IMG/VR virus record: IMGVR_UViG_3300021961_000273
Coordinates: 1-36,948 of that record
Length of the DNA: 36,948 nucleotides
DNA from: a virus
Direction: 5' to 3' (one strand)
Shown: in pieces, positions 1-36,948 of the stretch
Numbering within the stretch: position 1 is the stretch's first letter
Layout: each line of letters begins with the position of its first letter
Notes under the pieces: generated by a model
The model's input: the letters and a program-made list of their open reading frames with translations, nothing else
Told to the model about the DNA's origin: nothing
The model's database searches: none
Made by a program: the position numbers and the translations under genes

Positions 1-1
1 T

Positions 2-1234
2 CGCGCTGAGATTGTTTCCTGCTTCACATACTATTGTGCTTGGGGTTACTTTGCTGGTGAAGGTGCTAGAGTTCGTTCGGTTGGTGGTAACAATTCCTAC
101 GGTGATTACGGTGTAATCGCTTCTGGATTCTCCACTGTTGAGACTCCAAGATCCGCAGCTGTATACGGCGGAAGATTTGAAACCATCGCTGGTACTGTTA
201 TCAACGGTCCTCTTGCTGTTGGACTTGCTATGACTGGTGCAACCTCCGGTGCAGAGGCTACACTTCTGAATGACCAGACTGCTGGTGATTATATCATCTT
301 CAAGTATGATCCTGGATACGGTGATCCTGCTCTTGGACTTGGTAGCACAACCTTTGTTCCTGGCGAGACAGTTAACATCGCTGGTGGTAGATCGGTTGGT
401 ATTGCTTCTGTTGCTGGATCTGTCGGTGGTCAGAAGGGTGTTCTGATTGAAGTTACTGGACTTTCGACTTCTCCTAGAGTTGGTGATAACGTAGCGTTCA
501 CAACATCTATTGTACAATCTGGAGTTAGCACTGACAACAACTACTACATTGTTGCGGCCGTTACTGGATTTACAACTGCCACTGGTCGTGCTACACTGAG
601 TATTGCTCCTGAGAAAACTCTCAGAACTCTTGATGATGAAACGAATACTTCTCTCATTCAAATGAGAACGAACTTCTCGCAGATGCGTCTGACGGGTCAC
701 GACTTCCTGAGCGTTGGTACTGGTAACTCTGTAACAACTAACTATCCTAACGTTGATGAGGATACAGTTCAGCAGGGTAACGAGACTAACGAAAGACTTG
801 GTGGTAAGGTGTTCTTCGTTTCTACTGACCAAGGTGGTAACTTCCGAGTTGGTAACTTCTTCTCGGTTGACCAGTTGACTGGTAGAGCAACACTGGACGC
901 TTCCGCGTTCAACCTGTCTGGTCTGACAGAACTGAGACTGGGTGCTATCGGTGGTCAGATTGGTGAATCGATTAACGAATTCTCCTCCGACGGAACTCTG
1001 TCTGGTAACTCCAACCAGTCCGTACCTACCGAGCAAGCGGTTAAGACTTACGTTGATACCCTGTCTGCAGGACTCAACTCCACCCTGGTTGCTAGAGCTG
1101 GAAGCACCATGACTGGATCGCTAACACTCTATGCTGATCCTGGCCCTGGATATGCTGCTAGCATGTATGCTGCAACACGTCACTACGTTGACGATCAAGT
1201 TGGACCTTCTCAATATTTCTCTGGATCTATCTGA
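2..1234 (+). CDS. Virion structural / tail-fibre-like protein (5' end missing)
   Basis: The reading frame is open from the left edge, so the N-terminus lies outside the window; the ATG at 230 is internal. About 410 residues are visible, low in Cys and rich in Gly, Thr, Ser and Val, with the beta-rich composition of phage fibre proteins. Near the C-terminus is a segment reading roughly LSGLTELRLG followed by PTEQAVKTYVD and then GSTMTGSLTLYADP, a pattern I associate with cyanophage virion structural and fibre proteins. The role is inferred from composition and from the downstream adhesin and chaperone genes. It is followed by a GC-rich hairpin and a late promoter, so it closes a late transcription unit. 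Exact function is not recognised. Confidence 0.75.
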   Translation, partial: RAEIVSCFTYYCAWGYFAGEGARVRSVGGNNSYGDYGVIASGFSTVETPRSAAVYGGRFETIAGTVINGPLAVGLAMTGATSGAEATLLNDQTAGDYIIFKYDPGYGDPALGLGSTTFVPGETVNIAGGRSVGIASVAGSVGGQKGVLIEVTGLSTSPRVGDNVAFTTSIVQSGVSTDNNYYIVAAVTGFTTATGRATLSIAPEKTLRTLDDETNTSLIQMRTNFSQMRLTGHDFLSVGTGNSVTTNYPNVDEDTVQQGNETNERLGGKVFFVSTDQGGNFRVGNFFSVDQLTGRATLDASAFNLSGLTELRLGAIGGQIGESINEFSSDGTLSGNSNQSVPTEQAVKTYVDTLSAGLNSTLVARAGSTMTGSLTLYADPGPGYAASMYAATRHYVDDQVGPSQYFSGSI

Positions 1235-1256
1235 TTCTGGGATTGCTACTTCATGC

Positions 1257-1272
1257 CCCCCCTTATGGGGGG
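1257..1272 (+). terminator. GC hairpin, possible weak terminator
   Basis: Six C (1257-1262), the loop TTAT and six G (1267-1272) form a perfect 6-bp stem 22 bases after the stop of the fibre-like gene. The following TATTCTTAT is only moderately T-rich, so termination may be partial. A late promoter starts 6 bases further on, a common end/start junction in phages. Confidence 0.55.
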
Positions 1273-1278
1273 TATTCT

Positions 1279-1286
1279 TATAAATA
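1279..1286 (+). promoter_or_regulatory. Late promoter TATAAATA
   Basis: An exact match to the T4 late promoter -10 element TATAAATA, about 35 bases before the ATG at 1322 and just after a hairpin. T4-like cyanophages use the related NATAAATA/CTAAATA. It would drive the small structural gene and the adhesin/chaperone cassettes. Confidence 0.75.
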
Positions 1287-1321
1287 ACATTAACTGCACA
1301 AACGCAAGGAAAGATTAGAAA

Positions 1322-1657
1322 ATGGCTGGTGCTAACTATAATAAGTTGAATATCACATCAGCGACGGACCAAACTCTGGTTCCCGCGATGGCGTCGAATA
1401 CTTATTCTGTTGTTACCGTTTCGATGGTAAATAAGTCTTCTACTCAGTGCAAAGTAAGAGTTGCTCTTACTAATACCGCTGGATCGCCTGGAGCTGGTGA
1501 GTATCTTGAATATGATGCCATTCTAAACACTGGTGGTGTTCTTGAAAGAACTGGTATCGTCGTCGCTTCTGGTAAATCGATTACTGTTTCAGCAACGGCT
1601 GTGACAGGATCTCTTAGTGTTGCTGCTGTAGCATACGGAATCGAGGGGGTATCGTAA
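1322..1657 (+). CDS. Small virion structural protein (hypothetical)
   Basis: 111 residues preceded by an AAGGAAAG ribosome site and a late promoter. The protein is rich in Val, Ala, Ser and Thr, alternates like a beta-sandwich, and has one Cys. No catalytic motif or membrane segment is visible. Being first in a late operon that continues into three adhesin/chaperone pairs, it is probably a fibre or baseplate decoration protein. This is an inference from position, late promoter and composition; I do not recognise a named family. Confidence 0.75.
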   Translation: MAGANYNKLNITSATDQTLVPAMASNTYSVVTVSMVNKSSTQCKVRVALTNTAGSPGAGEYLEYDAILNTGGVLERTGIVVASGKSITVSATAVTGSLSVAAVAYGIEGVS

Positions 1658-1658
1658 T

Positions 1659-2453
1659 ATGGCACCTATTCAGTACATCGTTGACGCTAATTGTTGCGAA
1701 CCATATGGCATCAGATGCTGCTGGGTCGTTCCTGATGGTGTAAGACACGTCACCTTTGAAGTATGGGGTGGCGGCGGAGGCGGCGGCTCAGGTGGAAACC
1801 AATGCAACTGCTGTCAAACTGGTGAACCTGGACTCGGCGGCGCTTATGCTAGAAAGTCTGTTAACGTAACTCCTGGAGATTACTACTGGGTCTGTGCAGG
1901 AAACGGTGGTATGGCTCATGATCATCCTCAAAGTGGTGTTCCTGTTTCTAACTGCTGTAATGGAATTTCTGGTGGAGCAAGTTATGTAATCGGTGTCGGA
2001 CTCACCAACTTCTGTTCAGAAGGCGGAAGAGGAGGCCGAAGTGATCTTGGCGTTCAGTGCTATTACTGGTGTGGATGTAACGGATATAGTTCTGCTACTC
2101 CTGGAATCAGTGCCACTGCATATGGGTATGATTATCACGCCCATTCTAATGGATATAGTATGAGTTATACCCAAGAAGAATCTCCCTATCACCATCAAAA
2201 ACGCGCTGGTAATGGCGCTGGCCCTTACGGTGGTGGTGGTGGATGGAACTATTCGGGTGGTGCTTATTGTGCATTTACCACTTATCCTGGTGGAGAAAAC
2301 TGGAGAGCAGCTGCTACTCTGACAGAAACTTTATGGCATGGTAGAATTCCTGGTGGTGGTGGAGCTCCCTATCACAATAGTCACACTTGTATGTGTTACA
2401 ATGGTGCGAAATCAGGAAAAGGTGCTCCTGGCGCAGTTAAAATTACATACTGA
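1659..2453 (+). CDS. Gly/Cys-rich adhesin-like tail fibre protein 1
   Basis: 264 residues with the layout of the phage glycine-rich domain: a W-V-V-P-D-G-V entry strand (about 22-28), FEVWGGGGGGG (about 33-43), several Gly-rich loops and the closing motif GAPGAVKITY at the C-terminus. It has 17 Cys (about 6%), including CC pairs at both ends, plus many Tyr and His. Proteins of this type form distal fibre tips that contact the host; the Cys content is unusual and may mean metal binding or disulphides. The ATG follows the previous stop by one base. The next gene resembles a fibre-assembly chaperone, and this pair is repeated twice downstream. Confidence 0.75.
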   Translation: MAPIQYIVDANCCEPYGIRCCWVVPDGVRHVTFEVWGGGGGGGSGGNQCNCCQTGEPGLGGAYARKSVNVTPGDYYWVCAGNGGMAHDHPQSGVPVSNCCNGISGGASYVIGVGLTNFCSEGGRGGRSDLGVQCYYWCGCNGYSSATPGISATAYGYDYHAHSNGYSMSYTQEESPYHHQKRAGNGAGPYGGGGGWNYSGGAYCAFTTYPGGENWRAAATLTETLWHGRIPGGGGAPYHNSHTCMCYNGAKSGKGAPGAVKITY

Positions 2454-2461
2454 TACGAACA

Positions 2462-3043
2462 ATGGCAGACTATAAAGTAGCGGTAAATTCGACAACTGGT
2501 AAACTGGGACCTTATCCTGTACTTCCTCAGGATGATCCTGCTCCAGCACCAGTTGGATATCAGTATGTGAATCTTGTAGAAGGTACACCAGCACATGACA
2601 TTCTTGCTCAGGTTGAAGGAGCAGAACATCCTAACATTGATATTAATAGTTCTTCTTACATCTTTGCAGAAGGTATTTGGGACTATACTGAAAACAAGTG
2701 TCCAATTACTTGGAACCAAGTAATTACATGTAGAAATTCTTTATTATCTCAGAGCGACAAATTTTATGTTGCAGCCAAGTACCATGGCGTTGCTTATGCT
2801 GAGAAAATGTGGAAAGATTACAGAGCTCATCTGAGAGTCTTGTTTCAAAATGTTGATTTTCAGAATGACGATCCTTGCGATTTCCAATTTCCAGAGGGTC
2901 CTACTGAAATTGAAGCAATGTCGGAATACATTCAGTCTGGTGAAGCTACAATGAAAGTTATTGCTGATTCTAAGGTGAGAAGAGGTGATGTCTGGTACAC
3001 CGAAATGTATCAGCGTCTTGGCATTAGCACAACAGGAGTATAG
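2462..3043 (+). CDS. Tail-fibre assembly chaperone-like protein 1
   Basis: 193 residues. Residues about 90-145 contain RNSLLSQSDK, then about 17 residues on WKDYRAHLRVL, then FPEGPTEIEA. This order (R-x-x-L-L-x-x-SD, W-x-x-YR-x-x-LR, FP-x-x-P) is that of phage tail-assembly chaperones (Phage_tail_APC-type), which assist folding or trimerisation of the fibre encoded just upstream and are usually absent from the virion. The N-terminal half, a proline-rich beta-looking segment, would recognise its own fibre. It starts 8 bases after adhesin gene 1. The family is recognised by pattern only. Confidence 0.65.
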   Translation: MADYKVAVNSTTGKLGPYPVLPQDDPAPAPVGYQYVNLVEGTPAHDILAQVEGAEHPNIDINSSSYIFAEGIWDYTENKCPITWNQVITCRNSLLSQSDKFYVAAKYHGVAYAEKMWKDYRAHLRVLFQNVDFQNDDPCDFQFPEGPTEIEAMSEYIQSGEATMKVIADSKVRRGDVWYTEMYQRLGISTTGV

Positions 3044-3049
3044 TAAACA

Positions 3050-3889
3050 ATGGGAAGACATTCAACAAAAGGATACGATTGTAACCTAGCATGTTCAGGA
3101 ATTTTCTGGCATACTCCTGAAGATGGTGACAGAGTTACTACTGTAGGTCTTGGACACGTTTCCAGATGCTGTCTATGGACAGTTCCTCAAGGTGTATATT
3201 GTACAACCTTCGAGGTATGGGGTGGCGGTGGCCAAGGAAATGGTAAGTGCTGCTGCTCTTGCTATCCTGGTCCTGGTGGAACAGGTGGTGGATATGCCTC
3301 TAGAACTATCGCTGTTCAACCTGGCTGGCAATACACTCTCTGTGCTGGCGGTGGCGGTTGGGATGCTTGCTGGAATTCCAACTTCATTGGTTCATGTCAG
3401 TGTAGAGGTTGTCAGTCTTTCGTAATGGGTTGCGGTCTTGGATATGGCGGTGCTGCTTGTAACGACTGCGGACAAATCGGAAGACTTCAAGCAGATGGTG
3501 GATTAGGTGGCGGTTGGTGTAACGACTGCTTCGAATGGGGTGCTTGTACAGGTGGTCACCACAAATCCGCTTACAAGTGTGGTTGTGCTCACGGTGGCGA
3601 CATTAACCTTCAAGGTGGTAGAGGAGCCTTATTAGCTTGCTTCAATGACTGCTACTGGTTTGTATCTGGTGGTGCTGGTGGATTTGCTGGACCCGATGTT
3701 ATGGGTCACCGTCAGTGCTGTTGCTATCAGTGTGGTCCCGGCCGTTGTGCTGGTGCAGGTGCTTGCGGATGCTGTGGATCGTTCCCTGGAGGCGGCGGCG
3801 CAATTGGTCCTATGTCGGGATCAAGCCACTGCGACGGTTGCTCTTGCTCTGGTAAGGGTGGCAACGGTCTGATCAAAATTACATATTGA
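3050..3889 (+). CDS. Gly/Cys-rich adhesin-like tail fibre protein 2
   Basis: 279 residues with the same plan as the other two adhesins: C-C-L-W-T-V-P-Q-G-V, then FEVWGGGGQGNG, a CCCSC cluster, Gly loops, and the C-terminal GKGGNGLIKITY. By my count it has 35 cysteines (about one residue in eight), often as CxC, CC or CCC, e.g. HRQCCCYQCG near residue 225. No signal peptide is present, so it folds in the cytoplasm. Position and homology suggest a receptor-contacting fibre tip; the Cys could hold metal or form disulphides after lysis. ATG is 6 bases after the preceding stop. Confidence 0.75.
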   Translation: MGRHSTKGYDCNLACSGIFWHTPEDGDRVTTVGLGHVSRCCLWTVPQGVYCTTFEVWGGGGQGNGKCCCSCYPGPGGTGGGYASRTIAVQPGWQYTLCAGGGGWDACWNSNFIGSCQCRGCQSFVMGCGLGYGGAACNDCGQIGRLQADGGLGGGWCNDCFEWGACTGGHHKSAYKCGCAHGGDINLQGGRGALLACFNDCYWFVSGGAGGFAGPDVMGHRQCCCYQCGPGRCAGAGACGCCGSFPGGGGAIGPMSGSSHCDGCSCSGKGGNGLIKITY

Positions 3890-3910
3890 TAGGGGGAAAA
3901 CTTTAAAGAA

Positions 3911-4510
3911 ATGGCTACCACTAAATATTGGTCAATTGTATATCATCAGAATCATCTAGATGCTGGGCATTTTTATCGTTTTGTTGGAAACGTAAGTACG
4001 ACAACTGAAAAAAATGCAATTGCAATTGATGAAAGAGAATCTGTTTGGGTAGAAGTTACTGGTGATCTTAAGACTGCTTTAACAGATCCTGCAGATACCA
4101 GAATCGTTGATGACAGACTTACCAGATATAATTTTACTACTGGACTGTGGGCTTCTCAGTATGTTAATCCAGAAGTAACCAAAGAACAACCTTCCCCCGA
4201 TCACATCTCTTATGAGGATGAGATTGAAATGAGAGACAGACTCATCAAGGCTGCTGAAATGCGTAAATTGATGAGAGATTGTTCTGCTGGTTTCTCTGTT
4301 GTTCTTGATAATTATATTACTGAACTAAATAATCTTGGAATTGCTACTGGTAGAGATGTGGTTTTCCCACCTCAACCTTGGGCATCCTCAGTCAAAAGTA
4401 ACGTTGAGACTGGATTTGAGGATATTGAAAACAAGAAGAGGGGTCAGAGTTTAGTGAATGATCCCAATGTAACACCAAGATTCAGCGCCGAGGGATACGT
4501 CAATGGCTAG
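3911..4510 (+). CDS. Tail-fibre assembly chaperone-like protein 2 (divergent)
   Basis: 199 residues, placed between adhesins 2 and 3 exactly as the other chaperone-like genes follow their adhesins. Residues about 125-175 read MRDRLIKAAEM, then VLDNYITELNNLG, then VVFPPQPW, loosely matching the R-x-x-L, Y-x-x-x-L and FP-x-x-P skeleton of tail-assembly chaperones. The match is weaker than in the other two. A long acidic/basic tail follows, and the last 8 bases overlap the start of adhesin 3. Function is inferred mainly from cassette position. Confidence 0.5.
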   Translation: MATTKYWSIVYHQNHLDAGHFYRFVGNVSTTTEKNAIAIDERESVWVEVTGDLKTALTDPADTRIVDDRLTRYNFTTGLWASQYVNPEVTKEQPSPDHISYEDEIEMRDRLIKAAEMRKLMRDCSAGFSVVLDNYITELNNLGIATGRDVVFPPQPWASSVKSNVETGFEDIENKKRGQSLVNDPNVTPRFSAEGYVNG

Positions 4511-5267
4511 AAATTTATATTCTGCGTCTACTTATAAAGATGGTTGCGGGGTATGCGTTGATGATAACGATAAGACAGGATGTCAAATTCGTTGTGTCCG
4601 CATGGTGGACTTTTGCAACGGCGGAGCTTATACCTGGGTTGTTCCTACTGGTGTAACTAGAATGACCATCGAAGCCTGGGGTGGCGGCGGTGGTGGAGCA
4701 GGTGTTTGCTGCTGCGACTGTTATCACTTGTCTCACGGTGGATCTGGTGGCGGATACAGTGCTGTTACTATTGCTACTACTGCTGGATGTAATTACGCCG
4801 TTTGTGTAGGACGCGGTGGTAACGAAGACGTAACTGGTAAGTTAGGTCGTCACTGGTGCTGCTTTGGCAAAGATGGTGAAACATCTTATGTTACTGGATA
4901 TAATCTTTCTGGTTTCTGTGCAACAGGCGGCGGCGGAGCTGCTATGAATGGTGACGGATGTCACATGCACTGTGGATGTTATTCAAACGCACCCGGTTGT
5001 GGATCTGGTGGTAACGCCTACGGTAACGGTGCTCCTGGTGGACAAGCGATGTATTCCACTGCTGAACCAAGATCTCTTGGTTATGCTGGTGGAGGTGCTT
5101 TCACAGCAGGAACAAAGATGTTCTCTCATGAGCATTGCTCTCAGTGTCGCCCTGGTGATGCTGGCGCTCTTCCTGGTGGCGGTGGAGATGGTCCCCGTAA
5201 CTACAACTGCTGCTGCTATCAAGCTGGTAACGGTGGCACTGGTCTCGTTCGCATTAGATTTGAATAA
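4503..5267 (+). CDS. Gly/Cys-rich adhesin-like tail fibre protein 3
   Basis: 254 residues. It shares the entry TWVVPTGV (about 40-47), IEAWGGGGGGAGV, a CCCDCY cluster like that of adhesin 2 (CCCSCY), a late NYNCCCYQAG motif, and closing GNGGTGLVRIRFE. It has 23 Cys (about 9%). The conserved positions of the CCC-x-CY and CCCYQ motifs across paralogues argue for a structural role of the Cys rather than random composition. Its start overlaps the end of the previous gene by 8 bases. It is most likely an alternative or additional host-contact tip. Confidence 0.75.
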   Translation: MARNLYSASTYKDGCGVCVDDNDKTGCQIRCVRMVDFCNGGAYTWVVPTGVTRMTIEAWGGGGGGAGVCCCDCYHLSHGGSGGGYSAVTIATTAGCNYAVCVGRGGNEDVTGKLGRHWCCFGKDGETSYVTGYNLSGFCATGGGGAAMNGDGCHMHCGCYSNAPGCGSGGNAYGNGAPGGQAMYSTAEPRSLGYAGGGAFTAGTKMFSHEHCSQCRPGDAGALPGGGGDGPRNYNCCCYQAGNGGTGLVRIRFE

Positions 5268-5276
5268 AGGAGAACA

Positions 5277-5786
5277 ATGGCAAAGTTTGGTTTAATGCTG
5301 CAGGAAGCAAACGGTTATTGTTTTAATTCCTGGGCTTACAAAGAAAACGAAGAACCCCCTGCAGAGGCAGTACCTGAGGGAGTAAGATTTGTTTGGATCA
5401 CTGATGAACATCCTCAGTGGGAACAAGCTTACAGAATCATTGTCGATGATGACACTGAGGGAGAATCTCCTTGGGCTGAATATGTTCCCCCCTCTACTAC
5501 TAATGGTCCTAAGTATGATTTTGCTACGGGAACTTTTACCTTTCCGAAGTTTGAAAGACCAAGCCTTCTTGATCAGTGTCGCGCAATGCGTGATGAGCAA
5601 TTAGATGCTAGTGATTACTTCATGCTCCTCGATGATGTGCCTGAGGATATGATGAATCAGGTTATTGCCTGGAGAGAAGAACTGAGAGAGATGCCTAACA
5701 AGGTAATCAGCGGTGAGTGGACTCACCCAAGAGATCTTGTTTACTCTCCCGTGCCTGTTTTCTTACACGATCACGATCGCGCTTAA
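5277..5786 (+). CDS. Tail-fibre assembly chaperone-like protein 3
   Basis: 169 residues preceded by an AAAGGAGAA ribosome site. The clearest chaperone pattern of the three: RAMRDEQLDASDYFMLLDD, then WREELREMPNK, matching the Phage_tail_APC arrangement R-x-x-RD-x-x-L-x-x-SD...W-x-x-LR-x-xP. The N-terminal half contains YDFATGTFTFP, a small beta unit. It ends directly against the stop codon of the minus-strand gene at 5787, with no intervening terminator. It is inferred to assist folding of adhesin 3. Confidence 0.7.
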   Translation: MAKFGLMLQEANGYCFNSWAYKENEEPPAEAVPEGVRFVWITDEHPQWEQAYRIIVDDDTEGESPWAEYVPPSTTNGPKYDFATGTFTFPKFERPSLLDQCRAMRDEQLDASDYFMLLDDVPEDMMNQVIAWREELREMPNKVISGEWTHPRDLVYSPVPVFLHDHDRA

Positions 5787-7547
5787 TCAAAGAGCACCAA
5801 AGAAGAATGCAACAGCCGCACTCTCTGCAGCCTCGTTTTTAACGTACTGCACAGAGGCGGCTCTTTGAGTATCTGCGACTCCTGCACGAATGTCTGGTGT
5901 ATCGGCAGTTAATCTGACTGCCTGATTGAATGTAGCAACACCAGTTACCGATAGACCGTCATCGAGAGTTGCAATTTTGGTTGCATGGACTGGTCCGGTA
6001 AGATCAGCAGCATAGTTTTGTGTTGCTAATCTTGCAGTATAGTTTTGTCCGTAGAATGTAGAGATACCATTTGTGGATAGTCTCTCAGCATGAATCAATC
6101 CACTCTGTAAGGTAACACCAGTGCCAACAAAGATAGTGGATACTGTGCTAACACCGGAGAGGTTCAGAGATTGCGCTGTAAGACTTGTCTGATCAAGTCT
6201 AGCACTTCCTATGTCCAAACGTGTGGAACGGAGGGTTGTAGTCGATCCTACGCTTACTACAGCATTATCTCCATCTACGGTGACACTTTGATTGCCAAAG
6301 GTTGCAATCCCAGTGACTCTCATATTACCAAGAACAATCAATGCGGTGTTAACACCGACAAGATTGCCAATATGTTCAATATCTACTGTGATGTCATTGG
6401 TTCCCTCATATGTCGCTTGTCTTGGGAGAAATAGCGAGGTTCCAATAGAGAATCCAGAACCACCATCAAGAATACTTACAACGGCAGATCCATTAGCGGA
6501 AACATCAACAGAAAATAATGCACCAGTGCCAGCAGCACCAGCTAGAGGATGTCCTATGCATGTATAGATGCCAGCACTTCTTCCAGATTGTTCATTAACA
6601 CCACCGAGATTCGTGATTCCAGTGATGACACCTACAGTCTGAACAACTGTAGCAATGCCAAGTGCTCCACCAATTTGTAAGTTAGATACTGTAGAGACAC
6701 CAGTTGTTGTTGAGATATTACCAGCAACATTGCCAAAGACATTACCAAAGAATCCAAAACCATCAGACCCAATACCAAGAGCCGAGATGTTTGTGTTAAG
6801 ATAGAGGGAGTCATCACCAACACCAGCGAAGTTTTGGTCTGCTGGTACTGACAGTGACAGGAAGTTTACATCCTGAATTGACGACTTAACACAAAGAGTC
6901 TGACCAGAACGAAGGAAAATATCATCAAAAATTTCTGCTTCGTTTGATGCAATACCCTTAGCGTATGTGATATAATCGGAATCAAGGAGTTCTTCTACGG
7001 TTCCAGAAGAAATACCAATCGTGATGCGAGCATCCTTTGATTGGTTTGCGTTAGAAACGTAAAGAGTCGTCTTGGTTGGGTTACTTGCCGTTAAGATTGG
7101 CAGGTTTCTATTGATGTTCTGGGTTGTGATGCCAGTTTTAATTGCTTCGCCCTTACCAAAGAGTGTTGCAATAGCCTCTCTATATTCTACAGCACCAGTT
7201 GCCAGGAAACTTACGTCTGGTTTGGTGCAAGATACGAATACACTATCACCACTACGGACACCAACGTTGGAAATTCTTAATGACTCAAGAGCATCAATCC
7301 TGACACCAGTCAGAAGTTTATCAGATTCTCCAACAAGTAGTTCTGTTCTTACACCTACACCACCACTTCTTTCTACAAAGATTGTACCGACGCCAACCGT
7401 TACGTTTGCAGGATCGGAGCCCTGGTTCACGATATCGATGTTTACACCTGTAAGATTGCCATCTGATGTGTAGAGAATGGCGTTGGTGTTAACACCCAGA
7501 TTTCGTGTGGTCTTGAGCGAATTTAACTTTCCAATTCTCGATGCCAC
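5787..7547 (-). CDS. Large fibre-like virion structural protein on the opposite strand
   Basis: 586 residues from GTG at 7547; a longer form from GTG at 7571 is possible. I prefer 7547 because AGAGGA stands 6 bases before it, whereas the first GTG has no ribosome site and lies only about 10 bases from the late promoter at 7581-7588. The protein is low in charge and consists of repeated beta units such as GVSTVS, TGVATF, GNVFGNVAGNI and LDGGSGFSIG, like cyanophage fibre or structural proteins. The C-terminus has VQYVKNEAAESAAVAFF. It is a single-gene inverted late unit between the adhesin cassettes and the sugar genes. Confidence 0.75.
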   Translation of the reverse strand: MASRIGKLNSLKTTRNLGVNTNAILYTSDGNLTGVNIDIVNQGSDPANVTVGVGTIFVERSGGVGVRTELLVGESDKLLTGVRIDALESLRISNVGVRSGDSVFVSCTKPDVSFLATGAVEYREAIATLFGKGEAIKTGITTQNINRNLPILTASNPTKTTLYVSNANQSKDARITIGISSGTVEELLDSDYITYAKGIASNEAEIFDDIFLRSGQTLCVKSSIQDVNFLSLSVPADQNFAGVGDDSLYLNTNISALGIGSDGFGFFGNVFGNVAGNISTTTGVSTVSNLQIGGALGIATVVQTVGVITGITNLGGVNEQSGRSAGIYTCIGHPLAGAAGTGALFSVDVSANGSAVVSILDGGSGFSIGTSLFLPRQATYEGTNDITVDIEHIGNLVGVNTALIVLGNMRVTGIATFGNQSVTVDGDNAVVSVGSTTTLRSTRLDIGSARLDQTSLTAQSLNLSGVSTVSTIFVGTGVTLQSGLIHAERLSTNGISTFYGQNYTARLATQNYAADLTGPVHATKIATLDDGLSVTGVATFNQAVRLTADTPDIRAGVADTQRAASVQYVKNEAAESAAVAFFFGAL

Positions 7548-7580
7548 GCTGATTCCTCTGACAGAGCTCACAATTTTAGC

Positions 7581-7588
7581 TATTTATG
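7581..7588 (-). promoter_or_regulatory. Late promoter CATAAATA (minus strand)
   Basis: The minus strand reads CATAAATA, a NATAAATA late element, directly upstream of the large inverted structural gene. With a start site about 5 bases downstream, the leader would be very short for GTG 7571 but normal for GTG 7547, supporting the latter start. Confidence 0.65.
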
Positions 7589-7597
7589 TGGTAGAAT
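7589..7597 (+). promoter_or_regulatory. Possible extended -10 promoter for the sugar/carbamoyl operon
   Basis: TGG followed by TAGAAT makes an extended -10 element about 25 bases before the HldD-like ATG at 7623. No good -35 is visible. The surrounding ATGTGGTA-N-AATAT also occurs before the Mom-like gene at 15068-15079, which raises its value slightly. Confidence 0.3.
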
Positions 7598-7622
7598 ATA
7601 TACAGGGTGCTGCGGTAATGTT

Positions 7623-8456
7623 ATGATTATACTGACTGGGTATGAAGGTTTTATCGGATCTCATTTTTTAAGTTCTCTGAGAGCACAACATAAGGAAGTA
7701 GTGTGCGTTGAGAAACATGAGGTAACTACTTTTTTTCATAAATTTGATCTGTGGGATAAGGTGACTCAGATCATCCACATGGGTGCAAACTCTAGCACCG
7801 TGGGTAAAGATCTAAGAGACTACTACGTTTATAATATTGATTTTACTCTTCGTTTGTTTGAGAAGGCAATCGAATATCAAATCCCAGTCAAGTATGCATC
7901 ATCAGCCTCTGTGTATGGTCTGAATGGTCATGATTCATACAATCCTTTGAACTATTACGCTCTGAGTAAGTTGACCATTGACTACTATGTCATGGACAAC
8001 CTAGATAAATTTAAAGAAATTCAGGGATACCGATTCTTTAATGTGTATGGAACTGGTGAGGACAAGAAAATTCTTGACAATCAGTCCAGCCCTGTAAGTA
8101 AGTTTATCAAACAGATTGAAGAACGAGGATACATTGAACTGTTTGAAGGGTCTGATGAGTTTCTCAGAGACTTTATTTGGGTTGGTGATTGTGTTGACAT
8201 TGTTCTCTACGAGGATGTTCCTTCTGGCATCTACGATGTAGGTACATCTAAACCAGTATCTTTTCAGTACGTTGCCGAAAAGGTTGTAGAAAATTGTGGT
8301 GGAGAGATCAGATACATTCCATTCCCCGATCATTTGAAAGGAAAGTATCAGAACTTTACCTGTGCAAAAGAGGACTTCCCTGGTCACAACTACATTACCG
8401 TAGCCGAATATTTAAACCCTGAGGATGGACTTGTGCATACCTCAGAAGGGTGTTAG
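7623..8456 (+). CDS. NAD-dependent sugar epimerase/dehydratase, HldD-like
   Basis: 277 residues, extended short-chain dehydrogenase fold. The Rossmann motif is GYEGFIGS (6-13); the catalytic pair is Y112-x-x-x-K116 in NYYALSK; FFNVYGTGEDKK and the substrate-side FLRDFIWVGD follow. The GANSST, FFNVYG and RDFIWVGD blocks match ADP-L-glycero-D-manno-heptose-6-epimerase (HldD/RfaD), although it is somewhat shorter than bacterial HldD (about 310). It would act on nucleotide-activated heptose. The next gene resembles a heptosyltransferase, which supports a heptose or surface-sugar role. Substrate is inferred; related epimerases remain possible. Confidence 0.8.
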   Translation: MIILTGYEGFIGSHFLSSLRAQHKEVVCVEKHEVTTFFHKFDLWDKVTQIIHMGANSSTVGKDLRDYYVYNIDFTLRLFEKAIEYQIPVKYASSASVYGLNGHDSYNPLNYYALSKLTIDYYVMDNLDKFKEIQGYRFFNVYGTGEDKKILDNQSSPVSKFIKQIEERGYIELFEGSDEFLRDFIWVGDCVDIVLYEDVPSGIYDVGTSKPVSFQYVAEKVVENCGGEIRYIPFPDHLKGKYQNFTCAKEDFPGHNYITVAEYLNPEDGLVHTSEGC

Positions 8457-8504
8457 AATAGGACTACATAGTACAGATATTATTCTTTATCATCGTTATC
8501 GATA

Positions 8505-9461
8505 ATGACAGCATCTAAGAAATCTTCCCCTCGCGGAAAGATTGCCTTTACTAATGGCGGTCTTGGCCGAATGTTAAGCGCAATCCGTCCGCTGGAAAGA
8601 TTCATTCAAGCACATCCTGAGAATAGAGTTATGACAAACTCTAGTCTCGATTTTGTTTGGGGTAATAAAATCCTCCAACCAAAGTCATATCATTCGGAGA
8701 TGAAGAACATCTTCAATGATGTAATCAAAGATAGAGAATGGATCGAAGCAGAACCATATACTGATTGGGAATATTACAATCAGAAGATCAGTATTGGTCA
8801 GGCGTTTGACAAACATTGGAATGGAAAGTACTCTGATAATCCAGAAGACTATCGTCCAAACATTTTTTTGAATGAAGAAGAACTTGCTTTTGGTAAAGCA
8901 ATTATTAATGCTGCCGAAAAAGAACACGGTAACGAAAAAACTATAATCATTCAACCTTTTGGTAGAGGAGCCAGCAAGGAAGAAGACCTTGAGACGGTGA
9001 TCGACAAGACTGGTAGAAGTTTTCATTTTGATTTTTACTTAGAACTTGTCAAACAACTCAGAACAGAGTATAATGTGGTGTGCATGTCGGAATTTAAACC
9101 TCCGAATGATGCATTATCGATCTGTCCAAAGGATGTAGAGATTCGCCATTGGTTTGGTGCCATCTCTCAATGCGACTATTTCATTGGTTGCGACAGCTTG
9201 GGACAACATGCTGCATATGCATTCAACACTCCTGGTAGTGTGATTATTGGAAGTACTTTCCCCGTGAATATTTCTTACCCACACTACTTCAACACAATCA
9301 CAAAGAAAGACTTTGTACCTCAGTTTGATACTTTCCGTTTGAGTGGGTTTGGATCTTACGAAGCATCCTTCTACAACTCTGGTTGTATGATGTTTGATGA
9401 ACAGGAAACTGAGGAAATTATCGAAAACATTATCAAAGACATTGAGGAAAAGACTAAATGA
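8505..9461 (+). CDS. GT9/heptosyltransferase-like glycosyltransferase
   Basis: 318 residues. Residues 147-154 (IIIQPFGR) begin a second Rossmann half, and CDYFIGCDSLGQHAAYAFNT (223-242) followed by VIIGST matches the nucleotide-sugar side of family 9 glycosyltransferases (D-x-x-IG-x-DS-x-x-x-H-x-A). GGLGRMLSA near the N-terminus fits the usual GxGD-like loop. It would transfer a sugar, plausibly heptose given the HldD-like neighbour, to a cell-surface or virion acceptor. The start ATG is 48 bases after the upstream gene; its stop overlaps the next gene by 4 bases (ATGA). The fold assignment is fair; the acceptor is unknown. Confidence 0.6.
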   Translation: MTASKKSSPRGKIAFTNGGLGRMLSAIRPLERFIQAHPENRVMTNSSLDFVWGNKILQPKSYHSEMKNIFNDVIKDREWIEAEPYTDWEYYNQKISIGQAFDKHWNGKYSDNPEDYRPNIFLNEEELAFGKAIINAAEKEHGNEKTIIIQPFGRGASKEEDLETVIDKTGRSFHFDFYLELVKQLRTEYNVVCMSEFKPPNDALSICPKDVEIRHWFGAISQCDYFIGCDSLGQHAAYAFNTPGSVIIGSTFPVNISYPHYFNTITKKDFVPQFDTFRLSGFGSYEASFYNSGCMMFDEQETEEIIENIIKDIEEKTK

Positions 9462-11212
9462 GCGTTTGGATTGGTGCTGTAACTCGCGGTCACAATGGTT
9501 CCGCTTGTTTGCTTAAGGATGGTGAATTAGTATTCTATCTTGAGGAAGAAAGACTTACTAGGAGAAAGTATGATGGTGGTCCTATGGCTGGACTGCTGAA
9601 GATGAAAGAGTATACTGATAAACTTGACTGCCTTGTTGTAGCACACACTGATGCGCTTTCTAAGGCAGGAAAAGTTGATTGGTCTGGTGATGATTATATT
9701 ACTGCTCTTGCTAGAAAGGTTGGATTGATTGATAGGTATGGACCTAGCAGAGATCATCCTCAAGTTGTAGACGTTGGTATGATTCACCACGAAATGCACG
9801 CTGCTTGTGCCTTTTATAACTCTGGATTTGATTCCGCAGCCTGTCTGATTGTTGATGGTGCTGGAACTTTTGTTCCTCTTGGCGAAGATAATATTGGTTG
9901 GGAATTGGAAACTATTTTCCAAGCATCTTATCCTTCTAACTTTATCACCAAGTACAAACACATTGGTGTTCGTGGACCTGTGACTACCTATGAAAAGATC
10001 CAAGTTCCTCACGCTCATCGTGGACGTAGTGAAGATGAAGGTCTGCATGATGTGATCTTTACTGATCACCCTGGTATTACAAAGACTTATGAGGCCATGA
10101 CCGATTATCTTGGTTTTGGTTTTATTGAAGCAGGTAAAGCAATGGGAATGGCACCTTATGGAAAACCAAATTCGGAAATCCCACCAATCTTCTTGGGCCC
10201 TGAAGGGCGTAGATTTAGTAATAGAAATCTTTTCGTTCCTAATTATCCTAACGGTGCATACGTTGATAAAACTCTCTTCTCTTATCTGGATACAGATAGT
10301 TTGGATGTGCAAAAAGATTTTGCGTATGCTGTTCAAGAAGCAACTTCTGACGAAATGGTTCGCTTAATTCATAAGGCGATAGAGATCACTGGAGAAAAGA
10401 ATATTGTTATTGCTGGTGGTTATGGTTTGAATTGTGTTGCAAACTATAAGTATCGCGACCACCTTCCCGAAGGTGTTAATCTTTATTGTGAGGCTATTGC
10501 TCACGACGGCGGCACTTGTGTTGGCGCAGCAAAATACGTTTGGCATGAACATGAAAAGGATATGACTATTAGAAAGAGTGAAACCCTATACCTGGGCCCC
10601 GAACCTTCTTATAAAAATATTGAACTTAATGAAGGTGAAGAAATCCGTGACGTAACTCCCGATGAGATTATCGATCTCATTCAGGAAGAGAATATTGTCG
10701 CTCTGTATCAAGGTCGTTCTGAGGCTGGTCCTCGTGCTCTCGGTAACAGGAGTCTTCTCTTTGATCCTACTGTCAAAGATGGTAAGGATAAAGTGAACCG
10801 TATCAAGAAGCGTGAATGGTTCCGTCCTTTTGCTGGTACGATTCTTGCCGATCATGTTCATGAATGGTTTGATCTTCGTGGTATGGATGACACTCCCTTC
10901 ATGATGTATGCTGTCAATTCTGCTTCTGAAGAGAAGGCCGAACAGATTCCCAGCATCATGCACGTTGATAAGACTTGTCGAATTCAGACTGTGACTGAGG
11001 AACAGAATCCAAATTACTTCAATCTGATTAAGACTTTCTATGCACGGACTGGTGTACCAATTCTATTCAATACTTCTTTCAACCTTGGTGGTGAGCCTCT
11101 TGTAGAGACTGTAGAGGATGCTCTGTGGACTCTTAGGAACTCTGGTATCAATTATCTGTATCTTGCAGATCTTGGTAAGTTAGTAACGATTATGTCAAAT
11201 GACAGAGAGTAG
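9458..11212 (+). CDS. Carbamoyltransferase, NodU/CmcH family (full length)
   Basis: 584 residues, the usual family length. N-terminal domain: GHNGSACLL (11-19) and the His cluster HHEMHAACAFYNSGFD (110-125), which binds metal and supports carbamoyl-adenylate formation in this Kae1-like domain; GGYGLNCVAN follows near 325. C-terminal domain: GPRALGNRS near 424-432, FRPFAGTIL, and LFNTSFNLGGEPLVE. The family transfers carbamoyl from carbamoyl phosphate with ATP to hydroxyls of sugars or other small molecules. With the epimerase and glycosyltransferase upstream it probably carbamoylates a surface or virion glycan. It overlaps both neighbours (4 bases before, 14 after). Confidence 0.9.
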   Translation: MSVWIGAVTRGHNGSACLLKDGELVFYLEEERLTRRKYDGGPMAGLLKMKEYTDKLDCLVVAHTDALSKAGKVDWSGDDYITALARKVGLIDRYGPSRDHPQVVDVGMIHHEMHAACAFYNSGFDSAACLIVDGAGTFVPLGEDNIGWELETIFQASYPSNFITKYKHIGVRGPVTTYEKIQVPHAHRGRSEDEGLHDVIFTDHPGITKTYEAMTDYLGFGFIEAGKAMGMAPYGKPNSEIPPIFLGPEGRRFSNRNLFVPNYPNGAYVDKTLFSYLDTDSLDVQKDFAYAVQEATSDEMVRLIHKAIEITGEKNIVIAGGYGLNCVANYKYRDHLPEGVNLYCEAIAHDGGTCVGAAKYVWHEHEKDMTIRKSETLYLGPEPSYKNIELNEGEEIRDVTPDEIIDLIQEENIVALYQGRSEAGPRALGNRSLLFDPTVKDGKDKVNRIKKREWFRPFAGTILADHVHEWFDLRGMDDTPFMMYAVNSASEEKAEQIPSIMHVDKTCRIQTVTEEQNPNYFNLIKTFYARTGVPILFNTSFNLGGEPLVETVEDALWTLRNSGINYLYLADLGKLVTIMSNDRE

Positions 11213-12266
11213 AACTGTATTGGGAGTCAATCTTACTCATGATGCTGGTATATGTCAGGTAACAGACGGTAAGATTGACTGGTTCCTTTCAGAAGAGAGA
11301 GCAAGTAGATTCAAACATGATATTGATCCTACTTTTGTTCTAAATTATTTGGAAAAGGATACCAAAATTGATAAATGGGTTATCACTGGATTGCTGCACA
11401 AACCTTGGGAACCAACATACATTCGTGAATGGGCTGTTGAATTTGATTATAAGGTAGCAAAGTGGTATAAGAAACTTCATGCAAAACAAAACGATCATAT
11501 CAGTCGAATCATAACTACAGAGCATCATATTTTTCATGCTGCTGCTGGTTATTATAATTCTGGATTTGATGATGCAGTTGTTGTAGTTGCTGACGGAATG
11601 GGCAATCCATTAAAATATGATGATGATGAACCATCCTGTCATGAAGTTGAGAGTCTATATCATGTAAAGAATGGGGACTTCAAATGTATCTGGAAAAATG
11701 TTACACCAACTTTTGTTGATTGTGATCGTCCATATCCAAAATGTGATTGGATCAATCAAAATTCCGAGATCGGAATTGGAATGGTTTACTCAGCTATGTC
11801 AGTTTATCTTGGATTTGGTGAACTTGGATCTGGAATTCTTATGGGGTTGTCTGCCTATGGTAAACATGATCCAAACATAAAATCTTTTCTCATCAACCCT
11901 GGTGTAATTGATCAATCACTATTTCATAGAGTTCAACACGGTTCAAAGTTTATACCATATGAATATGTGAAATTTGAGGGTAAAGTTGAAGATATGACTC
12001 CAGAACATCCAAAGTTTCAACCCCTCGCTAATCTTGCCTGGAGGTTGCAGTTAGATTTTGAGATTTATATGACCCATCTTCTCAAGAGTGCCATCATCAA
12101 AACTGGTTGTAAAAACGTTGTATTGTCTGGTGGTTGTGCATTAAATTGTGTAGCCAACTATGAATATTTGAAACACCTTCCAGAAGGAACTGACTTGTAT
12201 GTTGAACCAGTTAGTGACGACTCTGGTATTCCAATTGGAGCTGCATATTTGGGGTATGAACTATGA
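11199..12266 (+). CDS. Carbamoyltransferase N-terminal domain only
   Basis: 355 residues related to the preceding gene: NLTHDAGICQV (11-21), EHHIFHAAAGYYNSGFDD (108-125) with His109, His110 and His113, LMGLSAYGKHDPN, and GGCALNCVANYEYLKHLPEG. The product stops just after DDSGIPIGAAYLG, where full-length enzymes enter the C-terminal domain carrying GPRALGNRS, which is absent. No frameshift remnant of that domain follows, because the next gene starts with an ATGA overlap. It therefore looks like a stable one-domain form that may act with the full-length enzyme. Whether it is catalytic alone is unknown. Confidence 0.85.
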   Translation: MTESRTVLGVNLTHDAGICQVTDGKIDWFLSEERASRFKHDIDPTFVLNYLEKDTKIDKWVITGLLHKPWEPTYIREWAVEFDYKVAKWYKKLHAKQNDHISRIITTEHHIFHAAAGYYNSGFDDAVVVVADGMGNPLKYDDDEPSCHEVESLYHVKNGDFKCIWKNVTPTFVDCDRPYPKCDWINQNSEIGIGMVYSAMSVYLGFGELGSGILMGLSAYGKHDPNIKSFLINPGVIDQSLFHRVQHGSKFIPYEYVKFEGKVEDMTPEHPKFQPLANLAWRLQLDFEIYMTHLLKSAIIKTGCKNVVLSGGCALNCVANYEYLKHLPEGTDLYVEPVSDDSGIPIGAAYLGYEL

Positions 12267-12982
12267 GTAATACTGAACTATGGAAACCTGAAAAACCTAG
12301 AACTCCTTTTGCACCAGATTTTCTTGTGCAAACATACAATGCAAAGCATGGCAGCGAAGATTTTAAGAAGAGACTCATTGAGTATTGCTTAAAGTGTGAA
12401 AAAATGCTTGAAAGTGAAGAGTTAGTAACTGATGTTGTTAAAAACACTGATGATCCATACGCATTCACTCAGCATTGGAAACAACATAACCTTTTAGATG
12501 ATAGTGGTGATAGATTGGATGGAAATCATCTAGAAAGATTTCCTAAAGACAATGTTCAGGAAGAATTATTTGCCATAATTCGTGAACATTATCTGAGATT
12601 CATTTATGATCTTGGATACGAACGTCGCAAGGTTTATATTCATACTTGGGCCAACTGTCTTAGATCTGGACAGTTTGTAAATAAACATTGTCATGTGTCT
12701 GGTCCAAATTCTTATCTAGCATGTACATATTATCCTCAATCATCTGATACTAGTCTATATCTAATGAATCCTTATGATGAGTCTGAGGCAAAGGAATTTA
12801 GAACAATTTCTGGTGGCATTGTTATGTGGCCTAGTTGGGTTTCTCACCTAACTAATAAAACAAATCATAATCTTAGAGTAAGTGTTGCAAGTGACATTGT
12901 AACCGAAGAAACAATGATTGCTAATCCTTGGAGACCACACATTCTCTTAGATGATCCTGCAACTATGACAGGTCTTCATTAA
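12263..12982 (+). CDS. 2OG-Fe(II) oxygenase-like protein (cupin-type)
   Basis: 239 residues. The C-terminal half matches the 2OG-FeII_Oxy_5-type double-stranded beta-helix: W129-A-N-C-L-R-S-GQFVNKHCH (His142, His144 candidate ligands), SGPNSYLACTYYP, then GGIVMWPSWVSH (His195) and NLRVSVASD (Arg205, expected 2-oxoglutarate contact). The first iron ligand pair appears as H-x-H rather than H-x-D. The ATGA overlap with the truncated carbamoyltransferase suggests coupled translation, so it may hydroxylate the same product. The family call is by motif; the substrate is unknown. Confidence 0.65.
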   Translation: MSNTELWKPEKPRTPFAPDFLVQTYNAKHGSEDFKKRLIEYCLKCEKMLESEELVTDVVKNTDDPYAFTQHWKQHNLLDDSGDRLDGNHLERFPKDNVQEELFAIIREHYLRFIYDLGYERRKVYIHTWANCLRSGQFVNKHCHVSGPNSYLACTYYPQSSDTSLYLMNPYDESEAKEFRTISGGIVMWPSWVSHLTNKTNHNLRVSVASDIVTEETMIANPWRPHILLDDPATMTGLH

Positions 12983-12999
12983 TCTATATAAAAGTACCG

Positions 13000-13248
13000 A
13001 TGTATGAAAACATGAACGCTATCATTTACTCAAAAGAGGATTGCAAACATTGCAAATTGATCAAGGAAGTCATGGACTTGACAAACATTGATCATGTGGT
13101 GTATACTCTTGGTGAGCACTTTGATAGATCTCAATTTAAAAGTGAGTTTGGCCCTGATGCAACTTTTCCTAGAGTCATCATTGATGGAGAGTTAATCGGA
13201 GGTGCTAAAGAAGCCATTGATTATATCAAGGCGAAGCAACTATGTTGA
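13000..13248 (+). CDS. grx: Glutaredoxin
   Basis: 82 residues, typical of phage glutaredoxins (T4 NrdC-like). The active site is C15-K-H-C18 after the first beta strand (AIIYSKEDC). The cis-Pro motif is TFPRVIIDGELIGG, which binds the thiol substrate. It would supply electrons to ribonucleotide reductase or reduce other disulphides in the infected cell. ATG at 13000 is used; a second Met four codons on (13012) could also serve. It sits alone between the oxygenase and small conserved phage genes. Confidence 0.9.
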   Translation: MYENMNAIIYSKEDCKHCKLIKEVMDLTNIDHVVYTLGEHFDRSQFKSEFGPDATFPRVIIDGELIGGAKEAIDYIKAKQLC

Positions 13249-13252
13249 TTTC

Positions 13253-13390
13253 ATGTCAATAAATAAAGGTGTTGATGCAATACTATCCGGGAGAAGAAAG
13301 CCTCGCATCATAGTAGATCGAACGTTTATTATCTTCGGAAGAGAGATCCGAATTTACATTTCCTACCAAAGGAAATACAAAAAGAGATAG
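13253..13390 (+). CDS. Small basic conserved-looking protein (45 aa)
   Basis: 45 residues from ATG 13253 (MSINKGVDAILSGRR...), strongly basic with a C-terminal IRIYISYQRKYKKR-like tail. A longer reading from 13202 would overlap glutaredoxin by 47 bases and is less likely. There is no clear ribosome site, and a late-promoter-like AATAAATA overlaps its first codons, so translation may be weak. The codon pattern and spacing to the GGAGG of the next gene suggest a real small phage gene. Function not recognised. Confidence 0.45.
   Translation: MSINKGVDAILSGRRKPRIIVDRTFIIFGREIRIYISYQRKYKKR
13258..13265 (+). promoter_or_regulatory. Possible late promoter AATAAATA
   Basis: AATAAATA fits the cyanophage NATAAATA late element. 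It lies inside the start of the 45-aa ORF and about 137 bases before the membrane protein at 13402. Because it overlaps coding sequence it may be chance. Confidence 0.35.
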
Positions 13391-13401
13391 GAGGTTGTCC
13401 G

Positions 13402-13629
13402 ATGTTAACAGCAGTAGTTGTAGTAATGACTACTTTCATGGTAATCGGAGGGTTATTGATGGGGGTTCTGATTGGATGGGTGTGGAAATCCCATGTAGAT
13501 TCCACAGCATACGAAGTTCAATCTGAAATGCACCCCGAGATGTTTGATCAGTATGGAAGACTTCTACCAGATGAGTTAATTGCTGTCAGATTTGAGACTG
13601 AAGACGATGATGATGAAGAGGAGGATTAA
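13402..13629 (+). CDS. Small single-pass membrane protein with acidic tail
   Basis: 75 residues, preceded by a strong GGAGG ribosome site 7 bases before the ATG. Residues 2-28 form one hydrophobic helix (VVVVMTTFMVIGGLLMGVLIGW), followed by a polar domain and a terminal run of Asp/Glu (DDDDEEED). Topology would be N-out/C-in by the positive K29 and H31. No catalytic motif is seen. Similar small membrane proteins occur in T4-like cyanophages, but I know no established function. Roles in lysis or in host membrane modification are possible but unsupported. Confidence 0.7.
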   Translation: MLTAVVVVMTTFMVIGGLLMGVLIGWVWKSHVDSTAYEVQSEMHPEMFDQYGRLLPDELIAVRFETEDDDDEEED

Positions 13630-13638
13630 TTTCTAATC

Positions 13639-14127
13639 ATGGCTACTAAAACAGTTTCTGTAAAGAAAGCGGAACCTACAAAATTACCGCCAAACCCTTT
13701 ACAGAGTGAAATTCTTGAACTTGTTTCAAAACAAAGAACAAAGGCAAAAAAAGTTGAAGTTCTGAAAGAGTATAGGAACCCTTGTCTGGTTTCTCTCCTC
13801 ATTTGGAACTTTGATGAATCCGTTCAGTCTGCTATTCCTGAAGGTGATGTGCCCTTTAAACAAAATGAAGAGACTCACCCTGTCGATGGTGTTAGCAGAC
13901 TCAATCAACATACAAAGAGACTTTACAACTTTGTTGTTGGCGGAAATTATGATCTGAATAGAACTCGTAGAGAAGCACTCTACATTGAATTGCTTGAGTC
14001 AATTCATCGTGATGAGGCCAAAGTTCTTAATCTTGTCAAAGATAAAAACTTACAGAGCGAGTATAAAATTGACAGAGAGATTGTTTCCGAAGCCTACCCG
14101 GATATTAAATGGGGTGGGAGGGTCTGA
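13639..14127 (+). CDS. Conserved phage protein, DUF6433-like
   Basis: 162 residues. After a Lys/Pro-rich N-terminus the protein is mostly helical, with KVEVLKEYRNPCLVSLLIWNF, IPEGDVPF, LYNFVVGGNYDLNRTRREALYIELLESIHRDEAKVL and a final YPDIKW. The pattern (stop the loss of a helix, P-x-G-x-x-P, then R-x-x-x-x-x-LLE-x-x-x-x-DEA-x-x-L) resembles the DUF6433 proteins common in T4-like phages of marine bacteria. Function unknown. It is followed, after one base, by the GTG-started gene at 14129, so the two are co-transcribed up to the terminator at 14449. Confidence 0.65.
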   Translation: MATKTVSVKKAEPTKLPPNPLQSEILELVSKQRTKAKKVEVLKEYRNPCLVSLLIWNFDESVQSAIPEGDVPFKQNEETHPVDGVSRLNQHTKRLYNFVVGGNYDLNRTRREALYIELLESIHRDEAKVLNLVKDKNLQSEYKIDREIVSEAYPDIKWGGRV

Positions 14128-14128
14128 A

Positions 14129-14437
14129 GTGACTGCTTGGACAAAATCTGAGATTGGCGATGCTCTTGCTACATATGGTTGCGAGATCATCGTTGCAGAT
14201 GGCACATGGGAGCAAGTCAATACTAAGGATGCTCCTAGAGATGCAAAAATCATTAAGTACAAAATTAATGGTGAAATGCATTATGATTTGACTAAACCAT
14301 CCAAGAATGTAAAACTCTTTGACCTGTATTGGGATAAGTTTAGAGAAGATTTTGTTGGTTGGGACTTTGGTAACGGAGGAGTCAATCCAAAGTCTTGGAG
14401 GTATCAACCAAAGACCTCAAAATCAAAATCAAAATAA
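14129..14437 (+). CDS. Conserved cyanophage hypothetical protein (GTG start)
   Basis: 102 residues. I chose GTG 14129 because GGGAGGGT lies 6-13 bases upstream and the previous stop is one base away; the frame extends further 5' but only as a shadow of the preceding gene. The protein is soluble and has VTAWTKSEIGDALATYG, IIVADGTWEQV, MHYDLTKPSKNVKLFDLYWDKFREDFVGWDFGNG-type blocks and a basic KSKSK end. The short alpha/beta layout has no catalytic signature. The gene ends 11 bases before a strong terminator. Function not recognised. Confidence 0.65.
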   Translation: MTAWTKSEIGDALATYGCEIIVADGTWEQVNTKDAPRDAKIIKYKINGEMHYDLTKPSKNVKLFDLYWDKFREDFVGWDFGNGGVNPKSWRYQPKTSKSKSK

Positions 14438-14448
14438 TATTCACAAAA

Positions 14449-14477
14449 AGCCCGAAAAAAAATTCGGGCTATTTTTT
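14449..14477 (+). terminator. Rho-independent terminator
   Basis: AGCCCGAA (14449-14456) pairs with TTCGGGCT (14463-14470) around a loop of six A, followed by ATTTTTT. The A-run on the left means it could also work in reverse. It ends the 13402-14437 operon. Confidence 0.9.
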
Positions 14478-14496
14478 CGTCTGTAGGGTCGATGTT

Positions 14497-15066
14497 ATGA
14501 TTGAAGAGTTATTTTCAACTCCACTATATGTTTCTGTTTTAAATGAGTTTGAAAGCATAAAAACAGAAATGTCGGAAGTTTTGCCGAATGTTGATTTTAT
14601 GCCAGGACGCAAATTATTGGCTGGAACCCATCTTTTATCAGATCCGTCTTTTAAGGAAGATTTGTTTGAAAGGTATGATTTGCCAAAACTTAAAGAAGAA
14701 CTAGATGTTCATATTCGCGAATATTGTAAGCATATTCAATATGAACCAAAAGAGTATGATTTGACCTCATGGTTGGCCCTATATCAAAAAGGACAATACG
14801 CTCAAATCCATGATCATGGAGATTCGGACATTTCTGGGGTGATATATTTCCAGACAAATGGAAATGATGGAAATATATTTTTTACTTCACCAAATCCACA
14901 CTTAAGAACGGCAAAGATCTTTCAGCATCTGCCTTCAATGACCTGGACGCATCAACCTGCAGTAGGTAAGGTGATACTGTTCCCAGGCTGGTTGCAGCAC
15001 GGTGTCATGACAAATGAGACAGATGGTATCAGAGTGAGTTTTTCGTTCAATGTCAAATTCAAATGA
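14497..15066 (+). CDS. 2OG-Fe(II) oxygenase, 2OG-FeII_Oxy_5-like
   Basis: 189 residues from ATG 14497, which gives the typical family start (M-I-E-E-LFSTPLY). The jelly-roll core has W92-x-x-x-YQKGQYAQIHDHGDSD with H105-D-H107, SGVIYFQ, and then VILFPGWLQHGV (His168) and IRVSFSFN (Arg179), the expected Fe ligands and 2-oxoglutarate-binding Arg. The gene starts 20 bases after a terminator and has its own expression unit. Such enzymes hydroxylate proteins, nucleic acids or small molecules; cyanophages often carry several. Substrate unknown. Confidence 0.8.
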   Translation: MIEELFSTPLYVSVLNEFESIKTEMSEVLPNVDFMPGRKLLAGTHLLSDPSFKEDLFERYDLPKLKEELDVHIREYCKHIQYEPKEYDLTSWLALYQKGQYAQIHDHGDSDISGVIYFQTNGNDGNIFFTSPNPHLRTAKIFQHLPSMTWTHQPAVGKVILFPGWLQHGVMTNETDGIRVSFSFNVKFK

Positions 15067-15068
15067 TG

Positions 15069-15077
15069 TGGTATAAT
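15069..15077 (+). promoter_or_regulatory. Extended -10 promoter before the Mom-like gene
   Basis: TGG-TATAAT forms an extended -10 element; no -35 is evident. The ATG at 15085 is only 8 bases after the hexamer, so the transcript would be leaderless or nearly so. The ATGTGGTA-N-AATAT context matches the element at 7589-7597. Confidence 0.4.
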
Positions 15078-15084
15078 ATGATGT

Positions 15085-15684
15085 ATGAAAGCAGATTACT
15101 CCATTGACCGAATCTCCAAAGAGGAAGCAAAGGGTCTGCTTCTACAGTATCACTATTTGAAGGACTTTTCTAAGGACTTTAAGTCTGGGTTCAATTATGG
15201 ACTTTTTAAGGATACTGATTGGGATTGTCCTCTTAGAGTAGGTGGGTGTCTTGGCACTTGCATATTCACGGGACTCCCTGTTCCAGAAATCGCAGTAGGA
15301 GCATTTGGACTACAACGACAAGAGCAGGAAGGTTTATTTGAACTTTCACGACTTTGCATTCACCCTGACACGCAGCAAGATGAATACAACATTACATCGT
15401 GGTTTGTATCGAGATGCATCAGACAACTCAGAAAAGATACACGGGTCAGAGCCATCATATCTTACGCTGATAGTTCTTTTCATGGCGGCACAATTTATCG
15501 CGCTTGTAACTTTAAATATTGCGGCCTTTCAGACACTAAAAAAGATTTCTACTATGCCGATGGAACCAAACATTCAAGAGGTAAAACCAAGGGGGTAGAT
15601 GGTGAGTGGCGTGATCGTTCTAGAAAGCATAGATACGTTATGATCTTCGACAAAAAACTTGAATTAAAATGGAAGACAGTTTAA
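15085..15684 (+). CDS. Mom-like DNA modification protein (GNAT-fold)
   Basis: 199 residues resembling phage Mu Mom and relatives: GAFGLQRQ strand, ELSRLCIHPD (86-95), Y-N-I-T-SWFVSR (101-110), and the hallmark SYADSSFHGGTIYRACNFKY (126-145) followed by CG. Mu Mom converts adenine in DNA to a carbamoylmethyl (acetamido) adenine, protecting phage DNA from restriction. The C-terminal KGVDGEWRDRSRKHRYVMIF is basic and may touch DNA. An extended -10 element precedes it. Chemistry in this phage is inferred; a different acyltransferase role is possible. Confidence 0.65.
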   Translation: MKADYSIDRISKEEAKGLLLQYHYLKDFSKDFKSGFNYGLFKDTDWDCPLRVGGCLGTCIFTGLPVPEIAVGAFGLQRQEQEGLFELSRLCIHPDTQQDEYNITSWFVSRCIRQLRKDTRVRAIISYADSSFHGGTIYRACNFKYCGLSDTKKDFYYADGTKHSRGKTKGVDGEWRDRSRKHRYVMIFDKKLELKWKTV

Positions 15685-15827
15685 AAATTACACAAAACGA
15701 AGATGGATCATTCGAGATGGACTGGGATCCACAAGACCCAAAATGGTCTTGGTTGAATGGGTTGACAACGGAACAGGTTACTCTTATAATGGAAGAAGCA
15801 ATCAAGGAGTATCTCAATGACCACTGA
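15669..15827 (+). CDS. Small acidic conserved-looking protein (52 aa)
   Basis: 52 residues starting inside the end of the Mom-like gene (16-base overlap). The sequence is acidic, with MEDSLKITQNEDGSFEMDWD, a P-K-W-SWLNGLT turn and a C-terminal helix EEAIKEYLND. The start of the next gene overlaps its last 11 bases, so it sits in a tight translationally coupled chain. No catalytic residues stand out. I believe similar small proteins occur in other T4-like cyanophages. Function unknown. Confidence 0.65.
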   Translation: MEDSLKITQNEDGSFEMDWDPQDPKWSWLNGLTTEQVTLIMEEAIKEYLNDH

Positions 15828-16143
15828 AGGCCGTCCAGTACTGAGTGATTTTTGTTACAAGAAATATACTCTGGAACATCTTGAAAATTGGGTTTTAGAT
15901 GCCCTCAGTTGTGATGATATTACTCCTAAAGAAGTCTATGAGACAATCGTAACGGCTGTAAGTGATAATGTTAAGCATCACAGGAAAGAGTTGGATAAAA
16001 GCGTTGGTCTCCTGTATCTCCTAAAAGGTCATCGTGACATTGAACTTGGTGTGGGTAATGATGAACCGTTTGATTCCTGTGATAGGGATGATACATCTAA
16101 AAAGTGCAAACAGCAGTGGGATGAATTTTGGGAGGCTCTGTAA
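15817..16143 (+). CDS. Conserved hypothetical phage protein (108 aa)
   Basis: 108 residues, helical and acidic, with YTLEHLENWVLDALSCDDITPKEVYETIV near the N-terminus and a helix-rich middle (KHHRKELDKSVGLLYLLKGH). It ends in KKCKQQWDEFWEAL. Neighbouring starts and stops overlap (11 bases upstream; the GTG of the next gene is adjacent downstream), so it is one link in a coupled series of small genes. No family function is recognised. Confidence 0.65.
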   Translation: MTTEGRPVLSDFCYKKYTLEHLENWVLDALSCDDITPKEVYETIVTAVSDNVKHHRKELDKSVGLLYLLKGHRDIELGVGNDEPFDSCDRDDTSKKCKQQWDEFWEAL

Positions 16144-16323
16144 GTGTATACCCTGAGGTTATTAGCACCAATTCTTGTATCAATGTGTACAGAGGGTGTG
16201 ACAACTGGTCAAGGTGATTACTGTGTTGTACATGAACCAGCTCCAGTTATCAAATTTTATGAACCTGGAAAGTCCTGCTATGTTGATGGAATTTTCTATC
16301 GTGACTGTGCAGATAAATTATGA
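16144..16323 (+). CDS. Small Cys-containing protein with signal-like N-terminus (59 aa)
   Basis: 59 residues from GTG 16144, which directly follows the previous TAA; the stop overlaps the next ATG (ATGA at 16320). Residues 1-15 (M-Y-T-L-R-L-LAPILVSM-C) look like a short hydrophobic export or lipoprotein-like segment with a Cys at 15. Three further Cys are spread through the polar remainder. It may be membrane-associated or periplasmic. No ATG or strong ribosome site is present, so expression likely depends on translational coupling. Function unknown. Confidence 0.5.
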   Translation: MYTLRLLAPILVSMCTEGVTTGQGDYCVVHEPAPVIKFYEPGKSCYVDGIFYRDCADKL

Positions 16324-16967
16324 GCGAAACTCCAATAACATTTCGCGGATTATCAAATGATGATTGGTATTTTCATTTTAAGTTACCAGATTCCATAATG
16401 GAATATTTGTGGAAACAAATAGAAGTAGCAAAAAATGAAAATACTGACTTTAGGTCAGAATTAGCTGGATGTATAAGTAAATCTCTTGTATTGAGAGATC
16501 CAGAAAATACAATTATTGATAGAATTTTTTCGCCACTGTATAACAGCCCTCATCGTCCAATTTTTGATGAATGGTCTCTTCGTCACTATCGTACACTTAT
16601 TCCTCAAGGTAAACGCATACCTTCAAATCCTGTATTGGGAAAGTTTTGGGTAAACTTTCAACGAAAATATGAATATAATCCACTACATGATCATGGTGGA
16701 ATGTTTTCGTTTGTAATTTGGATGAAGATACCTTATAAATGGGAAGAAGAAAAAGAATGTAATTGGGTAAAAGGATCAAATTCTCAAGGAACAGTGGGAA
16801 ACTTTATGCTGTTGAGCAATGATCTTAGAATGGAGACATTTAAAATGAATCCAGATTGCGAAAGTTATATGTTGATATTTCCATCACATACACTTCATTG
16901 CGTTTATCCTTTTTACACTTCAGACGATGAACGTATCTCTATCAGCGGAAACATATTTTTCGAATGA
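16320..16967 (+). CDS. 2OG-Fe(II) oxygenase-like protein
   Basis: 215 residues. The C-terminal half has a jelly-roll signature: FWVNFQRKYEYNPLHDHGGM with H123-D-H125, SFVIWMKIPY, then YMLIFPSHTLHCVYPF (His190 or His193) and ERISISGNIFF (Arg205). This gives the Fe-ligand triad and 2-oxoglutarate-binding Arg of the superfamily. The ATGA overlap couples it to the small Cys protein upstream. A late promoter and the next operon begin directly after it. Substrate unknown; it is one of four oxygenase-like genes in this window. Confidence 0.7.
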   Translation: MSETPITFRGLSNDDWYFHFKLPDSIMEYLWKQIEVAKNENTDFRSELAGCISKSLVLRDPENTIIDRIFSPLYNSPHRPIFDEWSLRHYRTLIPQGKRIPSNPVLGKFWVNFQRKYEYNPLHDHGGMFSFVIWMKIPYKWEEEKECNWVKGSNSQGTVGNFMLLSNDLRMETFKMNPDCESYMLIFPSHTLHCVYPFYTSDDERISISGNIFFE

Positions 16968-16984
16968 AAGGATTATTTCAATTT

Positions 16985-16992
16985 AATAAATA
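16985..16992 (+). promoter_or_regulatory. Late promoter AATAAATA
   Basis: AATAAATA lies 21 bases before the ATG of the first CTS-like head protein gene (17014), in the short gap after the oxygenase. Position and sequence fit a T4-type late promoter and agree with expected late expression of head proteins. Confidence 0.65.
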
Positions 16993-17013
16993 AACCGGTA
17001 CTGCAGCACCAGT

Positions 17014-17304
17014 ATGAAATCTTTTAAACAATTTGACGAAGAAGCAAAATCCTGCTGGAAAGGATATAAGAAAGTGGGCACCAAAATGAAAGGTGGCCGT
17101 CTTGTCAATAATTGTGTCAAGGAACGTGCTGATATGTGGCACCCCGATCCTGAGCAGGATCGCAAACTAGGTGGTCCTGGTGCTAACCAACGTGCTCGTG
17201 AAGATAGAGCAGCGTCTCAAAAAAAGAAACCTGATTATAGTAATAGATTGAAACCAGGAGAATCCTATATGGATTTTGCTAAACGTAAGAAATCTGGATC
17301 ATGA
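17014..17304 (+). CDS. Basic protein with capsid-targeting-like leader 1
   Basis: 96 residues. The N-terminus MKSFKQFDEEA resembles the T4 capsid-targeting sequence of internal proteins (IPIII begins MKTYQEFIAEA), which the prohead protease gp21 removes after the Glu. It is followed by a small basic domain, CWKGYKKVGTKMKGGRLVNNCVKE (two Cys), and a Lys/Arg-rich tail, as expected for a DNA-packing internal or ejected head protein. A late promoter precedes it. The next gene starts within its stop (ATGA) and carries the same type of leader. Role inferred; the small Cys domain is common in marine phages. Confidence 0.7.
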   Translation: MKSFKQFDEEAKSCWKGYKKVGTKMKGGRLVNNCVKERADMWHPDPEQDRKLGGPGANQRAREDRAASQKKKPDYSNRLKPGESYMDFAKRKKSGS

Positions 17305-17612
17305 AAAAATTTGGGGAATTTATAATTGAAGCGAACAAGAGTGGTGATTCTTCTCTGCGTGACTGGTTTAGCAAGAGTCGCTCTTCTGATGGCACCCCTG
17401 GTTGGGTTCAAATTGGTGGCCCCTATGCAGGGAAACCATGCGCCAAACAACCTGGACAAAAATCAAAACCCAAGTGCGGTTCAAGTAAAATGAAGCGCAA
17501 TCTTGATCGAGATGAGGAAGAAGTAGCTTTCAATAGAAAGCAAAGAAAAGATCCCAATCCAAACAGAAAAGGTAAAGCAATCAACGTTTCTACTGAAGGT
17601 AAAAAGAAATGA
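17301..17612 (+). CDS. Basic protein with capsid-targeting-like leader 2
   Basis: 103 residues starting MKKFGEFIIEA, again like the T4 internal-protein leader with a (L/I)-x-E processing motif (IIE before A11). The body contains GWVQIGGPYAGKPCAKQPG and K-P-KCGSSKMKR, then a long Lys/Arg/Asn-rich region with R-K-D-P-N-P-N-R. The DGTPGWVQ...PCAKQPGQ...PKC block looks like a small two-Cys domain often seen in marine phage proteins. ATGA overlaps at both ends make it the middle of three such genes. A packaged internal head protein is the leading idea. Confidence 0.7.
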   Translation: MKKFGEFIIEANKSGDSSLRDWFSKSRSSDGTPGWVQIGGPYAGKPCAKQPGQKSKPKCGSSKMKRNLDRDEEEVAFNRKQRKDPNPNRKGKAINVSTEGKKK

Positions 17613-18376
17613 AATCATTTAAATCGTTTGTGGTAGAAGCGATGGATCGCGAATACCGCAGAGAATTTGCTAGAGAGCGTCGTACAGAAAGAGAGGCGCA
17701 AGAGAAGCATGTAAAGTCAGGAATTGGTGCGAAGAAGAAAGGACCTAAACTGAGTACAACTAAGAGATCAGCATCTGCTGGTAAAGACTATGCTAATAGT
17801 CAGATGAGCAGTATTGCACTTCATGACAAAGCTTCTAAAAAGAGAGGTCATACTACAGGCAATCCCTTCCCAGAAGAATATCAGTACGAAGAGTGTGGAT
17901 GCGAGCACGAAGAAGATGAAAAGGAAGAGACTAAGAAGGTAAAGCGTAGACCTATGGGTGGATCTGCCGCAAAGCCTGGTCCTAATAACAACTATGTAAA
18001 ACCTATGGGAGAGTCCACCATTGTGCATAAGATGGGTGGTGTCGTGATGGGTAAAACTCGAACCGATGACGGTAAGGACACCGTTCAGGTTGATGATGCG
18101 CCCGTTAGCAAAAGCACCCATGATTTTATGAAAAAGAAAGGGATGACAAAGGTTGATTCGAGCGGTAAACCAACCTCTGATACAGACTATGCGGAAAGAA
18201 AAGCAGCAGGTCTAAAAACTGTAAAGAAAGTAGATGAAGCAGCGGGTGAAAAGGATGCCTGCTATAAGAAGGTAAAGTCAAAATATGATGTTTGGCCTTC
18301 TGCCTATGCCTCTGGTGCTCTAGTAAAGTGCCGTAAGGTTGGTGCTGCTAACTGGGGCAACAAAAAGAAAAAGTAA
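17609..18376 (+). CDS. Basic protein with capsid-targeting-like leader 3
   Basis: 255 residues starting MKSFKSFVVEA, with a predicted gp21-type cut after VVE. A charged low-complexity middle (EEYQYEECGCEHEEDEKEE then KKVKRRPMGG) is followed by VDEAAGEKDACYKKVK and a C-terminal domain YDVWPSAYASGALVKCRKVGAANWG, a small two-Cys basic domain I have seen in many cyanophage proteins. The internal VDEA is another possible maturation site. Predicted overall very basic. Likely packaged in the head with the two preceding proteins. Inference from leader, composition and operon; no experiment known to me. Confidence 0.7.
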   Translation: MKSFKSFVVEAMDREYRREFARERRTEREAQEKHVKSGIGAKKKGPKLSTTKRSASAGKDYANSQMSSIALHDKASKKRGHTTGNPFPEEYQYEECGCEHEEDEKEETKKVKRRPMGGSAAKPGPNNNYVKPMGESTIVHKMGGVVMGKTRTDDGKDTVQVDDAPVSKSTHDFMKKKGMTKVDSSGKPTSDTDYAERKAAGLKTVKKVDEAAGEKDACYKKVKSKYDVWPSAYASGALVKCRKVGAANWGNKKKK

Positions 18377-18391
18377 ACTCTGAATTTTGTT

Positions 18392-18703
18392 ATGAAAAAG
18401 TATAAGACTGAAGATTACTTCTCCGTAATTGAAACAAAGACTGGTAGAAAGATTTGCGACTGTGGTATTGAGCAAGATGCTCTTGCCATGGTCGCTTTTG
18501 ATCCACAAAATAGAACGATTACTAGAAACCAATTCTTAGCTGGTCAGGTTATTGATGTTGAAATGCCAAAAGCACTTCCCACTACCAATATTGTACCTTC
18601 TGCTCCTAAGGAATATCTTGACTCAATGTACCCCGAGATTCCAGAAGATACTGTTGAACCGTTGGTTCTCCCTGAAAGTCAGTTACAACCCTTAAATTTG
18701 TAA
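18392..18703 (+). CDS. Conserved cyanophage hypothetical protein (103 aa)
   Basis: 103 residues. The N-terminal half (MKKYKTEDYFSVIETKTGRK-type start, then CDCGIEQDALAMVAFDP) looks like a small alpha/beta domain; the C-terminal half is Pro/Glu-rich and probably extended. No catalytic motif is visible. It starts 15 bases after the third head-protein gene, so it may share that late transcript. Its stop codon lies inside the NtcA-type palindrome at 18697-18716, marking the border to the next unit. Confidence 0.65.
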   Translation: MKKYKTEDYFSVIETKTGRKICDCGIEQDALAMVAFDPQNRTITRNQFLAGQVIDVEMPKALPTTNIVPSAPKEYLDSMYPEIPEDTVEPLVLPESQLQPLNL

Positions 18704-18716
18704 CTCAAGTTACAAA
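18697..18716 (+). promoter_or_regulatory. NtcA-type operator palindrome
   Basis: A perfect palindrome with 8-base arms: TTTGTAAC, spacer TCAA, GTTACAAA. Its core is GTA-N8-TAC, the consensus of NtcA, the cyanobacterial 2-oxoglutarate-responsive nitrogen regulator. It is centred near -50 relative to the promoter at 18722-18750, about one helical turn further upstream than the classical -41.5. Confidence 0.6.
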
Positions 18717-18721
18717 ACTAC

Positions 18722-18750
18722 TTGACTATATACTGTTAGTAGACTATAAT
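18722..18750 (+). promoter_or_regulatory. Sigma-70 promoter (TTGACT-17-TATAAT)
   Basis: TTGACT (18722-18727) and a perfect TATAAT (18745-18750) are separated by 17 bases. Transcription would begin near 18757, exactly at the 5' edge of the riboswitch-like RNA. As a host-type early promoter it contrasts with the late elements around it. Confidence 0.9.
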
Positions 18751-18757
18751 AGTCTTG

Positions 18758-18822
18758 TCGTTCATTCGCTATTTTCGAACAGCGAACGCAAGTAAGCCGA
18801 CTCGGAACGGATCGTTCATCTA
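18758..18822 (+). promoter_or_regulatory. Downstream-peptide/glnA-type glutamine riboswitch
   Basis: The order matches the glutamine-binding aptamer: P1 5' strand CGTTC plus A (18759-18764), stem TTCGCT/AGCGAA (18765-18770, 18781-18786), CGCAAGTAAG (18787-18796) like the conserved CGGAAGTAGG, and P1 3' strand GAACG (18805-18809). Downstream, GAACG can instead pair with CGTTC at 18813-18817, and GTTC/GAAC (18814-18817, 18825-18828) encloses the ATG at 18822, giving an expression platform. Such RNAs occur in cyanobacteria and cyanophages before short ORFs, as here. Assigned from memory of the consensus. Confidence 0.7.
18786..18812 (+). repeat. Aptamer 3' half, copy 1 of imperfect repeat
   Basis: The 3' half of the riboswitch (ACGCAAGTAAGCCGACT then GGAACGGAT) recurs at 18961-18988 as ACGCAAAAGCCGACT then GGAACGGGAT, with a 2-base deletion and small insertions. 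Confidence 0.5.
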
Positions 18823-18977
18823 TGGAACAGATTTTCTTAACCTGCTTACAGGCACAACTACTAATTAGTAGAGTCAACGCCAGTACTTTAATTATAGATC
18901 ATCAAAAAAATGATCTCGTGTGGGAAGTTAAGCAAGTTACAAAGAAAGGTTGTTTCACAGACGCAAAAGCCGACTGA
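18822..18977 (+). CDS. Riboswitch-controlled microprotein (51 aa)
   Basis: 51 residues from ATG 18822, the first ORF after the riboswitch and in its expected position. The N-terminus is M-E-Q-I-F-L-T-C-LQAQLLISRVN, the middle contains NDLVWEVKQVT, and the C-terminus is KKGCFTDAKAD. It looks like a small helical/beta soluble protein with two Cys. No catalytic or membrane feature. Short ORFs in this location define the Downstream-peptide RNA class; their function is unknown. Glutamine control suggests a nitrogen-related task in the infected host. Confidence 0.7.
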   Translation: MEQIFLTCLQAQLLISRVNASTLIIDHQKNDLVWEVKQVTKKGCFTDAKAD

Positions 18978-18988
18978 AGGAACGGGAT
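18961..18988 (+). repeat. Aptamer 3' half-like sequence, copy 2
   Basis: Imperfect copy of 18786-18812 covering the last codons and stop of the microprotein gene and 32 bases before the DUF4278-like gene. It lacks a convincing P1 5' strand (GTTTCA at 18954-18959 is the closest), so it may be a relic or chance. Confidence 0.4.
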
Positions 18989-19019
18989 TTAACCATCTCA
19001 TTTCTTTAGGAGTAATCCA

Positions 19020-19166
19020 ATGTCTAAAGTCGTTTATCGTGGTCATGAGTACGATACCGAACATCACAATGCTGAGGTTCTTGCCGAAGCAAAACGTGTT
19101 CGTGAGCAGGAAAACTTTTCCCTTATGTATCGTGGCGTTAAAGTCACTCGTACATTAGTAAAATGA
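19020..19166 (+). CDS. DUF4278-like microprotein (48 aa)
   Basis: 48 residues preceded by an AGGAG ribosome site 7 bases before ATG 19020. The N-terminus MSKVVYRGHEYDTE and the C-terminal LMYRGVKVTR give the two YRG-V/H motifs typical of DUF4278, a small family of cyanobacteria and their phages. The helix between them is Ala/Glu/Arg-rich. Second in the glutamine-riboswitch operon; its stop overlaps the next ATG (ATGA). Function unknown. Confidence 0.7.
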   Translation: MSKVVYRGHEYDTEHHNAEVLAEAKRVREQENFSLMYRGVKVTRTLVK

Positions 19167-19249
19167 TTGCGGTTGTTGCATCAGTTTGTGCTTTTTCAAC
19201 AGCATTCATTCTTCTGATTTATGCTGAAGTTTTATTGCTAGAAAAATGA
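19163..19249 (+). CDS. 28-aa single-pass membrane microprotein
   Basis: 28 residues, almost wholly one hydrophobic helix (IAVVASVCAFSTAFILLIYA) ending in LLLEK. It starts in the ATGA overlap with the DUF4278-like gene and stops 3 bases before the terminator, so it is the third cistron of the riboswitch operon. Size and single helix recall small subunits of photosynthetic complexes, but I see no specific family match. The clean coupling and terminator spacing argue that it is translated. Confidence 0.55.
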   Translation: MIAVVASVCAFSTAFILLIYAEVLLLEK

Positions 19250-19252
19250 TTG

Positions 19253-19277
19253 AGAGGGGTTAAACACCCCTCTTTTT
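19253..19277 (+). terminator. Rho-independent terminator of the riboswitch operon
   Basis: AGAGGGGT (19253-19260) pairs with ACCCCTCT (19266-19273) around a TAAAC loop, followed by a TTTTT run to 19277. It closes the unit from the promoter at 18722. Confidence 0.9.
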
Positions 19278-19282
19278 CTATC

Positions 19283-19289
19283 CTAAATA
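19283..19289 (+). promoter_or_regulatory. Late promoter CTAAATA
   Basis: CTAAATA immediately after the terminator and 23 bases before the ATG at 19313 fits the cyanophage late element. Confidence 0.5.
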
Positions 19290-19300
19290 TTTTTGGACGC

Positions 19301-19309
19301 GGGGGGGGG
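19301..19309 (+). repeat. G9 homopolymer at the ribosome-binding position
   Basis: Nine consecutive G immediately before TAC-ATG at 19313. It occupies the Shine-Dalgarno position and its length may vary between genomes or by sequencing error. Confidence 0.7.
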
Positions 19310-19312
19310 TAC

Positions 19313-19552
19313 ATGAAAGATCTTTCCAATAAAAAGGCGGCTAAAAAACTGATCAAACGGTTTAAGAAACACCCAGACTGGTATACCCAAGAAGAGGTGT
19401 TATATGCTAAAATGGTGAGAAGATCAATTAAACGTAATGAGGGAGAGAAGTGTGTTAGAGAATGTGAAACTGGTCAGTGTAACCCCGGATGCGGAGCAGA
19501 CGATGGGGTATGTTGCGAGAGTATCAAATCCAGCGAACCAGGAGAATCCTGA
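19313..19552 (+). CDS. Small basic protein overlapping thyX
   Basis: 79 residues from ATG 19313. The first 43 residues are strongly basic and helical ([19 protein letters not shown], then [15 protein letters not shown]). The last 35 are Cys-rich and lie entirely inside thyX in another frame (about 100 bases of overlap), so they are probably constrained by thyX rather than independently functional. No known family. The late element and G9 tract precede it. It may bind nucleic acid, judged only by charge. Confidence 0.5.
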
Positions 19553-20093
19553 TTATTCTAAACTTCTCGCATACTGCATCAAGCATAATCATTGGAGTGT
19601 TTTCGAGCAAGCACATATGACCCTAGAGATTGAAACATCTAGGGCAATCGCGGCTCAAATTCTCCGGCACCGTTCGTTCACATATCAAGAGTTTTCGCAA
19701 AGATATGCGGATAGTTCGATGCTATCGAACTATATTCCTGTTCCTGATCTTCGTAGGCAAGATACCAAGAATCGTCAGAACTCTATTGACGATATTGGCG
19801 AATATGAAAAACTTGGTCTTCAAGGTAAGATTCAGGAACTCTTTGATCAGAGCATGAGTCTTTACAAACAACTTCTTGCTCATGGAGTTGCAAAAGAATG
19901 TGCTAGAATGGTGCTTCCTCTGGCAACACCAACCAGAATTTATATGACCGGTTCATGCAGGTCATGGATACATTATATCTCTCTGAGATCTGCTAACGGA
20001 ACTCAGAAAGAACATATGGATATTGCTAACATGTGCAAAGAAATCTTTGTGGAGCAGTTTCCAACTTGTGCCAAAGCTTTGGAGTGGAATTGA
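19452..20093 (+). CDS. thyX: Flavin-dependent thymidylate synthase ThyX
   Basis: 213 residues from GTG 19452, chosen because AGGGAGAG lies just upstream and [15 protein letters not shown] gives the normal ThyX N-terminus; ATG 19437 would add five residues without a ribosome site. The signature [13 protein letters not shown] (72-84) is the FAD/dUMP-binding ThyX motif. The enzyme makes dTMP from dUMP with methylene-tetrahydrofolate and NADPH. Common in cyanophages, where it supports phage DNA synthesis. It overlaps the next gene by one base (TGATG). Confidence 0.95.
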
Positions 20094-20341
20094 TGGCTAC
20101 ATATCCTGTAGTAAATACAAAAACTGGAGAACAGAAAGAAGTTGTACTGAGTGTACACGACTGGGAACAGTGGAAAACGGATAATCCAGACTGGACGAGA
20201 GACTGGTCTGATCCATCTACTTGCCCATCACCGGGTGAAGTTGGAGAGTGGCGAGACAAACTTGTCGCTAAAAACCCTGGGTGGAATGATGTCCTCGCAA
20301 AGGCATCGGCTGCACCAGGATCACGAGTCAAAAAGATCTGA
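20093..20341 (+). CDS. Conserved hypothetical phage protein (82 aa)
   Basis: 82 residues from ATG 20093, overlapping the thyX stop by one base. The motif series YPVVNTKTGEQKE, WEQWKTDNPDW, RDWSDPST, GEWRDKLVAKNPGWNDVL and PGSRVKKI recurs in T4-like marine phages. It resembles the C-terminal part of FmdB-like small proteins but has no Cys zinc ribbon. No function is known to me. It lies between thyX and phoH in the replication/nucleotide module. Confidence 0.7.
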   Translation: MATYPVVNTKTGEQKEVVLSVHDWEQWKTDNPDWTRDWSDPSTCPSPGEVGEWRDKLVAKNPGWNDVLAKASAAPGSRVKKI

Positions 20342-20346
20342 TTTTT

Positions 20347-21099
20347 ATGCCAAGAAGAAAGTCATCGGCCAACAATGTTGGTGTAGGTCTCACTATCAAA
20401 TCGCAAAAAAGAAAGAAACCTCTTAATGCGGATTTGCTTACGGATATTAATCCATTAACAGAGAATCAAATCAAACTGTTTGATTCTTATAAGAAGGGTA
20501 AAAACCTTTTTGCATATGGAGCCGCAGGAACAGGAAAGACATTTGTCGTCCTGTTTAATGCACTCAGAGAGGTATTGAGCGAGGATACACCATACAATAA
20601 GATCTACATTGTTCGCTCTCTTGTTTCTACTAGAGAGATTGGTTTCCTTCCTGGGGACCACGAAGACAAGTCTTCTTTATACCAGATTCCTTATAAGAAC
20701 ATGGTGAAGTACATGTTCGAGATGCCTTCGGACTCTGATTTTGAAATGTTGTATGGTAATCTTAAGCAACAAGAGACTATTAGCTTTTGGTCTACTTCTT
20801 TTATCCGTGGAACTACTATTGACGATGCGATTATCATCGTTGATGAATGTCAGAACTTGAATTTTCACGAACTTGATAGTATAATTACTCGTGTAGGTGA
20901 GAACGCCAAGATTATGTTCTGTGGTGATGCTCGCCAATCTGATCTTATTAAAACCCATGAAAAGAATGGAATCCTAGATTTCGTTCGCATCATTCAGCAA
21001 ATGGAATCTTTTGATCTTATTGAATTTGGTGTTGAGGACATTGTGAGATCTGGGCTCGTTAAAGAGTACCTAGTACATAAAATTGCTCTTGGTTTTTGA
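20347..21099 (+). CDS. phoH: PhoH-like ATPase
   Basis: 250 residues. Walker A GAAGTGKT (58-65) and Walker B AIIIVDECQN (161-170) place it in the PhoH family, followed by the FCGDARQSDL segment (191-200) typical of PhoH. PhoH proteins are ATPases linked to RNA metabolism and, by name, phosphate starvation; their role in phage infection is unsettled, though they are very common in marine phages. The start follows the previous stop by 5 bases and its TGA overlaps the next ATG. Confidence 0.9.
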   Translation: MPRRKSSANNVGVGLTIKSQKRKKPLNADLLTDINPLTENQIKLFDSYKKGKNLFAYGAAGTGKTFVVLFNALREVLSEDTPYNKIYIVRSLVSTREIGFLPGDHEDKSSLYQIPYKNMVKYMFEMPSDSDFEMLYGNLKQQETISFWSTSFIRGTTIDDAIIIVDECQNLNFHELDSIITRVGENAKIMFCGDARQSDLIKTHEKNGILDFVRIIQQMESFDLIEFGVEDIVRSGLVKEYLVHKIALGF

Positions 21100-21767
21100 T
21101 GTTTAAGCACCACGATATTGATCTTCCTGATATTTCGCGAACAACGATTGAAGGTAAAAGATTTTACAAAATCAATAATATAGAGAAACTATTCATCTCT
21201 ATTACTACGATTACCTCTTTCATTACTGCACCTAAATTCGCTTCTTGGCGTAATAAAGTGGGTGAAGAAGAAGCGAATAAGATTACCGCAAAGGCCACAA
21301 GTCGCGGTACAGATATGCACACTCTCACTGAGCATTATCTGAAGAACGAAGATCTACCTTCGGTGCAACCAATTTCAGAGTTATTATTCAAGATCTCCAA
21401 ACCAACTCTAGATAGAATTGATAATATCTACTGTCTAGAGTCTGGTCTTTACAGTGACGTTCTTGGTATTGCTGGAACTGTTGACTGTATTGCAGAGTTT
21501 GATGGTGAACTTGCTGTAATCGATTTCAAGACATCATCTAAACCCAAAAAGAGAGAGTGGATTGATCATTATTTCGTTCAGTGTGCAGCCTATGCCTGCA
21601 TGTTTTACGAATTGACTAATATGCCCGTTAAGAAGTTCGTCATTCTGATGGCTTGCGAGGACGGTGAATGCGTTGTTTATGAGGAATATGACAAGAAAAA
21701 ATACATTGGAATGCTATCTCGATACATCAGAAACTTTGTTGAACATAATCTTTCCAACTATGGATAA
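21099..21767 (+). CDS. PD-(D/E)XK exonuclease (RecB/MGME1-like)
   Basis: 222 residues from ATG 21099 (a TTG one codon earlier is not needed). RecB-like nuclease order: SRGTDMHTLTEHY with His74/His79 near the active site, then GIAGTVDCIAEFDGELAVIDFKTS containing Asp129 and Asp142-x-Lys144, and the Q161-x-x-x-Y165 motif (QCAAYA). The family includes Cas4/AddB-like and mitochondrial genome maintenance exonucleases; here it likely processes DNA ends in replication or recombination. It overlaps both PhoH and gp33. Confidence 0.85.
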   Translation: MFKHHDIDLPDISRTTIEGKRFYKINNIEKLFISITTITSFITAPKFASWRNKVGEEEANKITAKATSRGTDMHTLTEHYLKNEDLPSVQPISELLFKISKPTLDRIDNIYCLESGLYSDVLGIAGTVDCIAEFDGELAVIDFKTSSKPKKREWIDHYFVQCAAYACMFYELTNMPVKKFVILMACEDGECVVYEEYDKKKYIGMLSRYIRNFVEHNLSNYG

Positions 21768-22014
21768 TGAATTACAGGCGGAGATCGCCAAAAAATTTCT
21801 AACTCCAGAGAAGTTTGCAGTTGCAATCGAAAAGATTGTGAAAGAGAATGGTGGCAATTATATTGATGCTATCGTGCTGTACTGTGAGATAAACAATATC
21901 GAGATCGACACGATTCCTAAACTCATCTCAAAACCTCTCAAAGAGAAGTTGAAACGAGATGCAATCGAACTAAACTTCATGAAAAAGACTACTAGAGCTC
22001 GACTACCATTGTAA
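21760..22014 (+). CDS. gp33: Late transcription accessory protein gp33
   Basis: 84 residues from ATG 21760, overlapping the exonuclease gene by 8 bases. FAVAIEKIVKENGGNYIDAIVLYCEINNIEID aligns with T4 gp33 (FIIEKMVEEFGMSYLEATTAFLEENSIPE), and KLISKPLKEKLKRDAIELNFM with FIPSGIIEKIQSEAIDENLL. gp33 binds RNA polymerase beta flap and works with the sigma-like gp55 and clamp gp45 at late promoters such as those in this window. It is shorter than T4 gp33 (112) at the N-terminus. Confidence 0.85.
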   Translation: MDNELQAEIAKKFLTPEKFAVAIEKIVKENGGNYIDAIVLYCEINNIEIDTIPKLISKPLKEKLKRDAIELNFMKKTTRARLPL

Positions 22015-22021
22015 CTAAATA
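22015..22021 (+). promoter_or_regulatory. Possible late promoter CTAAATA
   Basis: CTAAATA begins directly after the gp33 stop codon and 15 bases before the ATG at 22037. It fits the late element, but the leader would be very short. Confidence 0.4.
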
Positions 22022-22036
22022 TTGGAAAAAAGTGAG

Positions 22037-22375
22037 ATGTCAGACTTTTTTGATTCGGAGATCGTTCAAGAAGAACTAAAGGAGATTGATAGACTTCAAT
22101 CGGCCATTCATGGCGATCTTTTTACCTTTCCAACTTTGCCAATTAAAGAGCAACGCTCTCATCTTGAAGATTTAGTTAACTTGGTGGAGAAGCAAAGGAT
22201 TCTTTACACACGCATCTGTCTCAGCGATGATGAGGATGCACAGAAAATGAAAAAGGACATCGAACAGTCCGCACTATTAATGGGATTTTCTGATCAGGTC
22301 TCTGTAATGGAAATGTTTGATGGTATGATTAGATCAATTAGAAACATTCTGGAAAGCCCCCCATTTAAAAAATGA
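22037..22375 (+). CDS. DUF1825-like protein
   Basis: 112 residues from ATG 22037 (MSDFFDSEIVQEE), which is preceded by AAAAGTGAG. The pattern DSEIVQEELKEIDRLQ, then LVEKQRILYTRICLSDDEDAQKM and GFSDQ...MFDGM, resembles DUF1825, a small helical family in cyanobacteria and cyanophages. Function unknown; its cyanobacterial distribution supports the host assignment. It overlaps the following oxygenase gene (ATGA). Confidence 0.75.
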   Translation: MSDFFDSEIVQEELKEIDRLQSAIHGDLFTFPTLPIKEQRSHLEDLVNLVEKQRILYTRICLSDDEDAQKMKKDIEQSALLMGFSDQVSVMEMFDGMIRSIRNILESPPFKK

Positions 22376-22998
22376 CTTATGAAATTCCCGCTCCTGGGAT
22401 CTTTGTTAAAAAGAATGCAATCAGTGAGCAAAACGTTGACAATCTAGTTACGTTCTTTCAACAAAATAAAAAGATGCAGATGCCTGGCATGTGTGGCATG
22501 TCAACCATTGATACGAAGATTAAAAAGTCAACAGATATTATTATCAATGGTCAGAGCAAACAGAAAGACCAAAAGTTTGTTGTCAGTCAAATTGATAAGT
22601 GTCTTACGGATGGAATCGAGGAGTACGTTAAAGAGTACCCCATCCTAGAGACTGGTCAGATGTGGAGAATGGAACCGATGGCCATTCTTCAGTCATATAA
22701 ACCTAAAGAAGGATTCTTCCAACTTCATTATGAATCTATCAATGAAGTTTTGGCGACTAGAATGATTGTTTGGATGATTTATCTGAACGATTGTCCTGAC
22801 GGTGGTACGGAGTTTCCTTACTTTGATGTAGTTACCAAAGCAGAAAAAGGAACACTGGTATTATTCCCAACTAGTTTCACTTATGCTCACAAGGGACAGA
22901 TTTCCCAAGAGAATTCCAAGATCATTGCTACTGGCTGGTACAGCATGGTTCCAGAATATATTCAGCAGCAAATGATGGAAGCGCAGCAACAGGCTTGA
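22372..22998 (+). CDS. 2OG-Fe(II) oxygenase, prolyl-4-hydroxylase-like
   Basis: 208 residues. The core reads Y109-KPKEGFFQLHYES (His119, Glu121), RMIVWMIYLNDCPDGGTEFPYFD, KGTLVLFPTSFTYAHKG (His173) and KIIATGWYS (Lys183 as likely 2-oxoglutarate contact). This is the P4H-type layout with an H-x-E in place of H-x-D. Cyanophages often encode such an enzyme near gp32, and the cofactor 2-oxoglutarate links it to host nitrogen state. Its TGA is inside the -35 of the gp32 promoter. Substrate unknown. Confidence 0.85.
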   Translation: MTYEIPAPGIFVKKNAISEQNVDNLVTFFQQNKKMQMPGMCGMSTIDTKIKKSTDIIINGQSKQKDQKFVVSQIDKCLTDGIEEYVKEYPILETGQMWRMEPMAILQSYKPKEGFFQLHYESINEVLATRMIVWMIYLNDCPDGGTEFPYFDVVTKAEKGTLVLFPTSFTYAHKGQISQENSKIIATGWYSMVPEYIQQQMMEAQQQA

Positions 22999-23023
22999 CA
23001 TCCTTTCATACCTCTGGTATGAT
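22995..23023 (+). promoter_or_regulatory. Sigma-70 promoter of gp32
   Basis: TTGACA (22995-23000) and TATGAT (23018-23023) with a 17-base spacer. A palindrome CATACC-TCT-GGTATG (23007-23021) covers the spacer and most of the -10, so it may be an operator. Transcription would start near 23030. Confidence 0.85.
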
Positions 23024-23062
23024 AAAGAAGTCTTCAATCAACCCAATTCATCCAACTATCCA

Positions 23063-23974
23063 ATGTCTTTTGCTAATCTAAAGAAACAATCCAAACTCGG
23101 TTCGCTGACTCAGAAACTGGTCACGCAAGTCGAGAAGATGAATAAGTCTGCTGGTTCTGGCGACGAACGCCTCTGGAAACCTGAAGTAGACAAAGCCGGC
23201 AACGGTTATGCTGTTATTCGATTCCTTCCTCCTCCTGATGGCGAAGATATGCCTTTCGCCAAAGTCTACTCCCATGCCTTTCAAGGTCCTGGCGGTTGGT
23301 ACATCGAGAACTCTCTGACCACTCTTGGTCAGAAAGATCCTGTCTCTGAGCATAATTCTATGCTCTGGAATAACGGCACCGACGTTGGCAAGGAGCAGGC
23401 GCGTAAGCAGAAGCGTAAACTGTCTTACGTTTCCAACATCTATGTTGTGAAAGATCCTGCCAACCCGCAGAACGAGGGTAAGGTCTTCCTCTACAAGTAT
23501 GGTAAGAAGATCTTTGACAAAATCATGGCTGCAATGCAACCTGAGTTTGAAGACGAGACTCCCATCAACCCCTTTGATTTCTGGCAAGGCGCTAACTTCA
23601 AACTGAAGATTAAGCGAGTTGCTGGTTATTGGAATTATGACTCCAGTGAGTTTGCTATTCAGGGTCCTCTTCTTGATGAAGATGAGGAGATGGAAGCAAT
23701 TTGGAAGAAGCAATACTCTCTTGCAGAGTTCCTTGCACCCTCTCAGTTCAAGACCTATGATGAACTTAAGACCCGTCTTGAGTTAGTCCTTGGTAAAGGT
23801 AACTCCCGTCCCGCACCTGTTGCCGAAGAAGTTGAAGATGAAGATGATTATCGAGGTCCGGCTCGCGACCTAGATGACGATCTTCGCTCTGAACTGAATG
23901 CTCTCTCTTCCTCTTCGCGAGACGAAGAAGAAGATGATACGCTGTCATACTTCCAGCGTTTGGCCGAAGAATAG
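23063..23974 (+). CDS. gp32: Single-stranded DNA-binding protein gp32
   Basis: 303 residues, near T4 gp32 length (301). N-terminal cooperativity region with KKQSKLGSL (7-15); OB-fold core with GYAVIRFLPPPDG, GGWYIENSLTTLGQ and SYVSNIYVVKDPANP; a long acidic tail (DEDD, DDD, DEEEDD) ending in TLSYFQRLAEE for contacts with replication partners. T4 gp32 holds zinc through three Cys and one His; this protein contains no Cys at all, so it is zinc-free. It coats ssDNA in replication and recombination. Driven by its own promoter at 22995. Confidence 0.95.
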   Translation: MSFANLKKQSKLGSLTQKLVTQVEKMNKSAGSGDERLWKPEVDKAGNGYAVIRFLPPPDGEDMPFAKVYSHAFQGPGGWYIENSLTTLGQKDPVSEHNSMLWNNGTDVGKEQARKQKRKLSYVSNIYVVKDPANPQNEGKVFLYKYGKKIFDKIMAAMQPEFEDETPINPFDFWQGANFKLKIKRVAGYWNYDSSEFAIQGPLLDEDEEMEAIWKKQYSLAEFLAPSQFKTYDELKTRLELVLGKGNSRPAPVAEEVEDEDDYRGPARDLDDDLRSELNALSSSSRDEEEDDTLSYFQRLAEE

Positions 23975-23987
23975 ACCGCCGAGTGGT

Positions 23988-24021
23988 AAAAAAATAGGGT
24001 GATAGTCTTACTACCACCCTA
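23988..24021 (-). terminator. Terminator at the gp32/minus-strand convergence
   Basis: TAGGGTGATAGT (23995-24006) pairs with ACTACCACCCTA (24010-24021) with one mismatch and a CTT loop. On the minus strand it is followed by seven T (A-run 23988-23994), so it ends the minus operon; on the plus strand there is no T-run, though the hairpin may still protect the gp32 mRNA end. Confidence 0.75.
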
Positions 24022-24044
24022 CCATGTACTCGGGAAATGATAAC

Positions 24045-24227
24045 TTAATCCCACTTACTATTCCAGATCGAGGTTTTCTTGATATGTGCTAAAGCACTCT
24101 CAAGAGCCTCGATTCTTTTTTCTAATTCTGCACAATTGCAGTTCGAGCATCCACCCTTACTAAACTCAAGGGGAGTAATTGCAACTTCTGCTTCAGAACC
24201 TGCGTAATTTTTCCTTGTTCTGGCCAT
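24045..24227 (-). CDS. Small coiled-coil protein with CxxCxC (60 aa)
   Basis: 60 residues from ATG 24227 (MARTRKNYAG); an earlier GTG would add four residues. A Gly-Gly-C-S-N-C-N-C cluster in the middle is followed by a heptad-like helix (AELEKRIEALESALAHI). It could trimerise or bind metal. A CTAAATA late element lies 26 bases upstream. It is the last gene of the minus operon before the terminator. Function unknown; location suggests a structural protein. Confidence 0.6.
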   Translation of the reverse strand: MARTRKNYAGSEAEVAITPLEFSKGGCSNCNCAELEKRIEALESALAHIKKTSIWNSKWD

Positions 24228-24252
24228 GATTGAAAACACCGTGATCTGTTCT

Positions 24253-24259
24253 TATTTAG
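24253..24259 (-). promoter_or_regulatory. Late promoter CTAAATA (minus strand)
   Basis: CTAAATA on the minus strand, 26 bases before the ATG of the small coiled-coil protein, in the gap after gp53. Confidence 0.5.
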
Positions 24260-24260
24260 A

Positions 24261-24911
24261 TTAGGGAGATGATGTACGAATGTTATCCCCTCTCTTCACA
24301 TTATTGCTTACATACTGACTAGATCTTGTGTAGAACATTTCTTGCTTGGTATCTTCCAAGAATTGAGATAGGTATTCCGATCTCATGATAAAGATACCCC
24401 TCTTGTCATCATTTTTGTTAGTCTCATATTCTAGATTTGTGATTCCAACAACAGGATTAATAGTCTGAGTTGCTTCATCTGGATCAGGGATCGTGAAGTT
24501 TGAATCGACAGTCAATCCAGCAGGAAGAATTAATCTTCCTCTAGAATCAGTTACTTTTGTAGTCACATAATAACGATTTTCGAGAAGGGCATTTCCATAC
24601 TTATCAGTACAGAAAGTTCTTAGATCTCTGTCAGACAGAGGCCAATCATTTCTGATATTGATGATATTGTTTGTGATTAGAATTACCCAGTCTAATGATG
24701 AATCTCCATACACTTTTTCAGCGACAATATCTGGACGATCATCACCTTCAATGAAGTACTCGTTATACAGAGTAAAGACTCCTTTGAGATCATCTCTAAT
24801 CTTTACTCTGCGGAAGAGATTCTTGGTTTGAACGTAGGTCTGTGAGGATGGTCTATCTCTAAATGGAGAAATGTAATCGAGATTAGGAACCTCTCTAAAA
24901 TAAAATCCCAT
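24261..24911 (-). CDS. gp53: Baseplate wedge protein gp53
   Basis: 216 residues. FYFREVPNLDYIS at the N-terminus, YVQTKNLFRRVKIRDDLKG, RPDIVAEKVYGDSSLDWVILITNNIINIRNDWPLSDRDL are blocks typical of gp53, which joins the wedges around the hub and allows baseplate completion. The start overlaps the gp48 stop (ATGA), giving a gp48-gp53 pair. Length is near T4 gp53 (196). Confidence 0.85.
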   Translation of the reverse strand: MGFYFREVPNLDYISPFRDRPSSQTYVQTKNLFRRVKIRDDLKGVFTLYNEYFIEGDDRPDIVAEKVYGDSSLDWVILITNNIINIRNDWPLSDRDLRTFCTDKYGNALLENRYYVTTKVTDSRGRLILPAGLTVDSNFTIPDPDEATQTINPVVGITNLEYETNKNDDKRGIFIMRSEYLSQFLEDTKQEMFYTRSSQYVSNNVKRGDNIRTSSP

Positions 24912-25966
24912 CAGTATCCTACTCCAAGTACATCGTTGTGATCTTCTGCGTAAACTGGATTCAGTTCCTTGAATGCTAACTGCATTTGCATGTGGACTGG
25001 AGTTCCATTATCATATGTTGCATATTGACCAGATGCAGTATAGTTTACTGCCATGTTCTCCAGAGCCATGATCTTAAATCTATTTAAGAATGGATGCTCT
25101 TTATTGCCACTCTTATATGTCAATCTGAATACGTTGGGCGCTGATATAAACAATCCATTACCAGCAGCTGCTCTCTTCGCAGACATTGCCTGTTTAAAAA
25201 CTCTGATAATTTGCTTTACTCTTTCGCCCTCTTCTTTACTTCTAGGGACAAAGTTGAAATCAAATGTAAATGAACGAAGAGCAACACCAGTGAATAAAAG
25301 TTCTAGATTGGGGTTGATAATCTGACCAGTTGCTCTAGAAAGCAAACTCTCAAACGATGTATTAGCACCAAACACGTTTGCTGCCATTGATCCAAAGAAC
25401 AATGAAGATGCGTTCTTCATTCCTGCATCAGATACGAGAGCCCCAGCAGTGCCTAATACTTGATTCAGGATTTGACCAATTCCGCCAATAGCACTATCGT
25501 GTTGAACTCCACTGGCAACAGCACCAACAGCCATTGCTGCCAAAGAGTTCAAATTATCTTCCCCGTAAGTAACAGCATTAGTATCGGAGATGTTACCTGG
25601 AATTGGAAGAATGACTGAATTTATAGCCTGTGCATTTACATATGCACTTGATGCTTCATTTACTCTAAGGGTAACCTTGCTTGCAATTTTAGCTTCGGGA
25701 GAATTATCTCCTGTAGGAACATCTTTACCGTCACCAATTAGAGCATTTACACTGTTGTTATATATTGATTTATATTTTAACTCTTCAAAGAGCATATAAT
25801 CGGTAAATTTATCTAAACTACCGATTGGGTATCTAAGTGGAGGTTGAGGTCCACCAGTGAGGGCTGTACTATTTGGAGTTCCATTCTGCGAAGTTGCAGC
25901 AGCATTTCCCGCATTTGCGGCAGGATTACCTCTTAACCTTGCAGTTTCTCTTGGGTCTAGTACCAC
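24911..25966 (-). CDS. gp48: Baseplate tail-tube cap protein gp48
   Basis: 351 residues from GTG 25966, with AAGGG 7 bases upstream and a late promoter before it. LRYPIGSLDKFTDYMLFEELKYK near residue 44 and the later LRSFTFDFNFVPRSKEEGERVKQIIRVFKQAMS and FLNRFKIMALENMAVNYTASGQYATYDNGTPVHMQMQLAFKEL form the tube-like fold of gp48, which sits on the hub and starts tube polymerisation with gp54. Length matches T4 gp48 (364). The Ala/Asn-rich N-terminus is probably flexible. Confidence 0.8.
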   Translation of the reverse strand: MVLDPRETARLRGNPAANAGNAAATSQNGTPNSTALTGGPQPPLRYPIGSLDKFTDYMLFEELKYKSIYNNSVNALIGDGKDVPTGDNSPEAKIASKVTLRVNEASSAYVNAQAINSVILPIPGNISDTNAVTYGEDNLNSLAAMAVGAVASGVQHDSAIGGIGQILNQVLGTAGALVSDAGMKNASSLFFGSMAANVFGANTSFESLLSRATGQIINPNLELLFTGVALRSFTFDFNFVPRSKEEGERVKQIIRVFKQAMSAKRAAAGNGLFISAPNVFRLTYKSGNKEHPFLNRFKIMALENMAVNYTASGQYATYDNGTPVHMQMQLAFKELNPVYAEDHNDVLGVGY

Positions 25967-25979
25967 AATCTTACCCTTT

Positions 25980-26330
25980 TTAGATATTTAGTTTAAATTT
26001 TTGGTATGGTATAGTTCTGAGTGTATTTTTTTCTTCTTGTGTAATCTCATAGAGATTACCAGATACCTCATCAAAATTATATCTTCTAGGTGCTCTCCAG
26101 TGATAACTGATAGCATCAAATCCCCAATTATATGCTGCTGTACAAGCCACTAGAGGATGTTCGTCGTATTGGATGTTGGGTGTCTTTGGTAGATATAGGA
26201 AGGTATAGTAATTACCTGGAACAGCAACTTGATCTACTGTATCCTGTAACGCTTCCATGATTGAAAGCATTAGATCGTCTGGATCTTCTACTCCAATCAG
26301 ATCATCTAGAATTTGTTGAATTCTGTTCAT
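25980..26330 (-). CDS. Conserved phage protein (116 aa), probably structural
   Basis: 116 residues. NYYTFLYLPKTPNIQYDEHPLVACTAAYNWGFDAISYHWRAPRRYNF and a final IPYQKFKLN are well formed and, to my knowledge, recur in T4-like marine phages. The N-terminal 40 residues are acidic and helical. Between gp4 and gp48 in the minus operon, it is likely a late morphogenesis or structural protein. Not a recognisable T4 gp25. Function unknown. Upstream stop and this ATG overlap by one base. Confidence 0.65.
   Translation of the reverse strand: MNRIQQILDDLIGVEDPDDLMLSIMEALQDTVDQVAVPGNYYTFLYLPKTPNIQYDEHPLVACTAAYNWGFDAISYHWRAPRRYNFDEVSGNLYEITQEEKNTLRTIPYQKFKLNI
25984..25991 (-). promoter_or_regulatory. Late promoter CTAAATAT (minus strand)
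   Basis: CTAAATAT on the minus strand, 18 bases upstream of the gp48 GTG and overlapping the end of the upstream gene. Drives gp48-gp53. Confidence 0.6.
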
Positions 26331-26497
26331 TAGTCTGTGTAACCATCGTCGTCTTGTAAGTCACCATAACTAAGACCTTTTGTATAATCTTCCTCATCGA
26401 GACCAAATTCAGAACGTAGATGTTCTGCTTTTAATTTTTTGACAAGATCTTCTAGTTCATCTATGATTTGTTTGATTCTGTGATCTGATTCTTTCAT
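26330..26497 (-). CDS. Small acidic protein (55 aa)
   Basis: 55 residues, with a charged helix (DHRIKQIIDELEDLVKKLKAE) followed by an acidic tail containing EEDYTKGLSYGDLQDDDG. It starts within the stop of the 29-residue basic protein (ATGA) and its stop overlaps the next start, so it belongs to a five-gene chain from gp4. No catalytic feature. A scaffolding or assembly role is conceivable but not supported directly. Confidence 0.6.
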   Translation of the reverse strand: MKESDHRIKQIIDELEDLVKKLKAEHLRSEFGLDEEDYTKGLSYGDLQDDDGYTD

Positions 26498-26583
26498 TTT
26501 TTCTTACCACCTTTTTTAGTACTTTTTTTGATGGTCCGCTTGTCTATTTTAGAGGTTCCTCCTTTATGAATCCACTTAACCAT
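26494..26583 (-). CDS. 29-aa lysine-rich microprotein
   Basis: 29 residues; about 11 are Lys and two Arg or His. It begins MVKWIHKGG and ends in KKGGKKK. It overlaps the gp4 stop by one base (TAATG) and the next start by four (ATGA), which argues for real, coupled translation despite its size. AAGGAGG lies inside the gene, not before it. A tiny nucleic-acid-binding or assembly peptide is possible; function unknown. Confidence 0.5.
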   Translation of the reverse strand: MVKWIHKGGTSKIDKRTIKKSTKKGGKKK

Positions 26584-27020
26584 TATTTTATCCCCAATTC
26601 TTTTTCTGTGAATACTTTGAACTCCCACAGACGATCTTTACAGAATTCTTCTGCTGCAGCCCATTTTGCTTGATTCGTAACGTATTGAGTTACTTCATAA
26701 ACGTAACTCTTAGTTTTCTTTTCTTGTAGTGGAGGTTGTTGAGTTTGTTTGAATGGTTTGATCTCGATAATAGATCTTTTGATTTTACCGCTTGAGTCTT
26801 TGTACTTGATATAAAAATCTGGAAAGTATCTGTGCCATTTCTTGTCTATGGGAGATTTGTATGGAATGGCAATCTCTTCACTACCCCACTCAAGAATGCT
26901 TTCATTTTTGTCACAATACACCATGAACTTTCTTTCCCACAAACTACGATAAATAATGTTTGTGGGATTCCCTCTATACTTTTCGGTATTACTGGGACGA
27001 AACTTTCCTTGATATGACAT
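26583..27020 (-). CDS. gp4: Head completion nuclease gp4
   Basis: 145 residues, close to T4 gp4 (150). MSYQGKFRPSNTEKYRGNPT and IIYRSLWERKF match T4 gp4 (MAYSGKWVPKN...KYRGDP...ITYRSNWEKFF), then EWGSEEIAIPY, RYFPDFYIK (Asp68) and IIEIKP (Glu86, Lys88) form a PD-(D/E)XK nuclease core. gp4 trims or seals packaged DNA before tail joining. First gene of the minus operon behind a late promoter. Confidence 0.9.
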   Translation of the reverse strand: MSYQGKFRPSNTEKYRGNPTNIIYRSLWERKFMVYCDKNESILEWGSEEIAIPYKSPIDKKWHRYFPDFYIKYKDSSGKIKRSIIEIKPFKQTQQPPLQEKKTKSYVYEVTQYVTNQAKWAAAEEFCKDRLWEFKVFTEKELGIK

Positions 27021-27041
27021 AGAATGATCACAGCATTAGAG

Positions 27042-27049
27042 ATATTTAG
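27042..27049 (-). promoter_or_regulatory. Late promoter CTAAATAT (minus strand)
   Basis: CTAAATAT on the minus strand, 22 bases before the gp4 ATG, in the 29-base divergent gap with the plus-strand gp54-like gene. Confidence 0.65.
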
Positions 27050-27853
27050 ATGTCAATAAGCGCCAAAGTCACAGAAGTAACGCCACTCCTAACGAGAGTT
27101 GCTCTCAGTTCTCACTACTTCCTGAGAATGAACGGATTGCCTGGAGAGGTAACTTCATTCTTGGCATCTAGAGGTGTTCCTACAAACTTCATTAATGGAG
27201 ATGCTGGATTGCTTTGCTATGAAGCAACTCTTCCTGGATCATCTTTGGCAACTGCTGATATCTACGGCGACTTTATGGGTGTCACTCAAAAGTATGCTCA
27301 TAGTAGAATGTATGATCAATTGACTCTTGGTTTCTATTGTGACCTTGAATATAAAATGCTAAAATTGTTTGAGCATTGGATCGAGTTTATTGCCGATGGT
27401 TCTGGGCAATCAAAGGCAAAGCCTGGTTACTTTGTAAGGATGAGATATCCAAATACTTATAAGTGTGCATCTGGTTTTTCGATCACTAAGTTTGAGAAAG
27501 ATAAGAAAGTCAAACCACTGGAATATAATTTCTTTAATGTCTTCCCCGTAGGATTGAGTGCTACTCCAGTTTCTTATGATGGGTCTCAAGTTCTCAGAGT
27601 GAATGTTACTTTGTCGTATGATACATATCAGTGCGGTAAAGCATCTAGTTCGGCTGTATCAAGAGGTGAAGATGGAAATAAAAATCCAGCAACAACTGGA
27701 ATAATTCCTCCCTCAATTATTTCTCAAGCATCCGAACCCGCTATTCAATCTATTAACAAAGAAGTAGCAGCACGTCAACCAGAAGTAGATGCTGCTGTTA
27801 ATGTTGATAGTTTTGTCAGACGAGGATCTTTGGTAAATAGAACCTTAAATTAA
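27050..27853 (+). CDS. Baseplate tail-tube initiator, gp54-like
   Basis: 267 residues. LLCYEATLPGSSLATADIYGDFMGVTQKYAHSRMYDQLTLGFYCD, HWIEFIADG, YFVRMRYPNTYKC and LEYNFFNVFPVGLSATPVSYDGSQVLRVNVTLSYDTYQ reproduce the tube-like fold and order seen in T4 gp54 (VYSVQMPENRLGY...PLVISFRMD...VSSPELSYEDNNTITTFNVTFAY). gp54 starts the tail tube on the baseplate. The C-terminus is a flexible Ser/Ala/Val tail. The alternative is another tube-family structural protein. The gene lies next to gp4 and just before gp26. Confidence 0.6.
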   Translation: MSISAKVTEVTPLLTRVALSSHYFLRMNGLPGEVTSFLASRGVPTNFINGDAGLLCYEATLPGSSLATADIYGDFMGVTQKYAHSRMYDQLTLGFYCDLEYKMLKLFEHWIEFIADGSGQSKAKPGYFVRMRYPNTYKCASGFSITKFEKDKKVKPLEYNFFNVFPVGLSATPVSYDGSQVLRVNVTLSYDTYQCGKASSSAVSRGEDGNKNPATTGIIPPSIISQASEPAIQSINKEVAARQPEVDAAVNVDSFVRRGSLVNRTLN

Positions 27854-27856
27854 CAC

Positions 27857-27864
27857 AATAAATA
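27857..27864 (+). promoter_or_regulatory. Late promoter AATAAATA
   Basis: AATAAATA lies 20 bases before the gp26 ATG at 27885 in the short gap after the gp54-like gene. It would drive the hub/tape-measure operon. Confidence 0.65.
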
Positions 27865-27884
27865 ATCACAACTGACTTATTGTT

Positions 27885-28595
27885 ATGCCCTTACCAGTAA
27901 TTTCGACGCCTACTTACGATCTCATTATTCCTTCCACTGGAAAGAAAATCGAGTTTAGACCATTTCTCGTTAAAGAAGAAAAGATTCTGATTCTTGCCAT
28001 GGAGAGCGAGGATCAAAAACAAATCGCCAAGGCTGTAAGACAGGTTCTATCAAACTGCATCGTCACTAAAGGTGTTGACGTTTCTGAGTTTGCTACATTT
28101 GATATTGAACTTCTGTTCCTGAACATTCGTGGCAAGTCTGTTGGTGAGAAGATTCCTATCGTTATTACATGTGAAGATGATGGCGAAACTGAAGTCAATG
28201 TAGAACTAGATGTTGATGAGATTAAAGTAACCAAGGACAAAAATCACACAAACGTGGTTGACATTGGAAATGGTTATTTTGTCAAGATGAAATATCCTAA
28301 GTTTGATGAGTTTATCGAGAATAACTTTATTGGTGGTGGAACTGACGAATCATTTAAACTGATTGCAAAGTGTATTGATACAATCTATAATGATGAAGAG
28401 TCCTGGGATTCGGTTGATTTTACCGAAAAGGAAATGATCGAATTCTTAGAACAATTCCCCACATCTCAGTTTAAGAATATTGAGGCATTTTTTGAGACGA
28501 TGCCCAAACTTGTTCATGAGATCACGGTTACAAATCCAAAAACCAAAAAGAAGAACAAAGTTGTTCTGGAGGGTCTGGCAAGTTTTTTCAGCTAG
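27885..28595 (+). CDS. gp26: Baseplate hub protein gp26 (T4_baseplate family)
   Basis: 236 residues in the zero frame. FRPFLVKEEKILILAMES (25-42) is the T4 gp26 signature; ELLFLNIRGKSVGEKIPI and a C-terminal NPKTKKKNKVVLEGLASFF follow. gp26 acts in hub assembly. The gene ends with AGT TTT TTC AGC TAG: a T_TTT_TTC slippery heptamer sits just before the stop, and a -1 shift continues into the gp51-like frame for 63 more residues. It therefore probably makes two products, like G and GT chaperones of other tailed phages, just upstream of the tape measure. Confidence 0.85.
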   Translation: MPLPVISTPTYDLIIPSTGKKIEFRPFLVKEEKILILAMESEDQKQIAKAVRQVLSNCIVTKGVDVSEFATFDIELLFLNIRGKSVGEKIPIVITCEDDGETEVNVELDVDEIKVTKDKNHTNVVDIGNGYFVKMKYPKFDEFIENNFIGGGTDESFKLIAKCIDTIYNDEESWDSVDFTEKEMIEFLEQFPTSQFKNIEAFFETMPKLVHEITVTNPKTKKKNKVVLEGLASFFS

Positions 28596-28621
28596 CACTC
28601 TCGCATGAAACTGTAGAGAGT
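28568..28621 (+). promoter_or_regulatory. -1 programmed ribosomal frameshift signal
   Basis: Three standard parts are present in order: a Shine-Dalgarno-like GGAGGG (28568-28573), 9 bases later the in-phase slippery heptamer T_TTT_TTC (28583-28589), then after a 7-base spacer a hairpin ACTCTC/GAGAGT (28597-28602, 28616-28621). The zero-frame stop TAG follows at 28593-28595. Confidence 0.75.
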
Positions 28622-28780
28622 TACTACAAGACAAATTTTGCCTTGGTTCAGCACCATAAATATAGCTTGACAGAGTTAGAAAACATGATCCCTTGGGAAC
28701 GTGAAATATACGTTACTCTTCTGTCACAATATCTTGAAGATGAGAAACTAAAGGATCAACAGCAGAATGGCATCAGGTAG
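28589..28780 (+). CDS. gp51: gp51-like frameshift extension of gp26
   Basis: 63 codons in the -1 frame relative to gp26, from the slippery site to TAG 28778-28780. There is no plausible independent start upstream of the conserved-looking LALSHETVESYYKTNFALVQ and LTELENMIPWEREIYVTLL blocks; the only Met in frame is internal. The PWEREIY motif recalls small hub-assembly chaperones (gp51 in T4 follows gp26). The end overlaps the tape-measure start at 28767 by 14 bases. Translation is expected only as a gp26 fusion of about 298 residues. Confidence 0.65.
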   Translation, partial: QLALSHETVESYYKTNFALVQHHKYSLTELENMIPWEREIYVTLLSQYLEDEKLKDQQQNGIR

Positions 28781-30458
28781 AACTGACAACTTAATGACTG
28801 CCATTCTGGCGCACGGTAGGGACCCTGTAAGTGGAGAGTACCTTACTGCTGCTCAAAGAAAGGAACTGTTTAAAAAATCGAAAATCTCTGGATCCAAAGT
28901 ATTTGGTGGAGGAGGTGGAAGAGGAAATGTTAGGGGTGGCGGCCGCGGTGGTGGTATTGCTGGTGGAGCACTAGCAGTTAGAGACCCTGGTGCAATCACT
29001 AATAATGATATTGCCCAAAAATTAGACAACATTTATGCACTGCTCAAGGCAGATGCTGATTCGGAAAGAAGATACAAAGAAGCATCATTTGAGAAGCAAA
29101 GACAAACAAGAGAGAAACTACTTAGAGGTAGTGCTGAAAATAGTTTAGAAGGAAAGGATAAGAACAAGGCAGAAAAGGTCGAAAAGGCCAAGAAAGGAAT
29201 GCAGGTGCAGATTCCTTTCTTAGAGAAACTTGCCAAGTTCTTGATGATTTATCTGGCGGGTTGGACCACAGATAAACTCATCAATATGTTCTCTGCGAAA
29301 GCAGAAGGAAATATTGCCAAGTTCCTTGAATATCGTGATATTCTTATTCAACAACTTGGCAAGTTCTTTGCTCCAGTTGCAAATATTGCTAATGGTTTTG
29401 CGATTTGGATTGCAAAAACAACTGGAAGAATTGCTAAGTTTGCTGCAAGTGTTGGTAATAAACTTTTCTCGCCATTCTTTAAAAAGGTTAAAGATATTGC
29501 AGTTGGAATGCTCAACAGGTTGAAGAACATTGTTCAGAAACCACTTCAAACAGTTGCTGAAAAACTTGTAAAACCAGTTCTCTCCAGAGGACAACAACTT
29601 TTAGAACGAGGAAAAGAAGCAGTTGCTAAGGGTTCAAAGGGATTAACTGAGAAACTTAGTAAGTTAACTAAACCAGCTGCCAAGTTTATGGCAGGCGTTG
29701 GAAAAAGATTAAACCCGAAAGAAATACTTGGTAGAGCATTCTCTCCGATTAAAAATCTTCTCGGTAGTGCATCTGGACCACTCACAAAAGGACTCAAGAA
29801 ACTTGTTGGTGGAAATCTTTTGGGAATGATTCTTGGTGCAGGATTTGATGTAAGACAACGTTTGATTGACGGTCAATCTCCCACACAAGCTTTTCTTGCG
29901 GGTATAATTAAAGGTGCTACTTCTGGTGCAATTGCTGGTACTATTACAACTGCATTATCTGCAGCAATTCCTGGTCTCGGTCTACCCTTAGGTCTCTTAC
30001 TTGGAGGATACCTGGGAGATAAGGGTGGGGAGTTGTTAGCTGGTCCAATTGATAAGTATTTTGCAGAGAAAAGAGATCCAAACGACTTTGACAAGTGGTT
30101 TACTAATTGGGCAAACAACAGTGATGATAGTGTAAAGGCAGTTCTTGGATGGGATAATAGACAGGCTAATCCTAAACAGACTCCTCCTAAAGGTCCCGAA
30201 AATGGTAAGGGTCAAGGCGGCGGCATGGGTGGCAACATGTCTTCTGGTGCCTCAGGAGTTCCTGCATCATCTCTTACTCCATCTAGAGGATCTAAATCAA
30301 ATTTCCCAGCCGTTATTCCCATGAGTGGTGGATTTTCTCAACCACCACAATCAATTCCAAACAAATCTTTAGTTACAAATATTCCTGTCATCGAATCTAC
30401 AAATTACGATAATCCATATCTTGCCTTCTCTTACTCTGTATATAACGTATTAGTCTGA
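28767..30458 (+). CDS. Tape-measure-like protein 1 (gp29-like)
   Basis: 563 residues (T4 gp29: 590). After a Gly/Arg-rich N-terminus come long helices (residues 80-145), then FLMIYLAGWTTDKL (158-171), helical amphipathic repeats with K-P-V/KL-type periodicity, and a glycine-zipper hydrophobic segment near 350-430 (GNLLGMILGAG, AGTITTALSAAIPGLGLPLG). This is tape-measure character: it sets tail length and inserts in the host membrane at ejection. The frameshifted gp26/gp51 chaperone directly upstream is the classical tape-measure neighbour. Ends by overlapping the next ATG. Confidence 0.65.
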   Translation: MASGRTDNLMTAILAHGRDPVSGEYLTAAQRKELFKKSKISGSKVFGGGGGRGNVRGGGRGGGIAGGALAVRDPGAITNNDIAQKLDNIYALLKADADSERRYKEASFEKQRQTREKLLRGSAENSLEGKDKNKAEKVEKAKKGMQVQIPFLEKLAKFLMIYLAGWTTDKLINMFSAKAEGNIAKFLEYRDILIQQLGKFFAPVANIANGFAIWIAKTTGRIAKFAASVGNKLFSPFFKKVKDIAVGMLNRLKNIVQKPLQTVAEKLVKPVLSRGQQLLERGKEAVAKGSKGLTEKLSKLTKPAAKFMAGVGKRLNPKEILGRAFSPIKNLLGSASGPLTKGLKKLVGGNLLGMILGAGFDVRQRLIDGQSPTQAFLAGIIKGATSGAIAGTITTALSAAIPGLGLPLGLLLGGYLGDKGGELLAGPIDKYFAEKRDPNDFDKWFTNWANNSDDSVKAVLGWDNRQANPKQTPPKGPENGKGQGGGMGGNMSSGASGVPASSLTPSRGSKSNFPAVIPMSGGFSQPPQSIPNKSLVTNIPVIESTNYDNPYLAFSYSVYNVLV

Positions 30459-32323
30459 TGGCAGCCATTGTTCCCTACCGTGCTATAACTAGAACCGCTG
30501 GTGGTGGTGCATTATCCACGCAGCAGAATAATGCTGGAAAGGTAAGAAAGACTGTTATTAATATCGAGAAAGTCCTTCAGAAAAGAACAAAGGATAGAAA
30601 AAAGTTTAACGAGAAAGAAGTAAAAACAACTAGACTAGTCGGAGAAACAAAGACTAGAACAGCGGCTGAAAGCGCCATGGAAAATTCATCTAAGTTTAGT
30701 ATGAACTTAGTGAATAAGGTTCCTCAGTTTGCTGTAGATGCATTCGCAAGAATCATGAATTTCTTGGGAATATATCTGATTGGGTGGATTACCGACAAGT
30801 TGCCAAAGATTATTAATGCTATTAAAGATTTGAATCAAAGGATTCAAAAAATGGGTGAGATTGTTACCAATTTAGCTAATAAATCATTAGCGATTGTTAC
30901 ATCAATGGGCAACTTAATTGCTGCCAAGACAAAGCAAATCGCAACTCTAGACTTTAGTGATAAGAGTGGAGATGTGAAGAAAGCACAAGATCAACTTGAT
31001 GCTGCATATGATTCCATGGAATCAGACTTTGCCATGGCTCAGAAGATATTTACTGCTCCATTAGGATCATTCCCAGTCGGTGATGCACCAACTGGAGATG
31101 GTGGTATAACTAGCGATCCTTCATTCAGTAAAGAGATTACCGCAGATGAGAGAGCGGCACTTGCTGTTCTTGCAAAATATGAATCTGGTGCAGCAGGATA
31201 TGATGCTGTCAACCAGATTGGAACGAAAGGTGGTAGAGGTGTTGGAGATGGATATTCTGGCAACATCAAAGGAATGAGTCAGCACGGTGGAAGATCCTTA
31301 GAGGATATGACCATCGGAGAGATCAAGGCTTTACAAAGAGAAGAAAGAATATCAAACGCTGAATGGATTAGCAAAGGTAAATTACATGCTGTAGGTAGAT
31401 ATCAATTTATTGGTAATACTCTTCCTGGTGTTGCTGCTCGTGCTGGATTTAGTGATGATACTAAGTTTACTAGAGCCGTTCAAGATAAAATGGCAATCCA
31501 ACTCATTAAGGAGAGAGGAATTTCTCCCTGGGTTGGTCCTAGTGACAAAGCATCGGCTGCAGAGAGAGCATTAGTTAGAAAAGTTCAGTTGGGTCAAGGT
31601 GGTGGTAATGGTGGTTCTATAATTAGACCCCACAAGGTAGCACCAACTATTATGGGTGGTGGTAGAGTTCTAACCTCTGGTATGGGAATGAGAGGTTTAG
31701 CATTGTCTCCTGGAATGCACATGGGAGTTGATGTCTCTGGAAGAACTGGAGAACCATTGCAAGCATTTACCGATGGTGTTGTTGAAGCAACTGGATATCA
31801 ATCAACGGGATATGGAAACTACATAAACTGGGTTGATAGTAAGGGTGTTGGGCATTTCTATGCTCACATGAATAAACCTGCTTTTGTTAGAAAGGGAACA
31901 AGAGTTAAGAAAGGAACTATTCTGGGAGAACTTGGTAGTACCGGTAGATCGAGTGGTCCACACTTGCACTGGGAAACTGCAACTAATCCAGCAGATACTG
32001 GACGATCAAAATCAGCAGTTCTTACGAGATTTAATCCACTTTCAAAATATGGCATTGATGCACCTTTTGGTGGAACTATAAGACCAGATCCTAGTTTGGC
32101 TACTACATCTCCAACAAGTTCTGGATATGATCTTTCCCCCTTGCCCGATGCTGGGCCTCCTCTTGATATGGAAAAACTCAAGAGATTGATCAAGGAAAAC
32201 CTGGAAAAGCAGGCAAAAACTGCTCCTCCAAGATATAATGCGGACAATGTTCCATCATCGTCAAATTATGACCCTGCTAAGAACGTAAATAGTATGATGT
32301 TCAATTCACTTGCTCACCAATGA
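30458..32323 (+). CDS. Second tape-measure-like protein with lysozyme-like and M23 peptidase domains
   Basis: 621 residues. Residues 30-190 are helical and share IYLIGWITDKL (105-115) with IYLAGWTTDKL of the preceding protein. Residues about 235-370 look lysozyme/transglycosylase-like (AKYESGAAGYDAVNQ with Glu242; AVGRYQFIGNTL). Residues about 400-515 are an M23 endopeptidase: HMGVD (His421, Asp425), YAHM (His470), HLHWE (His502, His504) for zinc. A Pro/Ser tail follows. It would open peptidoglycan during DNA entry, replacing the missing gp5 lysozyme. Overlaps gp27 by four bases. Confidence 0.8.
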   Translation: MAAIVPYRAITRTAGGGALSTQQNNAGKVRKTVINIEKVLQKRTKDRKKFNEKEVKTTRLVGETKTRTAAESAMENSSKFSMNLVNKVPQFAVDAFARIMNFLGIYLIGWITDKLPKIINAIKDLNQRIQKMGEIVTNLANKSLAIVTSMGNLIAAKTKQIATLDFSDKSGDVKKAQDQLDAAYDSMESDFAMAQKIFTAPLGSFPVGDAPTGDGGITSDPSFSKEITADERAALAVLAKYESGAAGYDAVNQIGTKGGRGVGDGYSGNIKGMSQHGGRSLEDMTIGEIKALQREERISNAEWISKGKLHAVGRYQFIGNTLPGVAARAGFSDDTKFTRAVQDKMAIQLIKERGISPWVGPSDKASAAERALVRKVQLGQGGGNGGSIIRPHKVAPTIMGGGRVLTSGMGMRGLALSPGMHMGVDVSGRTGEPLQAFTDGVVEATGYQSTGYGNYINWVDSKGVGHFYAHMNKPAFVRKGTRVKKGTILGELGSTGRSSGPHLHWETATNPADTGRSKSAVLTRFNPLSKYGIDAPFGGTIRPDPSLATTSPTSSGYDLSPLPDAGPPLDMEKLKRLIKENLEKQAKTAPPRYNADNVPSSSNYDPAKNVNSMMFNSLAHQ

Positions 32324-33642
32324 CGGCAGCTCAACAATCAGCAACCTATAAGGTATTGAATATCGAGTCTAACGACAAGGCAAACGTCATTGACATTCGC
32401 AATGGTGTTGTTGCTATGACGTACTATGAGGATATTTTTTCGCCAACTGTAACTGCAAAATTAATTGTTACAACTTCTGGTGATGTTGTAAATGGAACTG
32501 GACTGTATAATGGATTGCCTGTAAGAGGTGGGGAAAGAGTACAACTTGCTATTGACACTAGAAAGGGATCTGGGTTAAGATGGGATGATACTACAGAGTA
32601 TCTTCACGTTGGAAAAGTTAGTGATGTAGTAGCAACGAACCAGAAAGAAAGGTTTACTATTCATCTGGTATCGAAAGAAGCAATCAAGAATGAAACAAGC
32701 AGGGTTTATAAGAAGTATGAGGGATCAGCCAGAATCTCAGAAAACGTTAAAAAAATTATGTCTGAGGTTATACAAACGAACCTTCCTTTTGACGTTGATG
32801 ATACACAAAACAAGTATGGGTTTATAGGAAACAGTAAAAAACCTTTTACTGTTCTTCAGATGCTTGCTGCAAAATCTGTGTCTGGAAAGACTGAGAAGGA
32901 TGCATCTGCTGGTTATCTTTTCTACCAGACAAAAAGTGGGTTCAAGTATAAATCAATTGACGGACTCATTTCTCAACAACCTGTGGCAGAGTATGTGTAT
33001 ACTGATGTTAATCAGAGTTCTATTAATGAAGATACTAGTAATAGAATTTTAAACTATAAGACATCAACTAACACAAACTTAATCGCAAAACTTAGAACTG
33101 GACAGTTTGCATCATACAGAGTCTATTGGAATCCATTGACCTGGCAATTTACAAGCCCTGACATTGGATTGTTTACTAGAGAAGATTATCTTCAAGGTGT
33201 TAGAAACCTTGGGCAACAGTTTGTATTACCTGAGGTTGAGAATGCATATGGTCAAAAGGTAAGTCTAGGTGAAGTACCATCTAGGATTATCACGGGTGTA
33301 CAAGATATTGGAACTCTAGGAGAAAAGGATGATAAGAGTGCTAATGCTGACCCTGGTAAGTATCACTCTCAGTCGCTGATGAGATATAATTCTCTGTTCA
33401 CTCAACAAGTGAAGATGGCTGTTCCATGCAACACTGATTTGGAAGCAGGGCAGATTATCAAATGCATGTTCCCTTCAGTTGTAACTAGTAAGGATAAGCA
33501 GAATTCTCCAGACCCTGTTCAAAGTGGACTATATATGATTAAGGATTTGTGTCATTATTTCCAAGGACAACAATCATATACCTACATGACACTAGTCCGT
33601 GATACAATAGGATTGTATACACCAAATAATAAAGAAGCATAA
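32320..33642 (+). CDS. gp27: Baseplate central hub protein gp27
   Basis: 440 residues (T4 gp27: 391). VAMTYYEDIFSPTVTAKLIV, GLYNGLPVRGGERVQL, PFTVLQMLAAKSV, GYLFYQTKSGFKYKSIDGLI and a C-terminal QIIKCMFPSVV with YMIKDLCHYFQGQQSYTYMTLVRDTIG are the hub features: two tube-like barrels plus connecting strands. gp27 trimers carry the gp5 spike and continue the tube. The next genes are the spike proteins, which supports the call. Confidence 0.85.
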   Translation: MTAAQQSATYKVLNIESNDKANVIDIRNGVVAMTYYEDIFSPTVTAKLIVTTSGDVVNGTGLYNGLPVRGGERVQLAIDTRKGSGLRWDDTTEYLHVGKVSDVVATNQKERFTIHLVSKEAIKNETSRVYKKYEGSARISENVKKIMSEVIQTNLPFDVDDTQNKYGFIGNSKKPFTVLQMLAAKSVSGKTEKDASAGYLFYQTKSGFKYKSIDGLISQQPVAEYVYTDVNQSSINEDTSNRILNYKTSTNTNLIAKLRTGQFASYRVYWNPLTWQFTSPDIGLFTREDYLQGVRNLGQQFVLPEVENAYGQKVSLGEVPSRIITGVQDIGTLGEKDDKSANADPGKYHSQSLMRYNSLFTQQVKMAVPCNTDLEAGQIIKCMFPSVVTSKDKQNSPDPVQSGLYMIKDLCHYFQGQQSYTYMTLVRDTIGLYTPNNKEA

Positions 33643-33855
33643 ATGGAAAACATCGAAGCACACATCGAGCAGGATAAAAAGATTCTCGATGATCCTACTA
33701 TTTCTCCCCAAATGCGTCGTCATACTGAAGGAGAACTTCAAGAACTGGAAGCGTATCACGCTAATCATCCAGAAGACCAGCATGATCCAACACCCTTAGA
33801 GCTATATTGTGATTCTAATCCTGATGCTCTTGAATGTAGAGTTTACGACGACTGA
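33643..33855 (+). CDS. Conserved hypothetical phage protein (70 aa)
   Basis: 70 residues starting immediately after the gp27 stop. Helical and acidic: EAHIEQDKKILDDPTISPQMRRHTEGELQELEAY, then NHPEDQHDPTPLELYCDSNPD and ECRVYDD. I believe close relatives occur at this position in other T4-like cyanophages. It may help hub or spike assembly by position only. No catalytic motif. Confidence 0.7.
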   Translation: MENIEAHIEQDKKILDDPTISPQMRRHTEGELQELEAYHANHPEDQHDPTPLELYCDSNPDALECRVYDD

Positions 33856-33860
33856 TATAG

Positions 33861-36005
33861 ATGTCACTAGAGGAATTTGGTAGTCTACAAAATAACTTCG
33901 TAGGAAGAGACGGATTCCGTTGGTGGATCGGTCAGATAGCCCCTGGTGAGATTAGAGACACCTGGGGTAATAGAGTCCGTGTGCGTATCATGGGCTACCA
34001 TCCTTTCAGTGAGGAAGAACTGCCAAATGATAAACTTCCTTATGCAAACATTCTTTTAGGTACTACTTCTGGTAGTGGTGGCGGCGGTGTATATGCCAGT
34101 CATACATTGAGACCTGGAGATGTTGTATTTGGATTTTTCCTTGATGGTGACAACGCACAACTACCTTGCATCAATGGAGTTTTTGGTAGAACAACTGAGG
34201 TAACTAAACTAGCATCTGCAAATTATAAGTCACCTTTCGCTCCTTATAGCGGAAAGGGTGAAAAGATGAAACCCGCTCACAATAGGGTTCCTGACAAATC
34301 CACCGAAGTTAAGAATGGTGCTGATCCTAAGAATGCACCTGATCCTTCAGAGACTGGAGAGCAGGGAACAGCTGCACCCAAGACACCATCTAACACAACA
34401 AAGGGAACAAATGGTGTAGAGGCTGATAACAGAGCGAACGGAACTTGTGTAAAACTTGCTGATGCATGTAAGGACAATCCACTCTCTGAGTTGATGGATA
34501 CCTTGGACAATCTTATGACTAAACTCAATAAGGTTGGTAAGTCCCTTGCTAATATTCAGAAAGAACTGAATAAGGTTCTAAACTTAATCCAAGACATCGG
34601 TGGTAATTTCGTACAGACTGCTATTGGTGCTCTATTTGGTGAATTAGAGAAGGTACTGTCGAAGGGATTAGAAAAACTGTTTGATTCGGTGTTTGCCTCT
34701 ACAATGGCATCATCTGGTGGCAACTTTCCATTATCTTATGCTGCTGGAGTGGCAGCACAGGCAGCCCAGATCCCCCTCATTGAGAAACTTCAGGATGCAC
34801 TGCAATGTGTTGGGAATAAGATTGTAACTGGTCTTAAAGAGGCAGCAAGAGGTCTTTTAGAGTCTTTCGTTGGCAACATACTAGATGTAACTCAGTGTGC
34901 TGTTGAGGCATACGCTGGAAGTTTCCTTGCTGATATTGTTAAGCAAATCTCTGATGGTCTTGCTAAACCACTAGAAGCAGTAAGTAAGATTCTTGGTCCT
35001 ATATTCACCGTAATCGGATTCTTACAGAAGGCTGGTGGAGCATTCAAATCTATTCTCGCTTTCCTTGATTGTGGTCAGGGTGAGGCATGTGCAGAGATTA
35101 AGAAGTGGTGTATCGGATCTGGCCCTGAGAAAGCAAAAGATGATGATGCAAAAGAGAAGACGAAAGAGGGTGAAAGAAAAGATAATGGAGAAGCGGCAGG
35201 TGCTGGTGAAGAAAAACCCAGCATGTTTGATAAGGTAATGGATAAACTGGGATCATTTAATCTCGGTACAGATAATGTATCTTCTGAAGGACTTCTCAAA
35301 GGTATTACTGGTAATCCAAATCTTCAAGTCAGACAATCTCAAGGATGTTATGCGGGAGATCCTGCAGGATTGCCTTGCGGAAGACCACAAGTAGAGTTTA
35401 TCGGTGGTGGTGGATTCGGTGCTCTTGCTAAAGCATTTGTTGGTAATGTTATTCAGGAAACAGAAGGTCTTGGTGCAGCCGTATCTGATACAGTCGGTGC
35501 TGCTAATGACTTAGGTGGAATTATTGGATTCCAGATTCAAGATCCTGGTCAGGGATATGCTTATCCTCCAATCGTTAAGATTAAAGATCAGTGCAAACAG
35601 GGATATGGATGTGTTGCTAGAGCAACTCTGAATGAGAACGGTGGAATTGAAACAGTCTATGTTGTTTCTCCTGGAGAAGGTTATACTATTGATCCATCAC
35701 AAGGTACTCTTGGAGTAGTTGGTATTGAGGTTGTTAATGGTGGAATTGGATACGACGATGACACAGTAGTTACAGACGATCTTGGTAACAACTACAACGT
35801 TGTTATTAGAGATGGTACTATTATCGAAGTAAAACCAATTAGTCTAAACTCTGTAGGAGTATCGCCAACTTTAACTGTTACTGGTAACGGTAGTGGTGCT
35901 AACTTGGCACCAGTTGTTAGTGATATAATTATAGATGGTACGGGTGAAGTCCTGTATGTCAAGGATTGTGTGGGATCACCTTTTGAGGTACTGAGGATTC
36001 AATAA
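33861..36005 (+). CDS. gp5: Baseplate hub/spike protein gp5-like, lacking lysozyme
   Basis: 714 residues. The N-terminal OB-fold matches gp5 (RWWIGQIAPGEIRDTWGNRVRVRIMGYHPF... LRPGDVVFGFFLDGD... PCINGVFG; 20-115). T4 gp5 then has a lysozyme and a C-terminal beta-helix; here these are absent. Instead there is a disordered KNGADPKN/PSETG linker, a long amphipathic helical middle (about 195-410) with Cys in NGTCVKLADACKDN, a second charged linker, and C-terminal beta repeats (GQGYAYPPIVKI, GEGYTIDP, GGIGYDDDT). The beta-helix is encoded by the next gene, one base overlapping. Confidence 0.8.
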   Translation: MSLEEFGSLQNNFVGRDGFRWWIGQIAPGEIRDTWGNRVRVRIMGYHPFSEEELPNDKLPYANILLGTTSGSGGGGVYASHTLRPGDVVFGFFLDGDNAQLPCINGVFGRTTEVTKLASANYKSPFAPYSGKGEKMKPAHNRVPDKSTEVKNGADPKNAPDPSETGEQGTAAPKTPSNTTKGTNGVEADNRANGTCVKLADACKDNPLSELMDTLDNLMTKLNKVGKSLANIQKELNKVLNLIQDIGGNFVQTAIGALFGELEKVLSKGLEKLFDSVFASTMASSGGNFPLSYAAGVAAQAAQIPLIEKLQDALQCVGNKIVTGLKEAARGLLESFVGNILDVTQCAVEAYAGSFLADIVKQISDGLAKPLEAVSKILGPIFTVIGFLQKAGGAFKSILAFLDCGQGEACAEIKKWCIGSGPEKAKDDDAKEKTKEGERKDNGEAAGAGEEKPSMFDKVMDKLGSFNLGTDNVSSEGLLKGITGNPNLQVRQSQGCYAGDPAGLPCGRPQVEFIGGGGFGALAKAFVGNVIQETEGLGAAVSDTVGAANDLGGIIGFQIQDPGQGYAYPPIVKIKDQCKQGYGCVARATLNENGGIETVYVVSPGEGYTIDPSQGTLGVVGIEVVNGGIGYDDDTVVTDDLGNNYNVVIRDGTIIEVKPISLNSVGVSPTLTVTGNGSGANLAPVVSDIIIDGTGEVLYVKDCVGSPFEVLRIQ

Positions 36006-36538
36006 TGTCAGAGTCAAAAGAAAGAAGAATCATTGCCAATAAGGGCCCAAACTATAAGCAAGACATCAACAATCCTCAGTCTGGTGGATTTGGACCTGAA
36101 GTTGCGAAGGTCATGGCTATCACCGATGAAGGTGAAGTCTTTATCCATTCATTATCTCAAGACGGAACAGTAAGAATCGTCGTTGACAAGACGATGGAAG
36201 TTACTGCTGGTGAAGATAATGATGAAGGTAAGATTGATATGGTTATCAACTGTATGAATGGTGATATCTGTATCAATGCTATATCTGGACAGGTAAGAAT
36301 AAAAGGTAGAGATATTGTTCTAGAGGCTGGTAGAGATCTAACTCTCAAAGCAGGAAGAAATCTAAACCTGAAAGGAAAATCAAAAGTAGACATTGACGGG
36401 AACAAAGTTCAGGCAACTGGTAAAGCAGGAAACCTGATGCAGGCAATGAAGATGACTTTTGTCCAGAAGATTGCTGCTACAACTAAACTTGGTCCTGGCA
36501 TTTTGCTTGAGATCGGCAAATCAATTATCAATAGATAA
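36005..36538 (+). CDS. Separate spike beta-helix protein (gp5 C-terminal/VgrG-like)
   Basis: 177 residues overlapping the gp5 stop by one base. Residues about 65-145 contain short repeats typical of the triple-stranded beta-helix of gp5/VgrG: DGTVRIVVD, GDICINAISG, GQVRIKGRDIVLEAGRDLTLKAGRNLNLKGKSKVDIDG. A C-terminal helical segment follows. It likely forms the needle at the tip of the hub in trimeric form, acting with the lysozyme-less gp5. Inference from repeats and position. Confidence 0.7.
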   Translation: MSESKERRIIANKGPNYKQDINNPQSGGFGPEVAKVMAITDEGEVFIHSLSQDGTVRIVVDKTMEVTAGEDNDEGKIDMVINCMNGDICINAISGQVRIKGRDIVLEAGRDLTLKAGRNLNLKGKSKVDIDGNKVQATGKAGNLMQAMKMTFVQKIAATTKLGPGILLEIGKSIINR

Positions 36539-36540
36539 TC

Positions 36541-36885
36541 ATGTCACAGTTTGAAACTAGTTATCCTAATATTGATAACCCAGAAGGACTTTTGGGTATA
36601 CCAGATGTTGTCGTTAAGAAGACAACATTTATTCAACCTGTTTCTGGTGTTGATCCAAAGAATCCCGAGGATTATGTAACCAAAAAGTATTATGAGGAGA
36701 ATACTCCTGAGGGATCTGTCACAGTAAATCAGGTTGGTTATGCTGGTAGCAATCCAATCTTAACAACTGGAACGGTAATCTCTGTAGGATCGACAAGTAA
36801 TGCTTACGGAACTCGTTATATCTCTGTAGGTTCTACTCCCAGCGTAACGGCTGGATTTGACGGAGACATTTGGTACGTCGTTTGA
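36541..36885 (+). CDS. Virion structural protein (114 aa)
   Basis: 114 residues. The N-terminus (SYPNIDNPEGLLGIPDVVVKK) is extended and Pro/Asp-rich; the rest is beta-like with TTGTVISVGSTSNAYGTRYISVGSTPS and a C-terminal FDGDIWYVV, a terminal motif often seen in fibre and baseplate accessory proteins. Two bases after the spike gene and in the same late operon. A baseplate or spike-associated role is inferred; no named family. Confidence 0.6.
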   Translation: MSQFETSYPNIDNPEGLLGIPDVVVKKTTFIQPVSGVDPKNPEDYVTKKYYEENTPEGSVTVNQVGYAGSNPILTTGTVISVGSTSNAYGTRYISVGSTPSVTAGFDGDIWYVV

Positions 36886-36886
36886 T

Positions 36887-36948
36887 ATGCAAACCGCCTA
36901 TATTAAGAACTCGAATACTTGGGTTGAGATAACTGATCTTTTTGTAAA
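36887..36948 (+). CDS. Start of a further structural gene (3' end missing)
   Basis: Twenty codons from ATG 36887 to the window edge (MQTAYIKNSNTWVEITDLFV). It begins one base after the previous stop and has no in-frame stop, so it is a genuine continuation of the late operon. The segment looks like the start of a fibre or baseplate protein; nothing more can be said. Confidence 0.5.
   Translation, partial: MQTAYIKNSNTWVEITDLFV

Follow-up and report, generated by a model that had tools for sequence, protein, structure and literature searches.

Three overlapping genes in a fragment of a T4-like phage probably encode internal head proteins, i.e., proteins that are targeted to the head by a common N-terminal leader, processed by the prohead protease gp21, and made of modules split from a cyanophage protein, T4-GC119. 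Packaging into the head via the leader is strongly supported by the sequence together with the published proteomes of homologues. Cleavage is probable, judging from the conservation of the sites; only by analogy with T4 is injection likely and an early host role plausible.

The three genes and their surroundings

The DNA analysed here (the window) is a linear virus record of 36,948 bases. Its genes match the T4-type gp53, gp48, gp2, gp4, gp5, and gp32-type SSB families as well as PhoH and ThyX, which identifies it as a fragment of a T4-like phage, and its nearest isolates are phages of Synechococcus and Prochlorococcus. No gp21 gene was seen in the window because this 37-kb fragment lacks the head genes. 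At positions 1659 to 5267 (+ strand), three Gly/Cys-rich proteins of 254 to 279 aa have similar ends, with unrelated genes between them; they are probably tail or fibre-associated repeats. Two adjoining proteins that by eye resemble carbamoyltransferases are encoded upstream of a putative 2OG oxygenase and of a gene resembling glutaredoxin (9458 to 12266, + strand), and all of these are kept in the related contigs G002 and L088. The locus of interest comprises the following features.

16986 to 16992, + strand: T4-type late promoter-like box ATAAATA, 21 nt before the ATG of ORF1
17014 to 17304, + strand: ORF1, 96 aa, pI 9.9; leader, CWKGYK module, and FWHPDP/RKLGGPGANQRARED module
17014 to 17046, + strand: capsid-targeting leader of ORF1, MKSFKQFDEEA; has F4 and F7, but its Asp8 is unusual for gp21 cleavage, with FDE↓E as a possible alternative site
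17047 to 17121, + strand: two-Cys module B of ORF1 (KSCWKGYKKVGTKMKGGRLVNNC)
17125 to 17301, + strand: module B2 of ORF1 (WHPDPEQDRKLGGPGANQRARED...LKPGESYMDF), preceded by a gp21-type site, VKE↓R, at residue 37
17301 to 17612, + strand: ORF2, 103 aa, pI 10.05; leader and SLRDWF module
17301 to 17333, + strand: capsid-targeting leader of ORF2, MKKFGEFIIEA; predicted cut IIE↓A
17340 to 17576, + strand: module A of ORF2 (SGDSSLRDWFSKSRSSDGTPGWVQ...KCGSSKMKRN...)
17609 to 18376, + strand: ORF3, 255 aa, pI 9.6; leader, variable Lys/Glu-rich body, and C-terminal two-Cys module
17609 to 17641, + strand: capsid-targeting leader of ORF3, MKSFKSFVVEA; predicted cut VVE↓A
18236 to 18373, + strand: module C of ORF3 (EAAGEKDACYKKVKSKYDVWPSAYASGALVKCRKVGAANWG), preceded by a gp21-type site, VDE↓A, at residue 210

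Two 4-bp ATGA overlaps join the three genes, whose products are all basic, as originally predicted. Their cysteines are paired (C14/C34, C47/C59, C96/C98, and C218/C241), in agreement with the small two-Cys domains proposed for them. As for the late promoter assigned to the trio, the ATAAATA box and its spacing are conserved in four relative contigs (L024, L086, L088, and G002), with divergent sequence farther upstream, but the 7-mer is not enriched across the window (7 found versus 7.75 expected). The trio itself varies between close relatives, ORF3 most of all. The middle of ORF3 is mostly absent from L024 and L086, in which a leader-like start and module C are retained.

A common leader that follows the T4 targeting rule

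The common leader claimed for the three proteins was confirmed to the letter. Using a position-specific scoring matrix (PSSM) built from 67 unrelated leader proteins, we obtained scores of 25.3, 18.3, and 21.9 for ORF1, ORF2, and ORF3, respectively, compared with a maximum of 11.5 among 12,823 shuffled starts. The next best ATG start of the window scored 0.6, showing that in the window such starts are limited to the three ORFs. Leader DNA identity among the ORFs is 19 to 25 of 33 nt, that of the following 60 nt is 11 to 19, and protein matches among the trio are weak beyond residue 11, the leader being their main similarity.

Mutational work on IPIII of T4 has established that ten residues suffice, with positions 4 and 7 directing targeting and positions 8 and 10 processing (PMC9026906). 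Cleavage in T4 requires a hydrophobic residue at position 8. F4, F7, and E10 are present in all three leaders of the window. Residue 8 is Ile in ORF2 and Val in ORF3, both followed by E10 and A11, and it is Asp in ORF1 and its relatives in L024 and G002. From these residues, cleavage by gp21 appears likely for ORF2 and ORF3 and doubtful for ORF1 at residue 10; with its Asp8, ORF1 may be targeted but poorly cut, or cut as FDE↓E. The proposal that gp21 cuts after the leader Glu suits ORF2 and ORF3 and, in its simple form, is doubtful for ORF1.

In T4 itself, the top PSSM ranks were taken by the uncharacterised gp61.1, followed by IPIII, IPII, and IPI. The gp61.1 gene (967 to 1131 of record L430; T4 NC_000866 18966 to 19130, - strand) adjoins 61.2 and codes for a hypothetical protein of 54 aa that starts with MKTFKEFIKEDM, the top-scoring leader of T4, making it a candidate fourth T4 internal protein. 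A strict motif scan returned two leader-start ORFs in T4 (IPII and IPIII), one each in S-SM1, S-CAM22, and ACG-2014d, one real and one likely spurious ORF in P-RSM1, and zero in genome G004. Matches of the form MN-x-FY-x-x-WHDAE found with a looser motif were rejected as leaders, since by eye they are stretches of terminase-like ORFs.

The leader is a portable tag in IMG/VR

A degenerate DNA pattern for the leader matched at least 120 stretches in IMG/VR, while a decoy with the same codons in permuted order had no match there. When the leader was removed, the proteins fell into approximately 68 unrelated cargo clusters among the matches listed, with Pfam domains including adenylate kinase (ADK), ADP-ribosyltransferase (ART), GNAT, DnaJ, glucosaminidase, DPBB, zeta-type kinase, methyltransferase, and cytidylyltransferase. 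Conservation is 3.1 bits at residue 11 but only 0.14 bits at residue 12. Although the search pattern placed no constraint on position 6, 51 of the 67 leaders have Q or E there, as do MKTYQEF and MKTFKEF of T4. Chance as the cause of the common start was rejected on the basis of the shuffled starts, the permuted-codon decoy, and the conservation profile.

The common start might also be a functionless leftover of the recent duplication of a single gene, as the tandem arrangement and the DNA identity of the leaders would suggest. This is most improbable, since the bodies show no relationship beyond weak short matches and the leader precedes so many unrelated cargo clusters, its conservation ending sharply at residue 11. 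Furthermore, the relative of ORF3 in L024 has kept a leader-like MKSFKQFCEEC despite the loss of most of the middle of the protein.

Among the matches listed, 22 of 115 loci have two or more leader genes, often as close neighbours. Four leader genes are clustered at 9876 to 11946 of contig L318 and another four at 6505 to 9422 of L238; the former include candidates for GNAT-like, ART-like, and SprT-like metalloprotease proteins (by eye or Pfam), and both clusters look like packaged-effector islands. As the label recurs in uncultured viruses on dozens of proteins that are otherwise unrelated, it looks like a widespread means of loading cargo proteins into phage particles. This breadth had escaped the original prediction, as had the nature of the protein bodies described below.

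Leader proteins in published virion proteomes

Published virion proteomes of related phages bear on packaging. T4-GC190, the sole strict leader protein of S-SM1, was reported among its virion proteins (PMC3037559), and the NMNAT of S-SCSM1, which starts with MKSFLQFLKEA, was found in the virion (PMC9602691). In S-CREM2, whose virion list has 52 proteins (PMC10665884), the annotated starts scoring above 6 are those of ORF154, ORF14, ORF6, ORF136, and ORF13, all five of which are in that list, against a base rate of 52 of 219. The 30 detected proteins of S-SZBM1 include a cytidylyltransferase (PMC9146016) that has a shortened start, MRFRQFIIEA; the two best leader proteins of that phage are absent from the 30. 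When only ATG starts were considered, 5 of the 7 leader proteins had been detected in virions (P approximately 0.003 versus base rates, in a small sample and with a threshold chosen after the data were seen).

The S-CREM2 data also speak for the modules independently of the leader. Mass spectrometry of S-CREM2 virions yielded 7 peptides of ORF160 and 4 of ORF137 (PMC10665884); the former contains modules A, B, and C of GC119 type and the latter contains module D, which indicates that proteins related to the window modules belong to the particle. Several other virion-detected genes of S-CREM2 (OR473000, record L400) are of note. In the run ORF12 to ORF15 (noted at 10313 to 7704 and 13331 to 10310), ORF13 and the APH/ChoK-like kinase ORF14 carry leader-like starts, and a protein of the run annotated as a CRISPR-Cas9 nuclease has a leader-like RFASFMAEA at residues 18 to 26, with a CTG codon before it. 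The SAM hydrolase ORF6 (5081 to 3837) has the leader-like start MKDFDSFLEEF.

It could be argued that the leader directs sorting to, or interaction with, a target other than the prohead, e.g., a host membrane or a protease adaptor, and that its detection in virions reflects contamination. The authors of the proteomes indeed state that virion preparations may hold abundant non-virion proteins that persist through CsCl purification. We consider this explanation highly unlikely, because the leader residues are identical to those of the experimentally defined T4 capsid-targeting sequence, because all the S-CREM2 leader proteins were recovered in the virion against a base rate of 52 of 219, and because the S77 protease co-occurs in leader contigs. 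The prohead protease of that family (PF03420) was present in all 6 leader contigs of at least 100 kb and in 13 of 23 searched records, five of which had been retrieved via the trio or GC119 and not via the leader pattern, and a prohead protease is annotated in S-SM1 and S-CREM2. No S77 protease was found in random contigs, all of at most 88 kb (0 of 6 at 53 to 88 kb versus 5 of 12 leader contigs of 57 to 88 kb), a control that is only partial because no random contig was over 88 kb. Head targeting, as first proposed, is thus upheld by the match to the T4 residues, the portability of the leader over unrelated cargo, the presence in particles of most leader proteins of isolates with virion proteomes, and the same modules in S-CREM2 virions.

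The bodies are modules of GC119

The bodies of the three proteins match different parts of phrog_727, which corresponds to T4-GC119, with profile E-values of 3.6e-52 for ORF2, 8.5e-26 for ORF1, and 1.1e-21 for the C-terminus of ORF3. GC119 is a single protein encoded close to gp16 in S-SM1, S-P4, P-RSM1, and ACG-2014d. The S-SM1 protein (SSM1_115, annotated as hypothetical, not structural) and its S-P4 counterpart (gp060) contain all the modules of ORF1, ORF2, and the ORF3 C-terminus. Unlike the trio, the form of the isolates is one fusion of approximately 400 to 530 aa between gp16 and gp17, and the N-terminal leader is absent from the full sequences of the fused GC119 of S-P4 and S-SM1, whereas the window modules are three leader-tagged genes elsewhere, near phoH, thyX, and a Mom-like gene. 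Relatives in IMG/VR have the modules fused in many orders, or alone after the leader.

Searches of the three proteins against Pfam, NCBIfam, and PADLOC gave no functional family, and profile searches of the modules against the PDB gave nothing credible. AlphaFold models were weak (pLDDT of 61 for module A and 72 for module C), and Foldseek returned no PDB match for module C. When bacterial genomes were scanned for module C, 17 contigs were identified, nearly all marine MAG contigs; as many of the proteins resemble phage ones, we do not infer a cellular function for it.

In the fused proteins, whose linkers vary widely, a gp21-type site, [ILVMF]-x-E-[AGSKRN], precedes the modules at frequencies well above those of shuffled linkers. 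It was found in 30 of 30 cases before B2 (shuffled-linker mean, 4.2), 27 of 32 before A (6.0), 40 of 54 before C (13.6), and 25 of 40 before B (5.7), but in only 5 of 15 before D (2.7), counts that are not independent because the sequences are related; the sites could in part be domain edges. For module A, the conserved site of the fused form matches the leader-cut position of the tagged form (VxEAN-KSGDSS versus FIIEAN-KSGDSS), and whole leader-like copies occur at some junctions (TYKEFIAEG in contig L105 and KSFEDFLGEA in L021). These motifs raise the possibility, which we advance tentatively, that fused GC119 is a head polyprotein that enters the prohead, where gp21 would sever its modules at the conserved [ILVMF]-x-E sites and so deliver several small, cysteine-paired units, and that the phage studied here and its relatives encode these modules as separately tagged genes.

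Possible role of the packaged proteins

The trio is preceded, at a distance of approximately 1.3 kb, by a gene for a Mom-like DNA modification protein (15085 to 15684, + strand; Pfam PF25680, 1.6e-24), which G002, L024, L086, and L088 also retain. IPI, IPII, and IPIII of T4 are ejected, and each inhibits a type IV restriction enzyme (PMC12373910). Given the conserved Mom-like neighbour and the anti-restriction activity of the T4 proteins, an anti-restriction role of the trio is, by analogy, a fair guess.

Alternatively, the trio might be packaged via the leader but be structural, its proteins condensing DNA or forming part of the core, and either remain inside the particle or play no part in the host. 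Their high pI and Lys/Arg content would suit such a function, GC119 is usually encoded amid head and neck genes, and the modules have no similarity in Pfam, NCBIfam, PADLOC, or the PDB that points to an enzyme or inhibitor. We nevertheless regard a structural function as rather unlikely, because the T4 leader proteins are ejected and all three block restriction enzymes, other cargo under the same leader is plainly enzymatic, and the trio, ORF3 above all, is variable between close relatives.

DISCUSSION

We propose that the trio represents internal head proteins of a T4-like cyanophage that would be co-expressed late in infection. The ten-residue leader, with aromatic residues at positions 4 and 7, would dock each protein on the scaffold core as the prohead grows, after which the T4-type protease gp21 would cut after the leader Glu in ORF2 (IIE↓A) and ORF3 (VVE↓A), and, perhaps inefficiently, at an atypical DEE↓A or FDE↓E in ORF1. 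Second cuts might occur before the modules, at VKE↓R in ORF1 and VDE↓A in ORF3. The freed small, basic two-Cys modules would remain with the DNA and probably exit with it at infection, and they may serve a protective function early in infection, for instance by blocking host restriction in the way that IPI to IPIII do in T4.

The trio resembles the T4 internal proteins (MKTFKEF..., MKTYQEFIAEA) in its N-terminal leader of 10 to 11 residues with aromatic positions 4 and 7 and Glu10, in its small, basic, and unrelated bodies, and in the clustering of the genes. It differs from them in that one leader has Asp8, the cargo consists of cyanophage-protein modules, and the bodies lack convincing homology to the T4 proteins, BLASTP giving mainly leader matches and weak low-complexity ones. 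Body homology is not a defining trait, since the T4 internal proteins themselves have only the leader in common. The cytidylyltransferase/NMNAT-like virion protein T4-GC190 has the same leader (MKKFSAFLNEA, MKNFSSFLTEA, and the S-SCSM1 start) and is likewise found in virions, but its body is unrelated and has a nucleotidyltransferase domain. From their description in the literature, the head ejection proteins of phiKZ and SPN3US are also packaged, with S/A-X-E propeptides trimmed by a gp21-related protease; that description has no MKxFxxF leader. The T4 leader was already known; its reach over cyanophages and other uncultured T4-like phages and the split and fused GC119 modules appear to be new, neither having been found in the open-licence literature searched.

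T4 internal proteins disarm the restriction systems of the host ahead of all phage gene expression, and most descriptions of such proteins come from T-even coliphages. The existence of fused and split modules makes a gp21-cut head polyprotein testable in existing mass spectrometry data. If packaged proteins of marine and other uncultured T4-like phages do bear this tag, one could read from sequence alone which proteins many phages inject. The tag would then also offer a simple explanation for the presence of NMNAT-like enzymes, a SAM hydrolase, and kinases in cyanophage virions, which the authors of the proteomes had left open as possible contamination.

What the first reader, a model, noticed from the sequence alone, without database searches (positions are those of the whole stretch)
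18697..18750. NtcA-type palindrome upstream of the riboswitch promoter
The 20-bp perfect palindrome contains GTA-N8-TAC, the NtcA consensus, 31 bases upstream of TATAAT. NtcA senses 2-oxoglutarate, the riboswitch glutamine: the same transcript would read both ends of the nitrogen signal. NtcA sites have been proposed in T4-like cyanophages; combination with a glutamine RNA on one promoter is the unusual part. The centre near -50 is about a helical turn from the normal -41.5.
Basis: partly seen in the sequence, partly recalled or inferred. Interest (0 to 1): 0.75.

Follow-up and report, generated by a model that had tools for sequence, protein, structure and literature searches.

The report
Nitrogen-regulator site on cyanophage riboswitch promoter
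Viruses of ocean cyanobacteria place what looks like a docking site for the host's nitrogen regulator at a fixed distance from their own late-type promoter, in front of an RNA that senses glutamine, so one transcript may read two nitrogen signals.

Summary
The palindrome is real and more than chance, although not quite "perfect" (18 of 20 positions). Among 102 non-redundant cyanophage glutamine-riboswitch promoters, fetched by the aptamer and not by the palindrome, GTA-N8-TAC is the commonest of 1,600 possible 3+3 palindromes (72 of 102; 66 of 102 at the expected place). Its inner bases and flanks match host glnA sites and the published NtcA ChIP consensus. Eight phage genomes searched carry no CRP-type helix-turn-helix.

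It lies 13 bp from a TANATA element in 57 of 67 sites, while its distance to the -35 and to TATAAT shifts. TANATA resembles the cyanophage late -10 (NATAAATA) and lies 5-7 nt before most aptamers of a second class. TATAAT lies inside a hairpin whose arms vary together.

My reading: host NtcA works with a late-type phage promoter from about -32. Activation is favoured; repression, as at pirA and gifB, is the main rival. NtcA plus a glutamine riboswitch is already known for host gifB; new are the phage version, its geometry and its confinement to this transcript. No binding was tested.

The parts
18392..18703 (+). upstream ORF (103 aa, no Pfam match); its stop codon lies in the palindrome
18697..18716 (+). 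inverted repeat TTTGTAACT-CA-AGTTACAAA with NtcA-type GTA-N8-TAC at 18700-18713
   Evidence: conserved in relatives
18722..18727 (+). sigma-70 -35 TTGACT, overlapping the next element by one base
18727..18732 (+). TANATA element (TATATA), late-promoter-like, 13 bp from TAC
   Evidence: phasing; class S
18741..18755 (+). hairpin AGACTA-TAA-TAGTCT that contains the -10; would be at the 5' end of a late-type transcript
18745..18750 (+). sigma-70 -10 TATAAT, 17 bp from the -35
18757..18813 (+). first glutamine aptamer (RF01739, below gathering score)
18813..18984 (+). second glutamine-type aptamer: CGTTCA at 18813, CGACTGAAGGAACG at 18971-18984; long loop
   Evidence: no Rfam hit in the window itself; S-PM2 shows two RF01739 matches in tandem
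18822..18977 (+). 51-aa ORF nested in the second aptamer; its stop codon is part of the conserved aptamer strand
19020..19166 (+). 48-aa DUF4278 downstream peptide
   Evidence: E 3.4e-4, below the Pfam cut-off
19252..19274 (+). intrinsic terminator-like hairpin closing the unit

Best explanation
The palindrome is a binding site for the host's NtcA (a CRP-family regulator activated by 2-oxoglutarate). With TATATA 13 bp downstream it forms a composite promoter: TATATA is a weakened phage late -10 read by host RNA polymerase carrying the phage sigma gp55, and NtcA, centred near -32, strengthens it. The transcript begins with a short hairpin, probably protective, and then tandem glutamine aptamers, so 2-oxoglutarate would act at initiation and glutamine in the leader. 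In promoters of this type (class H), an overlapping sigma-70 promoter (TTGACT-17-TATAAT) gives early transcription. Shown: the conserved site, the 13-bp phasing, confinement to aptamer transcripts, the covarying hairpin, the association with non-consensus TANATA, and no CRP-type HTH in 8 phages. Inferred: NtcA binding, gp55 use, and activation rather than repression.
For: GTA-N8-TAC in 72 of 102, rank 1 of 1,600 palindromes. Inner and flanking bases (TGTATCA; AAAA after TAC; A/T flanks) match host glnA sites, where 14 of 15 have the half-site TGATACA, and the NtcA ChIP consensus (T, C at positions 4, 5; A/T at flanking positions; PMC3898017 section 10). Inner positions 5/8 and 6/7 (counted from 0) do not covary as a hairpin would; 4/9 pairs somewhat more than shuffles. 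Gap to TANATA 13 in 57 of 67, also in three sites that have lost the -35 (L071, L096, L120), and 13 in 40 of 46 class S promoters when 11-15 was allowed. TANATA lies 4-7 nt before the aptamer in 50 of 76 class S promoters sampled without regard to the palindrome (0-6 in other 4-nt windows). The palindrome goes with non-TAAATA: class S 5 of 6 against 3 of 58 (p 4e-5), class H 47 of 62 against 16 of 34 (p 0.007). Of 118 composites selected by promoter, 115 precede CGTTCA and 2 a CGTTCG aptamer. No CRP-type HTH in 8 phage records; present in 3 of 3 hosts.
Against: No binding or transcription data. -32 is not an NtcA activation position that I know of; host glnA sites lie 22-23 bp from TAN3T and the published norm is -41.5. 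NtcA at -33.5 is read as repression at pirA. The gp55 reading rests on resemblance to NATAAATA. 36 of 102 class H and 63 of 76 class S aptamer promoters have no exact site in place, so it is dispensable. P-values ignore shared ancestry; class S has only 8 palindrome-bearing cases with TANATA. L012 breaks the 13-bp rule (gap 8) and so does S-SRM01.
Confidence: 0.45

Rival explanations
1. NtcA binds but represses. At about -32 of the late-type start and about -50 of the sigma-70 start it blocks polymerase when 2-oxoglutarate is high; glutamine then opens the riboswitch, so the peptide is made only under nitrogen sufficiency, as with gifB and pirA.
For: pirA sites at -33.5 and -48.5 are read as repressive, with gifA/gifB sites in a similar position (PMC8092223, passages). 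gifB joins NtcA repression with a glutamine riboswitch. Both RNA motifs are linked to lower expression on nitrogen depletion (PMC2864571, passages).
Against: Strict 13-bp phasing and the link with non-consensus TANATA are not needed for steric repression.
Confidence: 0.27
2. The site binds another host CRP-family protein, or a phage factor of another fold, that prefers GTA-N8-TAC.
For: Three host genomes hold several HTH_Crp_2 hits each, some weak.
Against: Match to host glnA NtcA sites and to the NtcA ChIP consensus; no CRP-type HTH in 8 phages.
Confidence: 0.12
3. One reading: NtcA activates the TTGACT/TATAAT promoter, one turn upstream of the usual place.
For: Gap TAC to -10 is 31 in 47 of 67 sites.
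Against: The gap is 25-26 in 10 sites, half a turn off, while TANATA stays at 13. Class S has the palindrome without this promoter. A near-consensus -35 is present.
Confidence: 0.08
4. The palindrome acts as an RNA or DNA hairpin (terminator of the upstream gene) or is inherited without function.
For: It overlaps the upstream stop codon; arms of 9 bp; positions 4/9 pair more than shuffles (33 against 26.6 of 66).
Against: Inner positions 5/8 and 6/7 do not pair above shuffles; no T run; exact GTA/TAC kept while the rest diverges.
Confidence: 0.05

Closest known systems
Synechocystis gifB (IF17): NtcA repression plus glutamine riboswitch
   Same: one transcript under NtcA and a glutamine aptamer
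   Different: cellular gene; here in phages, with the site phased to a TANATA element and another product
Synechocystis pirA
   Same: small protein gene with NtcA sites near -33 and -48, close to the two offsets here
   Different: the two offsets here are one site seen from two promoters; pirA is reported absent from marine picocyanobacteria
Canonical NtcA-activated (class II) promoter, e.g. marine glnA
   Same: GTA-N8-TAC with TGATACA half-site and AAAA after TAC
   Different: 22-23 bp to TAN3T in glnA; 31 (or 25-26) here, and 13 to TANATA
T4-type late promoter (NATAAATA in S-PM2, PMC2984593 passages)
   Same: [AC]TANATA about 6 nt before the RNA, no -35 needed in class S
   Different: TATATA rather than TAAATA, and an upstream palindrome
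NtcA sites proposed in T4-like cyanophages (PMC3037559, passages)
   Same: same consensus, same class of phages; S-PM2 (AJ630128) is among the genomes listed there
   Different: that work listed GTA-N8-TAC matches by scan; I saw no riboswitch or late-promoter phasing in the passages read

Membership tests
NtcA binding site | GTA-N8-TAC core | tested here: met
   conserved
NtcA binding site | extended consensus (T, C at positions 4 and 5; A/T flanks) | tested here: met
   aligned set against PMC3898017; the window itself has A at 4 and C at 5
NtcA binding site | 2-oxoglutarate-stimulated binding by NtcA | not testable with these tools
   needs a binding assay
NtcA-activated class II promoter | site 22-23 bp from TAN3T, centre near -41.5, no -35 needed | tested here: not met
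   gaps 25-40, mostly 31, none 22-23 (search range 20-45); the host glnA control gives 22 in 13 and 23 in 2 of 15
NtcA-repressed promoter (gifB/pirA type) | site overlapping or abutting the core promoter | tested here: met
   13 bp from TATATA; position only, repression not tested
T4-type late promoter | NATAAATA-like -10 shortly before the RNA start | tested here: inconclusive
   TATATA in the window; relatives have TAAATA/TATATA/TACATA/TAGATA; no start mapped
Glutamine riboswitch (RF01739) | match at the curated score | tested here: not met
   29.3 bits, cut-off 35, E 3.7e-4
Glutamine riboswitch (RF01739) | P1 strands, conserved core and hairpin as in the family alignment | tested here: met
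   alignment
Glutamine riboswitch (RF01739) | glutamine binding | not testable with these tools
   in-line probing needed

The most novel reading that the evidence does not exclude
Host NtcA serves as a co-activator of the phage late RNA polymerase: bound near -32, in the place that sigma region 4 or the -35 element would use, it makes up for a weak late -10, so that late expression of the glutamine-riboswitch transcripts is licensed by 2-oxoglutarate while the leader reads glutamine.
Probability: 0.3. Interest if true: 0.85.

Novelty: new variant of a known kind. Interest (0 to 1): 0.66.

Why it matters
It would show that T4-like cyanophages read the host's nitrogen state twice on one transcript, once by a host transcription factor and once by RNA. 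It turns the general 2010 proposal of NtcA use by cyanophages into a single, nearly unique, testable promoter per genome, present in cultured phages such as S-PM2, P-TIM68, P-HM2 and Bellamy. It also raises the question of whether a CRP-family protein can work with a gp55-type late polymerase.

Tried and rejected
Rfam at gathering scores found nothing in the window; the aptamer shows only at a relaxed threshold. Counting GTA-N8-TAC genome-wide was uninformative: forward counts 69, 57, 81, 44 against reversed controls 61, 86, 99, 71 in four phages. The idea that the palindrome belongs to all TTGACTAWATA promoters was rejected: 0 of 51 new promoters counted as non-aptamer have it, though many of these are not cyanophages and one of the 51 (L387) looks on reading like a degenerate aptamer. 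The idea that palindrome presence depends on -35 quality found no trend. The idea that it was borrowed from the host downstream-peptide gene was rejected: host DUF4278-type riboswitch promoters show no GTA-N8-TAC in the 80 nt read (loci with the aptamer on the minus strand were read by eye). GTAGC-N4-GCTAC just before six host aptamers looked like a second NtcA position; in phages the same motif sits after TATAAATA as a hairpin, so I do not count it as NtcA evidence. A first regex for host aptamers matched nothing. A first host glnA pass missed reversed loci and was redone (15 of 30 loci have a site). A search for a cyanophage start-site map gave nothing usable.

Rows dropped before counts: L001 (same as window), L016 (chance match), L022 and L094 (no CGTTCA), five with under 110 nt upstream; 5 hits; 37 non-aptamer solutions.

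Full report
What was reported. The sequence at 18697-18716 is TTTGTAACTCAAGTTACAAA; GTA-N8-TAC is at 18700-18713. The arms are 9+9 bp, the two central bases do not pair, and the stop codon of the upstream ORF lies inside. TTGACT (18722-18727) and TATAAT (18745-18750) have a 17-bp spacer. The RNA matches RF01739 at 29.3 bits, under the curated 35, E 3.7e-4. Downstream come a second aptamer-like unit, a 48-aa DUF4278 peptide and a terminator-like hairpin. The window is a 36,948-base virus record with ThyX, PhoH and gp32 homologues, and its matches are to T4-like cyanophages.

Is it more than chance? GTA-N8-TAC alone is not. I therefore collected promoters by the aptamer only (capped sample) plus five phage loci and the window: 126 core matches, of which 95 have CGTTCA close by, 29 have it farther upstream and 2 have none. 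After dropping a chance match and short flanks, 118 remained, 102 of them below 75% identity to each other. Over 64 triplets and 25 spacings, GTA-N8-TAC is the commonest palindrome (72 of 102; 87 of 118). The runner-up, TGT-N10-ACA, is its outer extension. At 48-66 nt before the aptamer it is exact in 66 of 102 and one mismatch off in 11. The five phage loci were BLAST hits to a stretch that includes the palindrome, so they are not independent of it; they are 5 of the 102. Of 15 records read by name (window, DSL-LC03, S-PM2, AG-345-L05, S-SCSM1, Bellamy, S-SRM01, P-SSM2, P-HM2, P-SSM3, P-SSM4, P-RSM6, P-TIM68, S-SSM4, DSL-LC02), 10 have it 12-14 bp from TANATA (P-HM2 gap 12). S-SRM01 has one at a different gap. 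P-SSM2, P-SSM3, P-SSM4 and P-RSM6 lack it there. These 15 were picked from BLAST hits and are not a random sample.

Is it an NtcA site? The consensus of exact sites is aaAAttGTATCA-N-A-N-WTTACAaaa. Marine host glnA promoters, found as a control in 15 of 30 loci, read GTAC-N3-TTGATACAAAAC; the gap from TAC to TAN3T is 22 in 13 and 23 in 2, which reproduces the -41.5 rule and shows that the method finds true NtcA promoters. The ChIP consensus in PMC3898017 (section 10 read) has T and C at positions 4 and 5 and A/T at flanking positions, as here. Inner positions 5/8 and 6/7 do not covary, as they would in a hairpin; 4/9 pairs somewhat more often than shuffles (33 against 26.6 of 66). HTH_Crp_2 was absent in 8 of 8 phage records and present in 3 of 3 host genomes. 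Binding itself was not tested.

What does it work with? In 47 of 67 sites the gap from TAC to the -10 is 31, but in 10 it is 25-26, half a helical turn off. The gap to TANATA is 13 in 57 of 67 and 12-14 in 62; its spread is 0.68 bp against 1.86 for TTG and 2.04 for the aptamer. L010, L027 and L086 move TTG and keep 13; L071, L096 and L120 have no TTG and keep 13. DSL-LC02 has palindrome-13-TATATA-6-aptamer with no TATAAT or hairpin. A scan for such short forms (class S) found 99 stretches; 70 solutions had an aptamer, 46 of them distinct, with the gap 13 in 40 although 11-15 was allowed, and TAWATA 5-7 nt from CGTTCA in 45 of 46.

What is TANATA? In S-PM2, late structural genes carry TAAATA preceded by A or C upstream, for instance gp23, gp18, gp20 and gp8 (gp19, gp21, gp53 and gp48 showed none in 90 nt), in line with the published NATAAATA (PMC2984593, passages). 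In a sample of another aptamer type taken without regard to the palindrome (76 non-redundant), TANATA lies 4-7 nt before the aptamer in 50, against 0-6 in twelve other windows, and the base before it is always A or C. Most of these (63 of 76) have no exact palindrome, so the late-type element does not need it. Where the palindrome occurs, TANATA is more often not TAAATA: class S 5 of 6 against 3 of 58, p 4e-5; class H 47 of 62 against 16 of 34, p 0.007. That is what an activator compensating for a weak core would look like, with the caution that ancestry is not modelled and class S has only 8 such cases.

The TATAAT. In the long form (class H, the window's) the -10 sits in an inverted repeat that ends within 6 nt of the aptamer: stems of at least 5 bp in 92 of 102, against a mean of 12.5 (largest 16) in dinucleotide shuffles, with 44 different 5' arms. 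Such variation points to an RNA hairpin, which can form only in transcripts that start upstream, as from TANATA. The -35/-10 pair still looks like a real early promoter, because its 17-bp spacing is kept in 84 of 102. Overlapping early and late promoters have been proposed as a middle mode in cyanophages (PMC2984593, passages).

Specificity. TGTA-N8-TAC-N7-9-TTGACTAWATA in viral contigs precedes CGTTCA in 115 of 118 cases with enough sequence, and a CGTTCG aptamer in 2 more (two were cut). In five phage records GTA-N8-TAC-N12-14-TANATA occurs once at the riboswitch in each, with 2 other places in all. TTGACTAWATA-TATAAT promoters counted as without an aptamer have no palindrome (0 of 51).

Sign of regulation. 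For activation: strict phasing and the weak core. For repression: pirA, with sites at -33.5 and -48.5 (PMC8092223, passages), and gifB, which joins NtcA repression and a glutamine riboswitch (PMC7760959, passages). Repression would also give the simpler logic, since both inputs then mean nitrogen sufficiency. I lean to activation at 0.45 against 0.27, because phasing is the harder fact to explain otherwise.

Known and new. Glutamine riboswitches in T4-like cyanophages are in print (PMC9964418 and PMC9602691, passages), and so are scanned NtcA sites (PMC3037559, passages). I did not find the combination in cyanophages, or the phasing, in searches. These cover open-licence PMC only; the gifB riboswitch paper itself is not held.

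Noticed in passing
window 18813-18984; loci L002-L126: A 49-66 aa ORF is nested in the loop of the second glutamine aptamer in nearly all of the 58 (of 92) loci where that loop is 100 nt or longer; in most of them its stop codon lies in the conserved aptamer strand GAC-TGA-AGGAACG, so the aptamer codes for ...DAKAD or ...DAND. In 28 of 28 other loci the first aptamer holds such an ORF of 61-75 aa.
   Followed up: partly
window 18741-18755 and relatives: A covarying hairpin encloses the -10 of the early promoter (92 of 102 promoters, 44 arm types); two functions on the same bases.
   Followed up: yes
L683-L794: A second class of phage glutamine aptamers (glnA type) often sits directly behind terminator-like or tRNA-like sequence with [AC]TAAATA 5-8 nt upstream: late-type riboswitch transcripts mostly without the palindrome.
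   Followed up: partly
L305, L306, L307, L314, L321, L323; P-SSM3/P-SSM4 (L458, L459): GTAGC-N4-GCTAC lies just before the glutamine aptamer in six host loci and two phages; in viral contigs 22 of 120 such motifs precede an aptamer, often after TATAAATA. Hairpin or operator is unclear.
   Followed up: partly
L309, L310, L320, L322, L326, L327, L333: Host riboswitch promoters, DUF4278-type peptide genes at least in part, show a TGTTC-N5-GAACA-like palindrome and no NtcA site in 80 nt.
   Followed up: no
window 19252-19274: Terminator-like hairpin after the 48-aa peptide suggests a self-contained riboswitch unit ahead of thyX and phoH.
   Followed up: no

Follow-up and report, generated by a model that had tools for sequence, protein, structure and literature searches.

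Evidence for a probable programmed −1 frameshift joining gp26 to gp51 in a putative tail-assembly chaperone gene of cyanophage-type viruses

Introduction

The G-T frameshift was described in a 2016 recoding review as widespread, with T4 as the exception (PMC5009743). In phage lambda, a short form (gpG) is accompanied by a rare −1 extension (gpGT), an arrangement that the locus analysed here probably shares; the lambda pair is flanked by the genes for the tail tube and the tape measure (PMC5009743). Members of the Vandenendeviridae and Andersonviridae, such as phage Adele, likewise shift by −1 near the 3′ end of TAC-N and carry a −1 extension of >200 bp, but these are other phage families and their conserved motif is GTTTTT, not TTTTTTC (PMC12846349). 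For T4-like phages, two later papers cite Vladimirov, Gautam & Davidson 2022 (Virology 566:9-15) for the presence of one short and one fused copy (PMC10885494) and for poly-T slippery sites in TAC-N genes (PMC12846349).

We analysed a 36,948-nt stretch of viral DNA (IMG/VR record IMGVR_UViG_3300021961_000273; hereafter the window), in which a gp26 homolog is followed by a gp51-like open reading frame (ORF) in the −1 frame. The first-pass annotation of this junction knew of no description of such frameshifting for T4-like phages; as the citing papers indicate, it was already published in 2022 and is not new here. The window shares with the published T4-like TAC-N/TAC-NC genes, as they are presented in those papers, both the gp26/gp51 families and a poly-T slippery site, whereas in T4 the short and fused forms appear to come from two distinct genes, 26 and 51, and not from one gene and a frameshift. 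The abstract of the 2022 study reportedly names genes 26 and 51 and states that frameshifting was kept in several T4-like groups. The lambda slippery heptamer is G_GGA_AAG, in contrast to the T_TTT_TTC of the window, for which we also propose an SD-like element together with a 3′ stem, and no lambda-type family was found among the window's profile matches. We add conservation statistics, a stem that covaries, the SD-like element and a single possible natural fusion in one frame.

Results

The gp26 homolog of the window (27,885–28,595; this and all features below are on the plus strand) encodes 236 aa in the zero frame and corresponds to the proposed short chaperone form, G or TAC-N (PF12322, 7.7e-73; phrog_150, 1.2e-77). 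Its 3′ end reads, in codons, GAG GGT CTG GCA AGT TTT TTC AGC TAG. Read directly from the sequence, an SD-like GGAGGG (28,568–28,573) lies 9 nt before the slippery heptamer T_TTT_TTC (28,583–28,589), which is in gp26 phase and recurs in relatives, and the zero-frame stop TAG (28,593–28,595) follows the heptamer by 3 nt, a spacing that is the same in nearly all relatives. After a 7-nt spacer comes a 6-bp stem, ACTCTC/GAGAGT, starting at 28,597, which together with an inner extension forms a putative 3′ stimulatory stem-loop (28,597–28,621). The gp51-like −1 ORF (28,589–28,780; phrog_634, 1.1e-28) would form the C-terminal portion (T or TAC-C) of the fusion chaperone, with 63 codons at 28,589–28,777 and a stop at 28,778–28,780 in a frame that is open from 28,520. 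Every element and spacing that the first-pass annotation had listed was thus confirmed in the sequence.

Programmed −1 frameshifting at T_TTT_TTC very probably lets this locus make two tail-assembly chaperones from one start, gp26 as G and gp26-gp51 as GT, as judged from sequence comparison. Most ribosomes would terminate at 28,593 and release gp26 alone, the 236-aa G or TAC-N form. A minority would pause under the influence of the upstream GGAGGG and the downstream stem-loop, allowing both Phe tRNAs to slip one base back on the heptamer, and the slipped ribosomes would read 63 more codons to give a 298-aa gp26-gp51 fusion (GT or TAC-NC) with the predicted junction peptide ...LASFFQLALSHE.... 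If the lambda model applies, the gp26 part common to both products would coat the tape-measure protein and the gp51 part would recruit tail-tube subunits. That the frameshift takes place, how often it does so, what the SD-like element and the stem contribute, and the chaperone function itself are inferences.

In-phase heptamers of the form X_XXY_YYZ occurred 39 times in the ~10,500 codons of window genes, including a few close to where a gene ends; taken by itself, the heptamer would thus be weak evidence. Those by the gene ends at 12,266, 22,375 and 18,703 were rejected as candidates, being associated with ordinary downstream-gene overlaps or followed by a short open stretch. In-phase TTTTTTC occurred once in the same ~10,500 codons, at 28,583.

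We therefore turn to the relatives, for which IMG/VR scans together with S-PM2, Bellamy and Melnitz-2 gave 143 distinct cyanophage-type junctions; these are akin, such that counts overstate independent events, and 62 lineages remain at <85% nucleotide identity. An in-phase six-T slippery run was present at the gp26 end in 143/143 distinct loci. The exact TTTTTTC was found in 141 of these, the others (L054 and Melnitz-2) having TTTTTTT, and in Melnitz-2 T_TTT_TTT abuts the gp26 stop directly. Synonymous diversity over five codons was lowest in the gene at this site (0.32 vs 0.88 overall), with only the start region near it, in line with the depression of synonymous sites that the first-pass annotation had proposed to look for alongside an invariant heptamer and phase. 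The T-run in the expected phase in 143/143 loci and the minimum in synonymous diversity remove the doubt raised by chance heptamers and, on these alignments, indicate that the junction signal is not due to chance.

The same pattern could in principle reflect selection on the gp26 C-terminus (GL.SFF) combined with AT-rich codon usage and no frameshift, given the conserved EGL and FF residues of the protein and the AT-rich composition of most of the genomes. Codon choice makes this reading extremely improbable. The residue before the slippery run varies among Ser, Ala, Asn and Asp (TCT, AGT, GCT, AAT or GAT), yet its codon ended in T in every one of the 143 loci, compared to an expected ~65%. 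The Phe pair was encoded TTT-TTC in 76/78 cases at the site and in 3/79 Phe-Phe pairs elsewhere in the gene; its second codon was TTC in 76/78 although TTT is the commoner Phe codon (70%). The slippery site was also kept in genomes of 48–50% GC (S-CREM2 and S-N03).

Upstream, the SD-like core was retained in 138/143 relatives. The Glu codon within it was GAG in 61/78 cases, compared to 31% in general usage, and where it was GAA the next codon was GGG in 13/17 cases, compared to 13% usage. Downstream, mean folding energy just after the heptamer was −12.3 kcal/mol across the 62 lineages, compared to about −2 to −8 elsewhere. Most relatives have an 11–12 bp stem starting 4–5 nt past the heptamer, in which 78.9% of cells were paired (73.6% shuffled) and 35 showed compensatory changes on both sides (10.9 shuffled); because the shuffle does not control for relatedness, these changes support the stem but do not prove it. 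Pair 10, for example, is U-A, G-C or A-U depending on the locus, with 22 inferred changes on the tree, pairing losses counted.

The stem is not the same everywhere. The window and its closest relative (L005) have a smaller stem that differs from the 11–12 bp stem; the window's hairpin is modest (z = −0.72) and is the weakest element of its signal, and that of L005 is stronger (z −2.26). S-PM2 has another strong stem (z −5.46), and no stem was found after the heptamer when L011 and L042 were folded singly. RNAalifold predicted no shared structure from a 71-sequence junction alignment; because stem position differs in some lineages, we relied instead on counting the named stem and on folding sequences one at a time. 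These differences indicate a variable stem beside a constant heptamer.

Production of the fused protein by transcriptional slippage on the T-run, in place of ribosomal slippage, was also weighed. Six consecutive T could in principle promote polymerase slippage. Such slippage would depend neither on a C at the seventh position nor on the exact codon phase, an SD-like element or a 3′ stem, yet conservation reaches all four, and we regard this explanation as extremely improbable.

Past the gp26 stop, variability among relatives by −1 codon position was 0.203, 0.105 and 0.402, which is the pattern of a translated frame as far as sequence variation can reveal it. As the first-pass annotation had claimed, the 63-codon frame of the window lacks a usable start: no in-frame ATG, GTG or TTG appears until a TTG 50 nt beyond the end of gp26. 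In 11/143 loci, the window included, none of these codons occurs up to 20 nt past the stop, while in most relatives an ATG, GTG or TTG lies close to it in the −1 frame. An independent gp51 start, which the annotation had named as a finding that would count against it, is missing from this interval in those 11 loci, with candidates present in the majority.

Such codons raise the alternative that gp51 is a gene of its own, whose translation begins by re-initiation or coupling at an ATG immediately past the gp26 stop, as GenBank records annotate it in S-PM2, phiM9 and P10VF, with the T-run incidental. We consider this highly unlikely. The window and 10 other loci have no such start, and the SD-like element, only 9 nt from the heptamer, is separated from the ATG position by ~24 nt, a distance too long for initiation. 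Codon choice moreover preserves the heptamer beyond what Phe-Phe asks for. In relatives such as S-PM2, the ATG at which gp51 is annotated to begin also coincides with the position taken up in most loci by the conserved stem. We give an even chance to a fuller version of the frameshift reading, in which cyanophage-type frameshifting is tuned by a 3′ stem that changes from lineage to lineage and masks the annotated gp51 start; gp51 would then arise solely within a fusion, beside a constant heptamer and SD-like element.

The phrog_150 profile extends into the window's −1 ORF, a hint that fused members already exist in the family. In L006 (2,501–3,394; L098 is on the same contig), gp26 and gp51 are in one frame, TTTTTTC being cut to TTTTT by a 2-base deletion relative to L099 (92% identical, site intact), with one stem base also changed. 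This could be a real in-frame fusion or a 2-base sequencing error, and we give it little weight.

Beyond the cyanophage-type loci, an in-phase T-run site (T_TTT_TTC, T_TTT_TTG or T_TTT_TTT) was present in pf16, Vibrio D527, AS-szw, 65.2, Cronobacter S13, phiM9, P10VF and OLIVR6, and in S-CREM2, S-N03 and S-CRM01 an in-phase T-run slippery site is directly followed by the stop. The gp51-like −1 ORF is unannotated in Aeromonas phages AS-szw (L087 4,706–4,872) and 65.2 (L094 4,706–4,868) and in Cronobacter phage S13 (L089 4,679–4,841). Relatives without a slippery site, another finding named beforehand as adverse, did not occur among the 143 cyanophage-type loci. In the Ackermannviridae Kuja and aagejoakim and in the similar Vibrio phage K445 the −1 frame is open after gp26 and no perfect heptamer was found. 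The gp26 ends of these three (L091, L093 and L096) offer only CCTTTTT, ATTTTC or CTTTTC.

T4 has two distinct genes, 26 on the minus strand and 51 on the plus strand, and the products of both matched the window's fused protein (blastp, 1e-8 for gp26 and 1e-7 for gp51). T4 gp26 and gp51 are paralogs (mutual match 8e-6), and T4 gp51 spans the whole fused profile (phrog_150 13–280) while also matching the gp51 profile. From this coverage and kinship, T4 appears to encode the short and fused forms separately. T4 particles do not contain gp51, which assembly nevertheless requires (PMC3004832). The S-CREM2 record marks gp203, 204 and 208–213 as virion proteins and leaves gp206 (gp26) and gp207 unmarked.

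A structural model of the L006 fusion gave a confident fold (pLDDT 91.5). Foldseek searches with it matched gp26-type viral proteins, and the nearest chaperone match in the PDB was the HK97 chaperone 2ob9, which was not significant (rmsd 2.6 over 62 columns, E 3.9). A PDB sequence search gave no match, and an NCBIfam search gave spurious weak matches only.

The gene just upstream of gp26 (27,050–27,853) was confirmed as the tail tube protein gene by profile match (phrog_45, 8.5e-38; PF23849, 5.3e-18). The ORF directly after the chaperone pair (28,767–30,458; 563 aa) had weak family matches only and no close relative among named phages; it is a tape-measure candidate by position, without similarity to a known tape measure. 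This ORF and the following one (30,458–32,323) are tandem paralogs over ~150 aa (blastp 5e-9). Bellamy genes 12 and 13 are likewise tandem paralogs, and L095 5,892–10,687 is concerned too. At the same position, S-CREM2 has two large ORFs (1,565 and 1,456 aa), virion proteins labelled endolysin, and a tail of ~418 nm; in S-N03, the first ORF after the chaperone pair is 933 aa and the tail is 138 nm. Two proteins might conceivably measure the tail jointly.

Discussion

The sequences show a junction signal that is conserved in phase, coding-type selection on the −1 ORF, a window in which gp51 has no start of its own, and homology of the two parts to gp26 and gp51 of T4. Taken with the synonymous conservation around the heptamer, these findings bear out, at the level of sequence, the first-pass reading of gp26 as G and of gp26-gp51 as GT. 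For studying how frameshift rates are tuned, the relatives offer a natural set that combines the heptamer and the SD-like element with a stem that varies by lineage.

These results correct a widespread annotation, in which gp26 and gp51 of cyanophages and their relatives are labelled baseplate hub and hub assembly catalyst and gp51 is either given a start codon or omitted. The best reading makes gp26 the short form of a single tail chaperone and gp51 its frameshifted extension. The results also support the published view that T4 uses two separate genes, and no frameshift, to encode the two forms.
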